The notes under the pieces were generated by a model. It ran no database searches, had not been told where the DNA came from, and saw only the letters and a program-made list of their open reading frames with translations. Positions 1 through 64,000 of a DNA stretch of 64,000 bases are shown piece by piece; within the stretch, counting starts at the first letter, position 1; each line of letters starts with the position of its first letter. The position numbers and the translations under genes are program-made. This stretch comes from Methanoculleus sp. Its GTDB lineage: Archaea > Halobacteriota > Methanomicrobia > Methanomicrobiales > Methanoculleaceae. The stretch lies in the NCBI RefSeq assembly GCF_030019085.1, contig NZ_JASEFJ010000005.1, positions 1 to 64,000 of the forward strand. Reading direction: 5' to 3'.

Positions 1-18
1 CAGAGATCGGGCTTAATG

Positions 19-118
19 GTGAGTGTACTTTTGCAAGGGGAGCGATCTTTGGCCTTCAGAGCGCGAATCCAACGGTAAAATAAGGCTGGAGATCCAGATG
101 GTTTTGGAGGGGGCTAAT
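19..118. repeat. Left copy of a ~100-bp diverged inverted repeat
   Basis: This segment begins with GTGAGTGTACTT and ends with GGAGGGGGCTAAT. The same two blocks occur in inverted orientation at 5456-5467 and 5369-5381, with almost the same spacing (100 versus 99 bp). A GGAGCGA-like block also lines up, and the rest is diverged. The stop codon of the small secreted-protein gene lies inside the terminal block. The pair brackets that gene and the RecQ-like helicase. It could be the worn ends of an inserted segment or an older duplication. Confidence 0.5.
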
Positions 119-566
119 AGTAGTACACCTGCGCATTCCAGACCTGGCCGGCAAGTTCCAGCGGATCTTCAAGAACCAGGAAATCCTGGCCGAAGGCGGG
201 ATTCTCAAGGTCAACCCAGAACGGTATCAGCCCCATGCCCAGGTCTCCCGGTTGATATGACCATGTGCCCGTATACAGGGTACTTCCGTCAATACCGCTG
301 ATCACCACCGAGTCTCCGGAATAGCCGCCCGCGGCGTCCCCGCCGGTGATCGTATCGGTCAGGAAGCCGTAGACCCCGGTCCCCTCGTAATGCACCCACC
401 GCTCCATCGGGTCGTCGGGGTCGATACCGTAGTACGGGGTCAATGCGGCCTGATACGTCACCGTCGTTCCGGGCTGCGCCCAGGCGGGCGGGGCCATGGC
501 AGAGACCTGACACGCAAGCAACGTCACCAGCAGGCAGCCTGCCAGCAATCTTATCGATCTTCTCAT
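114..566 (-). CDS. Small secreted or lipid-anchored protein, unknown function
   Basis: The product has 150 residues. The N-terminus has basic residues (MRRSIR) then a hydrophobic stretch to about residue 24, as expected of an export signal. A Cys at residue 19 after LLA could be a weak lipobox; otherwise cleavage after the AWA near residue 30 is plausible. The mature part is acidic, rich in Gly, Tyr, Asp and Thr, with no Cys pairs and no motif I recognise. It may be a small beta-rich cell-surface protein. It lies downstream of the RecQ-like gene on the same strand, inside the inverted-repeat pair, 160 bp away. The export signal is the only confident statement; no family was assigned. Confidence 0.6.
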   Translation of the reverse strand: MRRSIRLLAGCLLVTLLACQVSAMAPPAWAQPGTTVTYQAALTPYYGIDPDDPMERWVHYEGTGVYGFLTDTITGGDAAGGYSGDSVVISGIDGSTLYTGTWSYQPGDLGMGLIPFWVDLENPAFGQDFLVLEDPLELAGQVWNAQVYYY

Positions 567-730
567 TTGCTCGACCTCGGGCAGGCTAATAGTATTCCGG
601 CATATCAGGGTTTCGGGGATCTCCTGCAGAGGGCGGAGGGGTTGTCACAGACGTTTGATTCGATAAATGCAAGACGGGACCAGGTGAACTTCGCCCAATG
701 TCCCTCCTCCCTTCTTGTGGTTTGAAGGAC

Positions 731-3700
731 CTACTTTCGGAAAAAGGCCAACAGTTTTAGCAAAACCCTGCCCAGCAAACCGGTTTGTTTTACAGGGAAT
801 ACAGGGGGCATACTTGTTGTGCTGTCTCCATGCTCCACCTCTATGAAAGCACGACATTCATCGACGCCACCTTCTTCATGGCGTGGGGTCGTTGTATAGC
901 CACTATCCTTAGGAACTTTGAGCTCGGGTGATTTATCATCTGTTCCGTGCTGGAATTCTACCCCTTGAGGAACATTATCCGAATCCTGCGCTCTCAATTC
1001 CTCCCTGCGAGTTTTGCTCCATTTCTCGGCAGACCCAGCCTCTGGTGCGTATTTCGTCCCGGATTGCGGAGGACTCAGATGATCTCCGGGCTTGCGCACA
1101 ACCGACTCCCTGACCGGGCGATCGCCGCCCCCCTCATTATTATATTCAGGCTCATTGATCCTCTCTGTGAGGATTTGACGCTGGTGGTGCCCATCGTCAT
1201 CAAATGCAGCCCCCAGTTGGTCATTCGGCTCCTGCTGCTCGCCGATAAAGGAATCCAATTGAGAGAACGTCTCCATCAGCCGCCATCGACGCTCGTCCTC
1301 AATAACCGCAAACTGTAGTTCATCATGCCGTATCCGTTGATGTTCGAGATCGATGAGACCATCTACCGCCACGAATTCATCGAATTCATCTACCTCCATT
1401 TCAAACCCCTCGGGTCCATTACCTACCTCATCGAAATCGTCTATAATACGACACTCCTGAGTATATTCGAGATCGGCAATTTCTTCTTCCAATGCATCAA
1501 TTTCATCTTGGATGGTCTCGTCCCAGACCTCAGGTTCTACCGATCCCTGTCGCTGGGTGTCAAGCAGCAGATCCTGCAGAAATAGAATCTTCTGGCGTAT
1601 TTCGTCTATCTGGATGGCAATATCCGGATCTATAATGTCTATGGCATCCTCATCCTGACGCAGCCCGAAATCCCCAAAACATGCATACAACTCCTCTATT
1701 TCCTCAAACTCCTGCAAGAGTTGCTGCTCTTCATCCCCGCGCAATATCCCGTCCCACGAACATGCATACAACCCCTCTATTTGCTCGAACTCCTGCAGGA
1801 GTTGTTGCTCCTCATAAATGTCAAACGGTTCCAGTTCACAGAGATCGGGATCGATTACCCAAACGCCGCCCATCCATACCGCCCGGCTTACATCAGGCTC
1901 TCTTGAGGGCATCAACCGCCGGGTGTTTTTGATGATAGCATCTCCCACCTCAACCAGAATCTTTGTCCCCACCTGTTGTCGGTTGAGGTTCCTGAAGCCC
2001 TCGGTGATGTCCTTGAACCCCTCTTCCGGGGTTGTACCGGCAGCACGGCAGAATCCTGCCAGTATCAGGAGTCCCGGGTGGGAGGGATGCTCTTCAAGTT
2101 GCCGGCGACAGGCACCTAGAACCTGGGTGAGATCGTCCATGCCCTGTACCTGGGCAAGTACCGCCAGCCAGAGGCGGTGATCATCACTCCTCGCTATCCG
2201 CCGGATATTCTCGGTGAACGCAGATTCTTCGAGGTACGCGAGGAGCGCCTCACGGAACGCCGCCGGCCCCTGCTCCACTCCGTCTCGTGCTGCCTGGAGC
2301 ATGTGAAGAATGGCCCGCCGACGGCGTTTCCCGACCGTCTCGTAGAAGTAGTTGATAAGGATACACCCAGCATCATATGCGGCTTCCGCGTACGTGTCTT
2401 TCAAGGATCTTCCGCGGAGCAGGGCGTTCATCTCGCTCTCGGTCATCCGTTCACTGAGATACCCCCTGAGATGCGCATAGATGTCGTCGGGATTGAGACG
2501 TTTTATGTCGATGATGAATCGCTTTCCGGTGTAATCGTAGGCATAATCCACAATTGCTCCGATGAGATAGCAACGGTGGAGCGCCATTTCCAGTGTCTGT
2601 TTGAGATCGCCACCAGATGCCTGGTTCGGATCACCTGTTGTAGCAAACCGTGGCGGGAAATCCCAGATAGAGAACTCAAAGCGTTTTGTTTCATCCGAGC
2701 CCGGTATCTGGGGCAAGAGGATATTGTAAATGGTGTAGTAGAGCGCCCTGATCTCATGATCGGTCCCGCGGAAAGTCTGCCTGAAGAACCAGAGGTTCCG
2801 CACAGCATCCCCCCGCTGACTTAGATCGTAGTCAGACCTGAGAGCGAGCGCATCATGTGGTGTCACTTCGGGGTCCAGCAACCGGTCTGCAACCGAGGCC
2901 TCTTCGTCCACGAACACTACCACGCACCGGGCCGGTTTCCCATCTCTACCGGCGCGGCCTCCCTGTTGATAGAAGTCTTCGAGCGACCTGGGGAGCATCG
3001 CATGGATGGTGAACCGGATATTTGGTTTGTCAATCCCCATCCCGAAGCTGTGGGTGCAGACCAGGAGGGGGATCCGGTCGTTCTTGAAGTCGACCTGTAG
3101 CGCTGCTTTTCTTTGTTCCCATTCGTCATCGTTGACGCCGGGTGGTGCTTTTCCCGAGTATGTCGGGATGTCGCGATCAAGTCTGCTCCCCAGTTCCCCT
3201 GCAATCTGGGTAACCCCTGCATTGCCCCCTACAAAATTTGAGAAGATGAGACCACAGGGAGCTCCGCTGGCAGCAAGTGAAGGGTCATTGGTAAGGCGTT
3301 GCAGGATCTGTGCAATTTCCTTAATCCGGTCTGCCTCTGAAACACGGTGAACCTCGAAGGTGAGTTCCGCACGGTCAAACGTCGAGGGTTCGATGACCGC
3401 ATCCAGATCGTAGATCCTGAGAATATGCCTGATATCAACAAGGACGTTCTGCGAGGCGGTGCCGGTCAGGGCAATGAGGACGGGTTTCCGGGTGGCATGC
3501 TCACCCATTCGCCGCCAGACATTCATATAGGCAAGCCGGAAGTCGTGCCCCCATTCACTGACACAGTGCGCCTCATCGACGACACAGTAGCTGATGTTGT
3601 CCATCTGCCGGTTGACCAGATCGATGAACTCCGGGATCTGGAGCCTTTCGGGTGCGTTGAAGACAAAGAGAAACTCACCCCGCTCCATCTTTGTGTATCC

Positions 3701-5266
3701 GCGTTGCCGGAGATCGGCATCTTTCGTATCGGCATCGCCCGCACCGCTCATGAAGGCGTGGCAGCGGTGGATTCCCATCGCCTCCAGACTGCTTATCTGG
3801 TCGATCATCAGCGACCGGAGCGGATCGACGATGAAGGTGAAACCCGGCTGGAGGAGTGAGGAGATCTGGTAACAGAGCGATTTTCCGGCGGCGGTGGGCA
3901 GGAGGCCGATGACCGGACGGAGCGAGAGCGCCCGAACGATTATCTCCTGCTGTTTCGGCCTGAACGCGACTTTCCGGAAGACGTTCTGGAGTAGATATTC
4001 GAGGTTTGCGCTCACCGCCCCGGCATCAATCCCGTCGAACTCAACCGCGCGGGGTGTGGCCGCGATGAATGGCTCGACATACTCCGACCAGACCTGGCTT
4101 GGTGCTATGGTGATGCTGTCCCGGCGAGCGGCGAGTGCGTCCCACGCCGCTGCCGACGGATACCCGTAGTAGACCAGATCGGCATCCGGGTCTGCACTGG
4201 GGACGAGGGTCAGCGTCAGCGGGTCGCCGGGAGCGTGGAGTGCGGTGATCGCATCAACCATCCCCTGGACCGCGGCAACGACCGGCTCGAGGGGGAGGCT
4301 CTGCGGATTCCCGATCCCGACGGATCGCTTGCCGCCGGCGTGGATTATCTGCGCTACCGCGACGGAGATCTGCGCTTCAGCGACCGGGAGCGTGACGAGG
4401 TTGCAGAGCGCAGCCTTTGCCCGGGGATGCATGCGGCGCACGGTCCCGGCCGCGGCGAGCATCTCGTGGGGTATGGCTTCGGAGATCTTTCTGACGATCT
4501 GCTCAAGTTTCTCCTGCCACTCCGCTCTCTCTCCAAGGGCGAACCGATAGACCTCCCACCCCGCACCCTTGAGAGCCCGATCCCGCTTCAGGTCCTTCGA
4601 TATCTGTGCGTAGGTGTGGCTGCTGTCGTCTACCTCGACGACAATTTTGAGCCAGTCGTCGCGATACTTCGGCACCTCCAGCGCAAAGTCGACCCGCTCG
4701 TCATGGTGATCCGAAACCCCCATTGAGTCCATGGAACGTTGCGGTAGGAAGAGCAGACCAAGGCGAGGATCGGGGAGCCAATCGACCAGCATGTCGAAGA
4801 AGATTCCTTCAGGTGCGGTGCAGAGCGACCGGTAGCGCTCAAGGAGTGCATCGACCTCATTCTCATCGAGCAGCAGTTCAGGGATACAGCAGGCCTGCAG
4901 CAACACGGCGAGGTCTTCCCTGCGCGGCGTGCACCGGAATACAAACGCCCCGGAATCTGTCTCTTCCGCAACATCGAGGAGGCCAGCGGCTTCTGCTTCT
5001 TTGAGAACGTATCGTTCGACCTGGAGACTGCAGGGAGCAGGGATCCCGCGCTGGGCAATCTTTCCAAGGACCGGGCCGACAATCTCATGCCTCCCGGGTC
5101 CGCAGCGTTCAGGCTTTTTGAGGGTAAACCCGCTCCGGTAGTGTGCGTATCGCCGCACTCTGGGAGACGCGAATGCCGGCGGCTCATCGAGCAGCCGGGC
5201 GACACTATCGGCCATGTACGCCGCGGCTGAATACGATCCGAGCCACGGGCATCCTTTTCGCTGCAT
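731..5266 (-). CDS. RecQ-like superfamily 2 helicase with N-terminal Vsr/DUF559-like nuclease domain
   Basis: The product has 1511 residues, far longer than a typical RecQ (about 600). Residues 190-250 look like a PD-(D/E)XK nuclease of the Vsr/DUF559 type: D193, E211-V-D213, H217, then K224 D225 and R228 D229 before a GW at 236-237. The helicase core runs from about 430 to 790. Walker A is TAAGKS near 458-463, the DEAH box with VSEWGHDF is near 564-576, and motif VI QQGGRAGRDG is near 767-776. The C-terminal third has no recognised domain. It is strongly acidic and glutamine-rich, with a 27-residue tandem duplication. The ATG has a GGAGG site about 9 nt upstream. The order nuclease then RecQ-like helicase suggests foreign-DNA processing or repair. 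A single-gene defence role is inference from domain order and the mobile-element setting. Confidence 0.75.
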   Translation of the reverse strand: MQRKGCPWLGSYSAAAYMADSVARLLDEPPAFASPRVRRYAHYRSGFTLKKPERCGPGRHEIVGPVLGKIAQRGIPAPCSLQVERYVLKEAEAAGLLDVAEETDSGAFVFRCTPRREDLAVLLQACCIPELLLDENEVDALLERYRSLCTAPEGIFFDMLVDWLPDPRLGLLFLPQRSMDSMGVSDHHDERVDFALEVPKYRDDWLKIVVEVDDSSHTYAQISKDLKRDRALKGAGWEVYRFALGERAEWQEKLEQIVRKISEAIPHEMLAAAGTVRRMHPRAKAALCNLVTLPVAEAQISVAVAQIIHAGGKRSVGIGNPQSLPLEPVVAAVQGMVDAITALHAPGDPLTLTLVPSADPDADLVYYGYPSAAAWDALAARRDSITIAPSQVWSEYVEPFIAATPRAVEFDGIDAGAVSANLEYLLQNVFRKVAFRPKQQEIIVRALSLRPVIGLLPTAAGKSLCYQISSLLQPGFTFIVDPLRSLMIDQISSLEAMGIHRCHAFMSGAGDADTKDADLRQRGYTKMERGEFLFVFNAPERLQIPEFIDLVNRQMDNISYCVVDEAHCVSEWGHDFRLAYMNVWRRMGEHATRKPVLIALTGTASQNVLVDIRHILRIYDLDAVIEPSTFDRAELTFEVHRVSEADRIKEIAQILQRLTNDPSLAASGAPCGLIFSNFVGGNAGVTQIAGELGSRLDRDIPTYSGKAPPGVNDDEWEQRKAALQVDFKNDRIPLLVCTHSFGMGIDKPNIRFTIHAMLPRSLEDFYQQGGRAGRDGKPARCVVVFVDEEASVADRLLDPEVTPHDALALRSDYDLSQRGDAVRNLWFFRQTFRGTDHEIRALYYTIYNILLPQIPGSDETKRFEFSIWDFPPRFATTGDPNQASGGDLKQTLEMALHRCYLIGAIVDYAYDYTGKRFIIDIKRLNPDDIYAHLRGYLSERMTESEMNALLRGRSLKDTYAEAAYDAGCILINYFYETVGKRRRRAILHMLQAARDGVEQGPAAFREALLAYLEESAFTENIRRIARSDDHRLWLAVLAQVQGMDDLTQVLGACRRQLEEHPSHPGLLILAGFCRAAGTTPEEGFKDITEGFRNLNRQQVGTKILVEVGDAIIKNTRRLMPSREPDVSRAVWMGGVWVIDPDLCELEPFDIYEEQQLLQEFEQIEGLYACSWDGILRGDEEQQLLQEFEEIEELYACFGDFGLRQDEDAIDIIDPDIAIQIDEIRQKILFLQDLLLDTQRQGSVEPEVWDETIQDEIDALEEEIADLEYTQECRIIDDFDEVGNGPEGFEMEVDEFDEFVAVDGLIDLEHQRIRHDELQFAVIEDERRWRLMETFSQLDSFIGEQQEPNDQLGAAFDDDGHHQRQILTERINEPEYNNEGGGDRPVRESVVRKPGDHLSPPQSGTKYAPEAGSAEKWSKTRREELRAQDSDNVPQGVEFQHGTDDKSPELKVPKDSGYTTTPRHEEGGVDECRAFIEVEHGDSTTSMPPVFPVKQTGLLGRVLLKLLAFFRK
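1680..1811 (-). repeat. 81-bp tandem duplication inside the helicase gene
   Basis: Two near-identical blocks at 1680-1730 and 1761-1811 are offset by exactly 81 bp (27 codons). On the minus strand each encodes EEQQLLQEFE followed by a short acidic stretch and LYAC. The remaining part of each unit is diverged. The repeats sit in the acidic C-terminal region and keep the reading frame, so they are a protein-level repeat and not a disruption. Confidence 0.85.
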
Positions 5267-5344
5267 TGTGGTGTTCCTCCGGAGTCAGTTTATCCGTATG
5301 AGACCATTCAGGGTTGGAACAGATAAGGCCTATGATATGGTGCC

Positions 5345-5407
5345 GTTCTGATGCTTCACAAAGAGGAGATTAGCCCCCTCCGCATTTCACCACTCGGCCA
5401 CCTTCTG
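5345..5407 (-). pseudogene. Possible 5' half of a decayed tRNA-Ser(GCU)
   Basis: On the minus strand the sequence GGTGGCCGAGTGGTGAAATG resembles the start and D-arm of an archaeal class II tRNA. A GGAGG/TCTCC stem follows with GCT in its loop, as in tRNA-Ser(GCU). The loop lacks the universal U33, and no good T-arm follows. It is therefore at most a remnant. It overlaps the right copy of the inverted repeat and lies just upstream of the helicase gene. It could be an old attachment-site copy or a chance resemblance. Confidence 0.3.
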
Positions 5408-5467
5408 AATCTTTGTCTTTTTGTTAACGCCGGCTGAAACGGTCGCTCCTACCAGAAGTACACTCAC
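5369..5467. repeat. Right copy of the ~100-bp diverged inverted repeat
   Basis: This is the partner of 19-118 in opposite orientation. ATTAGCCCCCTCC at 5369-5381 and AAGTACACTCAC at 5456-5467 are exact reverse complements of the end blocks of the left copy. It separates the helicase gene from the IS1634-like element, whose presumed left end is about 50 bp further on. Confidence 0.5.
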
Positions 5468-5520
5468 AGCAACGATCTTTTGGACAGACACCCGTGAATA
5501 TCGGTGCAGTTTCCGTAAAG

Positions 5521-7549
5521 CTCACTTTGCGAGACCTTGTCCCACCTTCCTGAGTATTTTCCCCTTCCCTCGCCGAATCCATGATCACAGTGTTGTCTCT
5601 GCACCCACTCCGGGGTACCACCCAGAACCCCACAACTCATTATTCTCCCCCAAACCCCTCTGGCGTCCAACCTTCTCAAGAGTTTCCGCTCTTCACCCTC
5701 CGGTAAGAGATCCGCAATAACGCAGATGCTACACGCCTACCTCAAACTCGAGCAGTTTTAACCAGATTCCCAGATTCTTCTCATGATCCCGCGAGATGCA
5801 CCTGAACCAGCGCTCACCCGCGATCGTAACAATCGAGTAATACCCAATGAACCGGAGGATCTTCTTCAACCCTGGCCGGATAAGCGGTTTACAGCCGTGA
5901 TCGAGCCCCGGTGGTTCTGGCAGAGCATCCAGATTCCGGCGTACCACCACCCCGATCACCACCTGGATCAGGAGAGACACCGCCAGCAGCGTCACGAGAG
6001 CCGTGATCCGTTCCGGTTTCTTCAGATAAAGAGTATCGACCATCATCGGCCGTTTGATGACCGAAAAGTTATCCTCCACCTTCTTCTGCTCCTTGTAGAG
6101 TCGGAGAACCTCACGTGCCGGTGCATTCTCTTCAGAAACATTTGTCATCAAGACAAACGACTCAGCCTTGCGCAGTTCGGTCAGGTAGACCTTTTGCTGC
6201 AACTGTGGTTCACTGGCCCGGATCACCCATTCGGTAACCTGGATCGTTGGTCGCGGATTCTTTCCCGGTCTTCCCCGTGGATTCTTCTCGGTGACGAGAG
6301 TTTCAAGAGACAGATCGACCTTCCAGAGTCGATGCTTGCGAAGGCTTTTGCGTGCTTCTTCAAGCGCGCGTTGTGCGTCTGTCTCACAGGCAAACCGCCT
6401 TTTAGTCACTCCCTTGAGAACTGCAACGAACTCCTCCTGCTTTTTCAACAGGTCTGTCTCGAATTCATCGCGTCGATGATTGCCCCGGAAAACCAGAAAG
6501 CGACAAGATATCCGGTCATCGGTTGTTCGAGTGAACTCCTGTACGTCGTAGGTCTCCGGGTTATCCCCGTCATCCTCCCGATATGACCCGATCGGTATCC
6601 AGGCATCCGCCTCGTAGGCTGTCCCGGTCACCTGGGCAGCAATCTTCTTGCTGAAACTTGCCGGGCACCGGGTGACGAACTGGATATTGTTTTCCAGCAA
6701 CTTCCGGATGTTCGGGGCAGTTGCCAGTTTCGCATCGGCGATGTAGATGACATCAGTACGAGAGAGGGGATCCAGCTCAGCGAGTCTCTGGATGATCGCA
6801 GTGTTCCAGGTACAATCTGCCTCGTTCCCGTCACGGATGGTGGTGATGAGCGGGATCCCGTGGGGGTCGCAGACCTGGTCGAGCATAATCTGAACGAGGT
6901 CATCTCTCTTCTCTTTGCTGTGACCGTGACAGATGGTGGGGGCCATGGGGAGAGAGTCTTCCGATCCTTCGTAGGCGCCGTATAGGGAGATCGAGGTGGT
7001 GTCACCGTGGAGAACGAGGTGAAATGGGATAGAGAACGCGGTGTAGACCCGGAGGGCGAGAGAGGTGAAGAGGTGCTCACACCCGGCGGCAAAGAGCCGG
7101 TCTAAGAAACAGGAAAAGGCATCCCGGGTCAGCCATTCAGGACGCACCTCCGGGGTGAAGAGGAGCGCCATATCCATTCCCTGGTAGTGTTCAAAGATGC
7201 TGTAGATCGGGAGACGTGACCCGGAATGGATGAAAGGAAGCAGAACAATGGCTTTTGCCAGGTTGCCAGGGCTCACCCGCCACTGGCTCTGGTCCCAGGT
7301 AAGAGCTGCATTGATGGTTTCGACAAACTCGATCCGGTCGAGGAACGAGGCAACGACGGTGGCGGTGAGGGGTGTTTGCGAGGCAACAAGATGCTTCTTT
7401 TCGGCGGTCTGTTGGATGAGATGGGTGAGGGAAGAGAACTGAGTTGCTGGAGGATGAGGCATAAGAAGTATATCGTAGAGGGAGTGGTCGTACTTTTTGA
7501 TATGTAAATATAATTATGTGCTACTGTGCCAGAGGGTTCGCAAAGTGAG
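5521..7549 (-). mobile_element. IS1634-family-like insertion sequence
   Basis: A single transposase gene is bounded by short inverted repeats. CTCACTTTGCGA at 5521-5532 pairs with TCGCAAAGTGAG at 7538-7549. A few further matching bases (ACC) lie inside with one indel. This gives an element of about 2.0 kb with 208 bp of non-coding DNA on the left and 87 bp on the right. I found no matching target duplication beside these ends (TAAAG on the left, TTTTG on the right). Either the true ends are a few bases further out or the flanks have changed since insertion. Confidence 0.6.
5729..7462 (-). CDS. IS1634-family DDE transposase
   Basis: The product has 577 residues, a normal full length for the family. 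The RNase-H-like catalytic core shows Asp154 in HGDTTS, Asp243 in IADAKL, and a Glu near residue 465 in KKVEDNFSVIKRP. The family-typical GHSKEKRDDL segment occurs near 179-189. The N-terminal 110 residues look like the helical DNA-binding part. The reading frame is intact from ATG to stop, so the protein is probably functional. It catalyses cut-and-paste movement of its own element and is flanked by the short inverted repeats described for the element. Confidence 0.88.
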   Translation of the reverse strand: MPHPPATQFSSLTHLIQQTAEKKHLVASQTPLTATVVASFLDRIEFVETINAALTWDQSQWRVSPGNLAKAIVLLPFIHSGSRLPIYSIFEHYQGMDMALLFTPEVRPEWLTRDAFSCFLDRLFAAGCEHLFTSLALRVYTAFSIPFHLVLHGDTTSISLYGAYEGSEDSLPMAPTICHGHSKEKRDDLVQIMLDQVCDPHGIPLITTIRDGNEADCTWNTAIIQRLAELDPLSRTDVIYIADAKLATAPNIRKLLENNIQFVTRCPASFSKKIAAQVTGTAYEADAWIPIGSYREDDGDNPETYDVQEFTRTTDDRISCRFLVFRGNHRRDEFETDLLKKQEEFVAVLKGVTKRRFACETDAQRALEEARKSLRKHRLWKVDLSLETLVTEKNPRGRPGKNPRPTIQVTEWVIRASEPQLQQKVYLTELRKAESFVLMTNVSEENAPAREVLRLYKEQKKVEDNFSVIKRPMMVDTLYLKKPERITALVTLLAVSLLIQVVIGVVVRRNLDALPEPPGLDHGCKPLIRPGLKKILRFIGYYSIVTIAGERWFRCISRDHEKNLGIWLKLLEFEVGV

Positions 7550-7905
7550 TTTTGTGAACTGATTGCGGCACCTTAAGTTCGATGAACTTTTCAAAGTGGG
7601 TTAGAATTCGTGGAATGTGGATGAGTTTCCCGCAGTCGCCGCAGTAACTCGCCCCACCGATACTGATGTATCCGCAATGGTGGCCTATCCGGGCTCCGTT
7701 AGGGCTCCGGATGCTGGCACCAGGACGCATAGCCCTCGTCCTCGGCGAGGAAGATCAACCGTTCGGTGACCAGGAGTTCTTCACGGAGCCCTTCCGGCCT
7801 GAGGAGCATGACCACCTCGCGCGCGTAGCACCATGATTTCCCGTCCCTCGTTGAGATTTTGGGGATGGAACTCGATGTCAACGCAGGCCGGACCGGGATG
7901 GGTTA
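7521..7905 (-). pseudogene. Decayed coding remnant of unknown family
   Basis: Two short overlapping minus-strand reading frames (about 7699-7881 and 7521-7730) have protein-like composition. One includes EVVMLLRPEGLREELLVTE and the other CGDCGKLIHIPRILTHFEKF. A third frame fits just upstream with HPQNLNEGREIM. Together they look like a gene broken by frameshifts. The downstream frame runs through the right end of the IS1634-like element, so the insertion probably truncated it. I do not recognise the family. Confidence 0.25.
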
Positions 7906-7906
7906 T

Positions 7907-8935
7907 TTATCCGTTCTTTTTTAACTCAATATACTGCCGGAGAAGATCCTCGACATCGTCACGGAACTTGCTTCCACCGTCCTTAAGTTTTTGCTGGACT
8001 TCCTGTGCAATCTGGCCGTGTTGGTTCTGGTAAAATTCGTAGAGGGTCTTAACAATCGGCGCGAATTCCCCGTCATCAGCTCGCACGAGTGCATCCAGGT
8101 AAGCACTTCGGTGTTCCCGCCCAAGGTAGAGTGTCGGATATCCGGAGCGTTCCAGGATGAAATTCATTAACGCTCGTCCCACTCGCCCGTTTCCGTCAAC
8201 GAAGGGGTGGATAATCTCGAATTTTGTATGGAACAGGATCGCAAGTTCGAAGGGGTTGAGAGTCTTCCTGTTCTGCCGATACCATCTGATGAGGTTCTGT
8301 ATTTCATCAGACACGAGGATTGCGGGCGGCGGCTGGTAATCGACGCTTGCTATACCAACCTGAATGTTCCGGTAGTTTCCCGGATCCCGAAGGATATGGT
8401 TCATCAAGATTTCGTGGATCTTCTTGATAAACGCCCCGGTGATGTCCCCGGTATATCCGCTGAGGTAATTCCTGAGGGTAATATAGTTGAGGACTTCGTA
8501 CACCTCGTCCATTCTCTTCCCGGCTGGCGAGATGTTGTGTTCTAGGAGTTCCTGCGCTTCTCGAAGGGTGATAGTGTTCCCCTCAATTGCGGTTGTACCC
8601 TGGACGTAGCGGACGTACATCGCGTCCTGATACCGTTTACTCTCGTCTGGATAGAGATCCTTGAACAGATCGTAGAAGTAGCGCAAACTCTCGAGGTTGG
8701 CGGCCTGGTCCCGATCAAGGACCGTGAAGGCGTAGTGTTCCAGCCGATACTCAAGGTATTTGGTTAACCTCGAAGAGAAGAGATTGAGCAGTTTCACCGA
8801 AAAGTCCTGTGGCTCGACCGTTTCGAGTCTACCTACGTATGTCTGGACAGAAAGTGATTTGGAGTTAACCTTTACCCTGTCTCTGAGGTAGAGGTATTTG
8901 TTGCCTTTTATTATCTTTAAAGTCAACTCTACCAT
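7907..8935 (-). CDS. Fic-domain protein (predicted AMP transferase), class II
   Basis: The product has 342 residues. The active-site loop is HPFVDGNGRVGR at residues 243-254 and matches the Fic consensus with its catalytic His. Upstream, TTAIEGN at 114-120 matches the inhibitory helix motif that lies N-terminal to the core in class II Fic proteins, whose Glu competes with the gamma phosphate of ATP. Residues 1-80 form a family-specific N-terminal part. Known Fic proteins transfer AMP or other phosphoryl groups onto hydroxyl side chains of target proteins. The target here is unknown. No antitoxin gene sits beside it, as expected when inhibition is built in. It lies between the IS element and a transposase remnant, so horizontal origin is likely. 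Confidence 0.88.
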   Translation of the reverse strand: MVELTLKIIKGNKYLYLRDRVKVNSKSLSVQTYVGRLETVEPQDFSVKLLNLFSSRLTKYLEYRLEHYAFTVLDRDQAANLESLRYFYDLFKDLYPDESKRYQDAMYVRYVQGTTAIEGNTITLREAQELLEHNISPAGKRMDEVYEVLNYITLRNYLSGYTGDITGAFIKKIHEILMNHILRDPGNYRNIQVGIASVDYQPPPAILVSDEIQNLIRWYRQNRKTLNPFELAILFHTKFEIIHPFVDGNGRVGRALMNFILERSGYPTLYLGREHRSAYLDALVRADDGEFAPIVKTLYEFYQNQHGQIAQEVQQKLKDGGSKFRDDVEDLLRQYIELKKNG

Positions 8936-9342
8936 GCTTCTTTTAATATCTGTCTCGATGGGTGAAAATAGTATTGCTGGGTTAACTCAGTTGACCCCGT
9001 TATAGACAGGGGGGCATCAGGTCCTGGGAGAATGTGTCCCCACTATGTCCCGCTCGGCCCGAGACGGAGGCCTGCCGCAGCCCGGTCCGGTAAGGGACCC
9101 CGTCGTGTCGGCCATCTCGCGCTGCCGGGTAACATGCGTTACAGACCCCGCGCATCTGGATCCTGCCTTCGCGGTCTCGAGACGCAAAAGTCTCCCGGTA
9201 GGCTGCCGGAGCGTTGCAGTAGTAGCACAGAACCGACCGCCGGGGGTCTCCCGTTGCGTGCGGGTCTGACCGGTTCGCAGTCGGCAGGGTCGAGTGGAAT
9301 CATGCTATGGAGGACCTGCCAGCAAATTTGAACCCGAACTCC
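8936..9342. other. Intergenic stretch with no supported gene
   Basis: This is about 400 bp between the Fic gene start and a transposase remnant. A minus-strand frame ending at 9000-9002 encodes two Cys-x2-Cys pairs (CYYC and CNAC), like a small zinc ribbon. It has no ATG, GTG or TTG in frame before the Cys pairs. It is more likely a fragment or chance than a gene. No RNA gene was recognised. Confidence 0.4.
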
Positions 9343-9882
9343 TCACATATTAGGGAATATATCCAGTCCAACTCTCCCCGCAATCTTCCGTACCTGCTTT
9401 GGCACCTCGGTGATCCCCCTCTCCTCGCCGCTCTCCACCGCATAGACCTTTGAAAGTTTGAGGAGGAGACCGTGTGGCGAGAGATGAGCGGTCATCCCCG
9501 CTTTCTTGATCCGGTTCAGGATCCTGCAGTAGAGGTAGAGACAGAGGAACCCCACAAAGACGTGGCCAAAGACCGCCGTAGAATCACGGAGGTAGAGTTT
9601 ATCCGCCTGGATCAGGCTCTTAAACGCTGAAAAATGTTCTTCCACCAGGTTCCGGGACTTGTAGAGGTCGTAGACCTCCCGTGGTTCCGCCTTAAGAGAG
9701 GAGACCACCAGGATCCTGCCGACGCGTTTCAGCCGTCGGTTAAGTTTCTCCCGATCGATCTTTCCCTCTTCCAGCAACCGATATAGCATCTTCTCCCCCT
9801 CCGCCGCCAGGTCGAGATCCTCGTAGAGGTAGAGCGTCACCCCCTCCACCTCACGTCTCCCTGCGTGGATCAGCCGTTTGTG
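9343..9882 (-). pseudogene. C-terminal fragment of an IS4-type DDE transposase
   Basis: About 180 codons remain. The piece contains the conserved acidic position in LVEEHFSAFKSLI and a hydrophobic segment (FVGFLCLYLYCRI) usual near the C-terminus of IS4-group transposases. The N-terminal part with the first two catalytic Asp residues is missing, because the frame meets a stop just beyond 9900. It abuts a fragment of a nucleotidyltransferase gene on the other strand. It is a dead relic of an element different from the intact one at 5.5-7.5 kb. Confidence 0.75.
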
Positions 9883-9999
9883 GTAGAAGACTTCCTGGAG
9901 GAACTCTACGGGCGGAAGGTCGATCTACTCACCGTCGGAGGGATCGACCCTCTCATCCGGCAGGATGTGGAGAGCGAGGTGATCTGGTGTGAAGTGTGA
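9883..9999 (+). pseudogene. C-terminal remnant of a minimal nucleotidyltransferase (MNT) antitoxin
   Basis: This plus-strand frame encodes VEDFLEELYGRKVDLLTV, then a GIDPLIR segment and ends EVIWCEV before TGA. The GRKVDL(L/V)T segment and the basic/aromatic tail are typical of the C-terminal part of minimal nucleotidyltransferases of HEPN/MNT toxin-antitoxin pairs. The catalytic N-terminal half is gone, replaced by the transposase remnant. No HEPN partner is visible downstream. The left edge is uncertain by about 15 bp. Confidence 0.6.
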
Positions 10000-10099
10000 T
10001 GGAATCTTTCTCTGTCACGTGCCCACAAACAGGTCAAAAAGATAGAACCTTCTCGCTTTCCCGATCCTGGAGAGATCCGGTACGATCGCGATTCTGCAC

Positions 10100-10948
10100 A
10101 TGAGTGGGAGTGAAATCACCATCAAGTACACCAAGATTAACAATTTTGATAAGGTTGGTGTACTAAATGAGGATCATGGGGAACAGCAGGTGACAATTGA
10201 TATCCTGAAGGCCATCGCCCGCGAAGGGCAGGTATTCACACTCGAGCAGCTGCACCGGCAGACAGGGATCCCGAAAAACATACTCTCGGTGATGCTTTCC
10301 CGGTGGGAAGATCGGGGTCTCGTCGAGCGGATCGAGAGAGGGAAATACCTGATCATCCCGCTTGAGAGCGAGAAGGGCAAGTACACGCTTCACGAGTTCG
10401 TGATTGCATCGCACCTCGTCCAGCCTTCAGCGATTGCGTACTGGAGCGCTCTCCACTACCACGGCCTGACAGAGCAGATCCCGATAACGGTCTTCGTCCA
10501 GACGACGGCGCGGAAGAAGAAGAGACAGCTCGAGGTGTTTGGCGTGGACTACCGGATCGTGCGGGTAAAACCGGAGAAGTTTTTCGGCTTTGCGAAGGAG
10601 TGGATCGAGGAGACACCGGTTACCGTCACCGACAGGGAGAAGACGGTCATCGACTGCCTCGACAGACCTGAATACGCCGGAGGGATTGTCGAGGCCGCAA
10701 AAGCGCTGGAGAACGCATCGCTGGATCGCGAGAACCTGAGCCGGTACGCCCGGATGATCGGGAACAACGCCGTCGTCAGGAGGCTCGGTTATCTGAGCGA
10801 ACAGGCGGGAGTTCCACTGGATCTGCCTCTTCCGAGATCCAGGAACTACCTCCTCCTCGATCCTACGATGCCACGCCAGGGAGAGAACGACACGAGGTGG
10901 CGACTGGTCATCAACACCGAGATCGCGCTTCCGGAGGGCTCGGGATGA
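10100..10948 (+). CDS. abiEi: AbiEi-type antitoxin / transcriptional autorepressor
   Basis: The product has 282 residues. A winged-helix domain lies near residues 30-85 (LHRQTGIPKNILSVMLSRWE then GKYLI). An AbiEi core follows with YWSALHYHGLTEQIP, and ends in a Lys/Arg-rich segment and a C-terminal helical part. In type IV AbiE systems the AbiEi protein represses its own promoter and neutralises the AbiEii nucleotidyltransferase without binding it. Its stop overlaps the start of the next gene as ATGA, so the two are translationally coupled. The ATG at 10100 gives a 5-10 residue longer N-terminus than the family norm; a later start is possible. Confidence 0.85.
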   Translation: MSGSEITIKYTKINNFDKVGVLNEDHGEQQVTIDILKAIAREGQVFTLEQLHRQTGIPKNILSVMLSRWEDRGLVERIERGKYLIIPLESEKGKYTLHEFVIASHLVQPSAIAYWSALHYHGLTEQIPITVFVQTTARKKKRQLEVFGVDYRIVRVKPEKFFGFAKEWIEETPVTVTDREKTVIDCLDRPEYAGGIVEAAKALENASLDRENLSRYARMIGNNAVVRRLGYLSEQAGVPLDLPLPRSRNYLLLDPTMPRQGENDTRWRLVINTEIALPEGSG

Positions 10949-11769
10949 TACCGGTCCGCGAGATCAAAGAGGCCGCCCGTGCCTATGGGGTTCCACCCTC
11001 GACCATCGAGCGGGACTACGCACAGAACTGGCTCCTCGCTCATCTGAGCGTCCTCCCCATGGCGCTGAAAGGGGGGACGGGAATCCGGAAAGTTTTCATC
11101 GAGAACTACCGCTTCTCGGACGATCTCGATTTCACCCTGCTGGAGCCGTATGAAAAGGAGGCGTTGCAGGAGGCGGTGAAGGATGTGGTATCCCGCGCGC
11201 GAGAGGAGAGCGGCATAGGGTTTGAGGAGGATATTAGCATTACCGAGACGGCGACCGGATTCCGGGCGACAACCCTGTTCAGGATCATTCCCATGAACGC
11301 ATCCACCCCGACCAGGATCGTCATCGACCTCACGACCATGAGTAACGAGAGCATTCTGCTCCCCGTTGAGACGAGACAGATCTATCACCCGTACTCAGAC
11401 AGACTTACCGCCGGGGTGACCTGTTACTGCCTGGAGGAGATCATGGCCGAGAAGATCCGCTCTCTCTTCCAGCGGGTACGTCCCCGAGATATCTACGATA
11501 TCCGGCACCTGGCCGACCGCGTGGACCCGGACGCCGTGAGGGCCATTCTCCACCGGAAATGCGAATGCAAAGAGGTCGTCCCGGACAACTCCGTGCTCGC
11601 GGGGAGGCGTGAACTATTCTCAGCAGCATGGAACGCATCACTCCGGCACCAGATGAAGGTCGTCCCGGATTTCGAGGAGGCATTTGGAAGGGTGCTGGGT
11701 TGTGTCGAACTCTACACCCTGCGACCTGGCGAGGTTTCGCGTAGTCGGGGCGATGATCGGAGCGATTGA
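10945..11769 (+). CDS. abiEii: AbiEii/AbiGii-type nucleotidyltransferase toxin
   Basis: The product has 274 residues from the ATG that overlaps the AbiEi stop; a longer frame from 10897 is rejected. The nucleotidyltransferase signature is present: GGTGIRK at 43-49 and FSDDLDF at 57-63, with the metal-binding Asp pair. EKIRSLFQRVRPRDIYDI follows, the conserved C-terminal motif of this family. The protein blocks growth when released, and the pair acts against phage in characterised relatives. The tail from about residue 265 (RSRGDDRSD) runs directly into a truncated HicB-like frame, so the original 3' end may have been altered by recombination. Confidence 0.87.
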   Translation: MIPVREIKEAARAYGVPPSTIERDYAQNWLLAHLSVLPMALKGGTGIRKVFIENYRFSDDLDFTLLEPYEKEALQEAVKDVVSRAREESGIGFEEDISITETATGFRATTLFRIIPMNASTPTRIVIDLTTMSNESILLPVETRQIYHPYSDRLTAGVTCYCLEEIMAEKIRSLFQRVRPRDIYDIRHLADRVDPDAVRAILHRKCECKEVVPDNSVLAGRRELFSAAWNASLRHQMKVVPDFEEAFGRVLGCVELYTLRPGEVSRSRGDDRSD

Positions 11770-12015
11770 GATGTCGCATATGCAATCGAGTTCTTTCGCA
11801 GCGACGAGGACGTGAGGTTCATCGTCGTCGTCCTGGAGGTTCTGGGGTGTTCCGCGTTCGGCGAGACCGAAGAGGAGGCGCTCTCCGAAGTGAAGGTGGC
11901 TATCGGCCTCTGGATCGAGGTTGCCCGTGGAGTGGGGCGGGAGATCCCGGAGCCGAGCGGCCGGGAGCACCTCGCGGATATTCTTGCGGGGATCGCCCGC
12001 GGCGAGATGGCGTGA
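11770..12015 (+). pseudogene. HicB-like antitoxin fragment lacking its start
   Basis: The frame directly after the AbiEii stop encodes YAIEFFRSDEDVRFIVVVLE, then GCSAFGETEEEAL and a helix, ending GIARGEMA. This matches the partial RNase-H-like fold of HicB antitoxins, in which the GxTxEEAL segment is diagnostic. No start codon precedes the first strand, because the upstream in-frame stop is the AbiEii TGA. A GTG at 11812 could start a shortened 67-residue protein lacking the first strand. No HicA toxin (about 60-80 residues with a GSHH motif) was found beside it. It is probably an orphan remnant, though the short form could be made. Confidence 0.5.
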
Positions 12016-12211
12016 TTTAAAAACGAATATGCATTTACCCCATCTTCCACAGTAAGACGATCCCGCCTGGAATAATGAACGAGTGGATCGATTCACCATA
12101 TGGTGCGGGTGCGTGGGCGTGAGACCTTGTCAGCTTGGCCCTGGTAATCTGATTTCGTGTGAGGAATGTGAGAAAAATGCCGGACCAGAACACTTACTGC
12201 GGAAAGTCGGT
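12016..12211. other. Short region upstream of the intron remnant, nothing recognised
   Basis: About 200 bp separate the HicB-like remnant from the presumed 5' end of the group II intron. Short plus-strand frames here contain Cys pairs but no recognisable domain. It should include the 5' exon into which the intron inserted, but I could not identify a host gene. Confidence 0.4.
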
Positions 12212-12862
12212 GTGCGACAAGAAGCTGTATCGGGGATTGCGGATCAATCCGCTGTCCTATCCGTTTGGGATGTACCTACCGTGGCATGCGCCTCTGGGAA
12301 CGGAGGGGTGTGAAGCCCGCGGGAAAACGTGGAGAAGAGCAGAACCTGATCCGCTCCATCCGCCAGGTAAATGATGCCAGGGAGAAGCAAACGCTGAATC
12401 GCTGAAAGGATCGTAATCCGCGACAAGTGAAACCAGGGTGATACTACACTTGAGCCAAAATCGGCAAAGGAATCGGGCCATCACAGCTTTCGATACTGGG
12501 TGGCAAACGGACAGAGAGGTTCCCGGTCTAAAGGCGGCTCCTACAGCAACCATCAGTATCTCCGATACGGAACTTGGGAACCTGTATACACCCCTCGGAA
12601 GAGGTATGGAGGCCGTGAGGTCAACAAACGGTGTAGACGGAACAGGACGTCCCAAGAAGCGAATGCCTCCCTGTAATGGGCAGGATAGAGGCCTTTGCCT
12701 CGGCCTGAAAGGGCGCCCACTTGGGACAGGTGTTTCACAGCAAAGAAGGGAGGTATACCCGTGAAAGTATGTCATTCAACGACGCCGAAAGGCGAGAAAC
12801 ATACTGATAAGGAACTCGCCCGGCAATGGAACGCCATTGACTGGGATAAAGTAAATGGCTAA
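12212..12862 (+). mobile_element. Group II intron remnant (5' part, domain I to start of intron ORF)
   Basis: The 5' end GTGCGACAAGAAG matches the group II intron start consensus. About 550 bp of GC-rich, hairpin-prone sequence follows, with segments such as CCTGAAAGGGCGCCCACTTG that look like domain I-III elements. Next come an AAGGGAGG ribosome-binding site and the first 33 codons of a group II reverse transcriptase. The frame then stops, and no domain V (GAGC..GAAA..) or intron 3' end follows. The element is a deletion derivative that cannot splice or move by itself. The boundary on the right is set by the end of recognisable protein. Confidence 0.65.
12761..12862 (+). pseudogene. ltrA: N-terminal fragment of a group II intron reverse transcriptase
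   Basis: A GTG start 7 nt after an AAGGGAGG site opens a 33-codon frame ending ELARQWNAIDWDKVNG. The W-x2-I-(D/N)-W motif is the conserved start of group II intron-encoded reverse transcriptases, just ahead of the palm and fingers domain. Everything beyond it is deleted. The product cannot have reverse transcriptase or maturase activity. Confidence 0.65.
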
Positions 12863-12926
12863 CAGATCTCTGAATATTTTTGATCTGGCTCAGTGTTCTG
12901 TGACCTCTGGTCCCGCGTAAAATGCA

Positions 12927-13055
12927 AACCCTAATGCCCGCCACGACCGGATCGCCACCCTCGTGGAGAAGATGCTCAACCTGAACAGGCGTCTCGCGGC
13001 GGCGGAGGCCCCGCACGAGCGCGAGGTGCTCGCCGGGATGATCGACGCGACCTGA
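12927..13055 (+). pseudogene. C-terminal fragment of a DNA methylase or restriction-modification protein
   Basis: The frame HDRIATLVEKMLNLNRRLAA, then PHEREVLAGMIDAT, matches the helical C-terminal tail of large adenine DNA methylases and type IIG restriction-modification proteins. There this tail follows the target recognition domain and continues into a conserved D-x2-I-D-x-L-V-Y-x-L-Y segment. Here a stop or frameshift breaks it, and LKRLYAVF continues in another frame. No catalytic NPPY motif is present in the window. It is an isolated relic in the defence and mobile-element graveyard. Confidence 0.55.
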
Positions 13056-13213
13056 AGAGACTCTATGCAGTGTTTAAAAACGATTCCTGGGACGATCCCA
13101 CGACTCTGAAAGAATAGATCAAATTACATTAATTGAGCACGTGTGAAATCTGCCCTGATATCTGGCATGCCTGAAACCGAACGTGGCCCCAAATATGTGT
13201 CATCATCTGATAT

Positions 13214-13230
13214 TTGAGACCGTGTCTCAA
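13214..13230 (-). terminator. Hairpin just downstream of tRNA-Leu
   Basis: A perfect 7-bp inverted repeat, TTGAGAC-CGT-GTCTCAA, lies 4 nt beyond the mature 3' end of the minus-strand tRNA. It could mark transcript end or 3' processing. No U-run follows it directly, so the role is inferred from position only. Confidence 0.35.
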
Positions 13231-13233
13231 GAA

Positions 13234-13316
13234 TGCGAGGGGAGGGATTCGAACCCGCGAACTCCTTCGAGAATCGATCTTGAGTCGATCGCCGTTGACC
13301 ACTTGGCTACCCTCGC
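13234..13316 (-). tRNA. tRNA-Leu(CAA)
   Basis: On the minus strand the 7-bp acceptor stem GCGAGGG pairs with CCCTCGC and is followed by discriminator A. The D-arm has AGCCAAGTGGTCAACGGC. The anticodon stem ATCGA/TCGAT holds loop CTCAAGA, giving anticodon CAA. A long variable arm (TCTCGAAGGAG) and the T-arm CGGGTTCGAATCCC are present. The 83-nt length with a long variable arm fits a class II leucine tRNA. No intron and no encoded CCA are seen. It lies at the edge of the mobile-element region, a usual place for integration. Confidence 0.95.
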
Positions 13317-13419
13317 GCCTGTACCTCTTGAACCTGAAGAGTAATGAGTTTGATGGCGTCCGGCAACACGCCCCCCCACTCCTCCTGAGACACGCACCTT
13401 AGGGCGAACGTTCTCCTCC

Positions 13420-14100
13420 CCGCTTGAACCGCCCTCGCGGCCTCCGGGAGAACGGCGACAAACGCCTGCCATAGATGGAACATCCCCTTGACACAGTCAA
13501 AGGTTACGGGACCTCCCTGGAACCATGCGGTCTCCACAAAGGCTCCGATACACTCGATCAGCACCTCCCATACACCATGCCTGCACAAATTGCGGTGGCA
13601 ACCCATCAACGTCCGCATACAGAGGTGAGGCCGGCGGGTCGGAAGGGTCGTACCCTGCAAGGTAGACCGGCGTGAGCCAGTCGGTATCACAGTTGAACGC
13701 CATCGACTCACCCTGTAATAGCAGATCTACCCGTTGCCGGCATCAGCAACCCCGGTCTTCGCCCGGCAAGGAGCATCGTGAGGGCGAGCGTCCCCCCGGC
13801 CGATATACCGACCGGCACCAGTTGAGCCGGAGAGTAACCCCTCTCCAGCAGGTAATGGTAGACTGAGAGAGCGTCCTCAACCGCCGCAGGGAACGGGTCT
13901 TCCGGGGCGAGACGATAGTCAACCGGAGACGATCTCGGCGCCCCCGGCATCCGCGAGGCCTCGCGCAGAGGTCGAGGTGGTCGGCCGTAGAGCCGGATGT
14001 AAATCCCCCGGCGTGAAAGAATAGAAGCGTCCGGCAGGGTGCTGACGCGGGCGTCGTTAAACGGTATGCCGGCGTGCCGCATCCCGGCCGCTCCATCCAG
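13420..14100 (-). pseudogene. Frameshifted alpha/beta-hydrolase (hormone-sensitive-lipase family) esterase
   Basis: Pieces of one esterase occur in order in different frames. LLFFHAGGFTSGS carries the oxyanion-hole HxGG(F/W) motif. VDYRLAPEDPFPAAVEDAL and PVGISAGG carry the nucleophile Ser in the family GDSAGG-like motif. DTDWLTPVYLAGYDPSDP and ASPLYADVDGLPP then follow, and VTFDCVKGMFHLWQAFV carries the region of the catalytic His. At least three frameshifts separate them, so no functional enzyme can be made. An intact relative would be about 310 residues. The piece lies between tRNA-Leu and the polymerase gene and marks the decayed edge of the accessory region. Confidence 0.75.
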
Positions 14101-14195
14101 GGCTGCCGGGATTCCTCCCTCAGGGAGGGGGGATCCCTGACCTCAGAGCAGCCAGGACTTCTGCGGGCGGGAGCGTTGTAACGCAGCCTCCCTCT

Positions 14196-17100
14196 TCACA
14201 TAAAGTCCGCAAGCCCGAGCTGCCGCTGTGGGGGTTCGCCGAAGGTGGACTCGATCTGCATCGCGAGCACCTCCACCCGCTGTTTTGTGTACTCAGAGAC
14301 CCGGTAGTTTGCACAGATGTTTCGCGACATCTCCAGGTACTTCTTCACCGAACCCTCGTGAACCGTGGGGATAACGTTTCCCCCGCAACGGGTGCATTTC
14401 CCGGCAAGCGGCATCCGCCTGTACTTCGCGTTGCACTTCATGCACCGCACCTTCTGCTTTGAAAAGGCGTTGAGGTTCCCCTGAAGATCGCGTATAAAGT
14501 GCGTGTTCAGGACACGTTCAGCGACGTCATCCTCATCCACCGCCCGGATCCTCTTCGCGAGTTCAAGTTCCGCCTCCAGTTTCTCAAGCATCGACCCGAG
14601 TTTTGTGTAGGTCGACTCGAGCGGCCCCGCCGAGATATCAGAGGTAGGGTGGGTGAAAGAGAACCCCTCAAACTGGGCCGGGGTGCCGAGTCGCCGCTCC
14701 ACCCTGTCAACGTAGTCGTCGAGGTCCTTTGGGTGGACGTAAGCGAGGCAACCGTTGTAGACCTCCAGGGGGTAGTGGTCACAGACATCGACGTTGTGAC
14801 ACTCCTTGTCGACCTCTGTCGGGTCGATCCGGGTCGTAAGTACGAGCGGGGCGTCCATCGTCCCGCCCCGGGTCTCCGGGAGGTAGGAGCGGGAGAAGTT
14901 GATCAACCCGTCGAGGAGGAGCATCACGCAGTCCTCGTCACCGTCACACTGCCCACAGAAGATCCCGTTTGCAACCAGGGTGTGGTTATCGGCAACCGTG
15001 AGACAGTATACCCGGTCATCGAGCGTCTGCACCGCCTCGCAGGCCACAACCTCATCGCTCACGACGATCCCGCCCTCCTCCACCGGGACGCGGTCACCGG
15101 GTGCGACCTCGAGAGCCCGGACCTTCCGGAGATAATCCGTCTCCCAGACAAGCATCGCGTGATCCGGCGTGACCGTGAGAATCTTCCCCCGTCGGGTCTC
15201 AAACCGGATCATGTGCGCCGGGGCGCGGTGGACGGAGACCGAGGTCACCCGTTTCAGGCTGACCTTCCCCTGGGTGTCTATGCTTCTCACATAGAACGGT
15301 TGTTTGGGGTCGGAGTAGTATGTCCCGAGATGGTCGAGCCCCGGCTTTGAGATATCGAAGTTCTCCACGACGAACTGCCGTATGGGCATCGTCAGCCACC
15401 GTCGCCCATCTGAGACGGTTATCTCGGTATCGCCGGCAAAACAGTTCCTCCTCTTCGCCGCGTGGAAGAACGGGTGGCCGTAGCCCACCGGGGCCTTCGA
15501 GAACCCGATCAACCTGGCGAGAACCCCGGCGCTCGTGTGCGGGGCAAGCCCTATCAGCAGGTGGCCGACAAGGTCAAGGGGTTTCTCCGCGTTGTAAAAC
15601 GGTTCAAGCCCGTAGACCTTCACCAGAAGGTCGTCGATGAACTTCGATACCCGGACAAGCCACTCGCCGCAGTCCTCCGAGACCAGGATATCCTGGTGAC
15701 GGAGTTCCAGCACCTGGTCGGCCGAGACAAGTTCCCGACCGTTGATGTCCCGGGTGTATCCGAGTTCGTGGAGTCGCTCGATGGGGACACCTACCTCGTC
15801 CGGCCGGAAATGGGTGAGGGGGAGGTCGATCATATCGTAACGGACGGTGCCATCCTTGAATACATAAAGGTTCTGCAACGATCGGAGGATCCCCTTCTCG
15901 ATCGGTTCCACCGGTCGTTCGCGGGAGATCAGTCCCCTGACACCCTTTAAGAGCGCTATCGATGATTCGCGCACATCCAGCCGTTCGAGTGCCGCTGCAT
16001 ACTCCTCCCTGACATTGATCGTGACCTTCTGGAGACAGACCGTCTCCACCCTGCACCGGGGACAGGCACCCTCGCCCACCTCTTTTCCACACTTCGGGCA
16101 GCGGAAGACCGGGTTTGTGTGCGTCCCGCAGTCACAGAGGTTCCTGTAGGTGAACGCACCGCAGGAAGGACAGCGCCGTTCCCCGACCTCAACCTCGATC
16201 ATCCCACCATCTGTGTTGGAACGGGGTTTTGAGGTGCAGGCCGCCTGGAACGACCGGCGTGAACCCCCCTCGTCCCCGATGGGGAAGAGTGAGTGGGGCG
16301 GGGGACGCATCTCCCGCGGTTTCGATTTCCCTGGTCGGCCCATCCGGCCTCCGATCCGGGTCCCGGCCCGCGAACGGATCCTGAAACCCGAGAGGTGCAT
16401 AACCAGGTCAAGCGGGTTCTCCATCGGGGCGTCCTGCCACTCCGGCCGCTTCTCCAGTTGCAGCGTCAACCCGAGACAGGCAAGGAGCACCAGGTGCTCC
16501 CGGATCGCGATCCTCTCCCCGGAGATGCGGTGGGGCACCAGGAGTTCCTCAAGGATCGCCTTTACCTCCGGGGTGTTCGGGAGCAGCAACACCCCATCCT
16601 CGATCCTGCCCCCGGTTGAGACCATATCCGCAAGCCGTGCGATATCAGTCGGCGTGATATCGTCCCACATGTATGTGTAGTCGGGGTGGAGGGGCGCCCC
16701 CTCGATCGCGAACTCGATCGCCTCGAGTTCGTTCTCCGGGTGGCGCTGCCCGCCTTCGAGCATCCACCACTCCTCGCAGTAGGCAGGAGGCATCAGCGGG
16801 TGGTTGTTCTCCATAAACTCCCCGAAACTGATCAGGATCTCACCGACGTCCAGGATCTCCTCGACCTGCCCTGCGAGCCTCCCGGCCTCTGTTGCATCGT
16901 CGACCCTTCTTATCTCACCGTTCCGGAGTTTGACAGTCGGCCCCTGGATCGAGTCTACCGGCACAATCCCTGCTGCTTTCCCCGGCCTTTCAATCTTCAT
17001 CTGGGTCCCGACCGCCAGGAAGTCTCCAAGGATATGCATCGTTGCGGGGTTCAGGCCGGCCGCAGCAAACCCGGTGTTACGCGCTCGACCCAGGCGCAGC

Positions 17101-18059
17101 CGGAACCCCCCCTTGCGCATCGGGTACGCAAAGACCGGTCGCCCGCCGATGAGGTCGCGGATGTACTTGTCTTTGGGTTTGATCGCGGCACCGGCATCGT
17201 CCTCATCGCTCTGTGCCTGGGCGCCGCCGCTGACCATCTCTTCAAGCCAGTCCCAGCCCTCCATCTTCATCTTTCGGACGTTTTTGAGGACCTTCGGGGC
17301 TTTCAACGCCAGACCTTCCGCAACGACCAGCGCCATACCCCCACGGACGGTGTTAGTCTCCACCCGTTCCAGGTTCCGGTAACCGCTAACCTCCTGCTGC
17401 TCGGTCGGTTCGCCATCGATGCAGACAGGGCAGTTCTCGATGATCATCCGGAGTTCTTTCTCGCTCGGGAGGTACTGGAGACTCATGATGTTGTTGTACT
17501 GCCGGATCTCCTCGATGTAGCGCTCCACCTCCTCCGTCCGCGGGATGTATCGGCCGATCCCGAGCGCCCGGCGGACGTAGTCCCCCACGAGCACAGAGAG
17601 TGCCTGGGCGGTCCCGCCGGCGCTCCGGATTGGGCCAGCGTAGTAGACCTTCAGGTAATCCGTACCGTCATCGTTCTTTCCAAGGCCGATCTTTGCAATA
17701 CCCTCTGTGGGGGCGGCCACCACACCCTCGGTAAGGAGGGCCATCGCCGCACGGATGGCGTGGTCCAGGATCTCCTCTCGTGTGGTCTCTCCAAACTTTC
17801 TTGCCACAAAATCGTCGCCGATCCGGAGCGCGGCCTCTTCGCGGGACATCTCCCGCTCAAGCTCCCGGATCCGGGCGGCGATACCCCGGTACCCGAGGAG
17901 CGCCTCCACACGGTCGGCAAGGTCGCTTGCCACCGGGATCTCGACCTCCGTTCGGGGGTCAAGACCGCGGGCGCGAGCGGCACCGGCAAGGCGCATCGCA
18001 GCCTTGAGTCCGGCATCGATCTCCTCAAAGTAGCGGGCGATAGCGGGCGAAACTTCCAT
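14196..18059 (-). CDS. polC: DNA polymerase II (PolD) large subunit DP2, with intein
   Basis: The precursor has 1287 residues. Removal of the intein at residues 873-1037 leaves an 1122-residue DP2, the normal size. DP2 is the polymerase subunit of the replicative family D polymerase, which works with the DP1 exonuclease subunit (not in the window). The catalytic loop AKRRN-CDGDED, with the two essential Asp residues, is split by the intein. A zinc-ribbon block lies near residue 630-700 (CPSCG, CDCG, CPKCG, CPRC). Another is near the C-terminus (CMKC and CTRC). The final residues RQLGLADFM look like a PCNA-interaction motif. The ATG at 18059 opens [15 protein letters not shown], the usual family start. 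Confidence 0.96.
14949..15443 (-). other. Mini-intein in PolD DP2 (165 residues, C-terminal Gln)
   Basis: The intein starts at the Cys of CFAGDTEIT (block A). It carries TPDHAMLVW (block B, with the Thr and His of TxxH) and ends with [22 protein letters not shown] (blocks F and G). The next residue is Cys of the extein CDGDED, so all splicing nucleophiles are present. The last intein residue is Gln instead of Asn and the residue before it is Gly instead of His. A C-terminal Gln is known from the Pyrococcus abyssi PolII intein, which splices. At 165 residues there is no room for a homing endonuclease. The insertion site next to the catalytic Asp pair is the usual one for DP2 inteins. Confidence 0.92.
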
Positions 18060-18132
18060 GATGAAGTATGCGTCCTCCAGGCATTTAGGGGACTCGTTCC
18101 CGCCTGGTACACCAGACGACCCTGATCAGATA

Positions 18133-18648
18133 TCAGTGGGGGTGCCGGTCTTTTGCCTTCAGCGCCTCGGCAAGCGGCCCGGCCCCGGGTTCACCCATCC
18201 TCCAGAGGATGAGAGCGGCGCGTTCCTGCGTATCGGGGTCGGGACTCTCCATCAACTGGAGGAGCGGTTCAACCGCCGGTTCACCGATCCGGCACAGGGC
18301 CATCACGGCAAACTGCATGAGGTCGTGGTCGACTCTCTCGATGACCTCGATGAGGGGTTCGATGGCGGGTTCACCTATCTCTGCAATGGCCGCGGCGGCG
18401 TATCGCCTGAAATCGATCTCATCCGTGCCTCGCATCGCCTCAATCAGCGGGTCGATCGCCGGACTGCCTATCAGCACCAGTGCGCTGGCGGCATACCACC
18501 GGAGGTCGTTATCCCCGGTCTGCATTACGGCGATGAGCGGTTTGATGGCCTCTTCTCCTTTCGCCCCGAGTTTTGCGGTTGCCGTGCGGCGCACCTCGAG
18601 AGAATCGTGCCGGAGGTCGGCGATCAGTTCCTCGATCCTGTCAGTCAT
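18133..18648 (-). CDS. HEAT-repeat protein (PBS-lyase type repeats)
   Basis: The product has 171 residues and consists almost wholly of about five helical repeats of roughly 31 residues. They have the PBS-lyase HEAT pattern (DPLIEAMRGTDEIDFRRYAA, AIAEIGEPAIEPLIEVI and so on). The ATG at 18648 is chosen because it overlaps the upstream gene's stop by 8 nt and opens MTDRIEELIADLRHDS. A longer frame to 18741 adds no repeat. Such proteins act as protein-binding scaffolds. No enzyme residues are seen. It is cotranscribed with the larger HEAT gene upstream, and the two probably arose by duplication of the repeat block. Confidence 0.8.
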   Translation of the reverse strand: MTDRIEELIADLRHDSLEVRRTATAKLGAKGEEAIKPLIAVMQTGDNDLRWYAASALVLIGSPAIDPLIEAMRGTDEIDFRRYAAAAIAEIGEPAIEPLIEVIERVDHDLMQFAVMALCRIGEPAVEPLLQLMESPDPDTQERAALILWRMGEPGAGPLAEALKAKDRHPH

Positions 18649-19936
18649 ACCGTTCAGGTGCTTCCTCGCGAGAGTTATGTCTTCCTGATGTCGCCAGAGC
18701 AGCTTCCCGGGCGGCCCTGCGTACCTCTTCCCGGGTATCATCGAGCCCCTGGATCAGGGCCTCGATCGCTCGCCGGTCGCCGATCTCACCGAGAACCCGG
18801 GCTACCCCCGCACGGATGCGCCAGTCGCCAGCGTCGCGTAGCGCTGCGGCAAGTGAGGGGACGGCGACTCTCCCGATCTGGCTTAGAGCGGCGGTTGCCC
18901 CCTCCCGGAGACGGTCATCGTCCGCCCCGAGAGCGGCTATGAGGCGTGGGACTGCCGCCTCACCAATATCCGCAAGCGCCGCCGCGGCACGCAGCCTCAC
19001 ATCATCATCGGGGTCGCAAAGCGCCCCGATCAGGGCTTCAACAGCCCTCTCCCCTCCGATCTTTCCAAGCGCGATCGCCGCTCCCCATCTTACGCGCTCG
19101 CCTCCGGTGCGGAGTGCGGTAAGGACGCCCTCCAGCGCAGCCTCCCCGATCTCACCCAGCGCAAGGGCCGCCCTGCTCCGGACGTAGGTGTCGGGGTCGT
19201 CGAGTACGGCCAGCAGTCCGGGGACTGCAGCGGGATCGCCGATCTCCCCGAGGGCGACCGCGGCCATCCAGCGGACGTCGCTGTCATCGTGCTGCAGACT
19301 CTTTGTGAGCGCGCCAACGGCGGGGGAACCGAGTTTACCGAGCGCTTCCGCCGCCTTCCAGCGGACGCCGGTATCGGGGTCGGTCAGGAGAGCGGCAAGT
19401 GGTTCGACCGCTTCAGGGTCGCCCGTATCACCCAGACACCCGGCTGCACGGTAGCGCGTTTCGGGGTCGCGGTTTGAGAGGAGGGCGATCAGTCGGCTGG
19501 TATCACGTTCGCATGATGCCGCGGCAGGTTCGCCGATGCGGAAGTGCAGCCCCCCGGTGCGTCTGCTCGCGACCTCAAAGAGGTAACCGAGAAGCCAGGC
19601 GGCGATGATGAAGGTGCCTGCACTGACCAGGGTCGAGGCATCAGGCGGGCCGCGAAAGAGATACTCGATGGTTACGTGGACTGCGGCGAGCAACACGCCG
19701 ACGGTAACGGCACGGCGGCGGTACCAGAAAGCGGTCAGGATGAGCACCAGGTAGAAGAAGTGGGTGTAGGTGACCGTGCCAAACGCGAGGTCGAGTGAGA
19801 CCGCAAGTACCGTGACGAGAACGATGACCGCAGGTCTGGCCACTCTCTCTAACCACTCTCTGCTCCCTTCAGGAGTCATACCGAAGAGTGGATGCGGTGT
19901 GTACCCATAAAAGAGTTTATGCGCTGCGGGTTGCAT
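18641..19936 (-). CDS. Membrane-anchored HEAT-repeat protein
   Basis: The product has 431 residues. The first 130 hold about three or four hydrophobic segments (VIVLVTVLAVSLDLAFG, FFYLVLILTAFW, VGVLLAAVHVTIEYLF, TFIIAAWLLGYLFEV). From about residue 145 to 420 come roughly nine HEAT repeats with the recurring (A/V)RWxAAxALGxIGDPxAV pattern. The architecture suggests a membrane-held docking platform facing the cytoplasm. The partner is unknown. An internal Met near residue 20 (MTPEGSREW) is an alternative start. It overlaps the smaller HEAT gene and is divergent from the P-type ATPase, which may or may not be functionally tied. Confidence 0.78.
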   Translation of the reverse strand: MQPAAHKLFYGYTPHPLFGMTPEGSREWLERVARPAVIVLVTVLAVSLDLAFGTVTYTHFFYLVLILTAFWYRRRAVTVGVLLAAVHVTIEYLFRGPPDASTLVSAGTFIIAAWLLGYLFEVASRRTGGLHFRIGEPAAASCERDTSRLIALLSNRDPETRYRAAGCLGDTGDPEAVEPLAALLTDPDTGVRWKAAEALGKLGSPAVGALTKSLQHDDSDVRWMAAVALGEIGDPAAVPGLLAVLDDPDTYVRSRAALALGEIGEAALEGVLTALRTGGERVRWGAAIALGKIGGERAVEALIGALCDPDDDVRLRAAAALADIGEAAVPRLIAALGADDDRLREGATAALSQIGRVAVPSLAAALRDAGDWRIRAGVARVLGEIGDRRAIEALIQGLDDTREEVRRAAREAALATSGRHNSREEAPERYD

Positions 19937-20135
19937 CGAGTTCTGGAAAGCAACGCCTGCGTTCTTGAGGTTACTCTGCCACTCAAGCAGCAGATCCCGG
20001 GTTCCTGGAGTTGATCTGTCTGCTTTTTATATTTTTGGTGCAGAACAGGGAGCATATGCCTGTCTTTTCCGGGAGCAGGATGGAGAGGCCTCGCCTGCAG
20101 GAGGCTGACCCCTGACCGATTACCACACCCTCTCC

Positions 20136-22793
20136 GTGGAGGATGTCCAGCGGAATCTCGGGACAGGCCCTACGGGCCTCTCCGCCGCGGAGGCGGAGGA
20201 GCGGCTGCGACGTTACGGGAAGAACCTACTCCAGGAGGAGGCACGTGAGACCCCGTTTCAGGTCTTTTTACGCCAGTTCAAAAGCGTCCTGATAATCATC
20301 CTTATTATCGCTGCCGCGGTCTCGTTTGCGGTCGACGAACCGCTGGACGCTGCTGCCATCCTGTGCATCGTCTTCTTAAACGCCATCCTCGGTTTCACCC
20401 AGGAGTGGCAGGCCGGGGAGGCGATCGCGGCCCTCAAAAAGATGCTCGTCCAGCGTGCAGTCGTTATTCGCGACGGGGCGCGGCGGGAGATCGATGCCGC
20501 GGATATAGTCCCGGGTGACCTGGTCGTGGTGGAGATGGGGGAGCGGGTTCCCGCAGATATCTACCTCATCGAGGCGACATCGCTCCAGGTTGACGAGGCA
20601 CCGCTGACGGGTGAGTCGGCGCCCGTGGACAAGGCACCGGGCTCACTCCCGCCGGAGACGCCCCTTGCCGAACGGAGCAACATGCTCTTTGCCGGCACAA
20701 CGGTGGTCAACGGCCACGGTCGGGGGTATGTGGTCGCCACCGGGATGCAGACGGAGTTCGGTCTGATCGCCGGTCTCTCCAGGCAGGTCGAGGATGAGAC
20801 CTCCCCTCTCGCCAGGCAGATGGACAGGCTCGGCCGCGACCTCGGACTGATCGCTCTCGGGATCGCCGCGATCGCGGTCGTCATCGGTCTCCTGCAACAG
20901 CGAGACCTTCTGGAGATGTTCCTTGTCGGCGTCTCGCTTGCGGTGGCGGTGATCCCGGAGGGGCTTCCGGCGGTCGTGACACTGACGCTTGCCCTGGGCG
21001 TCAAGAACATGATGCAGAGGAACTGCCTTATCCGCCACCTCCCGGCATCGGAGACACTTGGTGCGGTCTCTGTTATCTGTACCGACAAGACCGGGACGCT
21101 CACCCGGAACGAGATGACTGTTGTCCGGGTGTGGACGCCAGGCGCGGAGGTCGAGGTCACGGGTGCAGGATATGCCCCTGAGGGTGAGTTAATCCTCAAC
21201 GGCACCCCGATCGACCCGCTCGAGGATCCCGGTCTCCGGCAATTTCTGCGCACAGTCCTCGTCTGTAACCATGCGAGCCTTGGCCAGGACGATGAGGGGT
21301 GGAGGATCTTCGGCACGCCAACCGAGGGGGCACTCGTGGTCGCGGCGGCCAAAGCCGGTCTCTCCCGTGCAGACCTCCCCGAACCGGTGGAAGAGTTCTC
21401 GTTCAACTCCACCAGGAAACGGATGACAGTCATCTGTCCCCGTAAAGGGGGTGGTTACGTCGCCTGCGTGAAGGGGGCACCGGAAGTTCTCCTTACCCTC
21501 TCTTCCCGATTGCTTTCGGGCGGGTCGGTCGTCCCGCTCACCGACGAACTCCGGAGAGAGATCCTCTCCGCTATCGAGGGCTACGCTTTGCAGGGCCTCA
21601 GGGTAATCGGGGCGGCCTGCCGCCCGCTCCCCCCGGGTATAGACTGGACACCTGATACTGTGGAGGAAGACCTGGTCTTTCTCGGGTTCGCAGGGATAGT
21701 CGACCCCCCGCGTCCGGAGGCGGCGGAAGCCATCAGCCTCTGTCGGAGCGCCGGGATCGACGTCATCATGATCACGGGAGACAACCCGCTGACCGCATCC
21801 ACCATCGCCCGCGGTCTCGGTCTCTCCAGTGAAGGTGCGCTGACCGGCGCCGATCTCGAATCTCTCTCCGACGACGAACTTGCAAAGCGTCTCCGGACGA
21901 CAAAGGTCCTCTCCCGGGTAACGGCGGAGCACAAACTCCGGGTGGTCGACCTCCTCTCCCGCGACCGGAAGGTGATCGCCATGACCGGGGATGGCGTCAA
22001 TGACGCCCCGGCGCTCAAAAAAGCGAGCATAGGGATTGCCATGGGTATCAAAGGGACGGACGCGGCCAGAGAGTCGAGCGACATGGTGCTCGTGGACGAT
22101 AACTTCGCAAGCATCGTCGCCGGTGTGGAGGAAGGGAGACGGGAGTATGACAACATCGCCCGGTTCACACGCTACCTCCTATCCTCCAATGTAGGGGAGA
22201 TCGTCGCTATTGTCGGGGCGCTCCTCCTCGGTCTTCCGCTGATCCTCGTCCCCGTTCAGATCCTCTGGATCAACCTTGTCACCGACGGGTTCACCGCCCT
22301 GGCCCTCGGGTTCGAACCCGCCGAGCGGGATATCATGCAACGACGACCTCGCGACCCCGGGGAGCCCATACTCAACCGGAACGCCTACCTGATCATCCTC
22401 TCCCTGGGGGCCTTGATCGGTCTCCTGGCCCTCCACGTCTTCCTGGGTGTCTATGAGGTTGACCTTGATCGGGCGCGGACGATGGCTTTTACCGGGCTCA
22501 TAATCTTTGAGGTCTACAACGCGCTGAACTTCCGTTCGTTCCGGTCTCCTCTCTATCGGATCGGGGTCTTCTCAAACCCCGCCCTGATACTGGCGATCGT
22601 CGGGACGCTTGCCCTCCAGGTGGTGGTGGTCTACGTCCCCCTGATGCAGGTCTTCATGGGGACGGCACCCCTCACACTTGCCGACTGGGGACTGCTTGCC
22701 ATCCTCGGTCTGCCTGTGCTGATCGCCGGGGAGGTTTACAAGGTCCTGCGGTTGAAGATCGGCCGGATGGCGAGCGATGCCGTCGGGACGTGA
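20136..22793 (+). CDS. P-type cation-transporting ATPase (P2, Ca2+-ATPase-like)
   Basis: The product has 885 residues counted from GTG. Signatures in order are TGES at 158-161 (actuator), PEGLP at 274-278 (M4 ion site), DKTGTLT at 317-323 with the phosphorylated Asp, TGDGVNDAPALK near 617, and WINLVTDG near 711 (M6). The PEGLP and N-x2-TD pair places it among P2 pumps for Ca2+ or related cations. The exact ion cannot be read from sequence. About ten membrane segments are present. The GTG has no ribosome-binding site. A CTG at 20112 lies 7 nt after CAGGAGG and adds eight residues (LTDYHTLS) that fit the family N-terminus, so translation may start there. A TATA-like TTTTATATTT lies near 20024. 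Confidence 0.92.
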   Translation: MEDVQRNLGTGPTGLSAAEAEERLRRYGKNLLQEEARETPFQVFLRQFKSVLIIILIIAAAVSFAVDEPLDAAAILCIVFLNAILGFTQEWQAGEAIAALKKMLVQRAVVIRDGARREIDAADIVPGDLVVVEMGERVPADIYLIEATSLQVDEAPLTGESAPVDKAPGSLPPETPLAERSNMLFAGTTVVNGHGRGYVVATGMQTEFGLIAGLSRQVEDETSPLARQMDRLGRDLGLIALGIAAIAVVIGLLQQRDLLEMFLVGVSLAVAVIPEGLPAVVTLTLALGVKNMMQRNCLIRHLPASETLGAVSVICTDKTGTLTRNEMTVVRVWTPGAEVEVTGAGYAPEGELILNGTPIDPLEDPGLRQFLRTVLVCNHASLGQDDEGWRIFGTPTEGALVVAAAKAGLSRADLPEPVEEFSFNSTRKRMTVICPRKGGGYVACVKGAPEVLLTLSSRLLSGGSVVPLTDELRREILSAIEGYALQGLRVIGAACRPLPPGIDWTPDTVEEDLVFLGFAGIVDPPRPEAAEAISLCRSAGIDVIMITGDNPLTASTIARGLGLSSEGALTGADLESLSDDELAKRLRTTKVLSRVTAEHKLRVVDLLSRDRKVIAMTGDGVNDAPALKKASIGIAMGIKGTDAARESSDMVLVDDNFASIVAGVEEGRREYDNIARFTRYLLSSNVGEIVAIVGALLLGLPLILVPVQILWINLVTDGFTALALGFEPAERDIMQRRPRDPGEPILNRNAYLIILSLGALIGLLALHVFLGVYEVDLDRARTMAFTGLIIFEVYNALNFRSFRSPLYRIGVFSNPALILAIVGTLALQVVVVYVPLMQVFMGTAPLTLADWGLLAILGLPVLIAGEVYKVLRLKIGRMASDAVGT

Positions 22794-22892
22794 AAAAAAG
22801 GCTCTCTCCCGTCCCCATGTGGCCACATGCCCGGGTAAAAGGGATACTGCGCGGGTTGATCCGGGTATCGGGTGCTTTTAGCGGGGCGGGGT

Positions 22893-24053
22893 TTACGAAG
22901 TTGCGACCTTGACGCATTCTGCCCTGGTTCCTATCCGGGCGATCGCCCCGCACATCCCAGGAACGTAGGCAAAGGCCTTCCCTGAGTCCACCATGATCGA
23001 TCTGAACAGGTCCATCCGTGGTGAGACGACCATACAGGTGTCTGTGATCACCCTGGCACCGCTCCGCTCGATCACCCTCACCAGGTCCTGGTTATTCTTC
23101 GCGATTCCCGCCGCGGTGAAGACGTAAAATGGTTTTTTTGCGGTCTTCCCTCGCAGGAGTTCCGCAAGTTCCCTGAGTTCGTCGACCGAACAGTGGGGAC
23201 AGCCCACAGCTACCGCCTCGACATCGGTCTCTTTAAAGAGAGCCTCGATCTCGTCTTCCGTTACCGTCACACGGTCAAGATCGTCAGTTGGAAACGAAAA
23301 GACCCTTGCCTCCGGTGTGATCCCCTCCACGTGGAAGAGCGCGACTGCTCCTGTTGCAGCCATCGCGGCACCCAGGGCCTTGAGCTGGTCGCGGGTCGGC
23401 CGGATTCCCCGGAATACCGGGATCCGGTTCCCGACTTTCTTCCCGACAATATGGCCGATGGCGCCCCAGTGTCCGGCGTGGGGTCCGGTTCCCGCCTCGA
23501 TATCGACGACGACCTGTGGCCGCCGGTTCTCGACGATGTGGAGACCGTAGTAAGGCGTCTTTCCTATGATCGCCGCCGCAAGGGCGCTCGGCCCGCCCTC
23601 CCGGTTTGTCCTGGCCCCGATAACGGAGTTTGCGTAGACAACCGCCGAAGACTCTGACCATGCCAGGTGCTCGCCGTATTCGGTGATCCGGAGGTAGTAG
23701 GGGGTGCAGGTGCACTCCAACCTGACGCCGAGTCTCCTGTAGGCCTCGACGACCTCCGCCTGGTGGCGGGCGAACTCCTCATCGATCCCGAACTCCTGCC
23801 ACCCTTCCCGTGGCATACCGATCGGGTTTAATACAGTCGGGACCACCACCCGGGCATTGAGGCTCTGCAGCCAGGAAAGTCCCCATCTCCCGATCGTCTT
23901 GTAGGATGCACCGCTCACCTGGGCACCTGTGATCGGGACGAGTTTGCTGGCGCCGTAGACCTCTCCGAGCGCGACCAGGATCTCCATCATCTTCTGCCGG
24001 GTCTCGCCGAACTCGCCTGCGAGCACCCGTTCATCATCGTTATCAAGATACAT
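22893..24053 (-). CDS. Phosphomevalonate dehydratase large subunit (aconitase X family)
   Basis: The product has 386 residues and belongs to the aconitase X catalytic (DUF521) family. In archaea the large subunit with a small DUF126 subunit dehydrates 5-phosphomevalonate to trans-anhydromevalonate phosphate. Recognisable parts include YGASKLVPITGAQVSGASYK, the CTCTPYY segment with Fe-S Cys, VVYANSVIGARTNREGGPSA, and GCPHCS plus a late TDTCMVV with further Cys. The ATG at 24053 follows the upstream decarboxylase stop by 1 nt, which rules out the longer frame. Neighbours are the next enzyme of the route and UbiX. No DUF126 small subunit was found in the window. Confidence 0.9.
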   Translation of the reverse strand: MYLDNDDERVLAGEFGETRQKMMEILVALGEVYGASKLVPITGAQVSGASYKTIGRWGLSWLQSLNARVVVPTVLNPIGMPREGWQEFGIDEEFARHQAEVVEAYRRLGVRLECTCTPYYLRITEYGEHLAWSESSAVVYANSVIGARTNREGGPSALAAAIIGKTPYYGLHIVENRRPQVVVDIEAGTGPHAGHWGAIGHIVGKKVGNRIPVFRGIRPTRDQLKALGAAMAATGAVALFHVEGITPEARVFSFPTDDLDRVTVTEDEIEALFKETDVEAVAVGCPHCSVDELRELAELLRGKTAKKPFYVFTAAGIAKNNQDLVRVIERSGARVITDTCMVVSPRMDLFRSIMVDSGKAFAYVPGMCGAIARIGTRAECVKVATS

Positions 24054-24054
24054 C

Positions 24055-25299
24055 TTACACCCACCCCGCTCTCCTGAATTCATCCTCCCTTCCCATGACC
24101 ATGGTGGCGTCGATCCCGACCTTCACGTTTGTCCCGTCGGCAAGGCGCATCGGGTCAAGCGACGAGCCCCGCACTCCTGTGATGACCATGATATCGGTAT
24201 CCCCCCGCACCCTGGTCGCGATCGCGTACTCTACGTCCTCTGGGTCGTGGATCTCGATATCCTCGTCCACCACCACAACATGCTTCAAGGACGTATGGGC
24301 CGCAAAGGCCGCCATGATAGCGTTCTTCCCGTCCCCCTGTGTGTTCTTCCGGATCTTGACAACTGCGTGGAGGTAACCGGCGCCGCCCTTTGTGAGGAGG
24401 ACATCGCGCACCGTTGTCACCTCACTCACGGCACGGTAGATCTTCGGTTCATACGGCGCCCCCATCAGGAGTTTGTGTTCATCGCCGGCAGGGAGGATGC
24501 CGTGGTAGATGGGGTCGTCCTTGCAGTAGATACGGTTGAACTCGATCACCGGTTGCTGGCGCACGGGGTCGTATGTCCCCGTGATATCGACGAACGGCCC
24601 TTCCGGTGCAGTCTCCGGGCCAATGTAGCCCTCGAGCACGATCTCGGCGTCGGGAACCCGGACTCCGTTCTCGCACTCCCTGACACTGAGTTCCCCGCCC
24701 ATCAATTCCGCAGCGTAGGCTAGTTCTTTCCCCTCAGGAACGCGCGTGCAGGCGGCAAAGGTCACCAGGGGATGGGTGCCGATGGTGACCGCGACCGGGA
24801 GTCGTTCCCCATGGGCGAGCGCCGTCTTCAGCATGGTGTGGGTGTGACGTCCCTCAACAAGCCTCGCCACCACGTGACGGTCGTCGATGACCATCATCCG
24901 GTGGATGGAGGCGTTCTCAACGCCGTCGTAACTTGAAAAAACGATACCCCCGGTGATGTAGCGCCCGGCATCGCCCGGGAAGTGTTTCATCACCGGGAGG
25001 CGGGAGAGGTCTGCAGGAATGCCGCCCTCGCACCGCCCTGCGTCCAGCACCCGGCCGTTGTAGGTCGCGGTCGCAAGATGGGGAACGAGTCTTCGTTCAT
25101 CAACACCGAGCGCCGCGGCAAGCGCTCCCCTGCTGGCAAGCAGGTTCATAACACCCCGGTGGCCGTCGAGGTTATGGAAGAAGACGATCTTATCGGTTCT
25201 GCTCGCCATTCGGGGAGCCTCGTATACGCTCGAGCAGGGGTTCTCGATCTCCTCGACCTTCCCCTGCTCCCGCATCATCTCAATGAAATCACGCATCAT
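24055..25299 (-). CDS. UbiD-family decarboxylase, probable anhydromevalonate phosphate decarboxylase
   Basis: The product has 414 residues, a normal UbiD size. UbiD enzymes decarboxylate with prenylated FMN. The archaeal subgroup next to the aconitase X genes converts trans-anhydromevalonate phosphate to isopentenyl phosphate. Seen here are PEGPFVDITGTYDPVRQQPV (the E of the conserved ExPF segment), EFNRIYCKDDPIYHG, and a later VVDEDIEIHDPEDVEYAIAT segment, typical of the family. The start is ATGATG at 25299, overlapping the UbiX stop (GATATGATGCGTGA). Longer frames upstream duplicate UbiX coding. The assignment to the mevalonate route comes from the neighbouring dehydratase and is inference at the substrate level. 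Confidence 0.88.
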   Translation of the reverse strand: MMRDFIEMMREQGKVEEIENPCSSVYEAPRMASRTDKIVFFHNLDGHRGVMNLLASRGALAAALGVDERRLVPHLATATYNGRVLDAGRCEGGIPADLSRLPVMKHFPGDAGRYITGGIVFSSYDGVENASIHRMMVIDDRHVVARLVEGRHTHTMLKTALAHGERLPVAVTIGTHPLVTFAACTRVPEGKELAYAAELMGGELSVRECENGVRVPDAEIVLEGYIGPETAPEGPFVDITGTYDPVRQQPVIEFNRIYCKDDPIYHGILPAGDEHKLLMGAPYEPKIYRAVSEVTTVRDVLLTKGGAGYLHAVVKIRKNTQGDGKNAIMAAFAAHTSLKHVVVVDEDIEIHDPEDVEYAIATRVRGDTDIMVITGVRGSSLDPMRLADGTNVKVGIDATMVMGREDEFRRAGWV

Positions 25300-25843
25300 A
25301 TCCGCTCCATCGGGTTCCAAGGTCATGTCTGACCCCCATGTGATCGAGCACCCGGGCAACCACCATATCGACAAGGTCATCGATGGTCTTCGGCTGCTGG
25401 TAGAAGGGAGGACTTGCGACCATCACGGTCGCCCCGGCCTCATCGGCGGCAAGCATGTTCTTCAGGTGGACCCGGGAGAGCGGCATCTCCCGGAGTAGTA
25501 GCAACAGCGGTCGTCTCTCCTTGAGACAGACGTCCGCCGCCCGGGTGATCAGGTTGTCAGCGAAGCCGTTGCTGACCGCTGCAAGAGTCTTCATGCTGCA
25601 GGGCACGATCGCCATCCCGTCGCAACAGAACGACCCGCTCGCTATATCGGCAGCGAGATTGCTGTTATCGGCGTATATGGCGTCAAACCCCATGAGGTCA
25701 ACACCCTCGATCCCGGCGATCTGCCGGGCGGTATCGGATATGATGATATGCACCCTGGCCCGCTCACAGAGCACCTCGAGCAGGCGATGGGCGTAGATCA
25801 CCCCGCTTGCCCCCGTCACCCCGACGACGAATTCCCTCTTCAT
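25289..25843 (-). CDS. ubiX: Flavin prenyltransferase UbiX
   Basis: The product has 184 residues. UbiX joins a dimethylallyl group to FMN to make prenyl-FMN, the cofactor of UbiD enzymes. The N-terminal VVGVTGASGVIYAHRLLEVL holds the GASG flavin-phosphate loop. CSMKTLAAVSNGFADNLITRAADVCLKERRPL and LLREMPLSRVHLKNML are the diagnostic family blocks, the latter binding the prenyl phosphate. It overlaps the UbiD-type decarboxylase, its user, by about 10 nt. The HD-hydrolase gene lies 14 bp upstream in the same direction. Its substrate dimethylallyl phosphate is itself close to the isoprenoid route encoded here. Confidence 0.95.
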   Translation of the reverse strand: MKREFVVGVTGASGVIYAHRLLEVLCERARVHIIISDTARQIAGIEGVDLMGFDAIYADNSNLAADIASGSFCCDGMAIVPCSMKTLAAVSNGFADNLITRAADVCLKERRPLLLLLREMPLSRVHLKNMLAADEAGATVMVASPPFYQQPKTIDDLVDMVVARVLDHMGVRHDLGTRWSGYDA

Positions 25844-25857
25844 GTCTTCTACATCCT

Positions 25858-27066
25858 TTATATAACTACAAGTTTATCCTGTTTTGTCGCTCGCTTCACC
25901 CGGAGGACCTCCATCGCCGCCTGCTCCACCACCTGACGGTGCATTGCGGGGGTATAGACGCCGAGGCGCCACTGGCGTCGCCTGGTATCGTTCAGGGTGT
26001 TGATGATTGGCGAGACCTCCTCGATATCCATCATCGCGTGGCTGTTCCTGACCCTGATCTCCATCGAGAGAGCCCCGGGGAGGGGAGGAATGTCCACCAG
26101 AACCTCGTCCTGCCCGACCCCTGCGGTCTCGGCGATGGCACGGGCGATCTCGCGTTCACGTGCAGGCCCTGTTTCCTGGCGGAGGGCTACGGCATTCACC
26201 CGGTCTTCGCCGATATAGAGCGCCCGTTTGTAGAGGTTTCGGTTGTATACCCGGCGGGCAAGGTCGCGGCTGATGGCGTGTGGTGAATGTTTCAACCGTT
26301 CCATGCAGGCGGCATCGTCCATCCGCATCAGTTTGCATGCGTCCTTTGCCGGGACGTTCTGCAACTCTTCCCGGAGGGCGTGGCTGAACATGCTTGTCGC
26401 GATACGGCTGACGTGATGGAAGTAGACCGCCGGACGCATGAGCGTCCGGGCTATCAGGAGCGACTCGGCGGCATTGATCCCGCCCTCGTCCAGTGCGATC
26501 CCTGTTTCGGACAGGATAGTGCACCGGATCAACCGCTGGGCGTCAACTGTCCCGTATGGCACGCCGGTGTAATGGGCGTCCCGCATCAGGTAGTCCATCC
26601 GGTCGACATCAAGGCTGCCGTGGATGATGCTTGCATGAAGATGTTTCCCGGCGACGATGGCACAGACCTCTGCGGGGTCGAGCCCCACGTCTTCCAGGAT
26701 CTCTGCGACCGCTCCCTCCCGGAGGAGGTGATCGATCTCGTGATGGCTTCGGCCTGTGAACTCCTCCATCACGGGTTCGGTGACGTGCGAGAATGGTCCG
26801 TGACCGATATCGTGGAGGAGGGCGGCCGTGTTTACGAGCCGGCTCTCATCTTCATCAAGCCCGAGTCTCGCCGCCATCAGTCCGGCAAGGTGCATCGTCC
26901 CCAGGGAGTGTTCAAACCGGGTGTGGTTCGCGCCGGGGTATACCAGGTTTGCAAACCCCAGCTGGCTTATGTGGCGGAGTCTCTGGAGGAGTTCGGTATC
27001 CAGCAGTCTGAGCGCAAGGGTGTCCGCCTCGATGTAACCATGCACCGGATCCTTTATGATCTTCAT
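25858..27066 (-). CDS. HD-domain phosphohydrolase (SAMHD1/dNTPase-like)
   Basis: The product has 402 residues. It opens with KIIKDPVHGYIEAD and then QRLRHISQLGFANLVYPGA and HTRFEHSLGTMHLAG. The metal-binding motif LLHDIGHGPFSH follows near residue 85-96, with a later His and Asp (GSLDVDRMDYLMRDAHYTG). These blocks are shared with archaeal and bacterial dNTP triphosphohydrolases related to SAMHD1. The protein is cytosolic; no membrane segment is seen. The natural substrate may be a nucleotide, but some relatives act on other phosphates. It lies upstream of ubiX by 14 bp and could be cotranscribed, though a link to isoprenoids is not evident. Confidence 0.88.
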   Translation of the reverse strand: MKIIKDPVHGYIEADTLALRLLDTELLQRLRHISQLGFANLVYPGANHTRFEHSLGTMHLAGLMAARLGLDEDESRLVNTAALLHDIGHGPFSHVTEPVMEEFTGRSHHEIDHLLREGAVAEILEDVGLDPAEVCAIVAGKHLHASIIHGSLDVDRMDYLMRDAHYTGVPYGTVDAQRLIRCTILSETGIALDEGGINAAESLLIARTLMRPAVYFHHVSRIATSMFSHALREELQNVPAKDACKLMRMDDAACMERLKHSPHAISRDLARRVYNRNLYKRALYIGEDRVNAVALRQETGPAREREIARAIAETAGVGQDEVLVDIPPLPGALSMEIRVRNSHAMMDIEEVSPIINTLNDTRRRQWRLGVYTPAMHRQVVEQAAMEVLRVKRATKQDKLVVI

Positions 27067-27611
27067 CCAGACCGGGCAGGAAGACCCCGGTTCGGGATCT
27101 CCGGGGGAGTCTGCCCTTATTCACCTCCTTCAGGTCTCTGTTCTCCCGGGTTCACCGGGTGTCCTGCGAAGTTATGGGGGGTGAGATGGGGGGCGGAACG
27201 GATCTCCCCGCTACTGGCCTCCGGGGACGAAAGCGGCACCGCCCTTTCTCTCCTGCGAGGAATATATAACCGGGGTATAATATTAAGCCACCGTCATATT
27301 TTTCTTGCAAGTGAAGAGGCCGTCAACCCGGTAACCTCCAGGTATGATTAACCCCGCCCGGTGACGGCTACCCTGGGGGGGTGCGCGATCGCTTGCAGGA
27401 GACCGCCTGTCTATCTCGATGTCAGGAATCTCGGGGGTTCACCTTTCAGATCGCCGGTTTGATGGCCTCGCAAGTGCGTGTTATCACACCACTGCCTGAT
27501 GATCAAAAGGGATTGTGGATGGCATCGGGAGATGCCGGTTGGGGCAACTCACAGTCTCTGCTGGAGTTTGTGGAAACCAGAAAAATAAGAGTATAGAGCG
27601 TGGTCTCTTAT
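27067..27611. other. Long intergenic region between HD and DUF35 genes
   Basis: This is about 545 bp. An AT-rich patch at 27261-27284 (AATATATAAC, then GGTATAATATTAA) could act as a TATA element for the minus-strand HD gene, giving a long leader of roughly 170 nt. A second TATA-like run on the plus strand leads to no gene. Short frames here have no recognisable protein features. No tRNA or other known RNA was seen. The 3' end of the DUF35-thiolase operon lies at the right edge. Confidence 0.4.
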
Positions 27612-28034
27612 CTATGTCAGATGAGCCCCGTCTTCTTCCACTGGCGCGAACTTTGTTCCATAGTGGATGACACCGCTCTCTCCGTCCGCTACCACGCGGC
27701 GGAAGACGCTTCTCACTCGCATCCCTATCCTTGCCTCCTCCGGAGAGCAGACCACCTGGGCGGTGAGTCGTGGCCCTTCGTCTAGTTTTATGATCGCGAG
27801 GACGTAGGGGGTGGTGTACTCAAACTGGTCGCTTGCCGACCGGATCACCGTGTAGGTGACAACCGTCCCGTACCCGCAAAACTTATGGTTTACGATCCTG
27901 CCGCTTCGTCGGCAGTCGGGGCATAGTGTTCGCGGCGGGAAGAAGTAGCGGCCGCAGTTCGTACACTGCGTCCCTATGAGGTTGTAGCGTTGTGGGATCT
28001 TTCTCCAGAAACGTGATACTGACATCTTTTTCAC
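27612..28034 (-). CDS. DUF35 zinc-ribbon/OB-fold protein of the thiolase-HMGCS complex
   Basis: The product has 140 residues. The N-terminal rubredoxin-like zinc ribbon is [20 protein letters not shown]. An OB-fold follows with [22 protein letters not shown] and a Gly/Arg-rich C-terminal strand. In archaea this protein bridges acetoacetyl-CoA thiolase and HMG-CoA synthase and passes acetoacetyl-CoA between them in a shared CoA-binding cavity. Its start overlaps the thiolase stop by 4 nt, consistent with a fixed-ratio complex. It is the last gene of the four-gene operon. Confidence 0.93.
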
Positions 28035-29191
28035 ACCCCCAGGATGTGCACCACCACCGTTGCACCCGTTCCACCCACGTTATGCGCCATACCGATCTCA
28101 GCGTCCACCTGTCTGCTTCCCGCCTCACCGCGGAGTTGCGCGACGATCTCGCAGACCTGCTTGATGCCGGTCGCGCCTACTGGATGGCCGCAGGCCTTCA
28201 GGCCGCCGCTTGTGTTCACGGGGAGGTCACCGTCGAGGGCGGTCACACCCTCCTCGGTGAGTCTTCCCGCTTCACCCTTCCTGCAGAACCCCAGGTCCTC
28301 AATCGCGCAGATCTCGGCGATTGTGAAGCAGTCGTGAACCTCGAGCAGGTCAATATCCTTATGCTCGAGTCCAGCCTGGTCGAGAGCCCGTTTCCCGGCC
28401 GCAACGGTCGCGTCCAGGGTGGAGATATCACGCCGGTCGTGTAGAGCAATGGTATCGCTTGCCTGGGCGCTCGCGAGAACACGGACAGGTGAGTCTGTAA
28501 ACTCTCTGGCGCGCTCAAGCGGAACCACCACGACCGCTGCCGCACCATCGGTGATCGGCGAGCAGTCGAAGAGCCGCAGCGGGTCGGCGACCAGTGATGA
28601 GTTAAGAACGGTATCGATTGTGATCCTGTTCCTGAACTGGGCGATCGGGTTCCGTGCACCGTTCTCGTGATTCTTCACCGCGACCTGTGCAAGCTGCTCA
28701 CGGGTGAGGGGGTAGCGGTGCATGTAGTCGTTTGCAATCATCGCGTATAACCCCGGGAAGGTCGCCCCGGCGAACCCCTCCCACTCGCGGTCAGCGGCAC
28801 TCGCAAGCATATCCACGCTCGCTCCGGTCCCGACGTCGGTCATCTTCTCGACGCCTGCGGCGACCACGATATCCTCCATACCGCTTGCGACCGCTATCAC
28901 CGCCTGCCGGAATGCAAGTCCACCCGAAGCGCAGGCCGCCTCCACTCTTGTGGATGGGATGTGGTTGCTTGCAAGTCCCGCGTAATCTGCGATCAGGGCA
29001 CCGATGTGCTCCTGTTCAACGAATCGGCCGGCGCTCATGTTCCCCACGTATAGGGCGTCGAGTTCCTCGCCGGCAACCCCGGCGTCCTGGAGGGCCAGCA
29101 CCCCTGCAGTGACAAAGAGTTCGCGGAACGATGCGCTCCAGTGCTCCCCGAACTCCGTGCACCCGATTCCAATTACTGCTACGTCTCTCAT
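28031..29191 (-). CDS. Acetyl-CoA acetyltransferase (thiolase) of the mevalonate pathway
   Basis: The product has 386 residues. It condenses two acetyl-CoA to acetoacetyl-CoA. The nucleophile Cys87 sits in [15 protein letters not shown]. The second-half motif [17 protein letters not shown] supplies the catalytic His. Near the C-terminus, [17 protein letters not shown] replaces the second Cys motif (CxG) of bacterial thiolases, as usual in the archaeal SCP2-like thiolases. The gene overlaps both neighbours by 4 nt, and the encoded protein is expected to bind the DUF35 protein and HMG-CoA synthase in one complex. Confidence 0.94.
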
Positions 29192-30240
29192 CTCTGCATC
29201 ACAATCTTTCCTTTGTGTTTGGCATACAGTGCGTAGTCGAGGTAGACGGGGTTTGCAAGCAGTTGCTCAACGCTCGGTGCCGCCGCGCGGTCGAAGACCT
29301 CTGACTCGATGAGATCGGTGACCGTAATATCGAAGGCGTCACTCCCGGCACCTGATCCAAACGATGCGACGAAGATCCTGTCACCGGGCTTCGCGACGTC
29401 GAGTGTTGCGGCGAGCCCTATCATTGATGCCCCGGAGTAGGTGTTGCCGAGCCTCGGGACGACAAGACCGGGCTCGATCTGTTCCTCCTTGAATCCGAGC
29501 ATCTTTGCCACCCGTTGCGGGAACTTGGCGTTGGGCTGGTGGAAGACGGCGTAGTCATAATCCTTCGGGGTTGTGCCAGCCTTCTCGAACATCAGCATGG
29601 CAGCGCCCTGGACGTGTTTGAAATAACCTGGATCGCCGGTGAACCGGCCGCCATGGCGCGGGTAGTTCTGCCCCTCGCGACGCCAGAAATCGGGCGTGTC
29701 GGTGGTAAACGAGCACGTCCGGTTGATCTCGGCGATGACCTCCTCTCCGCCGATTACAAACGCAGCCCCACCTGCCGCTGCCGTGTACTCGAGCGCGTCG
29801 CCAGGAGCGCCCTGAGCCACGTCCGCGCCTATGGAAATCCCCAGCGGGATCATTCCGCTCTTCACGAGACCCATACAGGTCTGGATACCGGCTGTACCGG
29901 CCTTGCACGCGAACTCGTAGTCGGCGGCGGTCATGTTTGGGGTTGCCCCTATGGCCTCGCCGACGGTACAGGCGGTGGGTTTGACGGCGTAAGGGTGGGA
30001 CTCGCTTCCCACATAGATTGCCCCGATTGCTTCCGGGTCGATCTCTCTGCGCCGGAGAGCGGCGCGCGCCGCCTCCACGGCGATGGTCGCTGTATCCTCA
30101 TCCAGATCGGGGACGGACTTCTCATAGACTCCGAGACCCCGCGTGATATCGTCCGCGTTGGCGCCCCAGACCCGCGCGATCTCCGGGACCTTTATCCGGT
30201 ATCGCGGGATGTAGACACCGTAGGAGTAGATTCCTACCAT
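29188..30240 (-). CDS. Hydroxymethylglutaryl-CoA synthase
   Basis: The product has 350 residues, the archaeal short form. It adds acetyl-CoA to acetoacetyl-CoA to give HMG-CoA. The acyl-carrying Cys112 is in [15 protein letters not shown] Glu near residue 79 (YVGSESHPY) and the His of [11 protein letters not shown] complete the active site, followed by [14 protein letters not shown]. The product is the first committed precursor for archaeal lipids. The start overlaps the upstream regulator's stop by 7 nt, so both are probably on one transcript. Confidence 0.96.
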
Positions 30241-30944
30241 AACTTTCCTCGTAGTGAACTGATGATCGTCTTGACGTCCATCTTTGTGCAGAGCACGCTG
30301 ATACGGTCGCGTTCCGCCAGTTTCGGGATCAGAGGGTGCACCTGTTCAGGTCCGATGCCCTGCAGAACAACGCAGCGTGGCTTGAACGGTGTGACCCTGA
30401 TCGCCACCATGGGGGATTTTCCGGTAGAGACCTCGGTGAAGATGAGAACACGCTCTGTGCTCCAGCCATATATGCGGTTGAACTCACTTGAAGAGAGTTG
30501 CAAGATCGCGTTTAGGCTGTTGATCACCGTATATCCGTAGATGGTCTGATCCATAGGGCCACAGAGCGGGACAGCGTCGATGACCTCTGCAAACTCGGTG
30601 AGATGCACCGGCGATGCATAGTCATGGATGTCGTAGATAACGTCTTCGTCAAACTCGTTGTACAGGATTTTTGCAAATTTGTTGATGTATCGGCCGCCGT
30701 TCTCCTCGTCGATCGATAGGATCGCATCAACGATCTTTCCAACGATGGCGGTTCCCGGGCTCTTTCGTCTTCCACTTTCGTAATCACTGATAACTGATGG
30801 AGAGACATCGAGGCGCTCGGCGAGCACCCCTTGCGGGATGTTGAAACTCTGCCGCCACTTCTTTAGGGCCAGTCCAGGTGAGTCCGAGAGCGTGATCTCT
30901 CCTGCCATCTTCTCGGCAAGTTGATGCCGCACCCCGGATTTCAT
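30234..30944 (-). CDS. XRE-type transcriptional regulator heading the HMG-CoA synthase operon
   Basis: The product has 236 residues. An XRE helix-turn-helix lies near residues 30-60 ([20 protein letters not shown]). The rest is a conserved archaeal domain with [20 protein letters not shown] and a late [20 protein letters not shown] strand, perhaps for ligand or partner binding. Since it is the first gene of the operon for the first two mevalonate-route enzymes, control of isoprenoid flux or autoregulation is likely by context. It is divergent from the riboflavin kinase/regulator gene across 95 bp holding a palindrome. Confidence 0.82.
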
Positions 30945-30987
30945 CCAGGTAATGTCACCACGACAACTTAAATAATTAGCGTAGACG

Positions 30988-31007
30988 ACTTCGACATTTC
31001 ACGAAGT
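30988..31007. promoter_or_regulatory. Palindrome between the divergent regulator and RbkR genes
   Basis: ACTTCG-ACATTTCA-CGAAGT is a 6-bp inverted repeat with an 8-bp spacer in the 95-bp divergent promoter region. An AT-rich ACTTAAATAATTA at about 30966-30978 is a TATA candidate. RbkR proteins are known to bind palindromes ahead of their own and other riboflavin genes. This could be such a site, or the operator of the divergent XRE regulator. Confidence 0.4.
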
Positions 31008-31039
31008 GGATCCTGGAGGTTTCACAACCCGTAAATAGT

Positions 31040-31729
31040 ATGCGTCTCAAGTATGGTATAATGGTTGAACCTGAAGACCTGCAGTCTTTAAAGACGATTG
31101 CGCTGCTTGGCGGGTGCCAGGGGCCGATCTGGCTATCCTCGCAGTCGCTCGGGAATGAACTCGGGATCAGTCCCCAGACAGCCTCAAGGAGACTGATCGC
31201 TCTCGAGCGACAGCGTTTGATCGCCCGGTCGATGAGGCCAGATGGTCAGTACGTTGCCCTCACCCCCGAGGGTGAGCAGGTATTGAGACGCGAGTATGCG
31301 GATTACGTCCGGATCTTCAATCCAGAACGTCGGCAGTATACCCTGACCGGTACGGTGATCAGTGGCCTCGGCGAGGGACGCTACTACATGAGCCTCCCAT
31401 ACTATAGAGAGCAATTCAGCGCATCTCTTGGGTTCGAACCATTCCCTGGAACGCTGAACGTCAGGCTCGATCCTCCGGCCATTCAGGTCCGCAAACACCT
31501 CGAGAATGCGGGATGGATCGAGATACCGGGGTTCACCGCAGATGACCGGACTTTTGGTGGAGCAAGGGTGCTACCATGCCGCATTCGGGGACATAAGTGT
31601 GCGATAGTCGTCCCCTCCCGCACCCATTATCCCGATGATATCATCGAGATCATCGCCGGTTGCGAACTTCGCAAAGTCCTGAACCTTAACGATAACGATA
31701 AGATCGAGGTGGAGATTACCCATGATTGA
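31040..31729 (+). CDS. rbkR: CTP-dependent riboflavin kinase with N-terminal winged helix (RbkR type)
   Basis: The product has 229 residues. Residues 10-90 are a winged-helix domain (LGNELGISPQTASRRLIALE). Residues 95-229 are the archaeal riboflavin kinase, starting TGTVISGLGEGRYYMSLPYY, then FPGTLNVRLD. It makes FMN from riboflavin with CTP as phosphate donor. Proteins with this fusion (RbkR) are known archaeal repressors or activators of riboflavin genes that sense their own pathway. The ATG at 31040 is used; Met8 is an alternative. It overlaps ribB by 8 nt, so kinase and an early pathway enzyme are made together. Confidence 0.94.
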   Translation: MRLKYGIMVEPEDLQSLKTIALLGGCQGPIWLSSQSLGNELGISPQTASRRLIALERQRLIARSMRPDGQYVALTPEGEQVLRREYADYVRIFNPERRQYTLTGTVISGLGEGRYYMSLPYYREQFSASLGFEPFPGTLNVRLDPPAIQVRKHLENAGWIEIPGFTADDRTFGGARVLPCRIRGHKCAIVVPSRTHYPDDIIEIIAGCELRKVLNLNDNDKIEVEITHD

Positions 31730-32399
31730 TGCAGCCATAGACGCCCTTGCAAGGGGCGAGTTTGTCCTGTTATATGACTTCGATGATCGGGAGCGCGAGA
31801 CCGATCTAGCTATACGCTCAGATGCGGTCACGTCCGCCCATATACGGCAGATGCGTAAGGACGGCGGTGGACTTATCTGCACGGCAGTGCACGGCGAGGC
31901 CGCTAAGAGGCTCGGTCTGCCGTTCGCGCACGAGGTCCTGCGCGGTTGCGGTCTCGTCGAGAAGGACGGCGAGATACCCTACGACACCAGGAACCACTCG
32001 TCTTTTTCCCTCTGGGTGAACCACCGCGATACCTATACCGGCGTCACGGACAGGGACCGCGCGCTGACGATCACCGCCATAGCCGAAGAGGTGAAACACT
32101 CGCTCAACGGCGGAGGGCACGACTTTGCCGCACACTTCAGGACCCCCGGTCACGTAGCACTTCTCCGTGCCGCCGACCGACTGCTTGACGAGCGGCACGG
32201 CCAGACCGAACTCTCGATAGCACTCGCGCTTATGGCCAGGATCACCCCGGCGGTGACGATCTGCGAGATGCTGGATGACGAGACAGGATTTGCCCTCGCA
32301 AAAGAGGATGCGATGGAGTATGCGCGAGAGCGTGGACTCGTATTTGTCGAGGGAAGAGAGGTTCTGGAGCGCTGGCAGTCCTGCAGACCAGTGCTATAA
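31722..32399 (+). CDS. ribB: 3,4-dihydroxy-2-butanone 4-phosphate synthase
   Basis: The product has 225 residues, a monofunctional RibB without the GTP cyclohydrolase II half. It converts ribulose 5-phosphate to the four-carbon unit of riboflavin. The acidic loop DFDDRERETDL near residues 20-30 binds metal and substrate. FRTPGHVALLRAAD and RHGQTELSIALALMA match the family FxPGHv and gHTExsvDL blocks, the second with some substitutions normal in archaea. It is coupled to rbkR by overlap and followed by a strong hairpin. Confidence 0.95.
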   Translation: MIDAAIDALARGEFVLLYDFDDRERETDLAIRSDAVTSAHIRQMRKDGGGLICTAVHGEAAKRLGLPFAHEVLRGCGLVEKDGEIPYDTRNHSSFSLWVNHRDTYTGVTDRDRALTITAIAEEVKHSLNGGGHDFAAHFRTPGHVALLRAADRLLDERHGQTELSIALALMARITPAVTICEMLDDETGFALAKEDAMEYARERGLVFVEGREVLERWQSCRPVL

Positions 32400-32474
32400 G
32401 TGGTGTGTCCATCGGTCCAGGGTTGCAGCCGGGAAAAATCCCTGGATAGTTATCTGGTTGTTGATTGGGATGGA

Positions 32475-32500
32475 GGCGCGCACCGTGCGCGCCTTCTTTT
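32475..32500 (+). terminator. GC-rich hairpin with T-run after ribB
   Basis: GGCGCGCAC-C-GTGCGCGCC is a perfect 9-bp inverted repeat at 32475-32493, followed by TTCTTTT. It lies 75 bp after the ribB stop and before a plus-strand promoter, so it probably ends the rbkR-ribB transcript. Confidence 0.6.
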
Positions 32501-32611
32501 CCCGGAGTTTATCTGGCTTTTTTGCGCAAAGAGAATCTTTTTCCTGACGTAGTTATTCTCGGGCTGTTTTTGTACATCTTTAGCTGGGAATTGGAATATA
32601 CGCGGTATATC

Positions 32612-32663
32612 GTGCCGTGGCACAAAAAGACGCACTTTGTGCGTTTCCAAAAACAATATATAC
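32612..32663 (+). promoter_or_regulatory. Promoter with two short palindromes ahead of the resolvase-like gene
   Basis: GTGCC-GT-GGCAC at 32612-32623 and ACGCAC-TTT-GTGCGT at 32630-32644 precede a TATA box ATATATAC at 32656-32663. The ATG at 32686 is about 25 nt after the TATA box, so the message is probably leaderless. Palindromes directly upstream of a TATA box suit a dimeric DNA-binding protein, quite possibly the product of this gene. Confidence 0.5.
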
Positions 32664-32685
32664 GATCGTACGGCATCATAAACGG

Positions 32686-33333
32686 ATGAAAAAGGATGCA
32701 GTTGCATACTTGAATACTAAGAGGAAGGAGGATTTTGCGGCACAAATAGCGGAGTTTGATGACTTTTGCAAGTATCGATTTCGTGTTGTTGAAATCTTCC
32801 ACGATCACCGCGCATACGCAACCCCTCCGGAGAAGCGTAAGGGTTTTAGCGGGATGTTTGACTACTGTGCTACCAACAACTGCCGGGATATCATCATCTA
32901 CGATCTTGCAGGGCTCGCAAAGGATCCTGATGCAGGGCTTGCCGCTCTAAAGTCTTTGAATGAATTGTATACCGTCTACTGCGTGCATAACGATTTCTTC
33001 GGGTTCCTGGATGATCCGGAGCAGAGGAGAGCGGCCATTGCCGACTTCCTCGAGTATATGGAGCACTACCGTGAGAACGCACGGAAAATAGCCCCGGTGT
33101 CCTCGAAAAAAGCAAAGAAGGATAGCGGACGTCCCATAGGTAGGCCAAAGGCTCTCACCGAGGGTCAGGTACAGGCTCTAATCACGCTACGGCAGGCCGG
33201 GACAAGTATCAGCCAGATCTGCAGGATGTTCGACGTTAGCAGGAGCACGGTCAGCAAGGTTCTCGCGGACTACCCTGAATTAAAAGGGGAGTGGAAGGGT
33301 ACCAGGCAGGAGCCTGGAGATGAGCAGGCATAA
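32686..33333 (+). CDS. Serine-recombinase-like DNA-binding protein lacking catalytic residues
   Basis: The product has 215 residues from the ATG behind the TATA box; a longer frame from 32617 is rejected. Residues 5-125 follow the resolvase fold (VAYLNTKRKEDFAAQIAEF, then RDIIIYDLAGLAKDPDAGL). The N-terminal Y-x-R-x-S motif is replaced by YLNTK, and the later R-x2-R positions of active enzymes are missing. A glycine/proline/lysine linker (RPIGRPKAL) leads to a Hin-type helix-turn-helix at about 170-205 (SISQICRMFDVSRSTVSKVL). Strand exchange is unlikely, and a regulatory DNA-binding role fits better. No short repeats that would be recombined were found nearby. Confidence 0.75.
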   Translation: MKKDAVAYLNTKRKEDFAAQIAEFDDFCKYRFRVVEIFHDHRAYATPPEKRKGFSGMFDYCATNNCRDIIIYDLAGLAKDPDAGLAALKSLNELYTVYCVHNDFFGFLDDPEQRRAAIADFLEYMEHYRENARKIAPVSSKKAKKDSGRPIGRPKALTEGQVQALITLRQAGTSISQICRMFDVSRSTVSKVLADYPELKGEWKGTRQEPGDEQA

Positions 33334-33642
33334 TATCAGTCCGGGTTCCTGCAGTCTCTCTATGAAAACCCCTATGGGGCCGCGTTCGGTCACAGGCTAA
33401 ACTTATGAAAATCCCCGAGGCACAATAGCCAATGGGATGCCGCGGGTGGGAGGGCAACAATTTGAACTCCGTTTCCAATCGGATTTTCATGTGAAAATAC
33501 GTTAAGTCGGTTATTCCCTGTCACGGTTCCGGGTTCAGGATATGAGTAGCAGACCCGGGATTTTCCCCTGATGCTACTTATCCAGGAGTTCGTATCACGA
33601 AGGCGCCGGGAGAAAAAAATTTTCGGAGGTTGAGCGTGGTCT
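33334..33642. other. Intergenic region with a dispersed motif
   Basis: This lies between convergent genes. AACCCCTATGGGGCCGCGTT at 33367-33386 matches 38916-38935 at 18 of 20 positions, and the core recurs near 43419. The remainder shows no coding or RNA signature that I recognise. Confidence 0.4.
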
Positions 33643-34212
33643 TTACATCTGCACCTGGGTGAGGGCGTCGTAGACTATCTTGCGGTATACATGCGGGACC
33701 TCTGTCCCGTACTCATCCATGGCTTTCCGGGCGTCATCTGTTGTCCCGAACGCATCAAGTCTATCCAGAGTTGCCCTTGCGGTATCCAGCACCCAGAGGT
33801 CGCGGGTCTCACGGTCGACGACCGTGATCGACTCCGTCCGGACGGAGACCAGGTGGTTCCCGTCCTGGGTCGTGTATATATTTGGCTTACCTACGACGGC
33901 GACGAACGCAGGTGGTTCTATACGGGCGAGTTGCTGCATAGCCTCTGGCTGATATGACCCGGCCATGATGAAGAATGTACCCGTCGGGTCGACCACCCTC
34001 CCGCGGTAGAAGACGTTCTGGTCGCCCTGTCGCTGCTTTTCTGTGAGCGTTCCGACGATGAACACGCGGTTGCTCCGGATACCGGTCGGGAAGATGACGT
34101 AGGTTGGGCTCTTCTCGTCGTCGTCATCCTTGAACTGGTATCGTGTCTCCCGGAACTCGGCTGCAAAGACCCTGCGTGCAGGTTCGCGCTCGAAGGCGGT
34201 CTGCGACCTCAT
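33643..34212 (-). CDS. RPA-associated protein (archaeal RPA operon partner)
   Basis: The product has 189 residues. It has an OB-fold region (SNRVFIVGTLTEKQR then FYRGRVVDPTGTFFIMAGSY, residues 45-90, and ...PAFVAVVGKPNIY) and a helical C-terminus. The family (COG3390) occurs in euryarchaea directly after the RPA gene and its products bind single-stranded DNA with RPA. Its ATG overlaps the RPA stop by 4 nt, supporting complex formation. No zinc motif is present. Confidence 0.88.
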   Translation of the reverse strand: MRSQTAFEREPARRVFAAEFRETRYQFKDDDDEKSPTYVIFPTGIRSNRVFIVGTLTEKQRQGDQNVFYRGRVVDPTGTFFIMAGSYQPEAMQQLARIEPPAFVAVVGKPNIYTTQDGNHLVSVRTESITVVDRETRDLWVLDTARATLDRLDAFGTTDDARKAMDEYGTEVPHVYRKIVYDALTQVQM

Positions 34213-35435
34213 GCAGGTTCACCTCCGGCACGGTTCAGCAGTTCTGCCAGTTTTACCGGATCAAACCGCATCGGGCTACAGGAGTTTACGAGCAATCTAC
34301 CATCAAACTCGTTCCCGCTGCAGGAGTAGTAGTGTCCGAGCACCGCGTTCCTGACGCGGTAGAAGATCTCGTCCATGCCAAGCGGGTTGGTCTCTGCTAT
34401 CTGGATGGCCTCTTCCAGGGTTATGCCGGTGAGTCTCTCGACTATCTCACGCTGCATCAGGACGTTTCTGGCGCGGTTACCGTCGTCGAGAACCGCTTTT
34501 ATGCGGAGGTCGTAACGGAAATTGGGCTGGATCTCATGCACCGGGCAGTAGTTCTGCCGGGAGAGCGTCCGGTTGCAGCCCTCGACCGGACACCGCTTGA
34601 TCAGGCCGGAGCCTGGAGCAACCTGGACAATGGCTCCATAACTCTCGGTCTCGTTCCGCCCAACCTCGATGTCACCCTCATCGGCGATGTACATCGCGGT
34701 ATTCAGCACCAGTGAGAGCCTGCCGTTGTACTCGTCCACAGTGGCGTAATAGATGTTGTAGACGGTATCTAACTCCAGTTTCTCTCTCTCCTCATCTTTC
34801 CAGATGACAAACTTGATGGTGCCGCTCTCGTCGCCAAGAAGTCCCGTCTGGAGCATCCGGTCGTGGGCGACCTCCCAGTCCTGGATGACCTTCGCCCGCA
34901 CGCTCCCGACACCAGGTTTCAGGTCAGCAATGGGTGTTATCGACGGAAGGAGCGGAGCATCTTCATCAATCCGCGAGATGGTGGTGCCTGAGTGGATCTT
35001 CAGGTTCGGCGCACCCTTGTAATTGTCAACGACAGCGGACTCGATCCGATACCACTGTCCAAACTCCATCGGAGGAACGTTCGACCTGGCCCAGGTCACG
35101 AAACGGATGGCACCGCTTGAGTCAGCGATGATCCCGGTCTGTGCGATCGAGGGTGAGACGGGCGGGGTCAGGGCAACGACCTTCCCTTCGATCGTCACCC
35201 ACTCGCCGGCTGCGATCTCGCTTATCGGGCGGAGTTCTGCAGAAGTGTTACCGACACCGCTGACTTTGTACTCGCGGGCTAGATCGGTGGTCACAGTACG
35301 CTCTGCCTCGGTCAGATTGACACCAAACTCCTCGACGAGACGACGGAGGCGGGACTCGATCTTCTGCCGGTCAGGTTGTGCGCCTTTTGCTTCAAGTTTC
35401 CGGGAGATTCTCTCTGTTACCTCGGATAGGTTCAT
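34209..35435 (-). CDS. Replication protein A (single-stranded DNA-binding)
   Basis: The product has 408 residues. After a helical N-terminal region, two OB-folds follow (AAGEWVTIEGKVVALTPP with IRFVTWARS near 75-150, and VGSVRAKVIQDWEV with IKFVIWKDEE near 170-260). A third, partial OB-fold carries the zinc finger CPVEGCNRTLSRQNYCPVH. It coats single-stranded DNA in replication, recombination and repair. The domain order matches the euryarchaeal RPA3/RPA1-type. It heads a two-gene operon with its associated protein. Confidence 0.94.
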   Translation of the reverse strand: MNLSEVTERISRKLEAKGAQPDRQKIESRLRRLVEEFGVNLTEAERTVTTDLAREYKVSGVGNTSAELRPISEIAAGEWVTIEGKVVALTPPVSPSIAQTGIIADSSGAIRFVTWARSNVPPMEFGQWYRIESAVVDNYKGAPNLKIHSGTTISRIDEDAPLLPSITPIADLKPGVGSVRAKVIQDWEVAHDRMLQTGLLGDESGTIKFVIWKDEEREKLELDTVYNIYYATVDEYNGRLSLVLNTAMYIADEGDIEVGRNETESYGAIVQVAPGSGLIKRCPVEGCNRTLSRQNYCPVHEIQPNFRYDLRIKAVLDDGNRARNVLMQREIVERLTGITLEEAIQIAETNPLGMDEIFYRVRNAVLGHYYSCSGNEFDGRLLVNSCSPMRFDPVKLAELLNRAGGEPA

Positions 35436-35639
35436 ACATACATCTCCACTCTCTAATTCGGATCCTATAGGGTATTAACCCTCGGGCGCGCGGTGTGAAA
35501 GTAATCATACCCGGCCACCTCGCTAACCGCTGTAACGGAATAGACGCTGACTGTGGTACCTCAGCCTTATTCTCGACGGGAAGGGTCGGGTTTTTGTATC
35601 GGCTGGTAATTTGCGCAAATCCTGCATCACCGGGTCAAA

Positions 35640-35648
35640 TGTATATAG
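35640..35648 (+). promoter_or_regulatory. TATA box for the DUF1858 gene
   Basis: TGTATATAG lies 24 nt before the ATG at 35672. The spacing predicts transcription starting at or next to the start codon, a leaderless message. This supports the chosen start over the longer upstream frame. Confidence 0.6.
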
Positions 35649-35671
35649 GGGAAAGAACAAACCCAGCTTGT

Positions 35672-35866
35672 ATGGCACTGACTGCGGACAGTACAATCGC
35701 TGAACTTCTCCGGGAGAAGCCCGAATCAGCACAGGTACTCTTCAGGTTCGGAATGGGTTGCCTTGGGTGTGCAATCGCAAACAACGAGACGATCCGGGAG
35801 GCTGCCCAGGTGCACGGCGTCCCCGTAGAAGAGATGCTTGCTGCCCTCGGGATCGCCGAGGCGTAA
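35672..35866 (+). CDS. DUF1858 domain protein
   Basis: The product has 64 residues and is one DUF1858 domain. ADSTIAELLREKP leads to FRFGMGCLGCAIANNETIRE and a closing EEMLAALGI. The Cys-x2-Cys pair in GMGCLGC is conserved in the family and may bind metal or be redox-active. Function is unknown; such domains sit alone or fused to redox proteins in anaerobes. The ATG fits a leaderless transcript from the TATA box at 35640. It converges on the cbiZ gene with 7 bp between stops. Confidence 0.85.
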   Translation: MALTADSTIAELLREKPESAQVLFRFGMGCLGCAIANNETIREAAQVHGVPVEEMLAALGIAEA

Positions 35867-35873
35867 AGATCGG

Positions 35874-36758
35874 TTATAACCGTTCCCGAAACCGCTTGAG
35901 CTCGGCGAGAGTGGCTTCGGGATTCCTTTTCATGTAATCTGCAACCGGCGGGGCATGGAGCAGCGTGCAGTCTGCACAACCCCAGACCCTGCCGCCGTTT
36001 GAGCTATCTACCCACTCGCCGAGGTCATCGTCTCCACAGGGGTAGCAGGGGCAGTAACAGTAGTCGCAGCTCTGCCCGGCGAAGTGACATGGATGATAGG
36101 GACAGTTCTCTTTCTGCCATTCGACCCAGTGGTCGCCGCCATAACGGCTGTAGATGAAGAAGGAGGGTCCTTCACGCTTTACTCTGCCCTGCTGTCTTGC
36201 GAGCGCCTCTGGCAGACCATAGAGGACTGCCTCGTAAACCCGCCTGCCGATCTCCGTCAGCGCCCCGGCGTAGGTGTGGATGGGTTCTGCGTCGTGGTCG
36301 CAGGCAACGACTACAGCGTCTGTTGTGGTCCCCGGGAAATCGTACCCGAGGTGGTGCAGCGCCAGGGCTTTGGCGCCGGTTGTGGTGATGATAGCCTCGA
36401 GGAGCGCTGCATCAACCATCCCCTCATGGCTGTAGACTATTACGTTGATGGTTTGAGGGGTGCCTGGAGGCGCAATTGGATTGCTCACGCCGGCGGTGAT
36501 GAAGACCATGACAGAGTCGTACTGGAGCACACAGAGGTGACTCATATCAACGGCGGTCAGGAGGCCGAAATAGTCCCGGAATATCCCGTGCCTGGCAGCG
36601 ACGAGTTCGAGACGGCGCACGGGGTCTTCCTGGAAATCGTGCGGCACCGTGTGGTTAAGAACGGTCGTAACGTCGGCGATGCCACCTTTGACCCCCGTGC
36701 TTGCCGCCCTGAACCGGCCACGAAGAAAAAGAGTTTCGTCCCTGACAAAATATCTCAT
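35874..36758 (-). CDS. cbiZ: Adenosylcobinamide amidohydrolase CbiZ with C-terminal Cys-rich domain
   Basis: The product has 294 residues from the ATG that overlaps the upstream stop (ATGA). Residues 1-215 are CbiZ, which strips the aminopropanol arm from adenosylcobinamide to give adenosylcobyric acid for corrinoid salvage. Family blocks seen are NHTVPHDFQEDPVRRLE, VFITAGVSNPI, INVIVYSHEGMVDAALLEAI and TTDAVVVACDHDA. Residues 230-285 are a Cys-rich domain with about ten Cys (CPYHPCHF, CDYCYCPCYPC, CADCT). It is found in several corrinoid-salvage proteins. A corrinoid-type ABC importer occurs 13 kb away. Confidence 0.93.
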   Translation of the reverse strand: MRYFVRDETLFLRGRFRAASTGVKGGIADVTTVLNHTVPHDFQEDPVRRLELVAARHGIFRDYFGLLTAVDMSHLCVLQYDSVMVFITAGVSNPIAPPGTPQTINVIVYSHEGMVDAALLEAIITTTGAKALALHHLGYDFPGTTTDAVVVACDHDAEPIHTYAGALTEIGRRVYEAVLYGLPEALARQQGRVKREGPSFFIYSRYGGDHWVEWQKENCPYHPCHFAGQSCDYCYCPCYPCGDDDLGEWVDSSNGGRVWGCADCTLLHAPPVADYMKRNPEATLAELKRFRERL

Positions 36759-37117
36759 ACAACGGAGTAGCGGACCCGGTCCTTCAGTTCCTGCTGTTTG
36801 CCCGCGTTCCAGCCTGCCACGTCCTGGAGGTAGCCGGTGACCCTGCTGATCTGCATGACATCGTGGCTCCCGCACTCCGGGCAGACGGCATGACCGCAGA
36901 GCGGGCAGTACTCGATACTCTCAACGATCGAGTGGCGACAATCGCAGTGGTCGAGCGGACACATGATCTCAAGCGACGTCTCGCCACAGTTTGGGCAGGG
37001 CGTCTCGTCCACGACAAGGTGGCAGGTGTGACACTTGTAGCGCCGCTCGGTCTCGGGGATCTTGTTTATATCCCGGTATTCCTCCACCAGTTTGAGTTGT
37101 TCAGGGCTCCAGTTCAT
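36755..37117 (-). CDS. Stand-alone NrdD C-terminal-like protein (zinc site and glycyl-radical-type loop)
   Basis: The product has 120 residues. Several CxxC pairs occur (CHTCH, CPNCG, then CPLCG and CPECG), and the C-terminus has SRVTGYLQDVAGWNAGKQQE. This end matches the zinc-binding tail of anaerobic ribonucleotide reductase NrdD, including the RVxGY loop that carries the radical glycine. The roughly 600-residue catalytic barrel is absent. Such short proteins are often simply labelled anaerobic ribonucleotide reductase. The real role could be a spare radical domain, an assembly factor, or an unrelated zinc protein. It is coupled to cbiZ by a 4-nt overlap, though a functional tie to corrinoids is only a guess. 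Confidence 0.75.
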   Translation of the reverse strand: MNWSPEQLKLVEEYRDINKIPETERRYKCHTCHLVVDETPCPNCGETSLEIMCPLDHCDCRHSIVESIEYCPLCGHAVCPECGSHDVMQISRVTGYLQDVAGWNAGKQQELKDRVRYSVV

Positions 37118-37239
37118 GATATCAGTATCTACGGGAAAATATATAATATAAACCTTAAGATGCGGGCTCGAGGCCGTATCCGCCTCAGATCACTCATAGG
37201 GCTCGTCATATCCCGGAGGGGATCGGATCGGAGAACTCA

Positions 37240-37875
37240 TCATCGGCGGATGCAGGAGAGACGCTCGGCAGCGGCCGCAGGGTCATCTGCCGCGTAGATG
37301 CTCCGGCCCACTATGACCCCATCGACCAGTCCGGCTATCGTATCTAGGTCCCCGCCCTGTGCCCCGACGCCAGGCGAGTAGATCGCCTTCTCGCCCACGA
37401 TCTGCCGGAGCCTGACGACTCTTTCCGGTCTCGTCGCGGGCGCGATAATGCCGTCCGCCCGACAGGCGACGGCAAGTTTCGCGATGCGTTCGGCCACACC
37501 ATCGTGGAAGAACTCGGTTGCCCCCGGATGACTCATCTCGGCGACGATGTATGCTGAGCCGCTGTGGCTGTGCGCCACCTCGATACAGGCCCTTGCTGCA
37601 TCAGATCCCACGAAGCCGTGTGCGATCACGGCATCAAACCCGGCTGAGAAGACCGCCTCGCATATGAGTCGGTTGGTATTCGGGATATCCGCGATCTTGA
37701 AGTCGGCGATGAGCGGGAGGCCAGGGCCGGCGAGGTCTTCAGTGATCGAGAGCCCGGTCGAGAGAACGAGAGGGTATCCGACCTTGATCGCGTCGATGAA
37801 TGGCGCACAGGACTCAGCGATCTTTAATGCCCGTTTTCGGTCAGGAACGTCAAGCGCAAGTATAAGTTCGGTCAT
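37240..37875 (-). CDS. pyrF: Orotidine 5'-phosphate decarboxylase
   Basis: The product has 211 residues. ALDVPDRKRALKIAES leads to DAIKVGYPLVLS and the catalytic segment PLIADFKIADIPNTNRLI, which holds the D-x-K-x2-D triad. SPGVGAQGGD and DGVIVGRSIYAADDPAAAA bind the phosphate. It makes UMP, the last step of pyrimidine synthesis. The ATG at 37875 overlaps the deoxyhypusine synthase stop as ATGA. The longer frame to 37977 is a shadow. Confidence 0.95.
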   Translation of the reverse strand: MTELILALDVPDRKRALKIAESCAPFIDAIKVGYPLVLSTGLSITEDLAGPGLPLIADFKIADIPNTNRLICEAVFSAGFDAVIAHGFVGSDAARACIEVAHSHSGSAYIVAEMSHPGATEFFHDGVAERIAKLAVACRADGIIAPATRPERVVRLRQIVGEKAIYSPGVGAQGGDLDTIAGLVDGVIVGRSIYAADDPAAAAERLSCIRR

Positions 37876-38807
37876 CTCTCCAGCCTCTCCAGGGTAGCGG
37901 CCACAAGCAGCGGCAGGGTGATGGTGGCATCTCCGTATACGGTAACGGCAGTGGCCTCTCCGGTGAGTTTGCCCCACGACCGCGCCTCGTCAAGGGTTGC
38001 CCCCGAGAGACCACCGAGGTCTGGGCGGTCACCCGTGAGCTGCACCGCATAGTCAAACCCGCTCTCGGTCATCAGTTTGCTCTGCAGGATGTAGTTCTTC
38101 GGAACACCGCCACCAACAAGGATCGCTCCGGCCCGTTCGGCTTCAAAGCACCTCTCGAGCATCCCGGACATATCGGAAAACGCGCTGACGGTGACGTTGT
38201 GCGTCTGGGAGAAGAGCCAGTATTGCAGCCCGATCATCGAGTCCTGAATGGCCGGGCAGTAGACCGGCACCCCGGCCTTTGCCGCTTCGGCCAGGATCCC
38301 GCTCTTTAACCTGCTTCCGATCAGGTTGAGGAGATCGGCGATCGAGATGGTCGATCCCTCCGGGAGGGTTGAGTAGACGTCCTGCATGAACTCTTCAAAC
38401 CGGATGAAGGCCTCGTTCGGGAGAAAGATATCGTAGATCCGGTTTACTCCTTCCTCACAGAGTTCGGTATCGGAGACCTGTGCGCTTCCATGGAAATGAT
38501 GGCAGCCGATCGCCTCGATGACGTCGTGTGTCAGGTTTGCCCCGGTCGATACAAGCAGATCGATGTGGCGCTGCCTGATGAGGTCGGCAACGATTCCGCC
38601 CATCCCGCCGGGCACCATGGCACCCGAGAGGCCAAAGAATTTCAACGCCTTATCGTCGCGGAGCATTCGCTCGTAGATGTTGACAGCCTGCCAGAGCGAC
38701 CCACCGTTATAAGCCCCTGCTCTCCCGAGTTCGTCGACGAGTTCGCCGACCGTCATACCGGGGCGCACCCGTGCCTGCTCTACCGCATCCGCGTACCGCG
38801 AGGTCAT
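37872..38807 (-). CDS. Deoxyhypusine synthase
   Basis: The product has 311 residues. It modifies a Lys of translation factor aIF5A with a butylamine group from spermidine, using NAD. Seen are LSGAMVPGGMGGIVADLI, STGANLTHDVIEAIG with its His neighbours, GGGVPKNYI, and ARSWGKLTGEA near residue 285. The last matches the SWGK segment carrying the catalytic Lys of the human enzyme. It is coupled to pyrF by 4-nt overlap. The combination is a genomic pairing and not one pathway. Confidence 0.93.
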   Translation of the reverse strand: MTSRYADAVEQARVRPGMTVGELVDELGRAGAYNGGSLWQAVNIYERMLRDDKALKFFGLSGAMVPGGMGGIVADLIRQRHIDLLVSTGANLTHDVIEAIGCHHFHGSAQVSDTELCEEGVNRIYDIFLPNEAFIRFEEFMQDVYSTLPEGSTISIADLLNLIGSRLKSGILAEAAKAGVPVYCPAIQDSMIGLQYWLFSQTHNVTVSAFSDMSGMLERCFEAERAGAILVGGGVPKNYILQSKLMTESGFDYAVQLTGDRPDLGGLSGATLDEARSWGKLTGEATAVTVYGDATITLPLLVAATLERLER

Positions 38808-39266
38808 GTTTCTGTTACACCAGTCCCTGTAATTCTATGAGATGAGTTGGTGCTAATGCGCAAATAATGGATCGCCATCTCTCACGAATGCGGGTTTACA
38901 AAAATGATGTTTGGGAACCCCGATGGGGCCCCGTTGCCAGACAGGGGATGACTGGTTATATTCGACACGGGATGATCCCACTCGTCCCACCGTGTCGGCT
39001 GCCCGGTATAACCGGACGATCTCGTTAGAGAGCGGACTTTAGGGCCGGAAACGGAAAGAAACCCGGAGGGTTATCTTCGTCCTCCCTCCGTGCATACTCG
39101 ACCGCGAACTTGCACAACCTGCCTCTGAACCCCATTCACCCCGGACAACCGGTGTTGGAATGTAAAGGTCAGGGCAAGTATTACCTTTGCCGCAGATAGT
39201 CGGCACGGGATCACCGGAAGATAAGTTAACTCACAAACATTATAAATCTTTTTTTGTAAAACGCAT
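38808..39266. other. Long intergenic region between deoxyhypusine synthase and tiaS
   Basis: This is about 460 bp without a supported gene. It holds AACCCCGATGGGGCCCCGTT at 38916-38935, shared with 33367-33386. It also holds a CGACACGG...CCGTGTCG inverted repeat around 38963-38999. An AT-rich patch near 39238-39262 lies just beyond the tiaS stop. The promoter of the deoxyhypusine synthase operon must lie at the left end. No tRNA or other known RNA was recognised. Confidence 0.4.
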
Positions 39267-40547
39267 TTAGTTTACCTGTGATGAGGGCGTGTCGTATTCA
39301 CGAATCGATTGACGCAAATCCTCTTCCCATTGAGGAATACCGCGCACCAGTGGGCGTGCCAGGTGCCGGCGGGCGGATGGAGGAACTTCATACCATCCGG
39401 GCCTCATCTGACGCTCGATACGCTCTATCCCGGCTTCGCGGCTGCGCTCACTGCAGGTCCTGCACTTGTAACCCTTCCCGGTTCCGGCAGAAGTCATCCG
39501 TTTTCCGCATGCAGGGCATACAGGGGGGCGGACCCGGACGGCGTCAGCAAGGCATGCGACGCCGATCTTCTCCAGGTTCAGGCTCCCGCCCTTGTAGCTC
39601 CCGGTCGCCACGACGATGTCGCCGGGGAGGAGCGCCCTCACAACGTCCCGGAACCCTTTTGTCGGTTCGTAGGCCATGCAACGGACTTCAGCACCGTTAT
39701 TCTCAAGGATGATCGAGACATGACCGCCCCGTCCGGTTTTTGGACTGCCGATGACCCGCCCGCCTACCATGTATGACCGACCCTCACGCAGGGTTCCGAT
39801 CGATCCGGGGATCAGGTGAGCATCTGTTCCCTGGTTGGTGACATAGACCTGTTCGAAGGCCGACTCCTCAGAGCGGACGAAAGAACGCGCCATCTCGACC
39901 CAGGCCGGACTCTCGCCGCGGATACCAAATAGAACCGGGTCGGGTGTATGGGGCACGCCGACCACCACACCGTTCTCCTGGTCAACCGTGTCCCAGGTGT
40001 GTGGATATGTCATCTCCTCGGCGCGAAAGAGACTTCTCGCGTCCACATGGCGTGGAGTGCCCCACACCCCCCGCTTCCGGTATGCAAGTAGTTCATAGGT
40101 TTTATCCGGAAACTCGCTTGCAATCGCCGCTGTGGCACCGATCAGCCCGCGCCGGTTTTTGTAGCCGCGGTACAGCGCTCCTGTTGCTTCAAGGAGACGA
40201 ACCGCTTCGTCCACGGTGCAGAAGTCCCTGAGCGCCGCGTAGTAAAATTCAGGTGGTGGTCTGGCAGGGGAGACCACCAAACCGGGATTGGTCATGGGGT
40301 TGTCGAACTCTGCGAGTTCTTCCACACATCTGGCGACGAGGTCGAATGCCGCCTCAAGATCGCCAACGGCCTCGATACATATCGCAGCATTACCCCGTGT
40401 CTTGTGGATGACGTTTGGGTTCAGTCTGACAAGCCTTGTATCGACGACACGGATACCGGCGTGCTCCAGTCGCCGCACCAGCACCGCCCCGATGTATGTG
40501 GTGCACATCCCTGCAGGGGAGTCCGTGTCGTCGATCCCGATCCACAT
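39267..40547 (-). CDS. tiaS: tRNA(Ile2) 2-agmatinylcytidine synthetase TiaS
   Basis: The product has 426 residues. It attaches agmatine to C34 of tRNA-Ile so that the CAU anticodon reads AUA. The N-terminal WIGIDDTDSPAGMCTTYIGA and RLVRLNPNVIHKTRGNAA are the family kinase-like core. PARPPPEFYYAALRDFCTVDEA follows, then an OB-fold (VGGRVIGSPKTGRGGHVSII). A zinc ribbon (CPACGKRMTSAGTGKGYKCRTC) binds the tRNA end. All expected domains are present. It is divergent from the regulator gene next to the thermosome. Confidence 0.95.
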   Translation of the reverse strand: MWIGIDDTDSPAGMCTTYIGAVLVRRLEHAGIRVVDTRLVRLNPNVIHKTRGNAAICIEAVGDLEAAFDLVARCVEELAEFDNPMTNPGLVVSPARPPPEFYYAALRDFCTVDEAVRLLEATGALYRGYKNRRGLIGATAAIASEFPDKTYELLAYRKRGVWGTPRHVDARSLFRAEEMTYPHTWDTVDQENGVVVGVPHTPDPVLFGIRGESPAWVEMARSFVRSEESAFEQVYVTNQGTDAHLIPGSIGTLREGRSYMVGGRVIGSPKTGRGGHVSIILENNGAEVRCMAYEPTKGFRDVVRALLPGDIVVATGSYKGGSLNLEKIGVACLADAVRVRPPVCPACGKRMTSAGTGKGYKCRTCSERSREAGIERIERQMRPGWYEVPPSARRHLARPLVRGIPQWEEDLRQSIREYDTPSSQVN

Positions 40548-40595
40548 AACCCTATAGTTTATATTACTCTCTGACTATATCGATTCTTAGTGGTC

Positions 40596-41510
40596 ATGTC
40601 ACAGGATCGCCTTTCTCAGATGGTCATCAGCATCATGCTACTTGCTGGCTTCGACGTCTCGGAGCGGTGTAACATCCGCCCGCGGAGTTTTGACCTTATC
40701 GCAAAAAAAGGCGACACCCTCGTAACCATCAAGGTGGTCTCCCACATTGATAGCATAACCGCCGATATAGCCTGGGATCTTAACCTGATCGCCAGGTACC
40801 TGGAGGCCACCCCCCTCATCATCGGTGAACGGGCGCGTGATACCGACCTGGAGCGTGGCGTCGTCTACATCCGTTATGGGCTTTTTGCCATCAGCCCCGA
40901 GACGTTGTATGATTACTTTGTGGAAGGAAACTCGCCGATGGTCTACGCTTCTCCCGGTGGCCTATACGTGAAGATCAAGGGTGATCTGCTCCGGGAGATG
41001 CGGGAGCGTTCCGGGATGTCGCTTTGGGACCTCGCCTCGCACCTCGGTGTCTCCCGCAGGACGATCAGTAAGTACGAGAGCGGGATGGGCACCACCCTTG
41101 AGGTCGCCATCAAACTCGAAGAGGTCTTCAACGCCCCTCTTGTGGAGACGATCGATCTCATTGGCTGTCACTCGCCGGAACCCATGAGACCTCCAGAGAC
41201 CAGACCCGGGGATATACTCTCCGATCTCGAGCGTATCGGGATGGAGATTTACGCAATGCGGCAGGCGCCGTTCCAGGCACTTGCGCTTTTTAACAAGCAT
41301 ACGATCCTGACAGCGTATGGCACTTCCCAGAAGGTCATGAAGCGCGCTTCCTTCATAGGCAACATATCCAGGCTCACGGAGACATCTGCGGTATGTATTG
41401 CTACGGATTATAAAAAGCAGAAAAAAATCGGGAAGACGCTTCTTATTGGAGAGGAGCCACTCCATAACCTGAAGGACGGTTCCGAACTTATAGATCTTAT
41501 AAACGAATGA
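40596..41510 (+). CDS. Archaeal XRE-type regulator with nuclease-fold-like N-terminal domain
   Basis: The product has 304 residues from the ATG; GTG two codons earlier is also possible. Residues 1-100 have the pattern [20 protein letters not shown], reminiscent of a PD-(D/E)XK fold whose acidic residue before the Lys is lost. Residues 125-185 are an XRE helix-turn-helix ([29 protein letters not shown]). The C-terminal 100 residues are a family domain without known motifs. Proteins of this layout are conserved in euryarchaea as putative transcription regulators. It lies 57 bp upstream of the thermosome gene on the same strand, so chaperonin control is a reasonable but untested guess. Confidence 0.82.
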
Positions 41511-41515
41511 ATAAG

Positions 41516-41523
41516 TTTATATA
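41516..41523 (+). promoter_or_regulatory. TATA box of the thermosome gene
   Basis: TTTATATA lies about 45 nt before the ATG at 41568. Expected start of transcription is near 41545, giving a short leader. It immediately follows the stop codon of the regulator gene, so the thermosome has its own promoter. Confidence 0.7.
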
Positions 41524-41567
41524 GAACTACAAACCTACCTTTGTATCGCTTAATAACGGTGATACCC

Positions 41568-43217
41568 ATGTCAAGTCTTGGAGGACAACCAATCCTGATT
41601 CTGAAAGAAGGTAGCCAGCGTACCCGTGGTCGTGACGCACAGGCAGCCAACATAGCAGCTGCAAAGGCTGTAGCAAACGCTGTAAGGACGACACTCGGGC
41701 CGAAGGGTATGGACAAGATGCTTGTTGACACAATCGGCGACGTCGTCATTACAAACGACGGTGTGACCATCCTGAAAGAGATGGATATCGAGCACCCCGC
41801 CGCGAAGATGATGGTTGAGATCGCCAAGACCCAGGACGACGAGGTCGGCGATGGCACAACAACCGCAGTGGTGATCGCTGGCGAACTCCTGAAGTATGCC
41901 GAGGATCTCCTTGAGCAGGATGTGCACCCCACGGTCATTGCACATGGCTATCGCATGGCCGCGGATAAAGCAAATGAGATCCTTGAGGGGATCGCCGTCG
42001 CCGTCAAACCCAACGACCTTGAGTTGCTCCGAAAGATTGCCGACACCGCGATGACCGGCAAGGGCGCTGAGGCCGCGAAAGATAAACTGACCGAGCTCGT
42101 TGTCAAAGCGATCACGATGGTCGCCGAAGAGGACGGCACCGTTGACACCGATTTTGTGAAGGTTGAGAAGAGAGTCGGTGGCTCTATCGAGGACTCCGAG
42201 ATCGTTGAGGGCATGATCATCGACAAGGAGCGTGTGCACCCTGCCATGCCTCGTGTCGTCAAGAACGCGAAGATTCTGCTCTTGAACGCCGCTGTTGAGT
42301 TCAAGAAGACCGAGGTTGACGCTGAGATCAGCATCACGAGCCCCGACCAGCTCCAGATGTTCCTCGATGAGGAGGAGCGGATGATCAAGGGCATCGTCGA
42401 CAAGATCGTTGCAAGTGGTGCAAACGTCCTCTTCTGCCAGAAAGGCATCGACGACATAGCCCAGCACTATCTGGCAAAGGCCGGGATCCTTGCCGTACGC
42501 CGTGTAAAGAAGAGTGACATGGAGAAACTCGCACGCGCCACCGGAGCCTCGATCGTCAGTTCCATCGATGCTATCGCCCCAGAAGAGCTCGGTAAGGCAG
42601 GCACCGTTGAGGAGAAGAAGGTCTCCGGCGAGGAGATGATCTTCGTCACCGAGTGTGATAACCCGAAGGCCGTCTCGATCATCATCCGCGGCGGCACCGA
42701 GCACGTTGTTGATGAGCTCGACCGGGCCATGGAGGATGCCATCCGGGTTGTAAGTGTTGCTATCGAGGACAAGAAATTTGTTGCCGGTGGCGGTGCACCC
42801 GAGATCGAGCTATCGCTGCGGCTTCGTGACTACGCTGCCAGCGTTGGTGGGCGTGCTCAGCTCGCCATTGAGGCGTTTGCAAACGCGCTTGAGATCATCC
42901 CGCGAACCCTTGCCGAGAACGCGGGTCTCGATCCGATCGATATGCTCGTCACCCTCCGTGCAGCCCACGAGCAGGGTGGAGCTGACGGGAAATACATGGG
43001 TCTTGACGTCTTCAAGGCCACTGCCGGGAACATGCTCGAGGCCGGGGTCGTTGAACCTCTCCGGGTGAAGACCCAGGCGGTTGCGAGCGCCGCTGAGGCC
43101 GCTATCATGATCCTCCGGATTGATGATGTCATCGCCGCGGCCAGGTCTGCCGCACCACAACAGGGTGGACCGGGCATGGACGAGATGGGCGGCATGGGCG
43201 GCATGCCACCGATGTAA
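41568..43217 (+). CDS. thsA: Thermosome subunit (group II chaperonin)
   Basis: The product has 549 residues. It is an ATP-driven protein-folding ring subunit of the cytosol. The ATP-binding region has [31 protein letters not shown] and [15 protein letters not shown] with its Asp. The apical domain and [19 protein letters not shown] follow, and the C-terminus is the usual Gly-Met tail (GGMGGMPPM). The ATG at 41568 opens [15 protein letters not shown], the normal family start. Codon choice looks strongly biased, consistent with high expression. The upstream neighbour is an XRE-type regulator. Confidence 0.97.
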
Positions 43218-43433
43218 GATTGCCCGTCGTCAGACAGGAATCCAACAACCTGCGGGGTCTCTGGCCATGAGGCCCGGGGCCACATTTTTTGTTCTAACCC
43301 GTGTATAGGGAGTCCGCCACTCCTTGCGTGATTGCAGATAGCAGCAGGGAGGTAAGGCGTGTGAAAAAGATTGGATCAGGTAATTTGTGGCACGGCAGCC
43401 CGTTCCACGGCGTGGGTTGATGGGGCCCCGATT

Positions 43434-43643
43434 TCAGTCGGGGGCGGTTGATCCGATGATCTCCTGAACCCGGCCTACCCTGCCGTCCCTTAGCCTGACC
43501 TTGATCCCGTGAGGGTGAAAGGAAGAGTTTGTCAGGATCTCGGCGACAACGCCGCGGGTGCGCTTCCCGGTGCGCTGGTCGCATTTTAACACTATCTCTA
43601 CCGTCATCCCCGGGCTGATGGCGGCGCGGTTCTGTCCGTTCAT
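43434..43643 (-). CDS. YwbE family protein (DUF2196)
   Basis: The product has 69 residues from the MNGQNRAAISPGMTVEIVLK start. A longer frame to 43688 overlaps lysS and is rejected. SFHPHGIKVRLRDGRVGRVQ is the conserved family core. The fold is probably a small beta barrel; the role is unknown. It sits 22 bp after lysS on the same strand and may be cotranscribed. A GGGGCCCCG and CCCCGA/TCGGGG hairpin overlaps its 3' end. Confidence 0.85.
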   Translation of the reverse strand: MNGQNRAAISPGMTVEIVLKCDQRTGKRTRGVVAEILTNSSFHPHGIKVRLRDGRVGRVQEIIGSTAPD

Positions 43644-43665
43644 GGCCTGAAATGTGCGGGAGAGG

Positions 43666-45192
43666 TCACGCCTCTCTGCCGTCCTCATCCGAATCCTGAC
43701 CGTTCTGTCCCGGTGCTGTGTTCCTCATCTGCGGGAAGAGGAGTATCTCTTTGATGGAGTCCTTACCGGTGAGGAGCATCACCAGGCGATCGATACCGAT
43801 ACCGACGCCTCCTGTCGGGGGCATTCCGTAACCCAGGGCGTTGATGAAGTCGTAATCGATCATCTGCGCCTCCAGGTCGCCCAGACGCCGCCTTGCATCC
43901 TGCTGTTCGAGCCTTTCTTTCTGGTCAATGGGATCGTTCAACTCCGAGAAGCCGTTCGCCATCTCCATTCCGGCGATGAAGAGTTCAAACCTTTCCGTCA
44001 ACCCCTCTTTCTCTCGATGTTTCTTTGCAAGCGGGGAGTTTTCGATAGGGAAGTCGTAGACAAATGTCGGCTGGATAAGTTTTTTCTCGGCGAAATGCTC
44101 AAAGAAGAGAGCAAGGAACTCGCCCCTGGTTGTGGTCTCCTCAAAGCCTTCGACTCCGTGGTCCCTGGCAAAACTGCGAAGTTCTTCGAGGCTGCGGTCA
44201 TAGATGTCAATCCCGGCGTATTCGCGGACTGCCTCCTCCATCGAGATGCGGCGCCATGGGTGGGAGAAGTCCAGGTCGTGCCCTGCAAAAGTGCATGCGG
44301 GTCTGCCGTGTAACTGCCCGACGAGATAGGATATGATCTCCTCGGTGAGGTTCATCATGTCGTTGTAATCACGGTAGGCCTCGTAGATCTCCACCATCGT
44401 GAACTCCGGGTTGTGGTTGGTGTCGATGTCCTCGTTCCTGAAGTTCTTGGCGATCTCAAAGACTTTGTCGAACCCGCCGACTACCAGGCGCTTAAGGTAG
44501 AGTTCCGGCGCTATCCGGAGGTAGAACTTCTGTTCGAGATAGTTGTGATAGGTGATGAACGGCCGGGCGTTGGCACCGCCGTAGATCGGTTGCAGTGTTG
44601 GCGTCTCGAACTCCAGGTAGTCGCGCTCGAAGAGATACTGGCGCAGGAGGGATATGATCCTGCTCCGCGTCCGGAATACTCTGCAGGTCTCCTCGTTCAT
44701 GATCAGGTCGAGGTATCGCTGTCTATAACGGGCCTCGACGTTCTTGAGCCCATGGAACTTTTCAGGCAGAGGGCAGAGCGATTTGGCGAGGAGTTCGAAA
44801 CGGTCAACCCAGATCGTGAGTTCACCCATCTTTGTCCGGAAGGGGTGGCCGACGACGCCTATAATGTCCCCGGCATCGATGTACTGTCGAAAGAAGTCAA
44901 ATTGTTCCTCTCCAAGGTCGTTCTTACGGAGATAGATCTGTATCCTGCCGCCAGCGTCTCCTATATCTGCAAAGATTGTCTTTCCATGCTGGCGCATGAC
45001 GTAAACGCGGCCGGCTGTTCTGACCTCCTCTTCGCTCTTTTCGTGTCCGATTTCGGTGAATCGTTCATTGATTTCGGAGATGCTGTCTCTGCGGTCGAAG
45101 GTGTAGGGATAGACCGTTACCCCACGATCTCGCAGTTCCCGTACCTTCTCGATCTTTGTCTCCTCAAAACAGAGGCGTTCTCTATCGCTCAT
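43666..45192 (-). CDS. lysS: Lysyl-tRNA synthetase, class II
   Basis: The product has 508 residues. The N-terminal OB-fold (VRTAGRVYVMRQHGKTIFADI) binds the anticodon. The catalytic domain has class II motif 1 around RSRIISLLRQYLFERDYLEFETP, motif 2 FRNEDIDTNHNPEFTMVEIYEA, and motif 3 GGVGIGIDRLVMLLTGK. This is the bacterial-type class II enzyme; many methanogens use class I instead or also have it. No class I gene is in the window. A TATA-like TTATATAAAA on its strand at 45291-45300 gives a leader near 75 nt. Confidence 0.97.
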   Translation of the reverse strand: MSDRERLCFEETKIEKVRELRDRGVTVYPYTFDRRDSISEINERFTEIGHEKSEEEVRTAGRVYVMRQHGKTIFADIGDAGGRIQIYLRKNDLGEEQFDFFRQYIDAGDIIGVVGHPFRTKMGELTIWVDRFELLAKSLCPLPEKFHGLKNVEARYRQRYLDLIMNEETCRVFRTRSRIISLLRQYLFERDYLEFETPTLQPIYGGANARPFITYHNYLEQKFYLRIAPELYLKRLVVGGFDKVFEIAKNFRNEDIDTNHNPEFTMVEIYEAYRDYNDMMNLTEEIISYLVGQLHGRPACTFAGHDLDFSHPWRRISMEEAVREYAGIDIYDRSLEELRSFARDHGVEGFEETTTRGEFLALFFEHFAEKKLIQPTFVYDFPIENSPLAKKHREKEGLTERFELFIAGMEMANGFSELNDPIDQKERLEQQDARRRLGDLEAQMIDYDFINALGYGMPPTGGVGIGIDRLVMLLTGKDSIKEILLFPQMRNTAPGQNGQDSDEDGREA

Positions 45193-45730
45193 AATGTAGT
45201 TCGCTCCATTCGTCCCGCAGCCCTGAACCTGGCTGGAAATCCTGGTTAGACGCCGTTCCGGCGAATCCTGGTCGCACGTCTGCCGGGGAGTTTTATATAA
45301 TGTTCTTTTCTGCTGGTATTAATTTTGAGGAGCTGGCCGGGTCCGGTATGAGCGTGGTGTGGGAACCTCGCCTCTCTTTCAAATTGCGTCGAGAGCGCCC
45401 TGTGGATTCTGGACGACGGTGGGGGAAAAACAGGAGGTGATATTAGAGACCCGGAACGCCAGTGGGTCTTTCAGTTTACCAGCCGGAGGGTAGTTTTCCT
45501 CCTCCGGGAAGGGTTCTGACGTCCAGGGGCGCTCCCTCCAGTTCGTCGCGCTACAGCGTCCTCGGTCAGTGCATATAAGTCGCCACCATTTTCCCGGTAA
45601 GGTCACCCATGCTCTCGAATCGAACGCCCGCTCCTCCTCACATCATCGAGCCTGTCGTAAGCTAGACGGGCGGGGCGGGCAAAACTCAATACATAAGAAG
45701 GTTATACGAGCTATCGGCAATAGTGAGGGC
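45193..45730. other. Long divergent intergenic region between lysS and the glycosylase gene
   Basis: This is about 540 bp. The lysS promoter candidate TTTTATATAA is at 45291-45300 (minus strand use). A stable hairpin CCGGAGG...CCTCCGG lies at 45483-45507. A second TATA-like CATATAAG is near 45572. A minus-strand 75-codon frame at 45379-45606 ends QNPQGALDAI and has no recognised domain. A short non-coding RNA around the hairpin is possible but not supported by a known family. Confidence 0.4.
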
Positions 45731-46348
45731 ATGGTAGTGGAGAGTGGGAGCGAAGCGGCGATGGAGAGGCTTGCCGCCGCAATCGCCGAATGCAGGAGAT
45801 GCTCCCTCTGGATGAACACCCGCCATGCCGTCCCCGGCGAAGGGAGCCATCGTGCGTCTCTCATGCTCATCGGCGAAGCCCCCGGCAAGCAGGAAGACCT
45901 TAGCGGGAGACCGTTCGTCGGTCGGGCGGGAAGGCTTCTCGAGGACCTCCTTTCAGGGATCGGTCTCTCACGGGATGACGTCTTTATCACAAACATCGTC
46001 AAGCACCGGCCGCCAGGGAACCGGGACCCCCTGCCGGAGGAGATCCGCGCCTGCAGCCCCTACCTCGGGGAACAGATCCGGAACGTCGGGCCGAAGGTGA
46101 TCGTGACGCTGGGCCGGCATTCGAGCAGGTACATCCTCTCCTTCCTGCCGGTCGAGTTCGATCGGATCACTGAGATCCGGGGAAGGGTCTACCATGGTGT
46201 CGTCTTTGGCCAGTCCGTCTCCCTGATCCCCACACTTCACCCTGCCGCCGTGCTCTACAACCCGCGTTACCGGGAGGCGCTGGAAGAGGATTTCCGGGTC
46301 ATTGAGCGCGAACTCGCCGTTGCAGGCGGGTTCACAACAAAGGATTGA
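45731..46348 (+). CDS. Family 4 uracil-DNA glycosylase (Fe-S), with Cys-to-His ligand change
   Basis: The product has 205 residues from the ATG after a long unsupported upstream frame. GEAPGKQEDLSGRPFVGRAG is the uracil-binding motif, and LHPAAVLYNPRYR carries the C-terminal motif. It removes uracil from DNA in base excision repair. The Fe-S ligands of the family are four Cys. Here Cys21, Cys24 and Cys108 (RACSP) are present, but the third site reads IVKHRPPGNRDP with His92 where KCRPP is usual. The cluster may have a His ligand or be altered. The Nudix gene follows after 6 bp, suggesting a two-gene DNA/nucleotide hygiene operon. Confidence 0.93.
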   Translation: MVVESGSEAAMERLAAAIAECRRCSLWMNTRHAVPGEGSHRASLMLIGEAPGKQEDLSGRPFVGRAGRLLEDLLSGIGLSRDDVFITNIVKHRPPGNRDPLPEEIRACSPYLGEQIRNVGPKVIVTLGRHSSRYILSFLPVEFDRITEIRGRVYHGVVFGQSVSLIPTLHPAAVLYNPRYREALEEDFRVIERELAVAGGFTTKD

Positions 46349-46354
46349 ATCATA

Positions 46355-46786
46355 ATGGCAAAAGAGCGTTCATGTGGTGCGGTCGTCGTTCGCCGGGATA
46401 AAGAACCCCAGTACCTGATCCTGCGTTACGGGGCAGGTCACTGGGACCTGGTGAAGGGCCATGGCATACGTGGTGAGACCGAGGAGGAGACGGTGCTCCG
46501 CGAACTGGAGGAGGAGACCGGGATCACCCATGCCTGGTTCATACCCGGGTTCCGCCAGGAGGTTCACTACTTCTTCCAGCGCCGTGGGCGGACGGTCTAC
46601 AAAGAGGTCGTCTACTACCTGATCGAGACACCGGAGAAGGAGGTGAGGCTCTCTGACGAGCATATCGCCTACCAGTGGCTCCCCTATGACCGGGTTCTGC
46701 AAACGATCACCTTTGCAAACTCAAGGGGCGTTGTCGAGGCCGCACACGACCACCTGACGAAGATCTGGACTCTAAAGGACGGTTGA
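46355..46786 (+). CDS. Nudix hydrolase (Ap4A-type)
   Basis: The product has 143 residues. The full Nudix box is present at about residues 32-54: G-x5-E-x7-RELEEETGI, preceded by HWDLVKGHG. It resembles diadenosine tetraphosphate hydrolases (bis(5'-nucleosyl)-tetraphosphatase), with FFQRRGRTVYKEVVYYLI in the following strands. Members hydrolyse nucleoside diphosphate derivatives. Substrate is not fixed by sequence. It lies 6 bp after the uracil-DNA glycosylase on one transcript. Confidence 0.92.
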   Translation: MAKERSCGAVVVRRDKEPQYLILRYGAGHWDLVKGHGIRGETEEETVLRELEEETGITHAWFIPGFRQEVHYFFQRRGRTVYKEVVYYLIETPEKEVRLSDEHIAYQWLPYDRVLQTITFANSRGVVEAAHDHLTKIWTLKDG

Positions 46787-46896
46787 CTGTACCAGAAATA
46801 CCTCTTCGGGCCTGGATGTTTTGGAAAGAACCGGGTGAATGCAGGGTGTTCTTTGTGAACCGTCTCAATCAAGCATAGGGAAGGGCAGAGCCCCCC

Positions 46897-48954
46897 TCAC
46901 TTTTGCTCGGCGGCCCTGCCGTCCAGGATGTTCCCGACCGCCTTGAACGCGTCTTCAAGTTCTTCGAAGTTCGGAATGCGGGCACCCCGGAGGATGCGCA
47001 GTCCGCTCTTGATGCTGTCGCCGCCCAGCATGCAACCGACCACCATCTTGCTGGTGTTCCGGGAGAATCTGACGATCTCGTTTGCGACGTGTGCTGGATC
47101 GACAGTCGTGGTCGGCACGGCGATCACGAACGCGATGTCCCAGAACTCCTGATGACGTATCAGCACATCGAAGAGAGCGGCAAACCGTGGGGCGTCGGCG
47201 TCTCCAAGGATGTCCATGGGGTTTGTGTGGTTCCAGTACGGCGGCAGGAATTCGTTTAGTTCCTGTAGCACGTCGTCCGGGATCTCGACCATGTCCACGC
47301 CGTAGGCCTCCGCGTAATCTGAGGCGAGAACGGCGAACCCCCCGGCACTGGTGACGGCGATGGCGCGATTCCCTCGCGGGTAACCCTCGGATGCCAGGAG
47401 TTCAGCCAGGTTGAAAGCGTCTCGCAGGCTTCTGGCGGGGATCACACCCGCCTGGCGGAACGCCGCGATGTAGACCTCATAACTCCCGGCAAGCGATCCT
47501 GTGTGGGAGGACGCAGTGGCCTGGCCTTTCCTGGACGACCCGGACTTCACTGCCACCACCGGTTTTTTCGGGGTGATCTCGCGAACGATCTCCATGAATC
47601 TGCGCCCATCCAGGATCTCCTCGATGTAGAGAGTGATTGAGCGTGTCATCCTGTCCTGCTCGGCAAACTGGAGGTAGTGCTCGAACCCGAGATCCGCCTG
47701 GTTACCTACGCTGATGACGGTCGAGAACCCGAACTCCCCTGGCAGACTCCAGTCGACGACGGTGGTGATGATCGCGCCGCTCTGGGAGATGAAGGCCACG
47801 TCTCCAGGCCGAGGCGAGACGGGGTCAAACGTAGCGTTGATCCCCATGTGTGGCATCATGACACCGAGACAGTTAGGGCCGACGATCCGGATACCGTGCC
47901 TCCGTGCGATGGCCGTCACCCTCTCTTCGAGAGCTGCACCCTCATCACCGATCTCGCGGAACCCGGCGGCGACGATGATCGCGAGTCGGATGCCCTTCTC
48001 ACCGCACTCTTCCATAACCTCCGGGATGATGCGGGCGGGAACAGCGGTGACCGCCCAGTCTACCGGCCCCGGGATCTCTTTCACCGAGGGGTAGGTCTTT
48101 CGCCCGAATAACTCCGTCCTGGACGGGTTTACCGGGTAGAGTTTACCTGGAAACGAGAGCAGGTTCCGGAGGACGGAGTAGCCTACCTTGTTTGGGCTTG
48201 CGGAAGCGCCGATCACGGCTATGGAATCGGGGTAGAAGATATCTGGTGGTGTCTCGAGATCGGCACCGCTGCGGGGGGATGTCTCCGTTCCGGTTGCCTC
48301 CCCGACTATGATCCGCGCGTCCACAACGCTCGCTCCTCTCTCGTAGAGGATGACGGGGTTGAGGTCGAACTCCCGGATCCCGGGCTCTTCGACAAATTTC
48401 CGGGCCATTGCGGCGATGAGGTTGACAAGCGCCTCCTCGTCCTTAGGGGGTTCGCCGCGGTAACCGCGGATGAGGCTGTAGCCCCTGATCTCGCGGATCA
48501 TGTTGCGGATCTCATCTTCGTCGACAGGGAGCACCCGGATGGAGACATCTCTTAGTAGTTCCACCAGTTTTCCGCCGAGGCCAAACGTGATGACTTTCCC
48601 GAACGTCGGGTCGGTCTTCCCGCCTATCAGAACCTCCACTCCACCGGGCATCTGTCTCTCCACTATGATGCCGGTGATCGTGGCCCCGGGGGCATTTGTG
48701 GTGCTGTTTCTCATGATCACCCGGAACGCCTCTTCGGCAGCCTCTGGTGTCTCGATACCGGTGATAACTCCGCCGACATCGCTCTTATGGATTATCTGCG
48801 GGGATATGACCTTCATTACAACGGGGTAGCCTATCCGCCCTGCGGTCTCCCGTGCCTCCATGGCGCTGCTGACAAGGGTGTGGGGCGGCACGGGTACCCC
48901 CCAGGATTCAAGCAACTGGTAACCCTCAAATTCTGTTAACATTCTTTCCGGCAT
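46897..48954 (-). CDS. ADP-forming acyl-CoA (acetyl-CoA) synthetase, fused subunits
   Basis: The product has 685 residues. Residues 1-225 form the ATP-grasp (beta) part with YPVVMKVISPQIIHKSDVGG. Residues about 235-330 form the CoA-binding domain (SIAVIGASASPNKVGYSVLRNL). The succinyl-CoA-synthetase-like ligase parts follow, where SSHTGSLAGSYEV carries the His that is phosphorylated in the alpha subunit. The enzyme interconverts acyl-CoA, ADP and phosphate with acid, CoA and ATP. In a CO2-reducing methanogen it probably gains ATP from amino-acid-derived or acetate thioesters. The order beta then alpha is the reverse of the separate-subunit naming, and is seen in many fused homologs. Confidence 0.93.
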   Translation of the reverse strand: MPERMLTEFEGYQLLESWGVPVPPHTLVSSAMEARETAGRIGYPVVMKVISPQIIHKSDVGGVITGIETPEAAEEAFRVIMRNSTTNAPGATITGIIVERQMPGGVEVLIGGKTDPTFGKVITFGLGGKLVELLRDVSIRVLPVDEDEIRNMIREIRGYSLIRGYRGEPPKDEEALVNLIAAMARKFVEEPGIREFDLNPVILYERGASVVDARIIVGEATGTETSPRSGADLETPPDIFYPDSIAVIGASASPNKVGYSVLRNLLSFPGKLYPVNPSRTELFGRKTYPSVKEIPGPVDWAVTAVPARIIPEVMEECGEKGIRLAIIVAAGFREIGDEGAALEERVTAIARRHGIRIVGPNCLGVMMPHMGINATFDPVSPRPGDVAFISQSGAIITTVVDWSLPGEFGFSTVISVGNQADLGFEHYLQFAEQDRMTRSITLYIEEILDGRRFMEIVREITPKKPVVAVKSGSSRKGQATASSHTGSLAGSYEVYIAAFRQAGVIPARSLRDAFNLAELLASEGYPRGNRAIAVTSAGGFAVLASDYAEAYGVDMVEIPDDVLQELNEFLPPYWNHTNPMDILGDADAPRFAALFDVLIRHQEFWDIAFVIAVPTTTVDPAHVANEIVRFSRNTSKMVVGCMLGGDSIKSGLRILRGARIPNFEELEDAFKAVGNILDGRAAEQK

Positions 48955-49190
48955 CTGTATCCCTCAAAACACGCCGGTCGTGCCGACGGCATGACCTGGT
49001 TCTCCTGTTTGCAGGAGTTGGTTCAGTTGCCCATAATTGTTATCCATCCTGGAGGGGGTCTTTTTCCGCTGGCGGAAACACGGACCGCAGACCATCCGCT
49101 CGTTAAGCATCATAAATTAAAAATTAGTAATATCTGGTGGATTCAAATTAGATAACTATAATAAATTGTGTTATTATAACGGATATTATT
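48955..49190. other. Divergent promoter region of synthetase and ABC transporter
   Basis: About 235 bp. The right half is very AT-rich compared with the window and holds the transporter promoter and palindrome. The left half holds the likely promoter of the ADP-forming synthetase. Confidence 0.5.
49157..49178 (+). promoter_or_regulatory. Palindromic operator candidate ahead of the ABC transporter
   Basis: TATAATAA and TTATTATA form a perfect 8-bp inverted repeat with a 6-bp spacer, ending 12 nt before the ATG at 49191. The site would overlap transcription initiation, and so suits a repressor. DtxR/MntR or Fur-type metal regulators bind AT-rich palindromes of this size. Which regulator, if any, uses it is unknown. 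Confidence 0.5.
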
Positions 49191-50345
49191 ATGTCGCAAC
49201 GAGCTGGAGTCTGCCTGACGGTTGCAATCCTTGCGGCCCTTGTTCTCGCCGCCGGGTGTAGCGATAACAGCGCCGCCCCCGATATCAGGGGTGCCGGTGA
49301 AAGCCAGACGATCACGATCACCGACGGCCTCGGCCGGACAGTTGCTGTTCCGTCACCGCCGGAAAGTGTCGTCTGTTCCGGCGCCGGGTGCCTCCGTTAC
49401 CTGGTCTACCTGCAGGGTCAGGACATCGTTGTCGGTGTCGATGACATCGAGAAAGAGGAGCAGTTGATCGAAGGCCGTCCATATGCCCTGGTCTACGGAT
49501 CGCAGTTCAGGGCTCTCCCGATGATAGGCGAGTTCCGTGGCAAGGACGACCCGGAGAAGATCCTTGCCATCAACCCTCAGGTCATCTTCAAGACCGGGTC
49601 CACCGGTTCGGCCTATTCGATCAGCGCATCAGAGGCCGACAAACTCCAGGGGAAGACCGGTATCCCTGTTGTGGCCTTCCCCTATGGATCACTTCGAAAT
49701 GATGCTGAGAAGGCCGAGATGTATACTGGCCTTCGTGTGATGGGCATGGTTCTCGGGAAAGATGATCGCGCCGAGGAAGTCATCTCTTACATAGAGGAGA
49801 CAATAGCCGACCTTGAGAACCGGACGGCCGATATCCCGCCATCCAGCCAGAAGACAGTCTACATCGGCGGCGTCTCCTCGGCGGGTGCCCACGGCATCAT
49901 CTCTACCGAGCCTGCCTACCCGCCGTTTACCTGGGTTAACGCAAAGAACGTTGCCGCCGGACTTGGCACTGCTCACGCCGACGTCTCGAAGGAAGCGCTT
50001 GTTGACTGGGATCCAGGCTACATCTTTATTGACCTTGGAACGGTCCAGATGGAGAACGATGGTGCGATCGGGGAACTGAGGGACGATCCCGCGCTCCAGG
50101 GGCTTTCGGCGTTGAAAGAAGGTCGTATCTACGGTGTTTTGCCGTACAACTATTACAGCACAAACTACGAGACCATCCTCGCCGACGCCTACTTCATCGG
50201 TAAGACCCTCTATCCCGATCGGTTTGCAGATATCGATCCCGAAAGGAAGGCGGACGAGATCTACACTTTCTTCGTCGGAAAACCGGTCTTTGGCGATCTG
50301 AACAGCCAGTACAGGAATCTAGGATTTGCGGAGATCCCGCTCTGA
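49191..50345 (+). CDS. ABC transporter substrate-binding lipoprotein (iron chelate/corrinoid type)
   Basis: The product has 384 residues. The signal has LAALVLAAGCSDNS, a good lipobox with Cys23 for lipid anchoring outside the cell. The type III periplasmic-binding fold follows: ITDGLGRTVAVPSPPESVVC, DDPEKILAINPQVIF, ending with VYFIGKTL-like helices. The family binds ferric siderophores, heme, cobalamin or related ligands. The adjacent permease and ATPase are of the same type. The sequence alone does not distinguish iron from corrinoid; the presence of CbiZ 13 kb away favours a corrinoid link weakly. Confidence 0.92.
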   Translation: MSQRAGVCLTVAILAALVLAAGCSDNSAAPDIRGAGESQTITITDGLGRTVAVPSPPESVVCSGAGCLRYLVYLQGQDIVVGVDDIEKEEQLIEGRPYALVYGSQFRALPMIGEFRGKDDPEKILAINPQVIFKTGSTGSAYSISASEADKLQGKTGIPVVAFPYGSLRNDAEKAEMYTGLRVMGMVLGKDDRAEEVISYIEETIADLENRTADIPPSSQKTVYIGGVSSAGAHGIISTEPAYPPFTWVNAKNVAAGLGTAHADVSKEALVDWDPGYIFIDLGTVQMENDGAIGELRDDPALQGLSALKEGRIYGVLPYNYYSTNYETILADAYFIGKTLYPDRFADIDPERKADEIYTFFVGKPVFGDLNSQYRNLGFAEIPL

Positions 50346-50375
50346 TACTGGATTCGGGCAGGAGTGGTTGAATAG

Positions 50376-51488
50376 ATGCACTTTGCAAAGGGGGTAATCC
50401 CCGCCGATTACCAGGGCTACGTCCGGCGAAAGCAACTCTGGATACTCGGCGGGGTGGTCGTCCTCGCCCTCCTGTTGATAGTCTCGATATCGGTCGGTGC
50501 GGTGAGTATCCCCGTATCAGAGGTCTTCCTCTCCATACTGAACGGCATCATCGACCGGATAAACCTGCTCTTCAATCCCGGTGGCACCCTCGACCTTTCC
50601 AGCACTGACCGGATCGTATGGAACATCCGCCTGCCTCAGGCGCTTGCCGCGGTCGTTGCCGGGATCGGGCTCTCGGTGGCCGGGGTTGCGATGCAATCGA
50701 TCCTCCGCAACCCGCTCGGGTCACCGTATACGCTCGGTATCTCGAACGCTGGCGCATTCGGGGCAGCCGTATCGGTCATCCTCCTCGGCAGCGGGCAGAT
50801 GCATTCAACGGTTGCCGACGCCGTCACCCTGAACAACCCCTACCTGACGACGATCGTGGCATTCGTATTCTGCCTCCTTGCCACCGCGGTGATCCTCCTT
50901 ATCTCCCGTATACGGGGAACATCTCCCGAGGTGATGGTGCTCGCCGGGGTTGCCCTCTCCTCCCTCTTCACGGCCGGGACGATGTTCCTCCAGTACTTCG
51001 CCGACGATACCCAGCTCGCCGCTGTTGTCTTCTGGACGTTTGGCGACGTCGGTAGGGCCACATGGCAGGAACTCGGGATCATGGCTTTCGTCACCCTGGC
51101 GGGATCTCTCTACTTCATCGCGAATCGCTGGAACTACAACGCTATAGATGCCGGTGACGAGACCGCGAAAGGACTCGGTGTCAACGTTGTGGTGGTCAGG
51201 GATGCAGGGATGATTGTCGCGGCACTTGTATCCGCCGTGATTGTCTCGTTCCTCGGTGTGATCGGGTTTGTGGGGCTTGTCTGCCCGCACATGGTGAGAA
51301 GGATCATCGGTGACGACCAGCGCTACCTGATCCCTGGTTCCTGCGTCATGGGCGGGATCCTCCTCCTCGCCTCAGACACGGTTGCAAGGGTTATCATAGC
51401 CCCTTACGTCCTCCCTGTCTCCGTGCTAACGGCGTTTCTGGGTGCACCGGTCTTCATCTATCTGCTCTTGCGGGGGTATGGGCGATGA
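50376..51488 (+). CDS. ABC transporter permease, FecCD/BtuC family
   Basis: The product has 370 residues with about nine or ten membrane segments. Family blocks are VWNIRLPQALAAVVAGIGLS, AGVAMQSILRNPLGSPYTLG and FVGLVCPHMVRRIIGDDQRY, the last being the ATPase-contact loop. It forms the membrane channel for the chelate bound by the upstream lipoprotein. It begins 30 bp after that gene and overlaps the ATPase gene by 4 nt. Confidence 0.94.
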   Translation: MHFAKGVIPADYQGYVRRKQLWILGGVVVLALLLIVSISVGAVSIPVSEVFLSILNGIIDRINLLFNPGGTLDLSSTDRIVWNIRLPQALAAVVAGIGLSVAGVAMQSILRNPLGSPYTLGISNAGAFGAAVSVILLGSGQMHSTVADAVTLNNPYLTTIVAFVFCLLATAVILLISRIRGTSPEVMVLAGVALSSLFTAGTMFLQYFADDTQLAAVVFWTFGDVGRATWQELGIMAFVTLAGSLYFIANRWNYNAIDAGDETAKGLGVNVVVVRDAGMIVAALVSAVIVSFLGVIGFVGLVCPHMVRRIIGDDQRYLIPGSCVMGGILLLASDTVARVIIAPYVLPVSVLTAFLGAPVFIYLLLRGYGR

Positions 51489-52255
51489 TTCTCAACGTCG
51501 ATGGTGTGGCATTCAATTACCGGAGTGCCCCGGTGATCCAGGATATCGCGTTTGACCTGTGGCCGCACCAGGTGCTCGCGATCCTTGGCCCTAACGGAGT
51601 CGGGAAGACGACGCTGTTGAAGTGCATGAACGCCATCCTGCGACCGAAGACCGGGTCTGTCCTGATCGAAGGCTCGGAGATTCTCAAGGCTGACCGGATG
51701 GCGATTGCACGGAAGGTCGGCTACGTTCCACAGCGGTGCGAGGCAGGTCGGATGACTGTTTTCGACGCAGTCCTCCTCGGCAGAAGGCCACATATCGGGT
51801 GGGACGTGACGGAGCACGATCTTCGGATCGTCGAGGCGGCTTTAAGGATGTTCAATCTGGAGAACCTTGCACTCCGCTACATTGACGAGATGAGCGGTGG
51901 GGAACTCCAGAAGGTGAGTATCGCAAGAGCGCTTGTCCAGGAACCCCGGTTACTCCTCCTGGATGAACCTACGAGCAGCCTCGATCTCAAGAACCAGATC
52001 GAGATCCTGGGGATCGTCCGGCGGGTGACGAGAGAGCACAACGTCGCAGCGGTGATGACGATGCACGACCTCAACATGGCGCTCCGTTACGCCGACCGCT
52101 ATCTCCTCTTGAAAGATGGCATGATCCATGCCGCCGGTGGCCCGGAGGTGGTGACACCGGAGACGATCGAGGCTGTCTATGGTGTTCCGGTAACAGTTGA
52201 GCGCTACAACGGTTACCGTCTCGTGGTTCCACTGGAACCAGGTGGCGGTTGCTGA
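51485..52255 (+). CDS. ABC transporter ATP-binding protein (FepC/BtuD-like)
   Basis: The product has 256 residues. Walker A is GPNGVGKTT near residues 36-44. The signature is MSGGELQKVSIARAL and Walker B is RLLLLDEPTSSLD, followed by the switch His in TMHDLNMALRYADR. It powers import by the upstream permease. Its start is in the ATGA overlap with the permease stop. It converges with the thioredoxin-domain gene 14 bp away. Confidence 0.95.
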   Translation: MILNVDGVAFNYRSAPVIQDIAFDLWPHQVLAILGPNGVGKTTLLKCMNAILRPKTGSVLIEGSEILKADRMAIARKVGYVPQRCEAGRMTVFDAVLLGRRPHIGWDVTEHDLRIVEAALRMFNLENLALRYIDEMSGGELQKVSIARALVQEPRLLLLDEPTSSLDLKNQIEILGIVRRVTREHNVAAVMTMHDLNMALRYADRYLLLKDGMIHAAGGPEVVTPETIEAVYGVPVTVERYNGYRLVVPLEPGGGC

Positions 52256-52269
52256 CCCCGGGTTTACCG

Positions 52270-54435
<2,166 letters not shown>

Positions 54436-54614
54436 ATGCTGACGGATAAAGGTGAGCCACTTCTGGCAATATAATCGAAAATTCGGTTTTCACAGGAGGA
54501 ACGCTGCTGCCTTCTTATGTTGGAAGAAACCACCTCTTCGCCCCTCTGTGCCAGGTTGCAAGCCCTGTCCGGGGCTATGGCAAGGTTTTATCTCTCCCCC
54601 CTCAAGTATCATGC

Positions 54615-55007
54615 ATGAGCGAGCGGTTCATCTTCACCCGCCACCGCACCCGCTGCTACCATTGTGGCGAGGTTGCCGATCAGATCATAAAAGCGGTCTC
54701 AGCACAGGCACAGGTGGTCTGTTCGGCATGCGGGGCGACCCGGATCTTCATCCCCCGGTTCGAGAACACCGGGATCTCCGGCATCTCTACGCCGATCGGG
54801 CGCCACGATCTCTGGAGCGTGGAGGCCGAAGGATACTGCAAACATTGCGGGGTCACTGGCCCCCACGATTTAGCGATCGGTTCAGGCCACTTCACGACTC
54901 GTTGCCGCAACTGCGGCTACACCCATTTCTACCGCTTCAACCTGGAGTATATCGCGCAATGCCCCATCGATGATGAGGAGGTGGTCAACGCTCCTCCCTC
55001 ACCATAG
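54615..55007 (+). CDS. Methanogen zinc-ribbon protein, unknown function
   Basis: The product has 130 residues. Four CxxC(G) pairs occur in order: CYHCG, CSACG, CKHCG and CRNCG, enough for two zinc ribbons. Between them is a segment rich in Gly and Ile (FENTGISGISTPIGRHD). No helix-turn-helix or enzymatic motif is seen. It may bind nucleic acid or act as a subunit in a larger complex. The gene converges on porD and overlaps its 3' end by 23 bp. Confidence 0.78.
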   Translation: MSERFIFTRHRTRCYHCGEVADQIIKAVSAQAQVVCSACGATRIFIPRFENTGISGISTPIGRHDLWSVEAEGYCKHCGVTGPHDLAIGSGHFTTRCRNCGYTHFYRFNLEYIAQCPIDDEEVVNAPPSP

Positions 55008-55230
55008 CGATGGCTTTTTTCGGGCACTCGTTTGCGCAGATACCGCAACCCTTGCAGAATTCAAGGTCGACATTAAGTTCCTCGTCAATAACCCCGTCGG
55101 GGCAGTACTGGGCACACAACCCGCAGGCGTTGCAGGCCTCCTTATCTACCACAGGCCGGAACGTCCGCCACGATCCGGTCTTTCCAGACGCTGCTTCGCC
55201 CGGTCTGCTGAGCGCAAGTCTCTCTCTCAT
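54985..55230 (-). CDS. porD: Pyruvate:ferredoxin oxidoreductase delta subunit
   Basis: The product has 81 residues. Two 4Fe-4S clusters are encoded by CNACGLCAQYCPDG and CKGCGICANECPKKA. It carries electrons between the catalytic subunits and ferredoxin. Its ATG overlaps the gamma-subunit stop by 4 nt. It is the last gene of porBAGD. Confidence 0.95.
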   Translation of the reverse strand: MRERLALSRPGEAASGKTGSWRTFRPVVDKEACNACGLCAQYCPDGVIDEELNVDLEFCKGCGICANECPKKAIAMVREER

Positions 55231-55754
55231 ACCTTCAGCTCCTTGTATGCCGCTTCAGCAGCCTTCACGTTCCTTTCGTCGTCAAACATCTCCCTTATCG
55301 CCTGTAACGCCGAGGGGAGTGTGATCACACCAATCTTCGCGAGCGCCCCGAGTACCGGGGTGTTCAGGATTGGGCTTCCCGCGACAACCAGGTTCTGTGC
55401 GAGCGCGATCCCGGTAAGGTCGACGTGGTAACAGGTCCCCCTGCAACCGTCGACCGGGTGGGCACAGTTCAGGAGGACAGTCCCTTCCTCTTTCAATCCA
55501 TCCAGGACGTCCACCACGTCCATGATACTCGCGTCGAGAACGATGACCAGATCCGGTTCATGGATCTGGCTGTAGACCTTGATCGGTTTATCGTCGATCC
55601 GGACAAACGAGACCACCGGTGCCCCCCTTCGTTCCGCCCCGTAGAACGGGCATGCTGTTGCGTGCTTCCCGTCCCTGAAGGCTGCGAGGGCCAGGAGTTT
55701 TGCGGCCGTGACTCCACCCTGTCCGCCCCGTGAATGAATCCTGACCTCATACAT
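55227..55754 (-). CDS. porG: Pyruvate:ferredoxin oxidoreductase gamma subunit
   Basis: The product has 175 residues. VRIHSRGGQGGVTAAKLLALAA is the diagnostic CoA-binding loop of this subunit, and YGAERRGAPVVSFVRI follows. It completes the active complex with alpha, beta and delta. It overlaps porA by 8 nt and porD by 4 nt. Confidence 0.95.
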   Translation of the reverse strand: MYEVRIHSRGGQGGVTAAKLLALAAFRDGKHATACPFYGAERRGAPVVSFVRIDDKPIKVYSQIHEPDLVIVLDASIMDVVDVLDGLKEEGTVLLNCAHPVDGCRGTCYHVDLTGIALAQNLVVAGSPILNTPVLGALAKIGVITLPSALQAIREMFDDERNVKAAEAAYKELKV

Positions 55755-56859
55755 GGTTGTTCACCCCGAACCAGGTCTCCTCACCGGGACGTCGTCCTCT
55801 GACGAAATCCGCGATATCGTTGTAGGTGACCTCCTGCCCCCCAAGGCCGGCGATCACGCTGTAGGGCTCGATTCCGGTCTTCGCCCTGATCGAGTTGGCC
55901 ACCACGCCACCGAACCCGAAAGAGTAGTCGCGGTCGATGACCACGACCTCCCGGCCAGATAGATCGAGGTGTGGGAACGGTCTGAACCAGCGCAGCCGCA
56001 TCGATCCCGCTCTTATCCCCTCATCGCGAAGCCGGTCGACAGCCACCTCGGCCTCTTTTCCGAACGTGCCGAGGGCAATAACAACGACATCGGCATCCTC
56101 GCACCGATACTCTTCGGTAGGACCGTAGGAGCGGCCGAACCGGTCTGCAAACTCGCGTTCGACCTCTGTGATCACCTCCCGGGCATCGCGCATCGAGCGC
56201 TCGATATCCCATCGGAACCGGTAATAGTTGTCTGGCCCTGTCATGGGGCCGTAACCGCGTGGCTTCTCTGTATCGATAGCGTGCGGGAGGTGGTATGGGG
56301 GCAGGAAGTCGCCGATCTCCTCGGTCTCGAGCGACTGCGTGATGTGGCTGAGCGAGAACCCGTCCAGGTTGACCATCACCGGAAGGAGGACGCGCTCGTC
56401 CTCGGCGATCCTGAACGCCATCAGTGTGGCGTCATAGGCCTCTTGAACGGTTCCCACGTAGACCTGCAACCAGCCAGTGTCCCGCTGGGAGAAAGCGTCG
56501 GTGTGCTCCGCCCAGGTGTTCCACCCGGGCCCCAGGGCGCGGTTGACGTTAGCCATGACGATCGGCAGACGCCCCCCCGCGGCCCAGTGGATCATCTCGT
56601 GCATGTAGAGGAGACCGTGCGAACTTGTCGCAGTAAACGTACGGACACCCCCGACGCTCGCCCCGATACATGCTGCCATCGCCGAGTGTTCGCTCTCTAC
56701 AGGGATGTAGTGGCTCTCAAGGTCGCCACTGGTGACGTACTCGGCAATCTGCTCGACGATCTCGGTCTGGGGGGTGATCGGGTATGCGGCGATGACAGCC
56801 GGTTTAGCGGCCTTCACAGCCTCGGCCACCGCTCTGTTGCCGGTTGCGATCGTCAGCAT
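55747..56859 (-). CDS. porA: Pyruvate:ferredoxin oxidoreductase alpha subunit
   Basis: The product has 370 residues. TGNRAVAEAVKAAKPAVIAA with YPITPQTEIVEQIAE starts the pyrimidine-binding domain for thiamine diphosphate. FTATSSHGLLYMHEMIHWAA follows. The complex reversibly makes pyruvate from acetyl-CoA, CO2 and reduced ferredoxin. In a methanogen this is the main entry of carbon into biosynthesis. The start overlaps the porB stop by 7 nt. Confidence 0.95.
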   Translation of the reverse strand: MLTIATGNRAVAEAVKAAKPAVIAAYPITPQTEIVEQIAEYVTSGDLESHYIPVESEHSAMAACIGASVGGVRTFTATSSHGLLYMHEMIHWAAGGRLPIVMANVNRALGPGWNTWAEHTDAFSQRDTGWLQVYVGTVQEAYDATLMAFRIAEDERVLLPVMVNLDGFSLSHITQSLETEEIGDFLPPYHLPHAIDTEKPRGYGPMTGPDNYYRFRWDIERSMRDAREVITEVEREFADRFGRSYGPTEEYRCEDADVVVIALGTFGKEAEVAVDRLRDEGIRAGSMRLRWFRPFPHLDLSGREVVVIDRDYSFGFGGVVANSIRAKTGIEPYSVIAGLGGQEVTYNDIADFVRGRRPGEETWFGVNNHV

Positions 56860-57770
56860 ATTCCCTCCTCCTCGCGGGCAAGCCGCTGGATGTTCTGTTC
56901 CACCTGCTGGCGCATCAGATCCAGGGTCTCAGGACTAAGGTTCTTGAACCTGCCCTGACCCCTGATGTAGTCCTCCAGAGGTTCGGGTTTCCTCATCGCT
57001 GCCTTTGAGGGGCCGTTGATCGTGAGTTTCCCGAACTCGCGCTCGTAGAGTACCCACATCCCGGTCTTCACGGCGAGTTTCCCCATCTCAACCGTCTTCT
57101 CCGTGGGGTAGCGCCACCCCGGTGGGCATGGTGCAAGGATATGGATGAACTTCGGACCCTTGATCGAGAGCGCTTTCCTGACCTTCTTGTAGAGGTCCAG
57201 GGGGTAGGCGCTGCAGGCTGTCGCCATGTAGGGTGGGTTGTGTGCCTGGACTATCCGATCGAGGTCTTTCTTGGCCGTGGGCTTGCCTCCCGGGGTCGTG
57301 GTTGTGCGTGCCCCCAGCGGCGTCGAACCCGAGCGCTGCATCCCGGTGTTGCCGTATGCTTCGTTATCGTAGCAGATGTAGAGAAAGTTGGCCCCCCGCT
57401 CAAACGCCCCGGAGAGCGACTGGATCCCGATATCGACGGTTCCGCCATCGCCTGCGTAGACGATCACGTTGGTATCTCTTCCTGTGGCTGCAAACGCCTC
57501 GCTCATCCCGGAAGCGCAGGCGGCTGCCGCGGCAAACGCCACGTTGTAGACGGGCACGTTCATTGCCGTGGCAGGATAGATCCCCTGGATGACGCTGGTA
57601 CAACAGGCTGGTACGACCAGGACGGAGTCAGGGCCGGCGGCTTTGAGCACGTAGCGCAGACAGAGGGAAGAGCTGCAGCCCGCACAGGCGGACGTGCATT
57701 TGTAGATGTACTCCTCCTTTGGAATCGCTGACAAGTTGGTTACACTCCTCCTGCTTATATCTGTCATCAA
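56853..57770 (-). CDS. porB: Pyruvate:ferredoxin oxidoreductase beta subunit
   Basis: The product has 305 residues. The thiamine diphosphate motif is YAGDGGTVDIGIQSLSGAF with YDNEAYGNTGMQ. Cys pairs (CAGCSSSLC, and PACCTSV) bind a 4Fe-4S cluster, and TTTTPGGKPTAKKD is a typical methanogen porB segment. These favour pyruvate over 2-ketoisovalerate as substrate. It is the first gene of porBAGD, whose order differs from the porGDAB (CDAB) order known in other methanogens. Two adjacent Met codons are possible starts. Confidence 0.95.
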   Translation of the reverse strand: MMTDISRRSVTNLSAIPKEEYIYKCTSACAGCSSSLCLRYVLKAAGPDSVLVVPACCTSVIQGIYPATAMNVPVYNVAFAAAAACASGMSEAFAATGRDTNVIVYAGDGGTVDIGIQSLSGAFERGANFLYICYDNEAYGNTGMQRSGSTPLGARTTTTPGGKPTAKKDLDRIVQAHNPPYMATACSAYPLDLYKKVRKALSIKGPKFIHILAPCPPGWRYPTEKTVEMGKLAVKTGMWVLYEREFGKLTINGPSKAAMRKPEPLEDYIRGQGRFKNLSPETLDLMRQQVEQNIQRLAREEEGIC

Positions 57771-57843
57771 TTGTAATGAGGGTTTTTGCGCCTCGTTCCC
57801 TGGCAGAGGTTGAGTGGTGAAATCGTGAGCTCTCTATTGAGCG

Positions 57844-58647
57844 TTATACCGCCCTGTCGACCGGCGAAAGGCGGTCGGCAACCCCCGCCATGACGGCGTG
57901 GTAACGGAGGCGGGAGGCCAGGTAGCGCTCGCTCTTTCCGTCGATCGGGAGGGGGGTAAACGTCATACCGTAGTCGATATCCCAGAGTATAAGCCCCCAT
58001 GGCGGAGCAGCAGCGACCCGCTGTTCGGCCGGTTCTGCAAGGAGCCGTTCGATCTCCCCGGCATCGGACTCGCCGTTTCCCACCCGTTCAAGCACCGTTG
58101 CCATGCGCCGGACCATGTTCCAGAGGAAACTCTCACCTGTAACCTCAAAGACCGCGAAACCTCCCTCCGGAAAGACCCGTGCCGCAAGGATTTTTCGCTC
58201 AGGTTCGCGGTCGCTTGACCGGGCAAACGACGAGAAGTTGTGACGCCCGATGAAGACCTGCGCGGCATCGTGCATGGCGCTGATCATCTCCGGGGCAGGG
58301 AAGAAGTAGTAACGGTATGTCCGGGATCTGGCGCTGTATCGCGGGTGGAACCCCTCAGGTGGCTCTGCCCAGCCGGTACACCAGATGTCCCCCGGGAGCA
58401 CCCGGTTCAGCACCTGGATCGCGCGTTCCGGAAGATCCGTCATAAAGGAGCAGACCTGAGACCTGGCGTGCACCCCCCGGTCGGTCCTCCCGGCGGTTGC
58501 GAATCCTGCCTCACGCCAGTCGTCGAAGACCTGGATACGCCTGCAGGCATCGATGAACTCTCCCTCCACAGTCCGAATACCGGGCTGCATCTGCGAACCA
58601 GAGAAGCGGTCACCGAAGTATGAGAACCGCAGTGCCAGGTAGATCAT
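57844..58647 (-). CDS. truA: tRNA pseudouridine(38-40) synthase TruA
   Basis: The product has 267 residues. The catalytic Asp56 is in ATAGRTDRGVHARSQV. RYSARSRTYRYYFFP and HNFSSFARSSDREPERKI are further family blocks. It converts uridines 38-40 of the tRNA anticodon arm to pseudouridine. The start overlaps the PHP gene stop (ATGA), and the pyruvate oxidoreductase operon begins 74 bp after its end. Confidence 0.95.
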   Translation of the reverse strand: MIYLALRFSYFGDRFSGSQMQPGIRTVEGEFIDACRRIQVFDDWREAGFATAGRTDRGVHARSQVCSFMTDLPERAIQVLNRVLPGDIWCTGWAEPPEGFHPRYSARSRTYRYYFFPAPEMISAMHDAAQVFIGRHNFSSFARSSDREPERKILAARVFPEGGFAVFEVTGESFLWNMVRRMATVLERVGNGESDAGEIERLLAEPAEQRVAAAPPWGLILWDIDYGMTFTPLPIDGKSERYLASRLRYHAVMAGVADRLSPVDRAV

Positions 58648-59309
58648 CGGTATACCGTCCGCCGAATTTTGCGGATAGCACCTTTGAGAGACTGGCGGGT
58701 GTAGGTGTGGAGCGGTGTCATCCTGCCGCTCGCCATTGTCCGTCCCTCCCGGATCGCGGAGATGATGGAGGCCGCATCCGGTTCGGCCACTACATAGGTG
58801 ACCCCAAATCCAACATAACGGGCGTTGTGGGCGTCGCTCCCTGCAACGCCGGGTTTCCCGAACTGCCGTGCTATGAGGGCGGCTTTTCGGTTTGCCGAGC
58901 CCGTTATGTAGCGGCTGTTGAAGACCTCCACCGCGTCAACCGCCTCTACACCTGCTGCAAGTCTCCTCCCGACTCCGTGGCGCCAGCGGTGGTATGGGTG
59001 CGGGAGGATCAGGAGAGCCCCCCTCGAACGGGCCAGGGCAACGGTCTCGAAGAAGTCGCGCCCTGCGGGAGGGGGTTCTGTGATGCCCAGGGCGAGGAGG
59101 TGACCTTGTTGAGTCGAGATCTCGGTGCCGGGTATCACGGTCAGAGGCGTGTCGCACTCCATGGCGTAGAGAGCGCCTTCCACCGTGTCGTGGTCTGTGA
59201 TCGCGACGGCATCAAGACCAATCCTCTCCGCCTGCTGGAGGATTTCTTCCACACTGCTCTCTCCGTCCCTGGAGAACCGGGTGTGGATATGCAGATCGCA
59301 CCGCAGCAT
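58644..59309 (-). CDS. PHP-domain phosphoesterase
   Basis: The product has 221 residues. CDLHIHTRFSRDGESSVEEI holds the first metal ligands, AITDHDTVEGA the next His-Asp, and VAGSDAHNARYVG a late one. The family includes 3',5'-nucleotide phosphatases and other phosphoesterases using up to three metals. The exact substrate is not evident. It is coupled to truA. The ATG at 59309 opens MLRCDLHIHTRFSRD. Confidence 0.9.
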   Translation of the reverse strand: MLRCDLHIHTRFSRDGESSVEEILQQAERIGLDAVAITDHDTVEGALYAMECDTPLTVIPGTEISTQQGHLLALGITEPPPAGRDFFETVALARSRGALLILPHPYHRWRHGVGRRLAAGVEAVDAVEVFNSRYITGSANRKAALIARQFGKPGVAGSDAHNARYVGFGVTYVVAEPDAASIISAIREGRTMASGRMTPLHTYTRQSLKGAIRKIRRTVYR

Positions 59310-59352
59310 GAGATCAGATTATTTGTCACCCCCGGAATAATAATTGAAGTGT

Positions 59353-60777
59353 ATGCGCATTCTCCTCCCTACCGGTGCGGCAACAGCCGGGATTGTGAAA
59401 GTGGCGGCCGAGCGGTTTGCCGGCCGCCACGAGATGGATGTGGTGGTCACCGGTGAGATTGCGGCGTTCCTATCCCCCGGAGATCTCCGGAGACTGCTTG
59501 CCGGTGGTGACTACGATATGGTTATTGTCTCCGGGATGTGCACCGCCTCGTTTGCCGATATCGAGCGCGAGACCGGTGTACCCATATACCGTGGGCCGCG
59601 ACACGCGGCCGATCTGGGGCTGATCCTCCCGTTACTTGATACGATCACCCTCTCCCGGACTCTGCCCGCCGATGAGTTCCTGGCTGAGAGGCGGCGTGAG
59701 GAAGCCTACCGGCATGTGGCGCGCCTCGAAGCGGAGGCGGAACCGGATTTCGTCATCCGCGGTCTGAAGATCGGCGGCAATTCGAGGATGAAGGTGCTTG
59801 CGGAGATCATGGACGCGCACAGGCGTGACAACCTTTTAGCAGACGTCCTGCGGTTCTTTGCGGCCGGGGCGGATATCGTCGACCTGGGGTTTGGTTTCGA
59901 TGCGACGGCAGAGGATGTCCGGCGGTGTTTCTCGTCCCTTGCCGGGGTTGAAGCCCCGCTGGCGGTAGACACGCAGGATCCGGATCTCATCAAGGCGGCG
60001 CTCAACCGTGCCGACATGGTTCTCTCCCTGCACGAGGGAAACATACCCCTCATCGGGGGGGCGGTTGCGGATGCCGGAGCGGCCGCGGTTGTGGTGCCGC
60101 GTGAGCGAACGCTCGCGGAGAACCTTTCTGCCGCGAGGGAGGCCGGGATCCGTTACCTGATCGCCGACCCCCTGCTCCAGCCTGTGGGTTCGGGACTGAC
60201 AGGATCGCTCGCCAGATTCTCTGATGCCCCTCGTCCTCTCTTTTTCGGGGCTGGAAACGTTGTGGAGCTGCTGGATGCCGATTCCCCGGGAGCAAACGCT
60301 CTGCTCGCCGGGATGGCGCGCGAGATTGGGGCCGCGGTCATCTTTACAAGTGAGCATAGCGACAAGACGCAGGGTTCTGTGGCGGAGATGCGCCGGGCGA
60401 CTGAGATGATGGCTCTTATGACCGACCGGCCGTATCCGAAAGATCTGGGACTCGATCTCCTCATCTTGAAAGAGAAACGCCGCCGCCGAGAACCGCCGCT
60501 GGAATATGAGAGCTTCGTGGACGCGGTTTCTGCGCCGGATGAGACAGTCTACGACCCGCTGGGGTGTATCCGGATCGGGGTCGAGGGTGACTCCATCGTC
60601 GCAGTTCACCGGGGCCGCGCCGTGAGGGGGGAGTGCTGGGAGGACGTCTTCTACACGCTACTCTTAAACGGGAGTCTCTCCCGACTTGACCACGCCGCAT
60701 ACCTCGGTAAAGAACTTTATAAAGCGGAACTTGCCATCAGGTTTGGCCGGAGTTTCGAACAGGACGGGCCGTTCTGA
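59353..60777 (+). CDS. Dihydropteroate-synthase-like archaeal protein (DUF6513-containing)
   Basis: The product has 474 residues from ATG at 59353; three extra codons upstream are optional. The first 150 residues are an archaeal domain with RILLPTGAATAGIVKVAAER. Residues about 150-400 resemble the pterin-binding TIM barrel of dihydropteroate synthase (DIVDLGFGFDATAEDVRR, PLAVDTQDPDLIKAALNRAD). A C-terminal domain with DPLGCIRIGVEGDSIVAVH completes it. Methanogens lack folate and use tetrahydromethanopterin, so a role in that pathway has been suggested for the family. It is not proven. Classical folate function is unlikely. Confidence 0.85.
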   Translation: MRILLPTGAATAGIVKVAAERFAGRHEMDVVVTGEIAAFLSPGDLRRLLAGGDYDMVIVSGMCTASFADIERETGVPIYRGPRHAADLGLILPLLDTITLSRTLPADEFLAERRREEAYRHVARLEAEAEPDFVIRGLKIGGNSRMKVLAEIMDAHRRDNLLADVLRFFAAGADIVDLGFGFDATAEDVRRCFSSLAGVEAPLAVDTQDPDLIKAALNRADMVLSLHEGNIPLIGGAVADAGAAAVVVPRERTLAENLSAAREAGIRYLIADPLLQPVGSGLTGSLARFSDAPRPLFFGAGNVVELLDADSPGANALLAGMAREIGAAVIFTSEHSDKTQGSVAEMRRATEMMALMTDRPYPKDLGLDLLILKEKRRRREPPLEYESFVDAVSAPDETVYDPLGCIRIGVEGDSIVAVHRGRAVRGECWEDVFYTLLLNGSLSRLDHAAYLGKELYKAELAIRFGRSFEQDGPF

Positions 60778-60855
60778 AATGGTGAGAGGGCAGATCGGGG
60801 TATCTATGCCTGACGCGAGGGCTTATGTTCCCTCCATTCCCACCAGTCTGTAAGA

Positions 60856-61227
60856 ATGGCCATACGCGGGATCAGCAGGGATCTGCTTGCGATACTCTTT
60901 GAACTCGGGCGGCAACACCATCCAAACGAGTTTCTTGCGGTTTTGCGGGAGCGGAACGGTGTAATCAGCGATCTCGATCTTGTGCCCGGCACCATCGTTG
61001 GGGGGGAGAGCGCCTCGTTCTTCATCGATATGCTTCCGCTGGATACCCATCAGGCCGGCAGCGCCCACAGCCACCCGAACGGCGTCCTATCCCCCTCATC
61101 GGCGGATCTCAGGTTCTTCCCCTCGGTGGGACGCTACCATATCATCATCGGCCACCCCTACACCCAGGCAGACTGGCGGTGTTACCGCGCGGACGGGAGC
61201 GTTGCGGACCTGGAGGTGGTTGGATGA
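60856..61227 (+). CDS. JAMM/Mov34-family metalloprotease-like protein
   Basis: The product has 123 residues. The complete JAMM motif is present: Glu25, HSH at 71-73, Ser81 and Asp84 (H-x-H-x7-S-x2-D). Archaeal JAMM proteins cleave C-terminal isopeptide or peptide bonds of ubiquitin-like SAMP proteins. The protein has no membrane part. Its stop overlaps the ribL start by 4 nt, an unexpected pairing with flavin synthesis. An alternative is a different hydrolytic role of the fold. Confidence 0.9.
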   Translation: MAIRGISRDLLAILFELGRQHHPNEFLAVLRERNGVISDLDLVPGTIVGGESASFFIDMLPLDTHQAGSAHSHPNGVLSPSSADLRFFPSVGRYHIIIGHPYTQADWRCYRADGSVADLEVVG

Positions 61228-61676
61228 TCCGTGTGGTCGCGACCGGGACTTTTGACATCCTCCATCCCGGACACCTCTACTACCTGGAGGAGTCCCGGAA
61301 ACTCGGCGACGAACTCTATGTGATAGTGGCGCGGGATGCGAACGTTAAGCATAAGCCAAAACCGATCATCCCGGAGGACCAGAGACTCCGGATGGTTGCG
61401 GCACTGAAACCGGTGGATCATGCGGTCCCTGGCGATCTGCATGACATGTTCAGGCCGATAGCGGAGATCCGGCCAGATATTATCACGCTCGGGTTTAACC
61501 AGCACTTCGATGAGAAACGTCTCCGCCAGAACCTGCGGGAGCGTGGACTCGATGCCGAAGTAGTCCGGATATCCGCTTATTCTGGCTCGCTTGCCAGTTC
61601 ATCAAAGATAATCGAGCGTATCCTGAACACCCGGTATTTGAGCAGCGACCCGGGGTGTCATGGCAGGGAGGGGTGA
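61224..61676 (+). CDS. ribL: FAD synthetase RibL (FMN adenylyltransferase)
   Basis: The product has 150 residues from ATG at 61224 within the JAMM stop overlap. The nucleotidyltransferase signature TGTFDILHPGHLYYLEES has the HxGH motif at residues 14-17. KHKPKPIIPEDQRLRMVAAL and a late ISAYSGSLASSSKIIERI match the archaeal RibL family, the latter holding the second substrate motif. It makes FAD from FMN and a nucleotide. FMN comes from the RbkR kinase encoded at 31 kb. Confidence 0.93.
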   Translation: MIRVVATGTFDILHPGHLYYLEESRKLGDELYVIVARDANVKHKPKPIIPEDQRLRMVAALKPVDHAVPGDLHDMFRPIAEIRPDIITLGFNQHFDEKRLRQNLRERGLDAEVVRISAYSGSLASSSKIIERILNTRYLSSDPGCHGREG

Positions 61677-61715
61677 TCCCGCCTTCGAGAGAGCACCAGC
61701 AGGTGACGTCGGTTC

Positions 61716-62396
61716 ATGCGACAGATTGAGATATTGGGCGATGACGATGCCGATGAGCGGACGAACGTGTTGAGAGTCCTGGTTCCGTTCCTGCTCTGCG
61801 GTCTCTTTCTCGTTGTCGTCTGGTTCTTACTACCGGTTGAAGGCTGGTTCTTTCTCTTCGTTATGATGGTCGCCTATGTTGTCCCGCCGCTTGGTCGCGA
61901 GTCGATCATACCTCTCTGTATCCTGGGGGGGATCCCCTGGTGGCTGACTGCGTTCACCATCGTCTTCCTGGACTTCGCCGGCGGGCTTTTCATGGCCTGG
62001 AACTTCCCGCTGGTCCTGCGCATACCTCGTGTCGGCCCCTGGATCAGTCGGTTTGTGGAGGCGGGGAGGTCGTTTCTTGACAGGAAGCCATGGCTTGAGA
62101 GGCTCTACTTTGTCGGGCTCATAGCTTTTGTGGCGCTTCCCTTTGACGGTTCGGGGAGTATAGTTGGATCCGTTGTTGGGCGGATGCTCGGGATGACCAA
62201 GGCGGAGGTCCTCTCCTGTATCGTCATCGGCGCTGTTATCGGGAGTTATGCAATCGCTCTCGGCATTGACTGGGTTGTAAACCTGATCCCGCCAGGAGCC
62301 GGGTTTCTGGTCTCGATTGCCGTCTTCCTTCTGATCGGGGCCACGCTTCTTGTGGCCTACCGGAACTACTATCAAAGGCCGGAGGCGGAAGCCTGA
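61716..62396 (+). CDS. Small multidrug export-like membrane protein (PF06695 type)
   Basis: The product has 226 residues with about five or six membrane segments (LVPFLLCGLFLVVVWFLL, WFFLFVMMVAYVVP, LTAFTIVFLDFAGGLFMAW and others). VALPFDGSGSIVGSVVGRML is the conserved Gly-rich block of the putative small multidrug export family. No ion or substrate can be named. It lies 39 bp after ribL. Confidence 0.8.
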   Translation: MRQIEILGDDDADERTNVLRVLVPFLLCGLFLVVVWFLLPVEGWFFLFVMMVAYVVPPLGRESIIPLCILGGIPWWLTAFTIVFLDFAGGLFMAWNFPLVLRIPRVGPWISRFVEAGRSFLDRKPWLERLYFVGLIAFVALPFDGSGSIVGSVVGRMLGMTKAEVLSCIVIGAVIGSYAIALGIDWVVNLIPPGAGFLVSIAVFLLIGATLLVAYRNYYQRPEAEA

Positions 62397-62610
62397 GTGC
62401 GGCCCCCCGGCTCGAGATCTCGCAGAAATGGTGACAGGCTCTTCTTGCAAACCCGTTCACCGATGGCGGGGAGTGAGAGAGAACCGTGCCATGGCGTAGA
62501 CGCGATTTCACCCGGACGCCGGAGATGCACTCCCGGATACGGATCGGGGAGGGGCCTGAAGGTATTGGTTTGACGGTCTCCGATCGAGAAGCGGAGAAAG
62601 ATCGGTCGAG
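62397..62610. other. Convergent intergenic region
   Basis: About 215 bp between the membrane-protein gene and the DUF45 gene. No hairpin with a T-run or RNA gene was recognised. Confidence 0.4.
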
Positions 62611-63297
62611 TTAGACGCTATCCTGCAACCTCTTCCAGACCCCGTTCCGCTCGATGATGACCCAGTAACGTCGCAGTTCGGCTTCCGCCTCCCGATAGTC
62701 GGGGTAGCTGTCTGCGACCAGACGCCAGAACCTCTGCGAGTGGTTCTGCTCGCGCAGGTGGGCAACCTCGTGGATGACAATGTAGTCGCGCAGCGAATCC
62801 GGGAGGGCTATTACCCGGAGGTTGAAGTTCAGGTTGTTGAGCGTCGAGCAGCTCCCCCACCGCGTTCTCTGCATCTTGATCGTGATCCGGCCAACCTTAT
62901 GGCTGAGGGAGTCCGGATGGGCCTCAATCCTCTCTGTGACCTCCTCCATCAGGAGCGAGGTGAGGTTTTGCCTCAGATCCCGTATGGACGGGCAGGTGAC
63001 GGTCTCCCCGGTGGTCTCGATTGCGAACCGCGCGCCAGCGAGCAGGTGGTGGAACCGTCCGTGGAGGAGAAGCAGTTCCTCCCGCCCGCACCCTTCTGCG
63101 GCCAGTCGGTCGAGTTCTTCGCGCCGCCTCTCGATCCAGCTGGCATTACGCTGCAGGAACCCATCGACGTCAAACGACGGCGGTGCGACAACGCGCAGGT
63201 TTCCGTCTGGCTGCACCTGGAGGCGAGCTGCGCGTACCCTTTTGCGAACGACGGTCACATCTCCCCCGGGGATGCTTCCCTCCTCTTTCCGTTTCAT
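62611..63297 (-). CDS. YgjP/DUF45 zinc metallopeptidase-like protein
   Basis: The product has 228 residues from the Met opening MKRKEEGSIPGGD; upstream codons to 63447 do not fit the family. The zinc motif is VIHEVAHLREQNHSQRFW, an HExxH-type site with its third ligand His downstream. RWGSCSTLNNLNFNLRVIAL is the conserved family segment just before it. Members are SprT/WLM-like peptidases linked in some cases to DNA repair. The target is unknown. It is divergent from the MerR-like gene. Confidence 0.9.
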   Translation of the reverse strand: MKRKEEGSIPGGDVTVVRKRVRAARLQVQPDGNLRVVAPPSFDVDGFLQRNASWIERRREELDRLAAEGCGREELLLLHGRFHHLLAGARFAIETTGETVTCPSIRDLRQNLTSLLMEEVTERIEAHPDSLSHKVGRITIKMQRTRWGSCSTLNNLNFNLRVIALPDSLRDYIVIHEVAHLREQNHSQRFWRLVADSYPDYREAEAELRRYWVIIERNGVWKRLQDSV

Positions 63298-63427
63298 GCA
63301 GGCGTTATTGGGATGTCTGGAGGGAAAAAACCTGATCCGGCACGTACCTATACCTGATGATGACAAAGAGCTACATGGGGTTTCCCGCTCGAAGATGCGG
63401 GCGGGTTGCGGAAGGACGGTAGCGACC

Positions 63428-64000
63428 ATGAACGAGAAGGAACTCAAGATCGGCGATATAGCTCAACTTACTGGGCTCACGGAGCAGGACGTCCGGAGCC
63501 TAATTCAGACCTACGAGAGTCTCTTTACCTACCGGACGATAGGCCGGGTCAGGCTGTTTCCTCAAAGAGCGGTCAAGATCGTCAGGGAACTGGCGGAACT
63601 ATCCGGGAAAGGGCTTTCACCGGAGGAGATCACGCAGGAGGTAAAGTCCGGGAAGAGATCGGCCGCACCGGAAGAAGGGCCGACAGAAGAGATCGGTCCT
63701 GCCGCCGCCTCGCTCCCCCCCGAGGTGGTCATAGATCTCGGGGTGATGCGGGATACGCTTGCCATGCAGGAACGCCGGATCGCGCGCCTGGCTGAGGAAC
63801 TCGATCGTGAACGCCAGGAGAGGGCCAGCGAGACCGCTCAACTCCGGAAAGCCATCGATGATCTGGAGGAACGACTCTCTGAACAGAAGAGGCACCTTGC
63901 ACTGGTTGCAGAATGGGTGGACTACTTCGACCGGCAGATGGACGATTTGACCCGCCCGCTGGTCGAGAGGTTCCGGAGGCGGGTCACGAAAAAAGGGGAG
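63428..64000 (+). CDS. MerR-like DNA-binding protein with coiled coil, cut by window end
   Basis: The first 191 residues are in the window with no stop. Residues 5-70 are a MerR-type helix-turn-helix (KIGDIAQLTGLTEQDVRSLI, then YRTIGRVRLFPQRAVKIVRE). A charged linker leads to a predicted coiled coil at about 110-165 (RLAEELDRERQERASETAQL). A basic end with RRRVTKKGE is reached at the border. The layout resembles archaeal chromosome or transcription regulators, without a known ligand domain in the visible part. The ATG at 63428 follows a weak purine-rich leader. Confidence 0.8.
   Translation, partial: MNEKELKIGDIAQLTGLTEQDVRSLIQTYESLFTYRTIGRVRLFPQRAVKIVRELAELSGKGLSPEEITQEVKSGKRSAAPEEGPTEEIGPAAASLPPEVVIDLGVMRDTLAMQERRIARLAEELDRERQERASETAQLRKAIDDLEERLSEQKRHLALVAEWVDYFDRQMDDLTRPLVERFRRRVTKKGE

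Follow-up and report, generated by a model that had tools for sequence, protein, structure and literature searches.

The first 64,000 nucleotides of a Methanoculleus contig (hereafter the window) carry, close to the contig end, a very large reading frame, which a first-pass annotation had described as a giant nuclease-helicase protein with an acidic tail and as a candidate single-gene defence system. Here, we addressed what kind of enzyme is encoded by this frame, whether it belongs to a single-gene system or has partners, and whether the surroundings of the gene and of its relatives are consistent with a role in defence.

Gene and overall domain organization

The frame at positions 731 to 5266 encodes a protein of 1511 amino acids, as had been described, the gene being located on the minus strand, which had been left unstated; the assignment is supported by the ORF itself, by Pfam and NCBIfam matches, by orthologs and by purifying selection. 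Relative to four same-genus orthologs, dN/dS values of 0.12-0.36 were obtained in all domains outside the tail, and the frame is therefore regarded as a gene under selection and not as a chance ORF. Since the window begins at the contig end, 730 bp are readable downstream of this gene.

The domain architecture can be read along the protein as follows, the coordinates of all its domains referring to the minus strand. The N-terminus is formed by a conserved region (residues 1-185; 4712..5266), recognized in the family alignment by the motifs CPWL... and ...RG.PAPCS..., the conservation of which reaches as far as the homolog of genome G203 (36% overall identity). The nuclease domain and the helicase core described below are separated by a linker domain of no named family (residues 266-420; 4007..4471), which is common to family members.

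An N-terminal nuclease domain of the Vsr/DUF559 type

A Vsr/DUF559-like nuclease had been placed at residues 190-250, and this assignment is borne out by a profile match over the cut-off and by a D...ExD...H signature in 11 homologs. The PD-(D/E)XK domain (residues 186-265; 4472..4711) is matched by DUF559 (PF04480) on residues 206-260 with an E value of 2.7e-5, which is over the Pfam cut-off. In the alignment of 11 divergent homologs (from archaea, Rhodothermota, Bacteroidota, Thermus and E. coli), no exception was seen at D193, E211, R228 and G236, and D213, H217 and D225 are almost invariant; residues 193-228 follow the pattern of a predicted Vsr/DUF559-type PD-(D/E)XK site, with D193, E211, D213, H217, D225 and R228 as the catalytic columns, and the nuclease signature at the N-terminus of the window protein is intact. 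In a structure model built from three sequences the nuclease core reached a pLDDT of about 70-89, the remainder of residues 1-430 being poor, and this partial nuclease model retrieved the nucleases 3hrl, 4qbl and 3r3p among its best Foldseek matches, none of which was significant (best E 0.41).

The homolog of genome G695 (L050:1929-5447) has lost the nuclease ExD and carries KDVH in place of DEAH, an overlapping coiled-coil gene (1130-1936) being retained; this protein is possibly an inactive homolog kept with its partner. A DUF559-like FVVEFDESQHF motif was also observed in a 778-aa protein encoded upstream of the G064 homolog (L016:6755-9091). Two candidates were dropped as family members, namely that of G451, where the match to the nuclease alignment reads as an HsdR subunit, and that of G367, which reads as another large DUF559-bearing protein.

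A RecQ-type helicase core outside canonical RecQ

The RecQ-like core previously assigned to residues 430-790 was recovered, with slightly wider limits (residues 421-800; 2867..4006), by matches to TIGR00614 and to E. coli RecQ (1oyw). Pfam places DEAD on residues 436-608 and Helicase_C on 720-776, the NCBIfam RecQ model TIGR00614 scores 234 bits (cut-off 219.8), and the top solved relative is 1oyw (E 4.6e-50), with which the complete helicase core is held in common. Together with its Walker A (458-463, TAAGKS) and DEAH (564-567) motifs, the DEAD/DEAH plus Helicase_C core contains all RecQ motifs, which identifies the protein as a RecQ-family helicase. The Walker A sequence is also TAAGKS in the homolog of G119, and TGAGKS, TGGGKS or similar in other members.

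Compared with the RecQ family, the window protein adds the N-terminal nuclease as well as large N- and C-terminal regions, and the RecQ zinc cysteines are absent from the archaeal (window-type) forms and from most plasmid forms, but kept in the Thermus branch. In a tree of RecQ cores, a branch with support 100/99 separates all nuclease-RecQs from six canonical RecQs; the window protein groups outside canonical RecQ, in a separate clade, and the window genus and G119 constitute one clade (support 99/97). Plasmid-encoded giant proteins of Scytonema and Sulfitobacter (L054:4263-9269, L060:2736-7838), which read as RecQ joined to a UvrD-like helicase, group with canonical RecQ and were set aside.

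Considering that PADLOC calls the RecQ-core matches DpdF, the gene could alternatively be part of a larger helicase array (Dpd or YprA-based) with no system of its own. Of the PADLOC models, a single one, bearing the name DpdF, extends over most of the E. coli form, spanning its nuclease-RecQ-C-terminal part almost fully, the best-scoring others matching the helicase part, and YprA-type helicases are present in the G119 and Deinococcus loci. However, in the window protein (P0001) and in five other members only the helicase part is matched by DpdF models, and the window protein, despite the RecQ-like core that it has in common with DpdF, obtains 137 bits with the NCBIfam DpdF model (NF041063), for which the cut-off is 550; moreover, neither dpd genes nor a Dpd operon were noticed in the loci read. 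A helicase and a Vsr-type nuclease are also combined in one protein in YprA-family ARMADA and Druantia systems (PMC12458937); the nuclease of YprA helicases is C-terminal, whereas the window protein has a RecQ core and an N-terminal nuclease. Membership of such an array is, in our assessment, improbable.

Distribution of nuclease-RecQ proteins

Homologs were surveyed in one archaeal phylum, in collections of plasmids, phages, viral contigs and E. coli, and by one genome-contig scan with the window protein. Within the order they occur in 7 of 232 genomes, close orthologs being found in four same-genus genomes and more remote homologs in G119 (42%) and G203 (36%), and nuclease-RecQs are also sparse in the sample of the phylum. 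The E. coli cassette was retrieved from 7 of 5426 E. coli genomes. Viral contigs yielded no relative of the full protein, the alignment query giving three short nuclease-domain matches, and a tblastn search of plasmids with the N-terminal 439 aa alone returned Haliscomenobacter only.

Acidic tail and downstream coiled-coil partner

The C-terminus had been described as an acidic, glutamine-rich segment of about 700 residues, of which the acidic character was confirmed for residues 1131-1511 (25% D/E, 7% Q, net charge -62), but not the extent, as residues 801-1110 belong to a family-wide conserved region. Of 12 family members that were aligned, most of which are tail-less, nearly all contain these residues, with an occupancy of 0.96-0.99 across residues 901-1100, and the region as a whole (residues 801-1130; 1877..2866), which lies outside the acidic tail, is mostly helical with a TPR-like end.

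The tail proper (residues 1131-1495; 782..1876) is supported by its composition, by a tail alignment, in which its helical stretches are kept among same-genus orthologs, and by a repeat, the EEQQLLQEFE motif being duplicated at 1152 and 1179; residues 1131-1511 have a lower GC3, 0.51 versus 0.64-0.72. It is followed by a C-terminal basic amphipathic helix (GLLGRVLLKLLAFFRK; residues 1496-1511; 734..781), which is kept in G066 (GLPGRILLKLMAFFRR), similar in G119 (FAKIKRILFRK) and missing from the same-genus members G061, G064 and G054, such a helix thus occurring in three of the six tailed members examined. The structure model of the C-terminus was unusable (pTM 0.25).

Downstream of 9 of the 11 tail-less homologs, versus none of the six tailed loci, lies a gene for a coiled-coil product that has at its C-terminus a hydrophobic helix, probably spanning the membrane, both features being called from sequence and hydropathy. 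This partner is the next gene in Rhodothermus, Haliscomenobacter, Salinibacter, E. coli, Thermomicrobium, G203 and G532, while in Thermus it comes after an inserted transposase gene and in G695 it overlaps the nuclease-RecQ gene and has a weaker hydrophobic end. The downstream coiled coil of Deinococcus is devoid of the hydrophobic helix, and the G670 locus has no partner gene of this type. A blind filter taking in ORFs of 120-420 aa was applied to 175 ORFs of these loci, and eight of the nine that passed were the downstream partner (seven distinct, E. coli being represented twice).

In the window, the 730 bp between the gene and the contig end contain no coiled-coil/TM ORF. As the tailed loci form one clade, the mutual exclusion of tail and partner counts as a single evolutionary event; the tail shows no sequence similarity, above shuffled controls, with either the coiled-coil partners or the G119 tail. 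The designation as a single-gene system does not extend to the family, which usually has the coiled-coil/TM partner and to which the E. coli forms add DprA and a HAD-PRTase; the methanogen form may represent a derivative with a single gene.

Gene neighbourhoods and alternative roles

The window gene had been placed at the edge of an island with AbiE, Fic, MNT, HicB and methylase remnants. It is adjoined by a transposase gene (DUF4277/DDE by Pfam; 5729..7462, minus strand), and the same region contains a Fic-domain gene (7907..8935, minus strand; Pfam, and PADLOC SoFic E 1.1e-35) as well as genes for an AbiEi antitoxin (10100..10948, plus strand; PADLOC E 2.9e-84) and an AbiEii toxin (10897..11769, plus strand; PADLOC E 3.9e-68). 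AbiE and Fic were thereby verified; the HicB-like antitoxin remnant (11800..11967, plus strand; PF15919 E 1.3e-5) is under the family cut-off, and neither a separate MNT match (PF01909) nor an N6/N4 methylase match (PF01555) was obtained in the window. Further along, the gene for the DNA polymerase II large subunit (14196-18059) has, by eye, an intein-like reading (CFAGDTEI...ANGIFCGQC).

Among the homologs, that of G203 neighbours HmaC and the BREX genes BrxC, PglX and PglZ; that of G119 has an adjacent, convergent DruE/YprA-type (Druantia-type) helicase and also a BrxH-like helicase in its locus; and in G061 and G064 PDC-S27, a PADLOC candidate ATPase, is directly downstream. The chromosomal cassette of E. 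coli ET846 (L056:9056-15143), consisting of dprA, a HAD-PRTase-nuclease-RecQ fusion and the coiled-coil/TM gene, lies between the type I RM gene hsdR and the MZA genes mzaABC. In Deinococcus pDrdI (L021), the nuclease-RecQ gene is adjoined by genes for a HAD-DprA fusion and for a helicase ending in a PRTase. No clear defence gene was seen near the homologs of G532 and G670 in the loci read. The homologs are patchy and often located among defence genes, as opposed to housekeeping ones, and the proposed defence role is supported, though not proven, by these neighbourhoods and by the patchy spread.

Several plasmid members invite another interpretation, since the Thermus member adjoins ParB and that of Rhodothermus is near a replication initiator: together with the clear RecQ core, this would fit a repair or recombination helicase that serves the replication and maintenance of the mobile elements or plasmids which took it up, and not defence. 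Plasmid maintenance was retained among the possible roles because the bacterial members came from a plasmid collection, and for the same reason their location on plasmids partly reflects where the search was made. Considering also that the chromosomal E. coli copy and those of G203 and G119 are located among defence genes, and that the window genome already has a canonical RecQ-like gene, we regard this role as quite improbable.

For the E. coli form, the chief alternative is an abortive, DprA-linked reading, according to which the nuclease-helicase would be a toxin or abortive effector that harms the DNA of its own cell once a partner, be it DprA, PRTase or the coiled-coil protein, no longer controls it, in the manner of PsyrTA, RqlHI or ShosTA. 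E. coli forms are preceded by a ShosA-type DprA (E 6.8e-68) and carry a fused, ShosT-like HAD-PRTase (E 1.5e-7), and with RqlHI and PsyrTA they have in common a RecQ-like helicase in a conflict-type operon, the E. coli plasmid relatives also having DprA and PRTase. In addition, RqlH is genotoxic without RqlI (PMC4670107) and antitoxin activity has been reported for DprA homologs (PMC9122126), both of which were counted in favour of this reading. However, RqlH is a helicase of 690 aa with a C-terminal PRTase and without a nuclease (PMC4670107), a layout different from that of the window protein, and the PRTase domain to which RqlH toxicity has been traced is absent from the methanogen form: no Pfam match to a PRTase was obtained for the window protein, and the PADLOC PsyrT model covers its helicase core only. 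Likewise, in comparison with ShosTA, the archaeal protein is without a PRTase/HAD domain and no adjoining DprA gene was seen. We regard an abortive effector as rather unlikely.

Proposed mode of action

The reading that we favour, and which we hold to be somewhat probable, is that the 731-5266 protein is a helicase-nuclease anti-virus system acting on incoming viral or plasmid DNA, with the partner or the tail holding or gating the enzyme; the case for defence is made by gene neighbourhoods, from which we infer anti-viral activity. The RecQ-type 3'-5' motor would load on single-stranded or broken DNA and unwind it, and the N-terminal nuclease would nick or degrade the unwound viral or plasmid DNA. 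In most relatives, the coiled-coil/TM partner may keep the enzyme at the membrane, at the site of DNA entry, or gate its activity, while in the methanogen clade the acidic tail and the terminal basic amphipathic helix may replace this anchor in cis. A stronger version, advanced here tentatively and as a possibility on the doubtful side, is that of a widespread membrane-tethered defence module of bacteria and archaea composed of a Vsr-nuclease-RecQ and a tail-anchored coiled-coil protein, of which the methanogen clade lost the partner, the acidic tail with its terminal amphipathic helix having become the anchor.

A few searches of the openly licensed literature, which say little on publication status, returned no description of such a nuclease-RecQ system. 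The RecQ-type helicase and the Vsr-type nuclease are parts familiar from DNA repair, which are combined here in a family found repeatedly beside anti-virus genes in both bacteria and archaea, with a conserved coiled-coil/transmembrane partner. The E. coli form makes the defence reading testable with standard phages in laboratory strains. If true, this reading would add a defence module in which a helicase-nuclease works together with a membrane component, and for which the loss of the partner would constitute a natural experiment.
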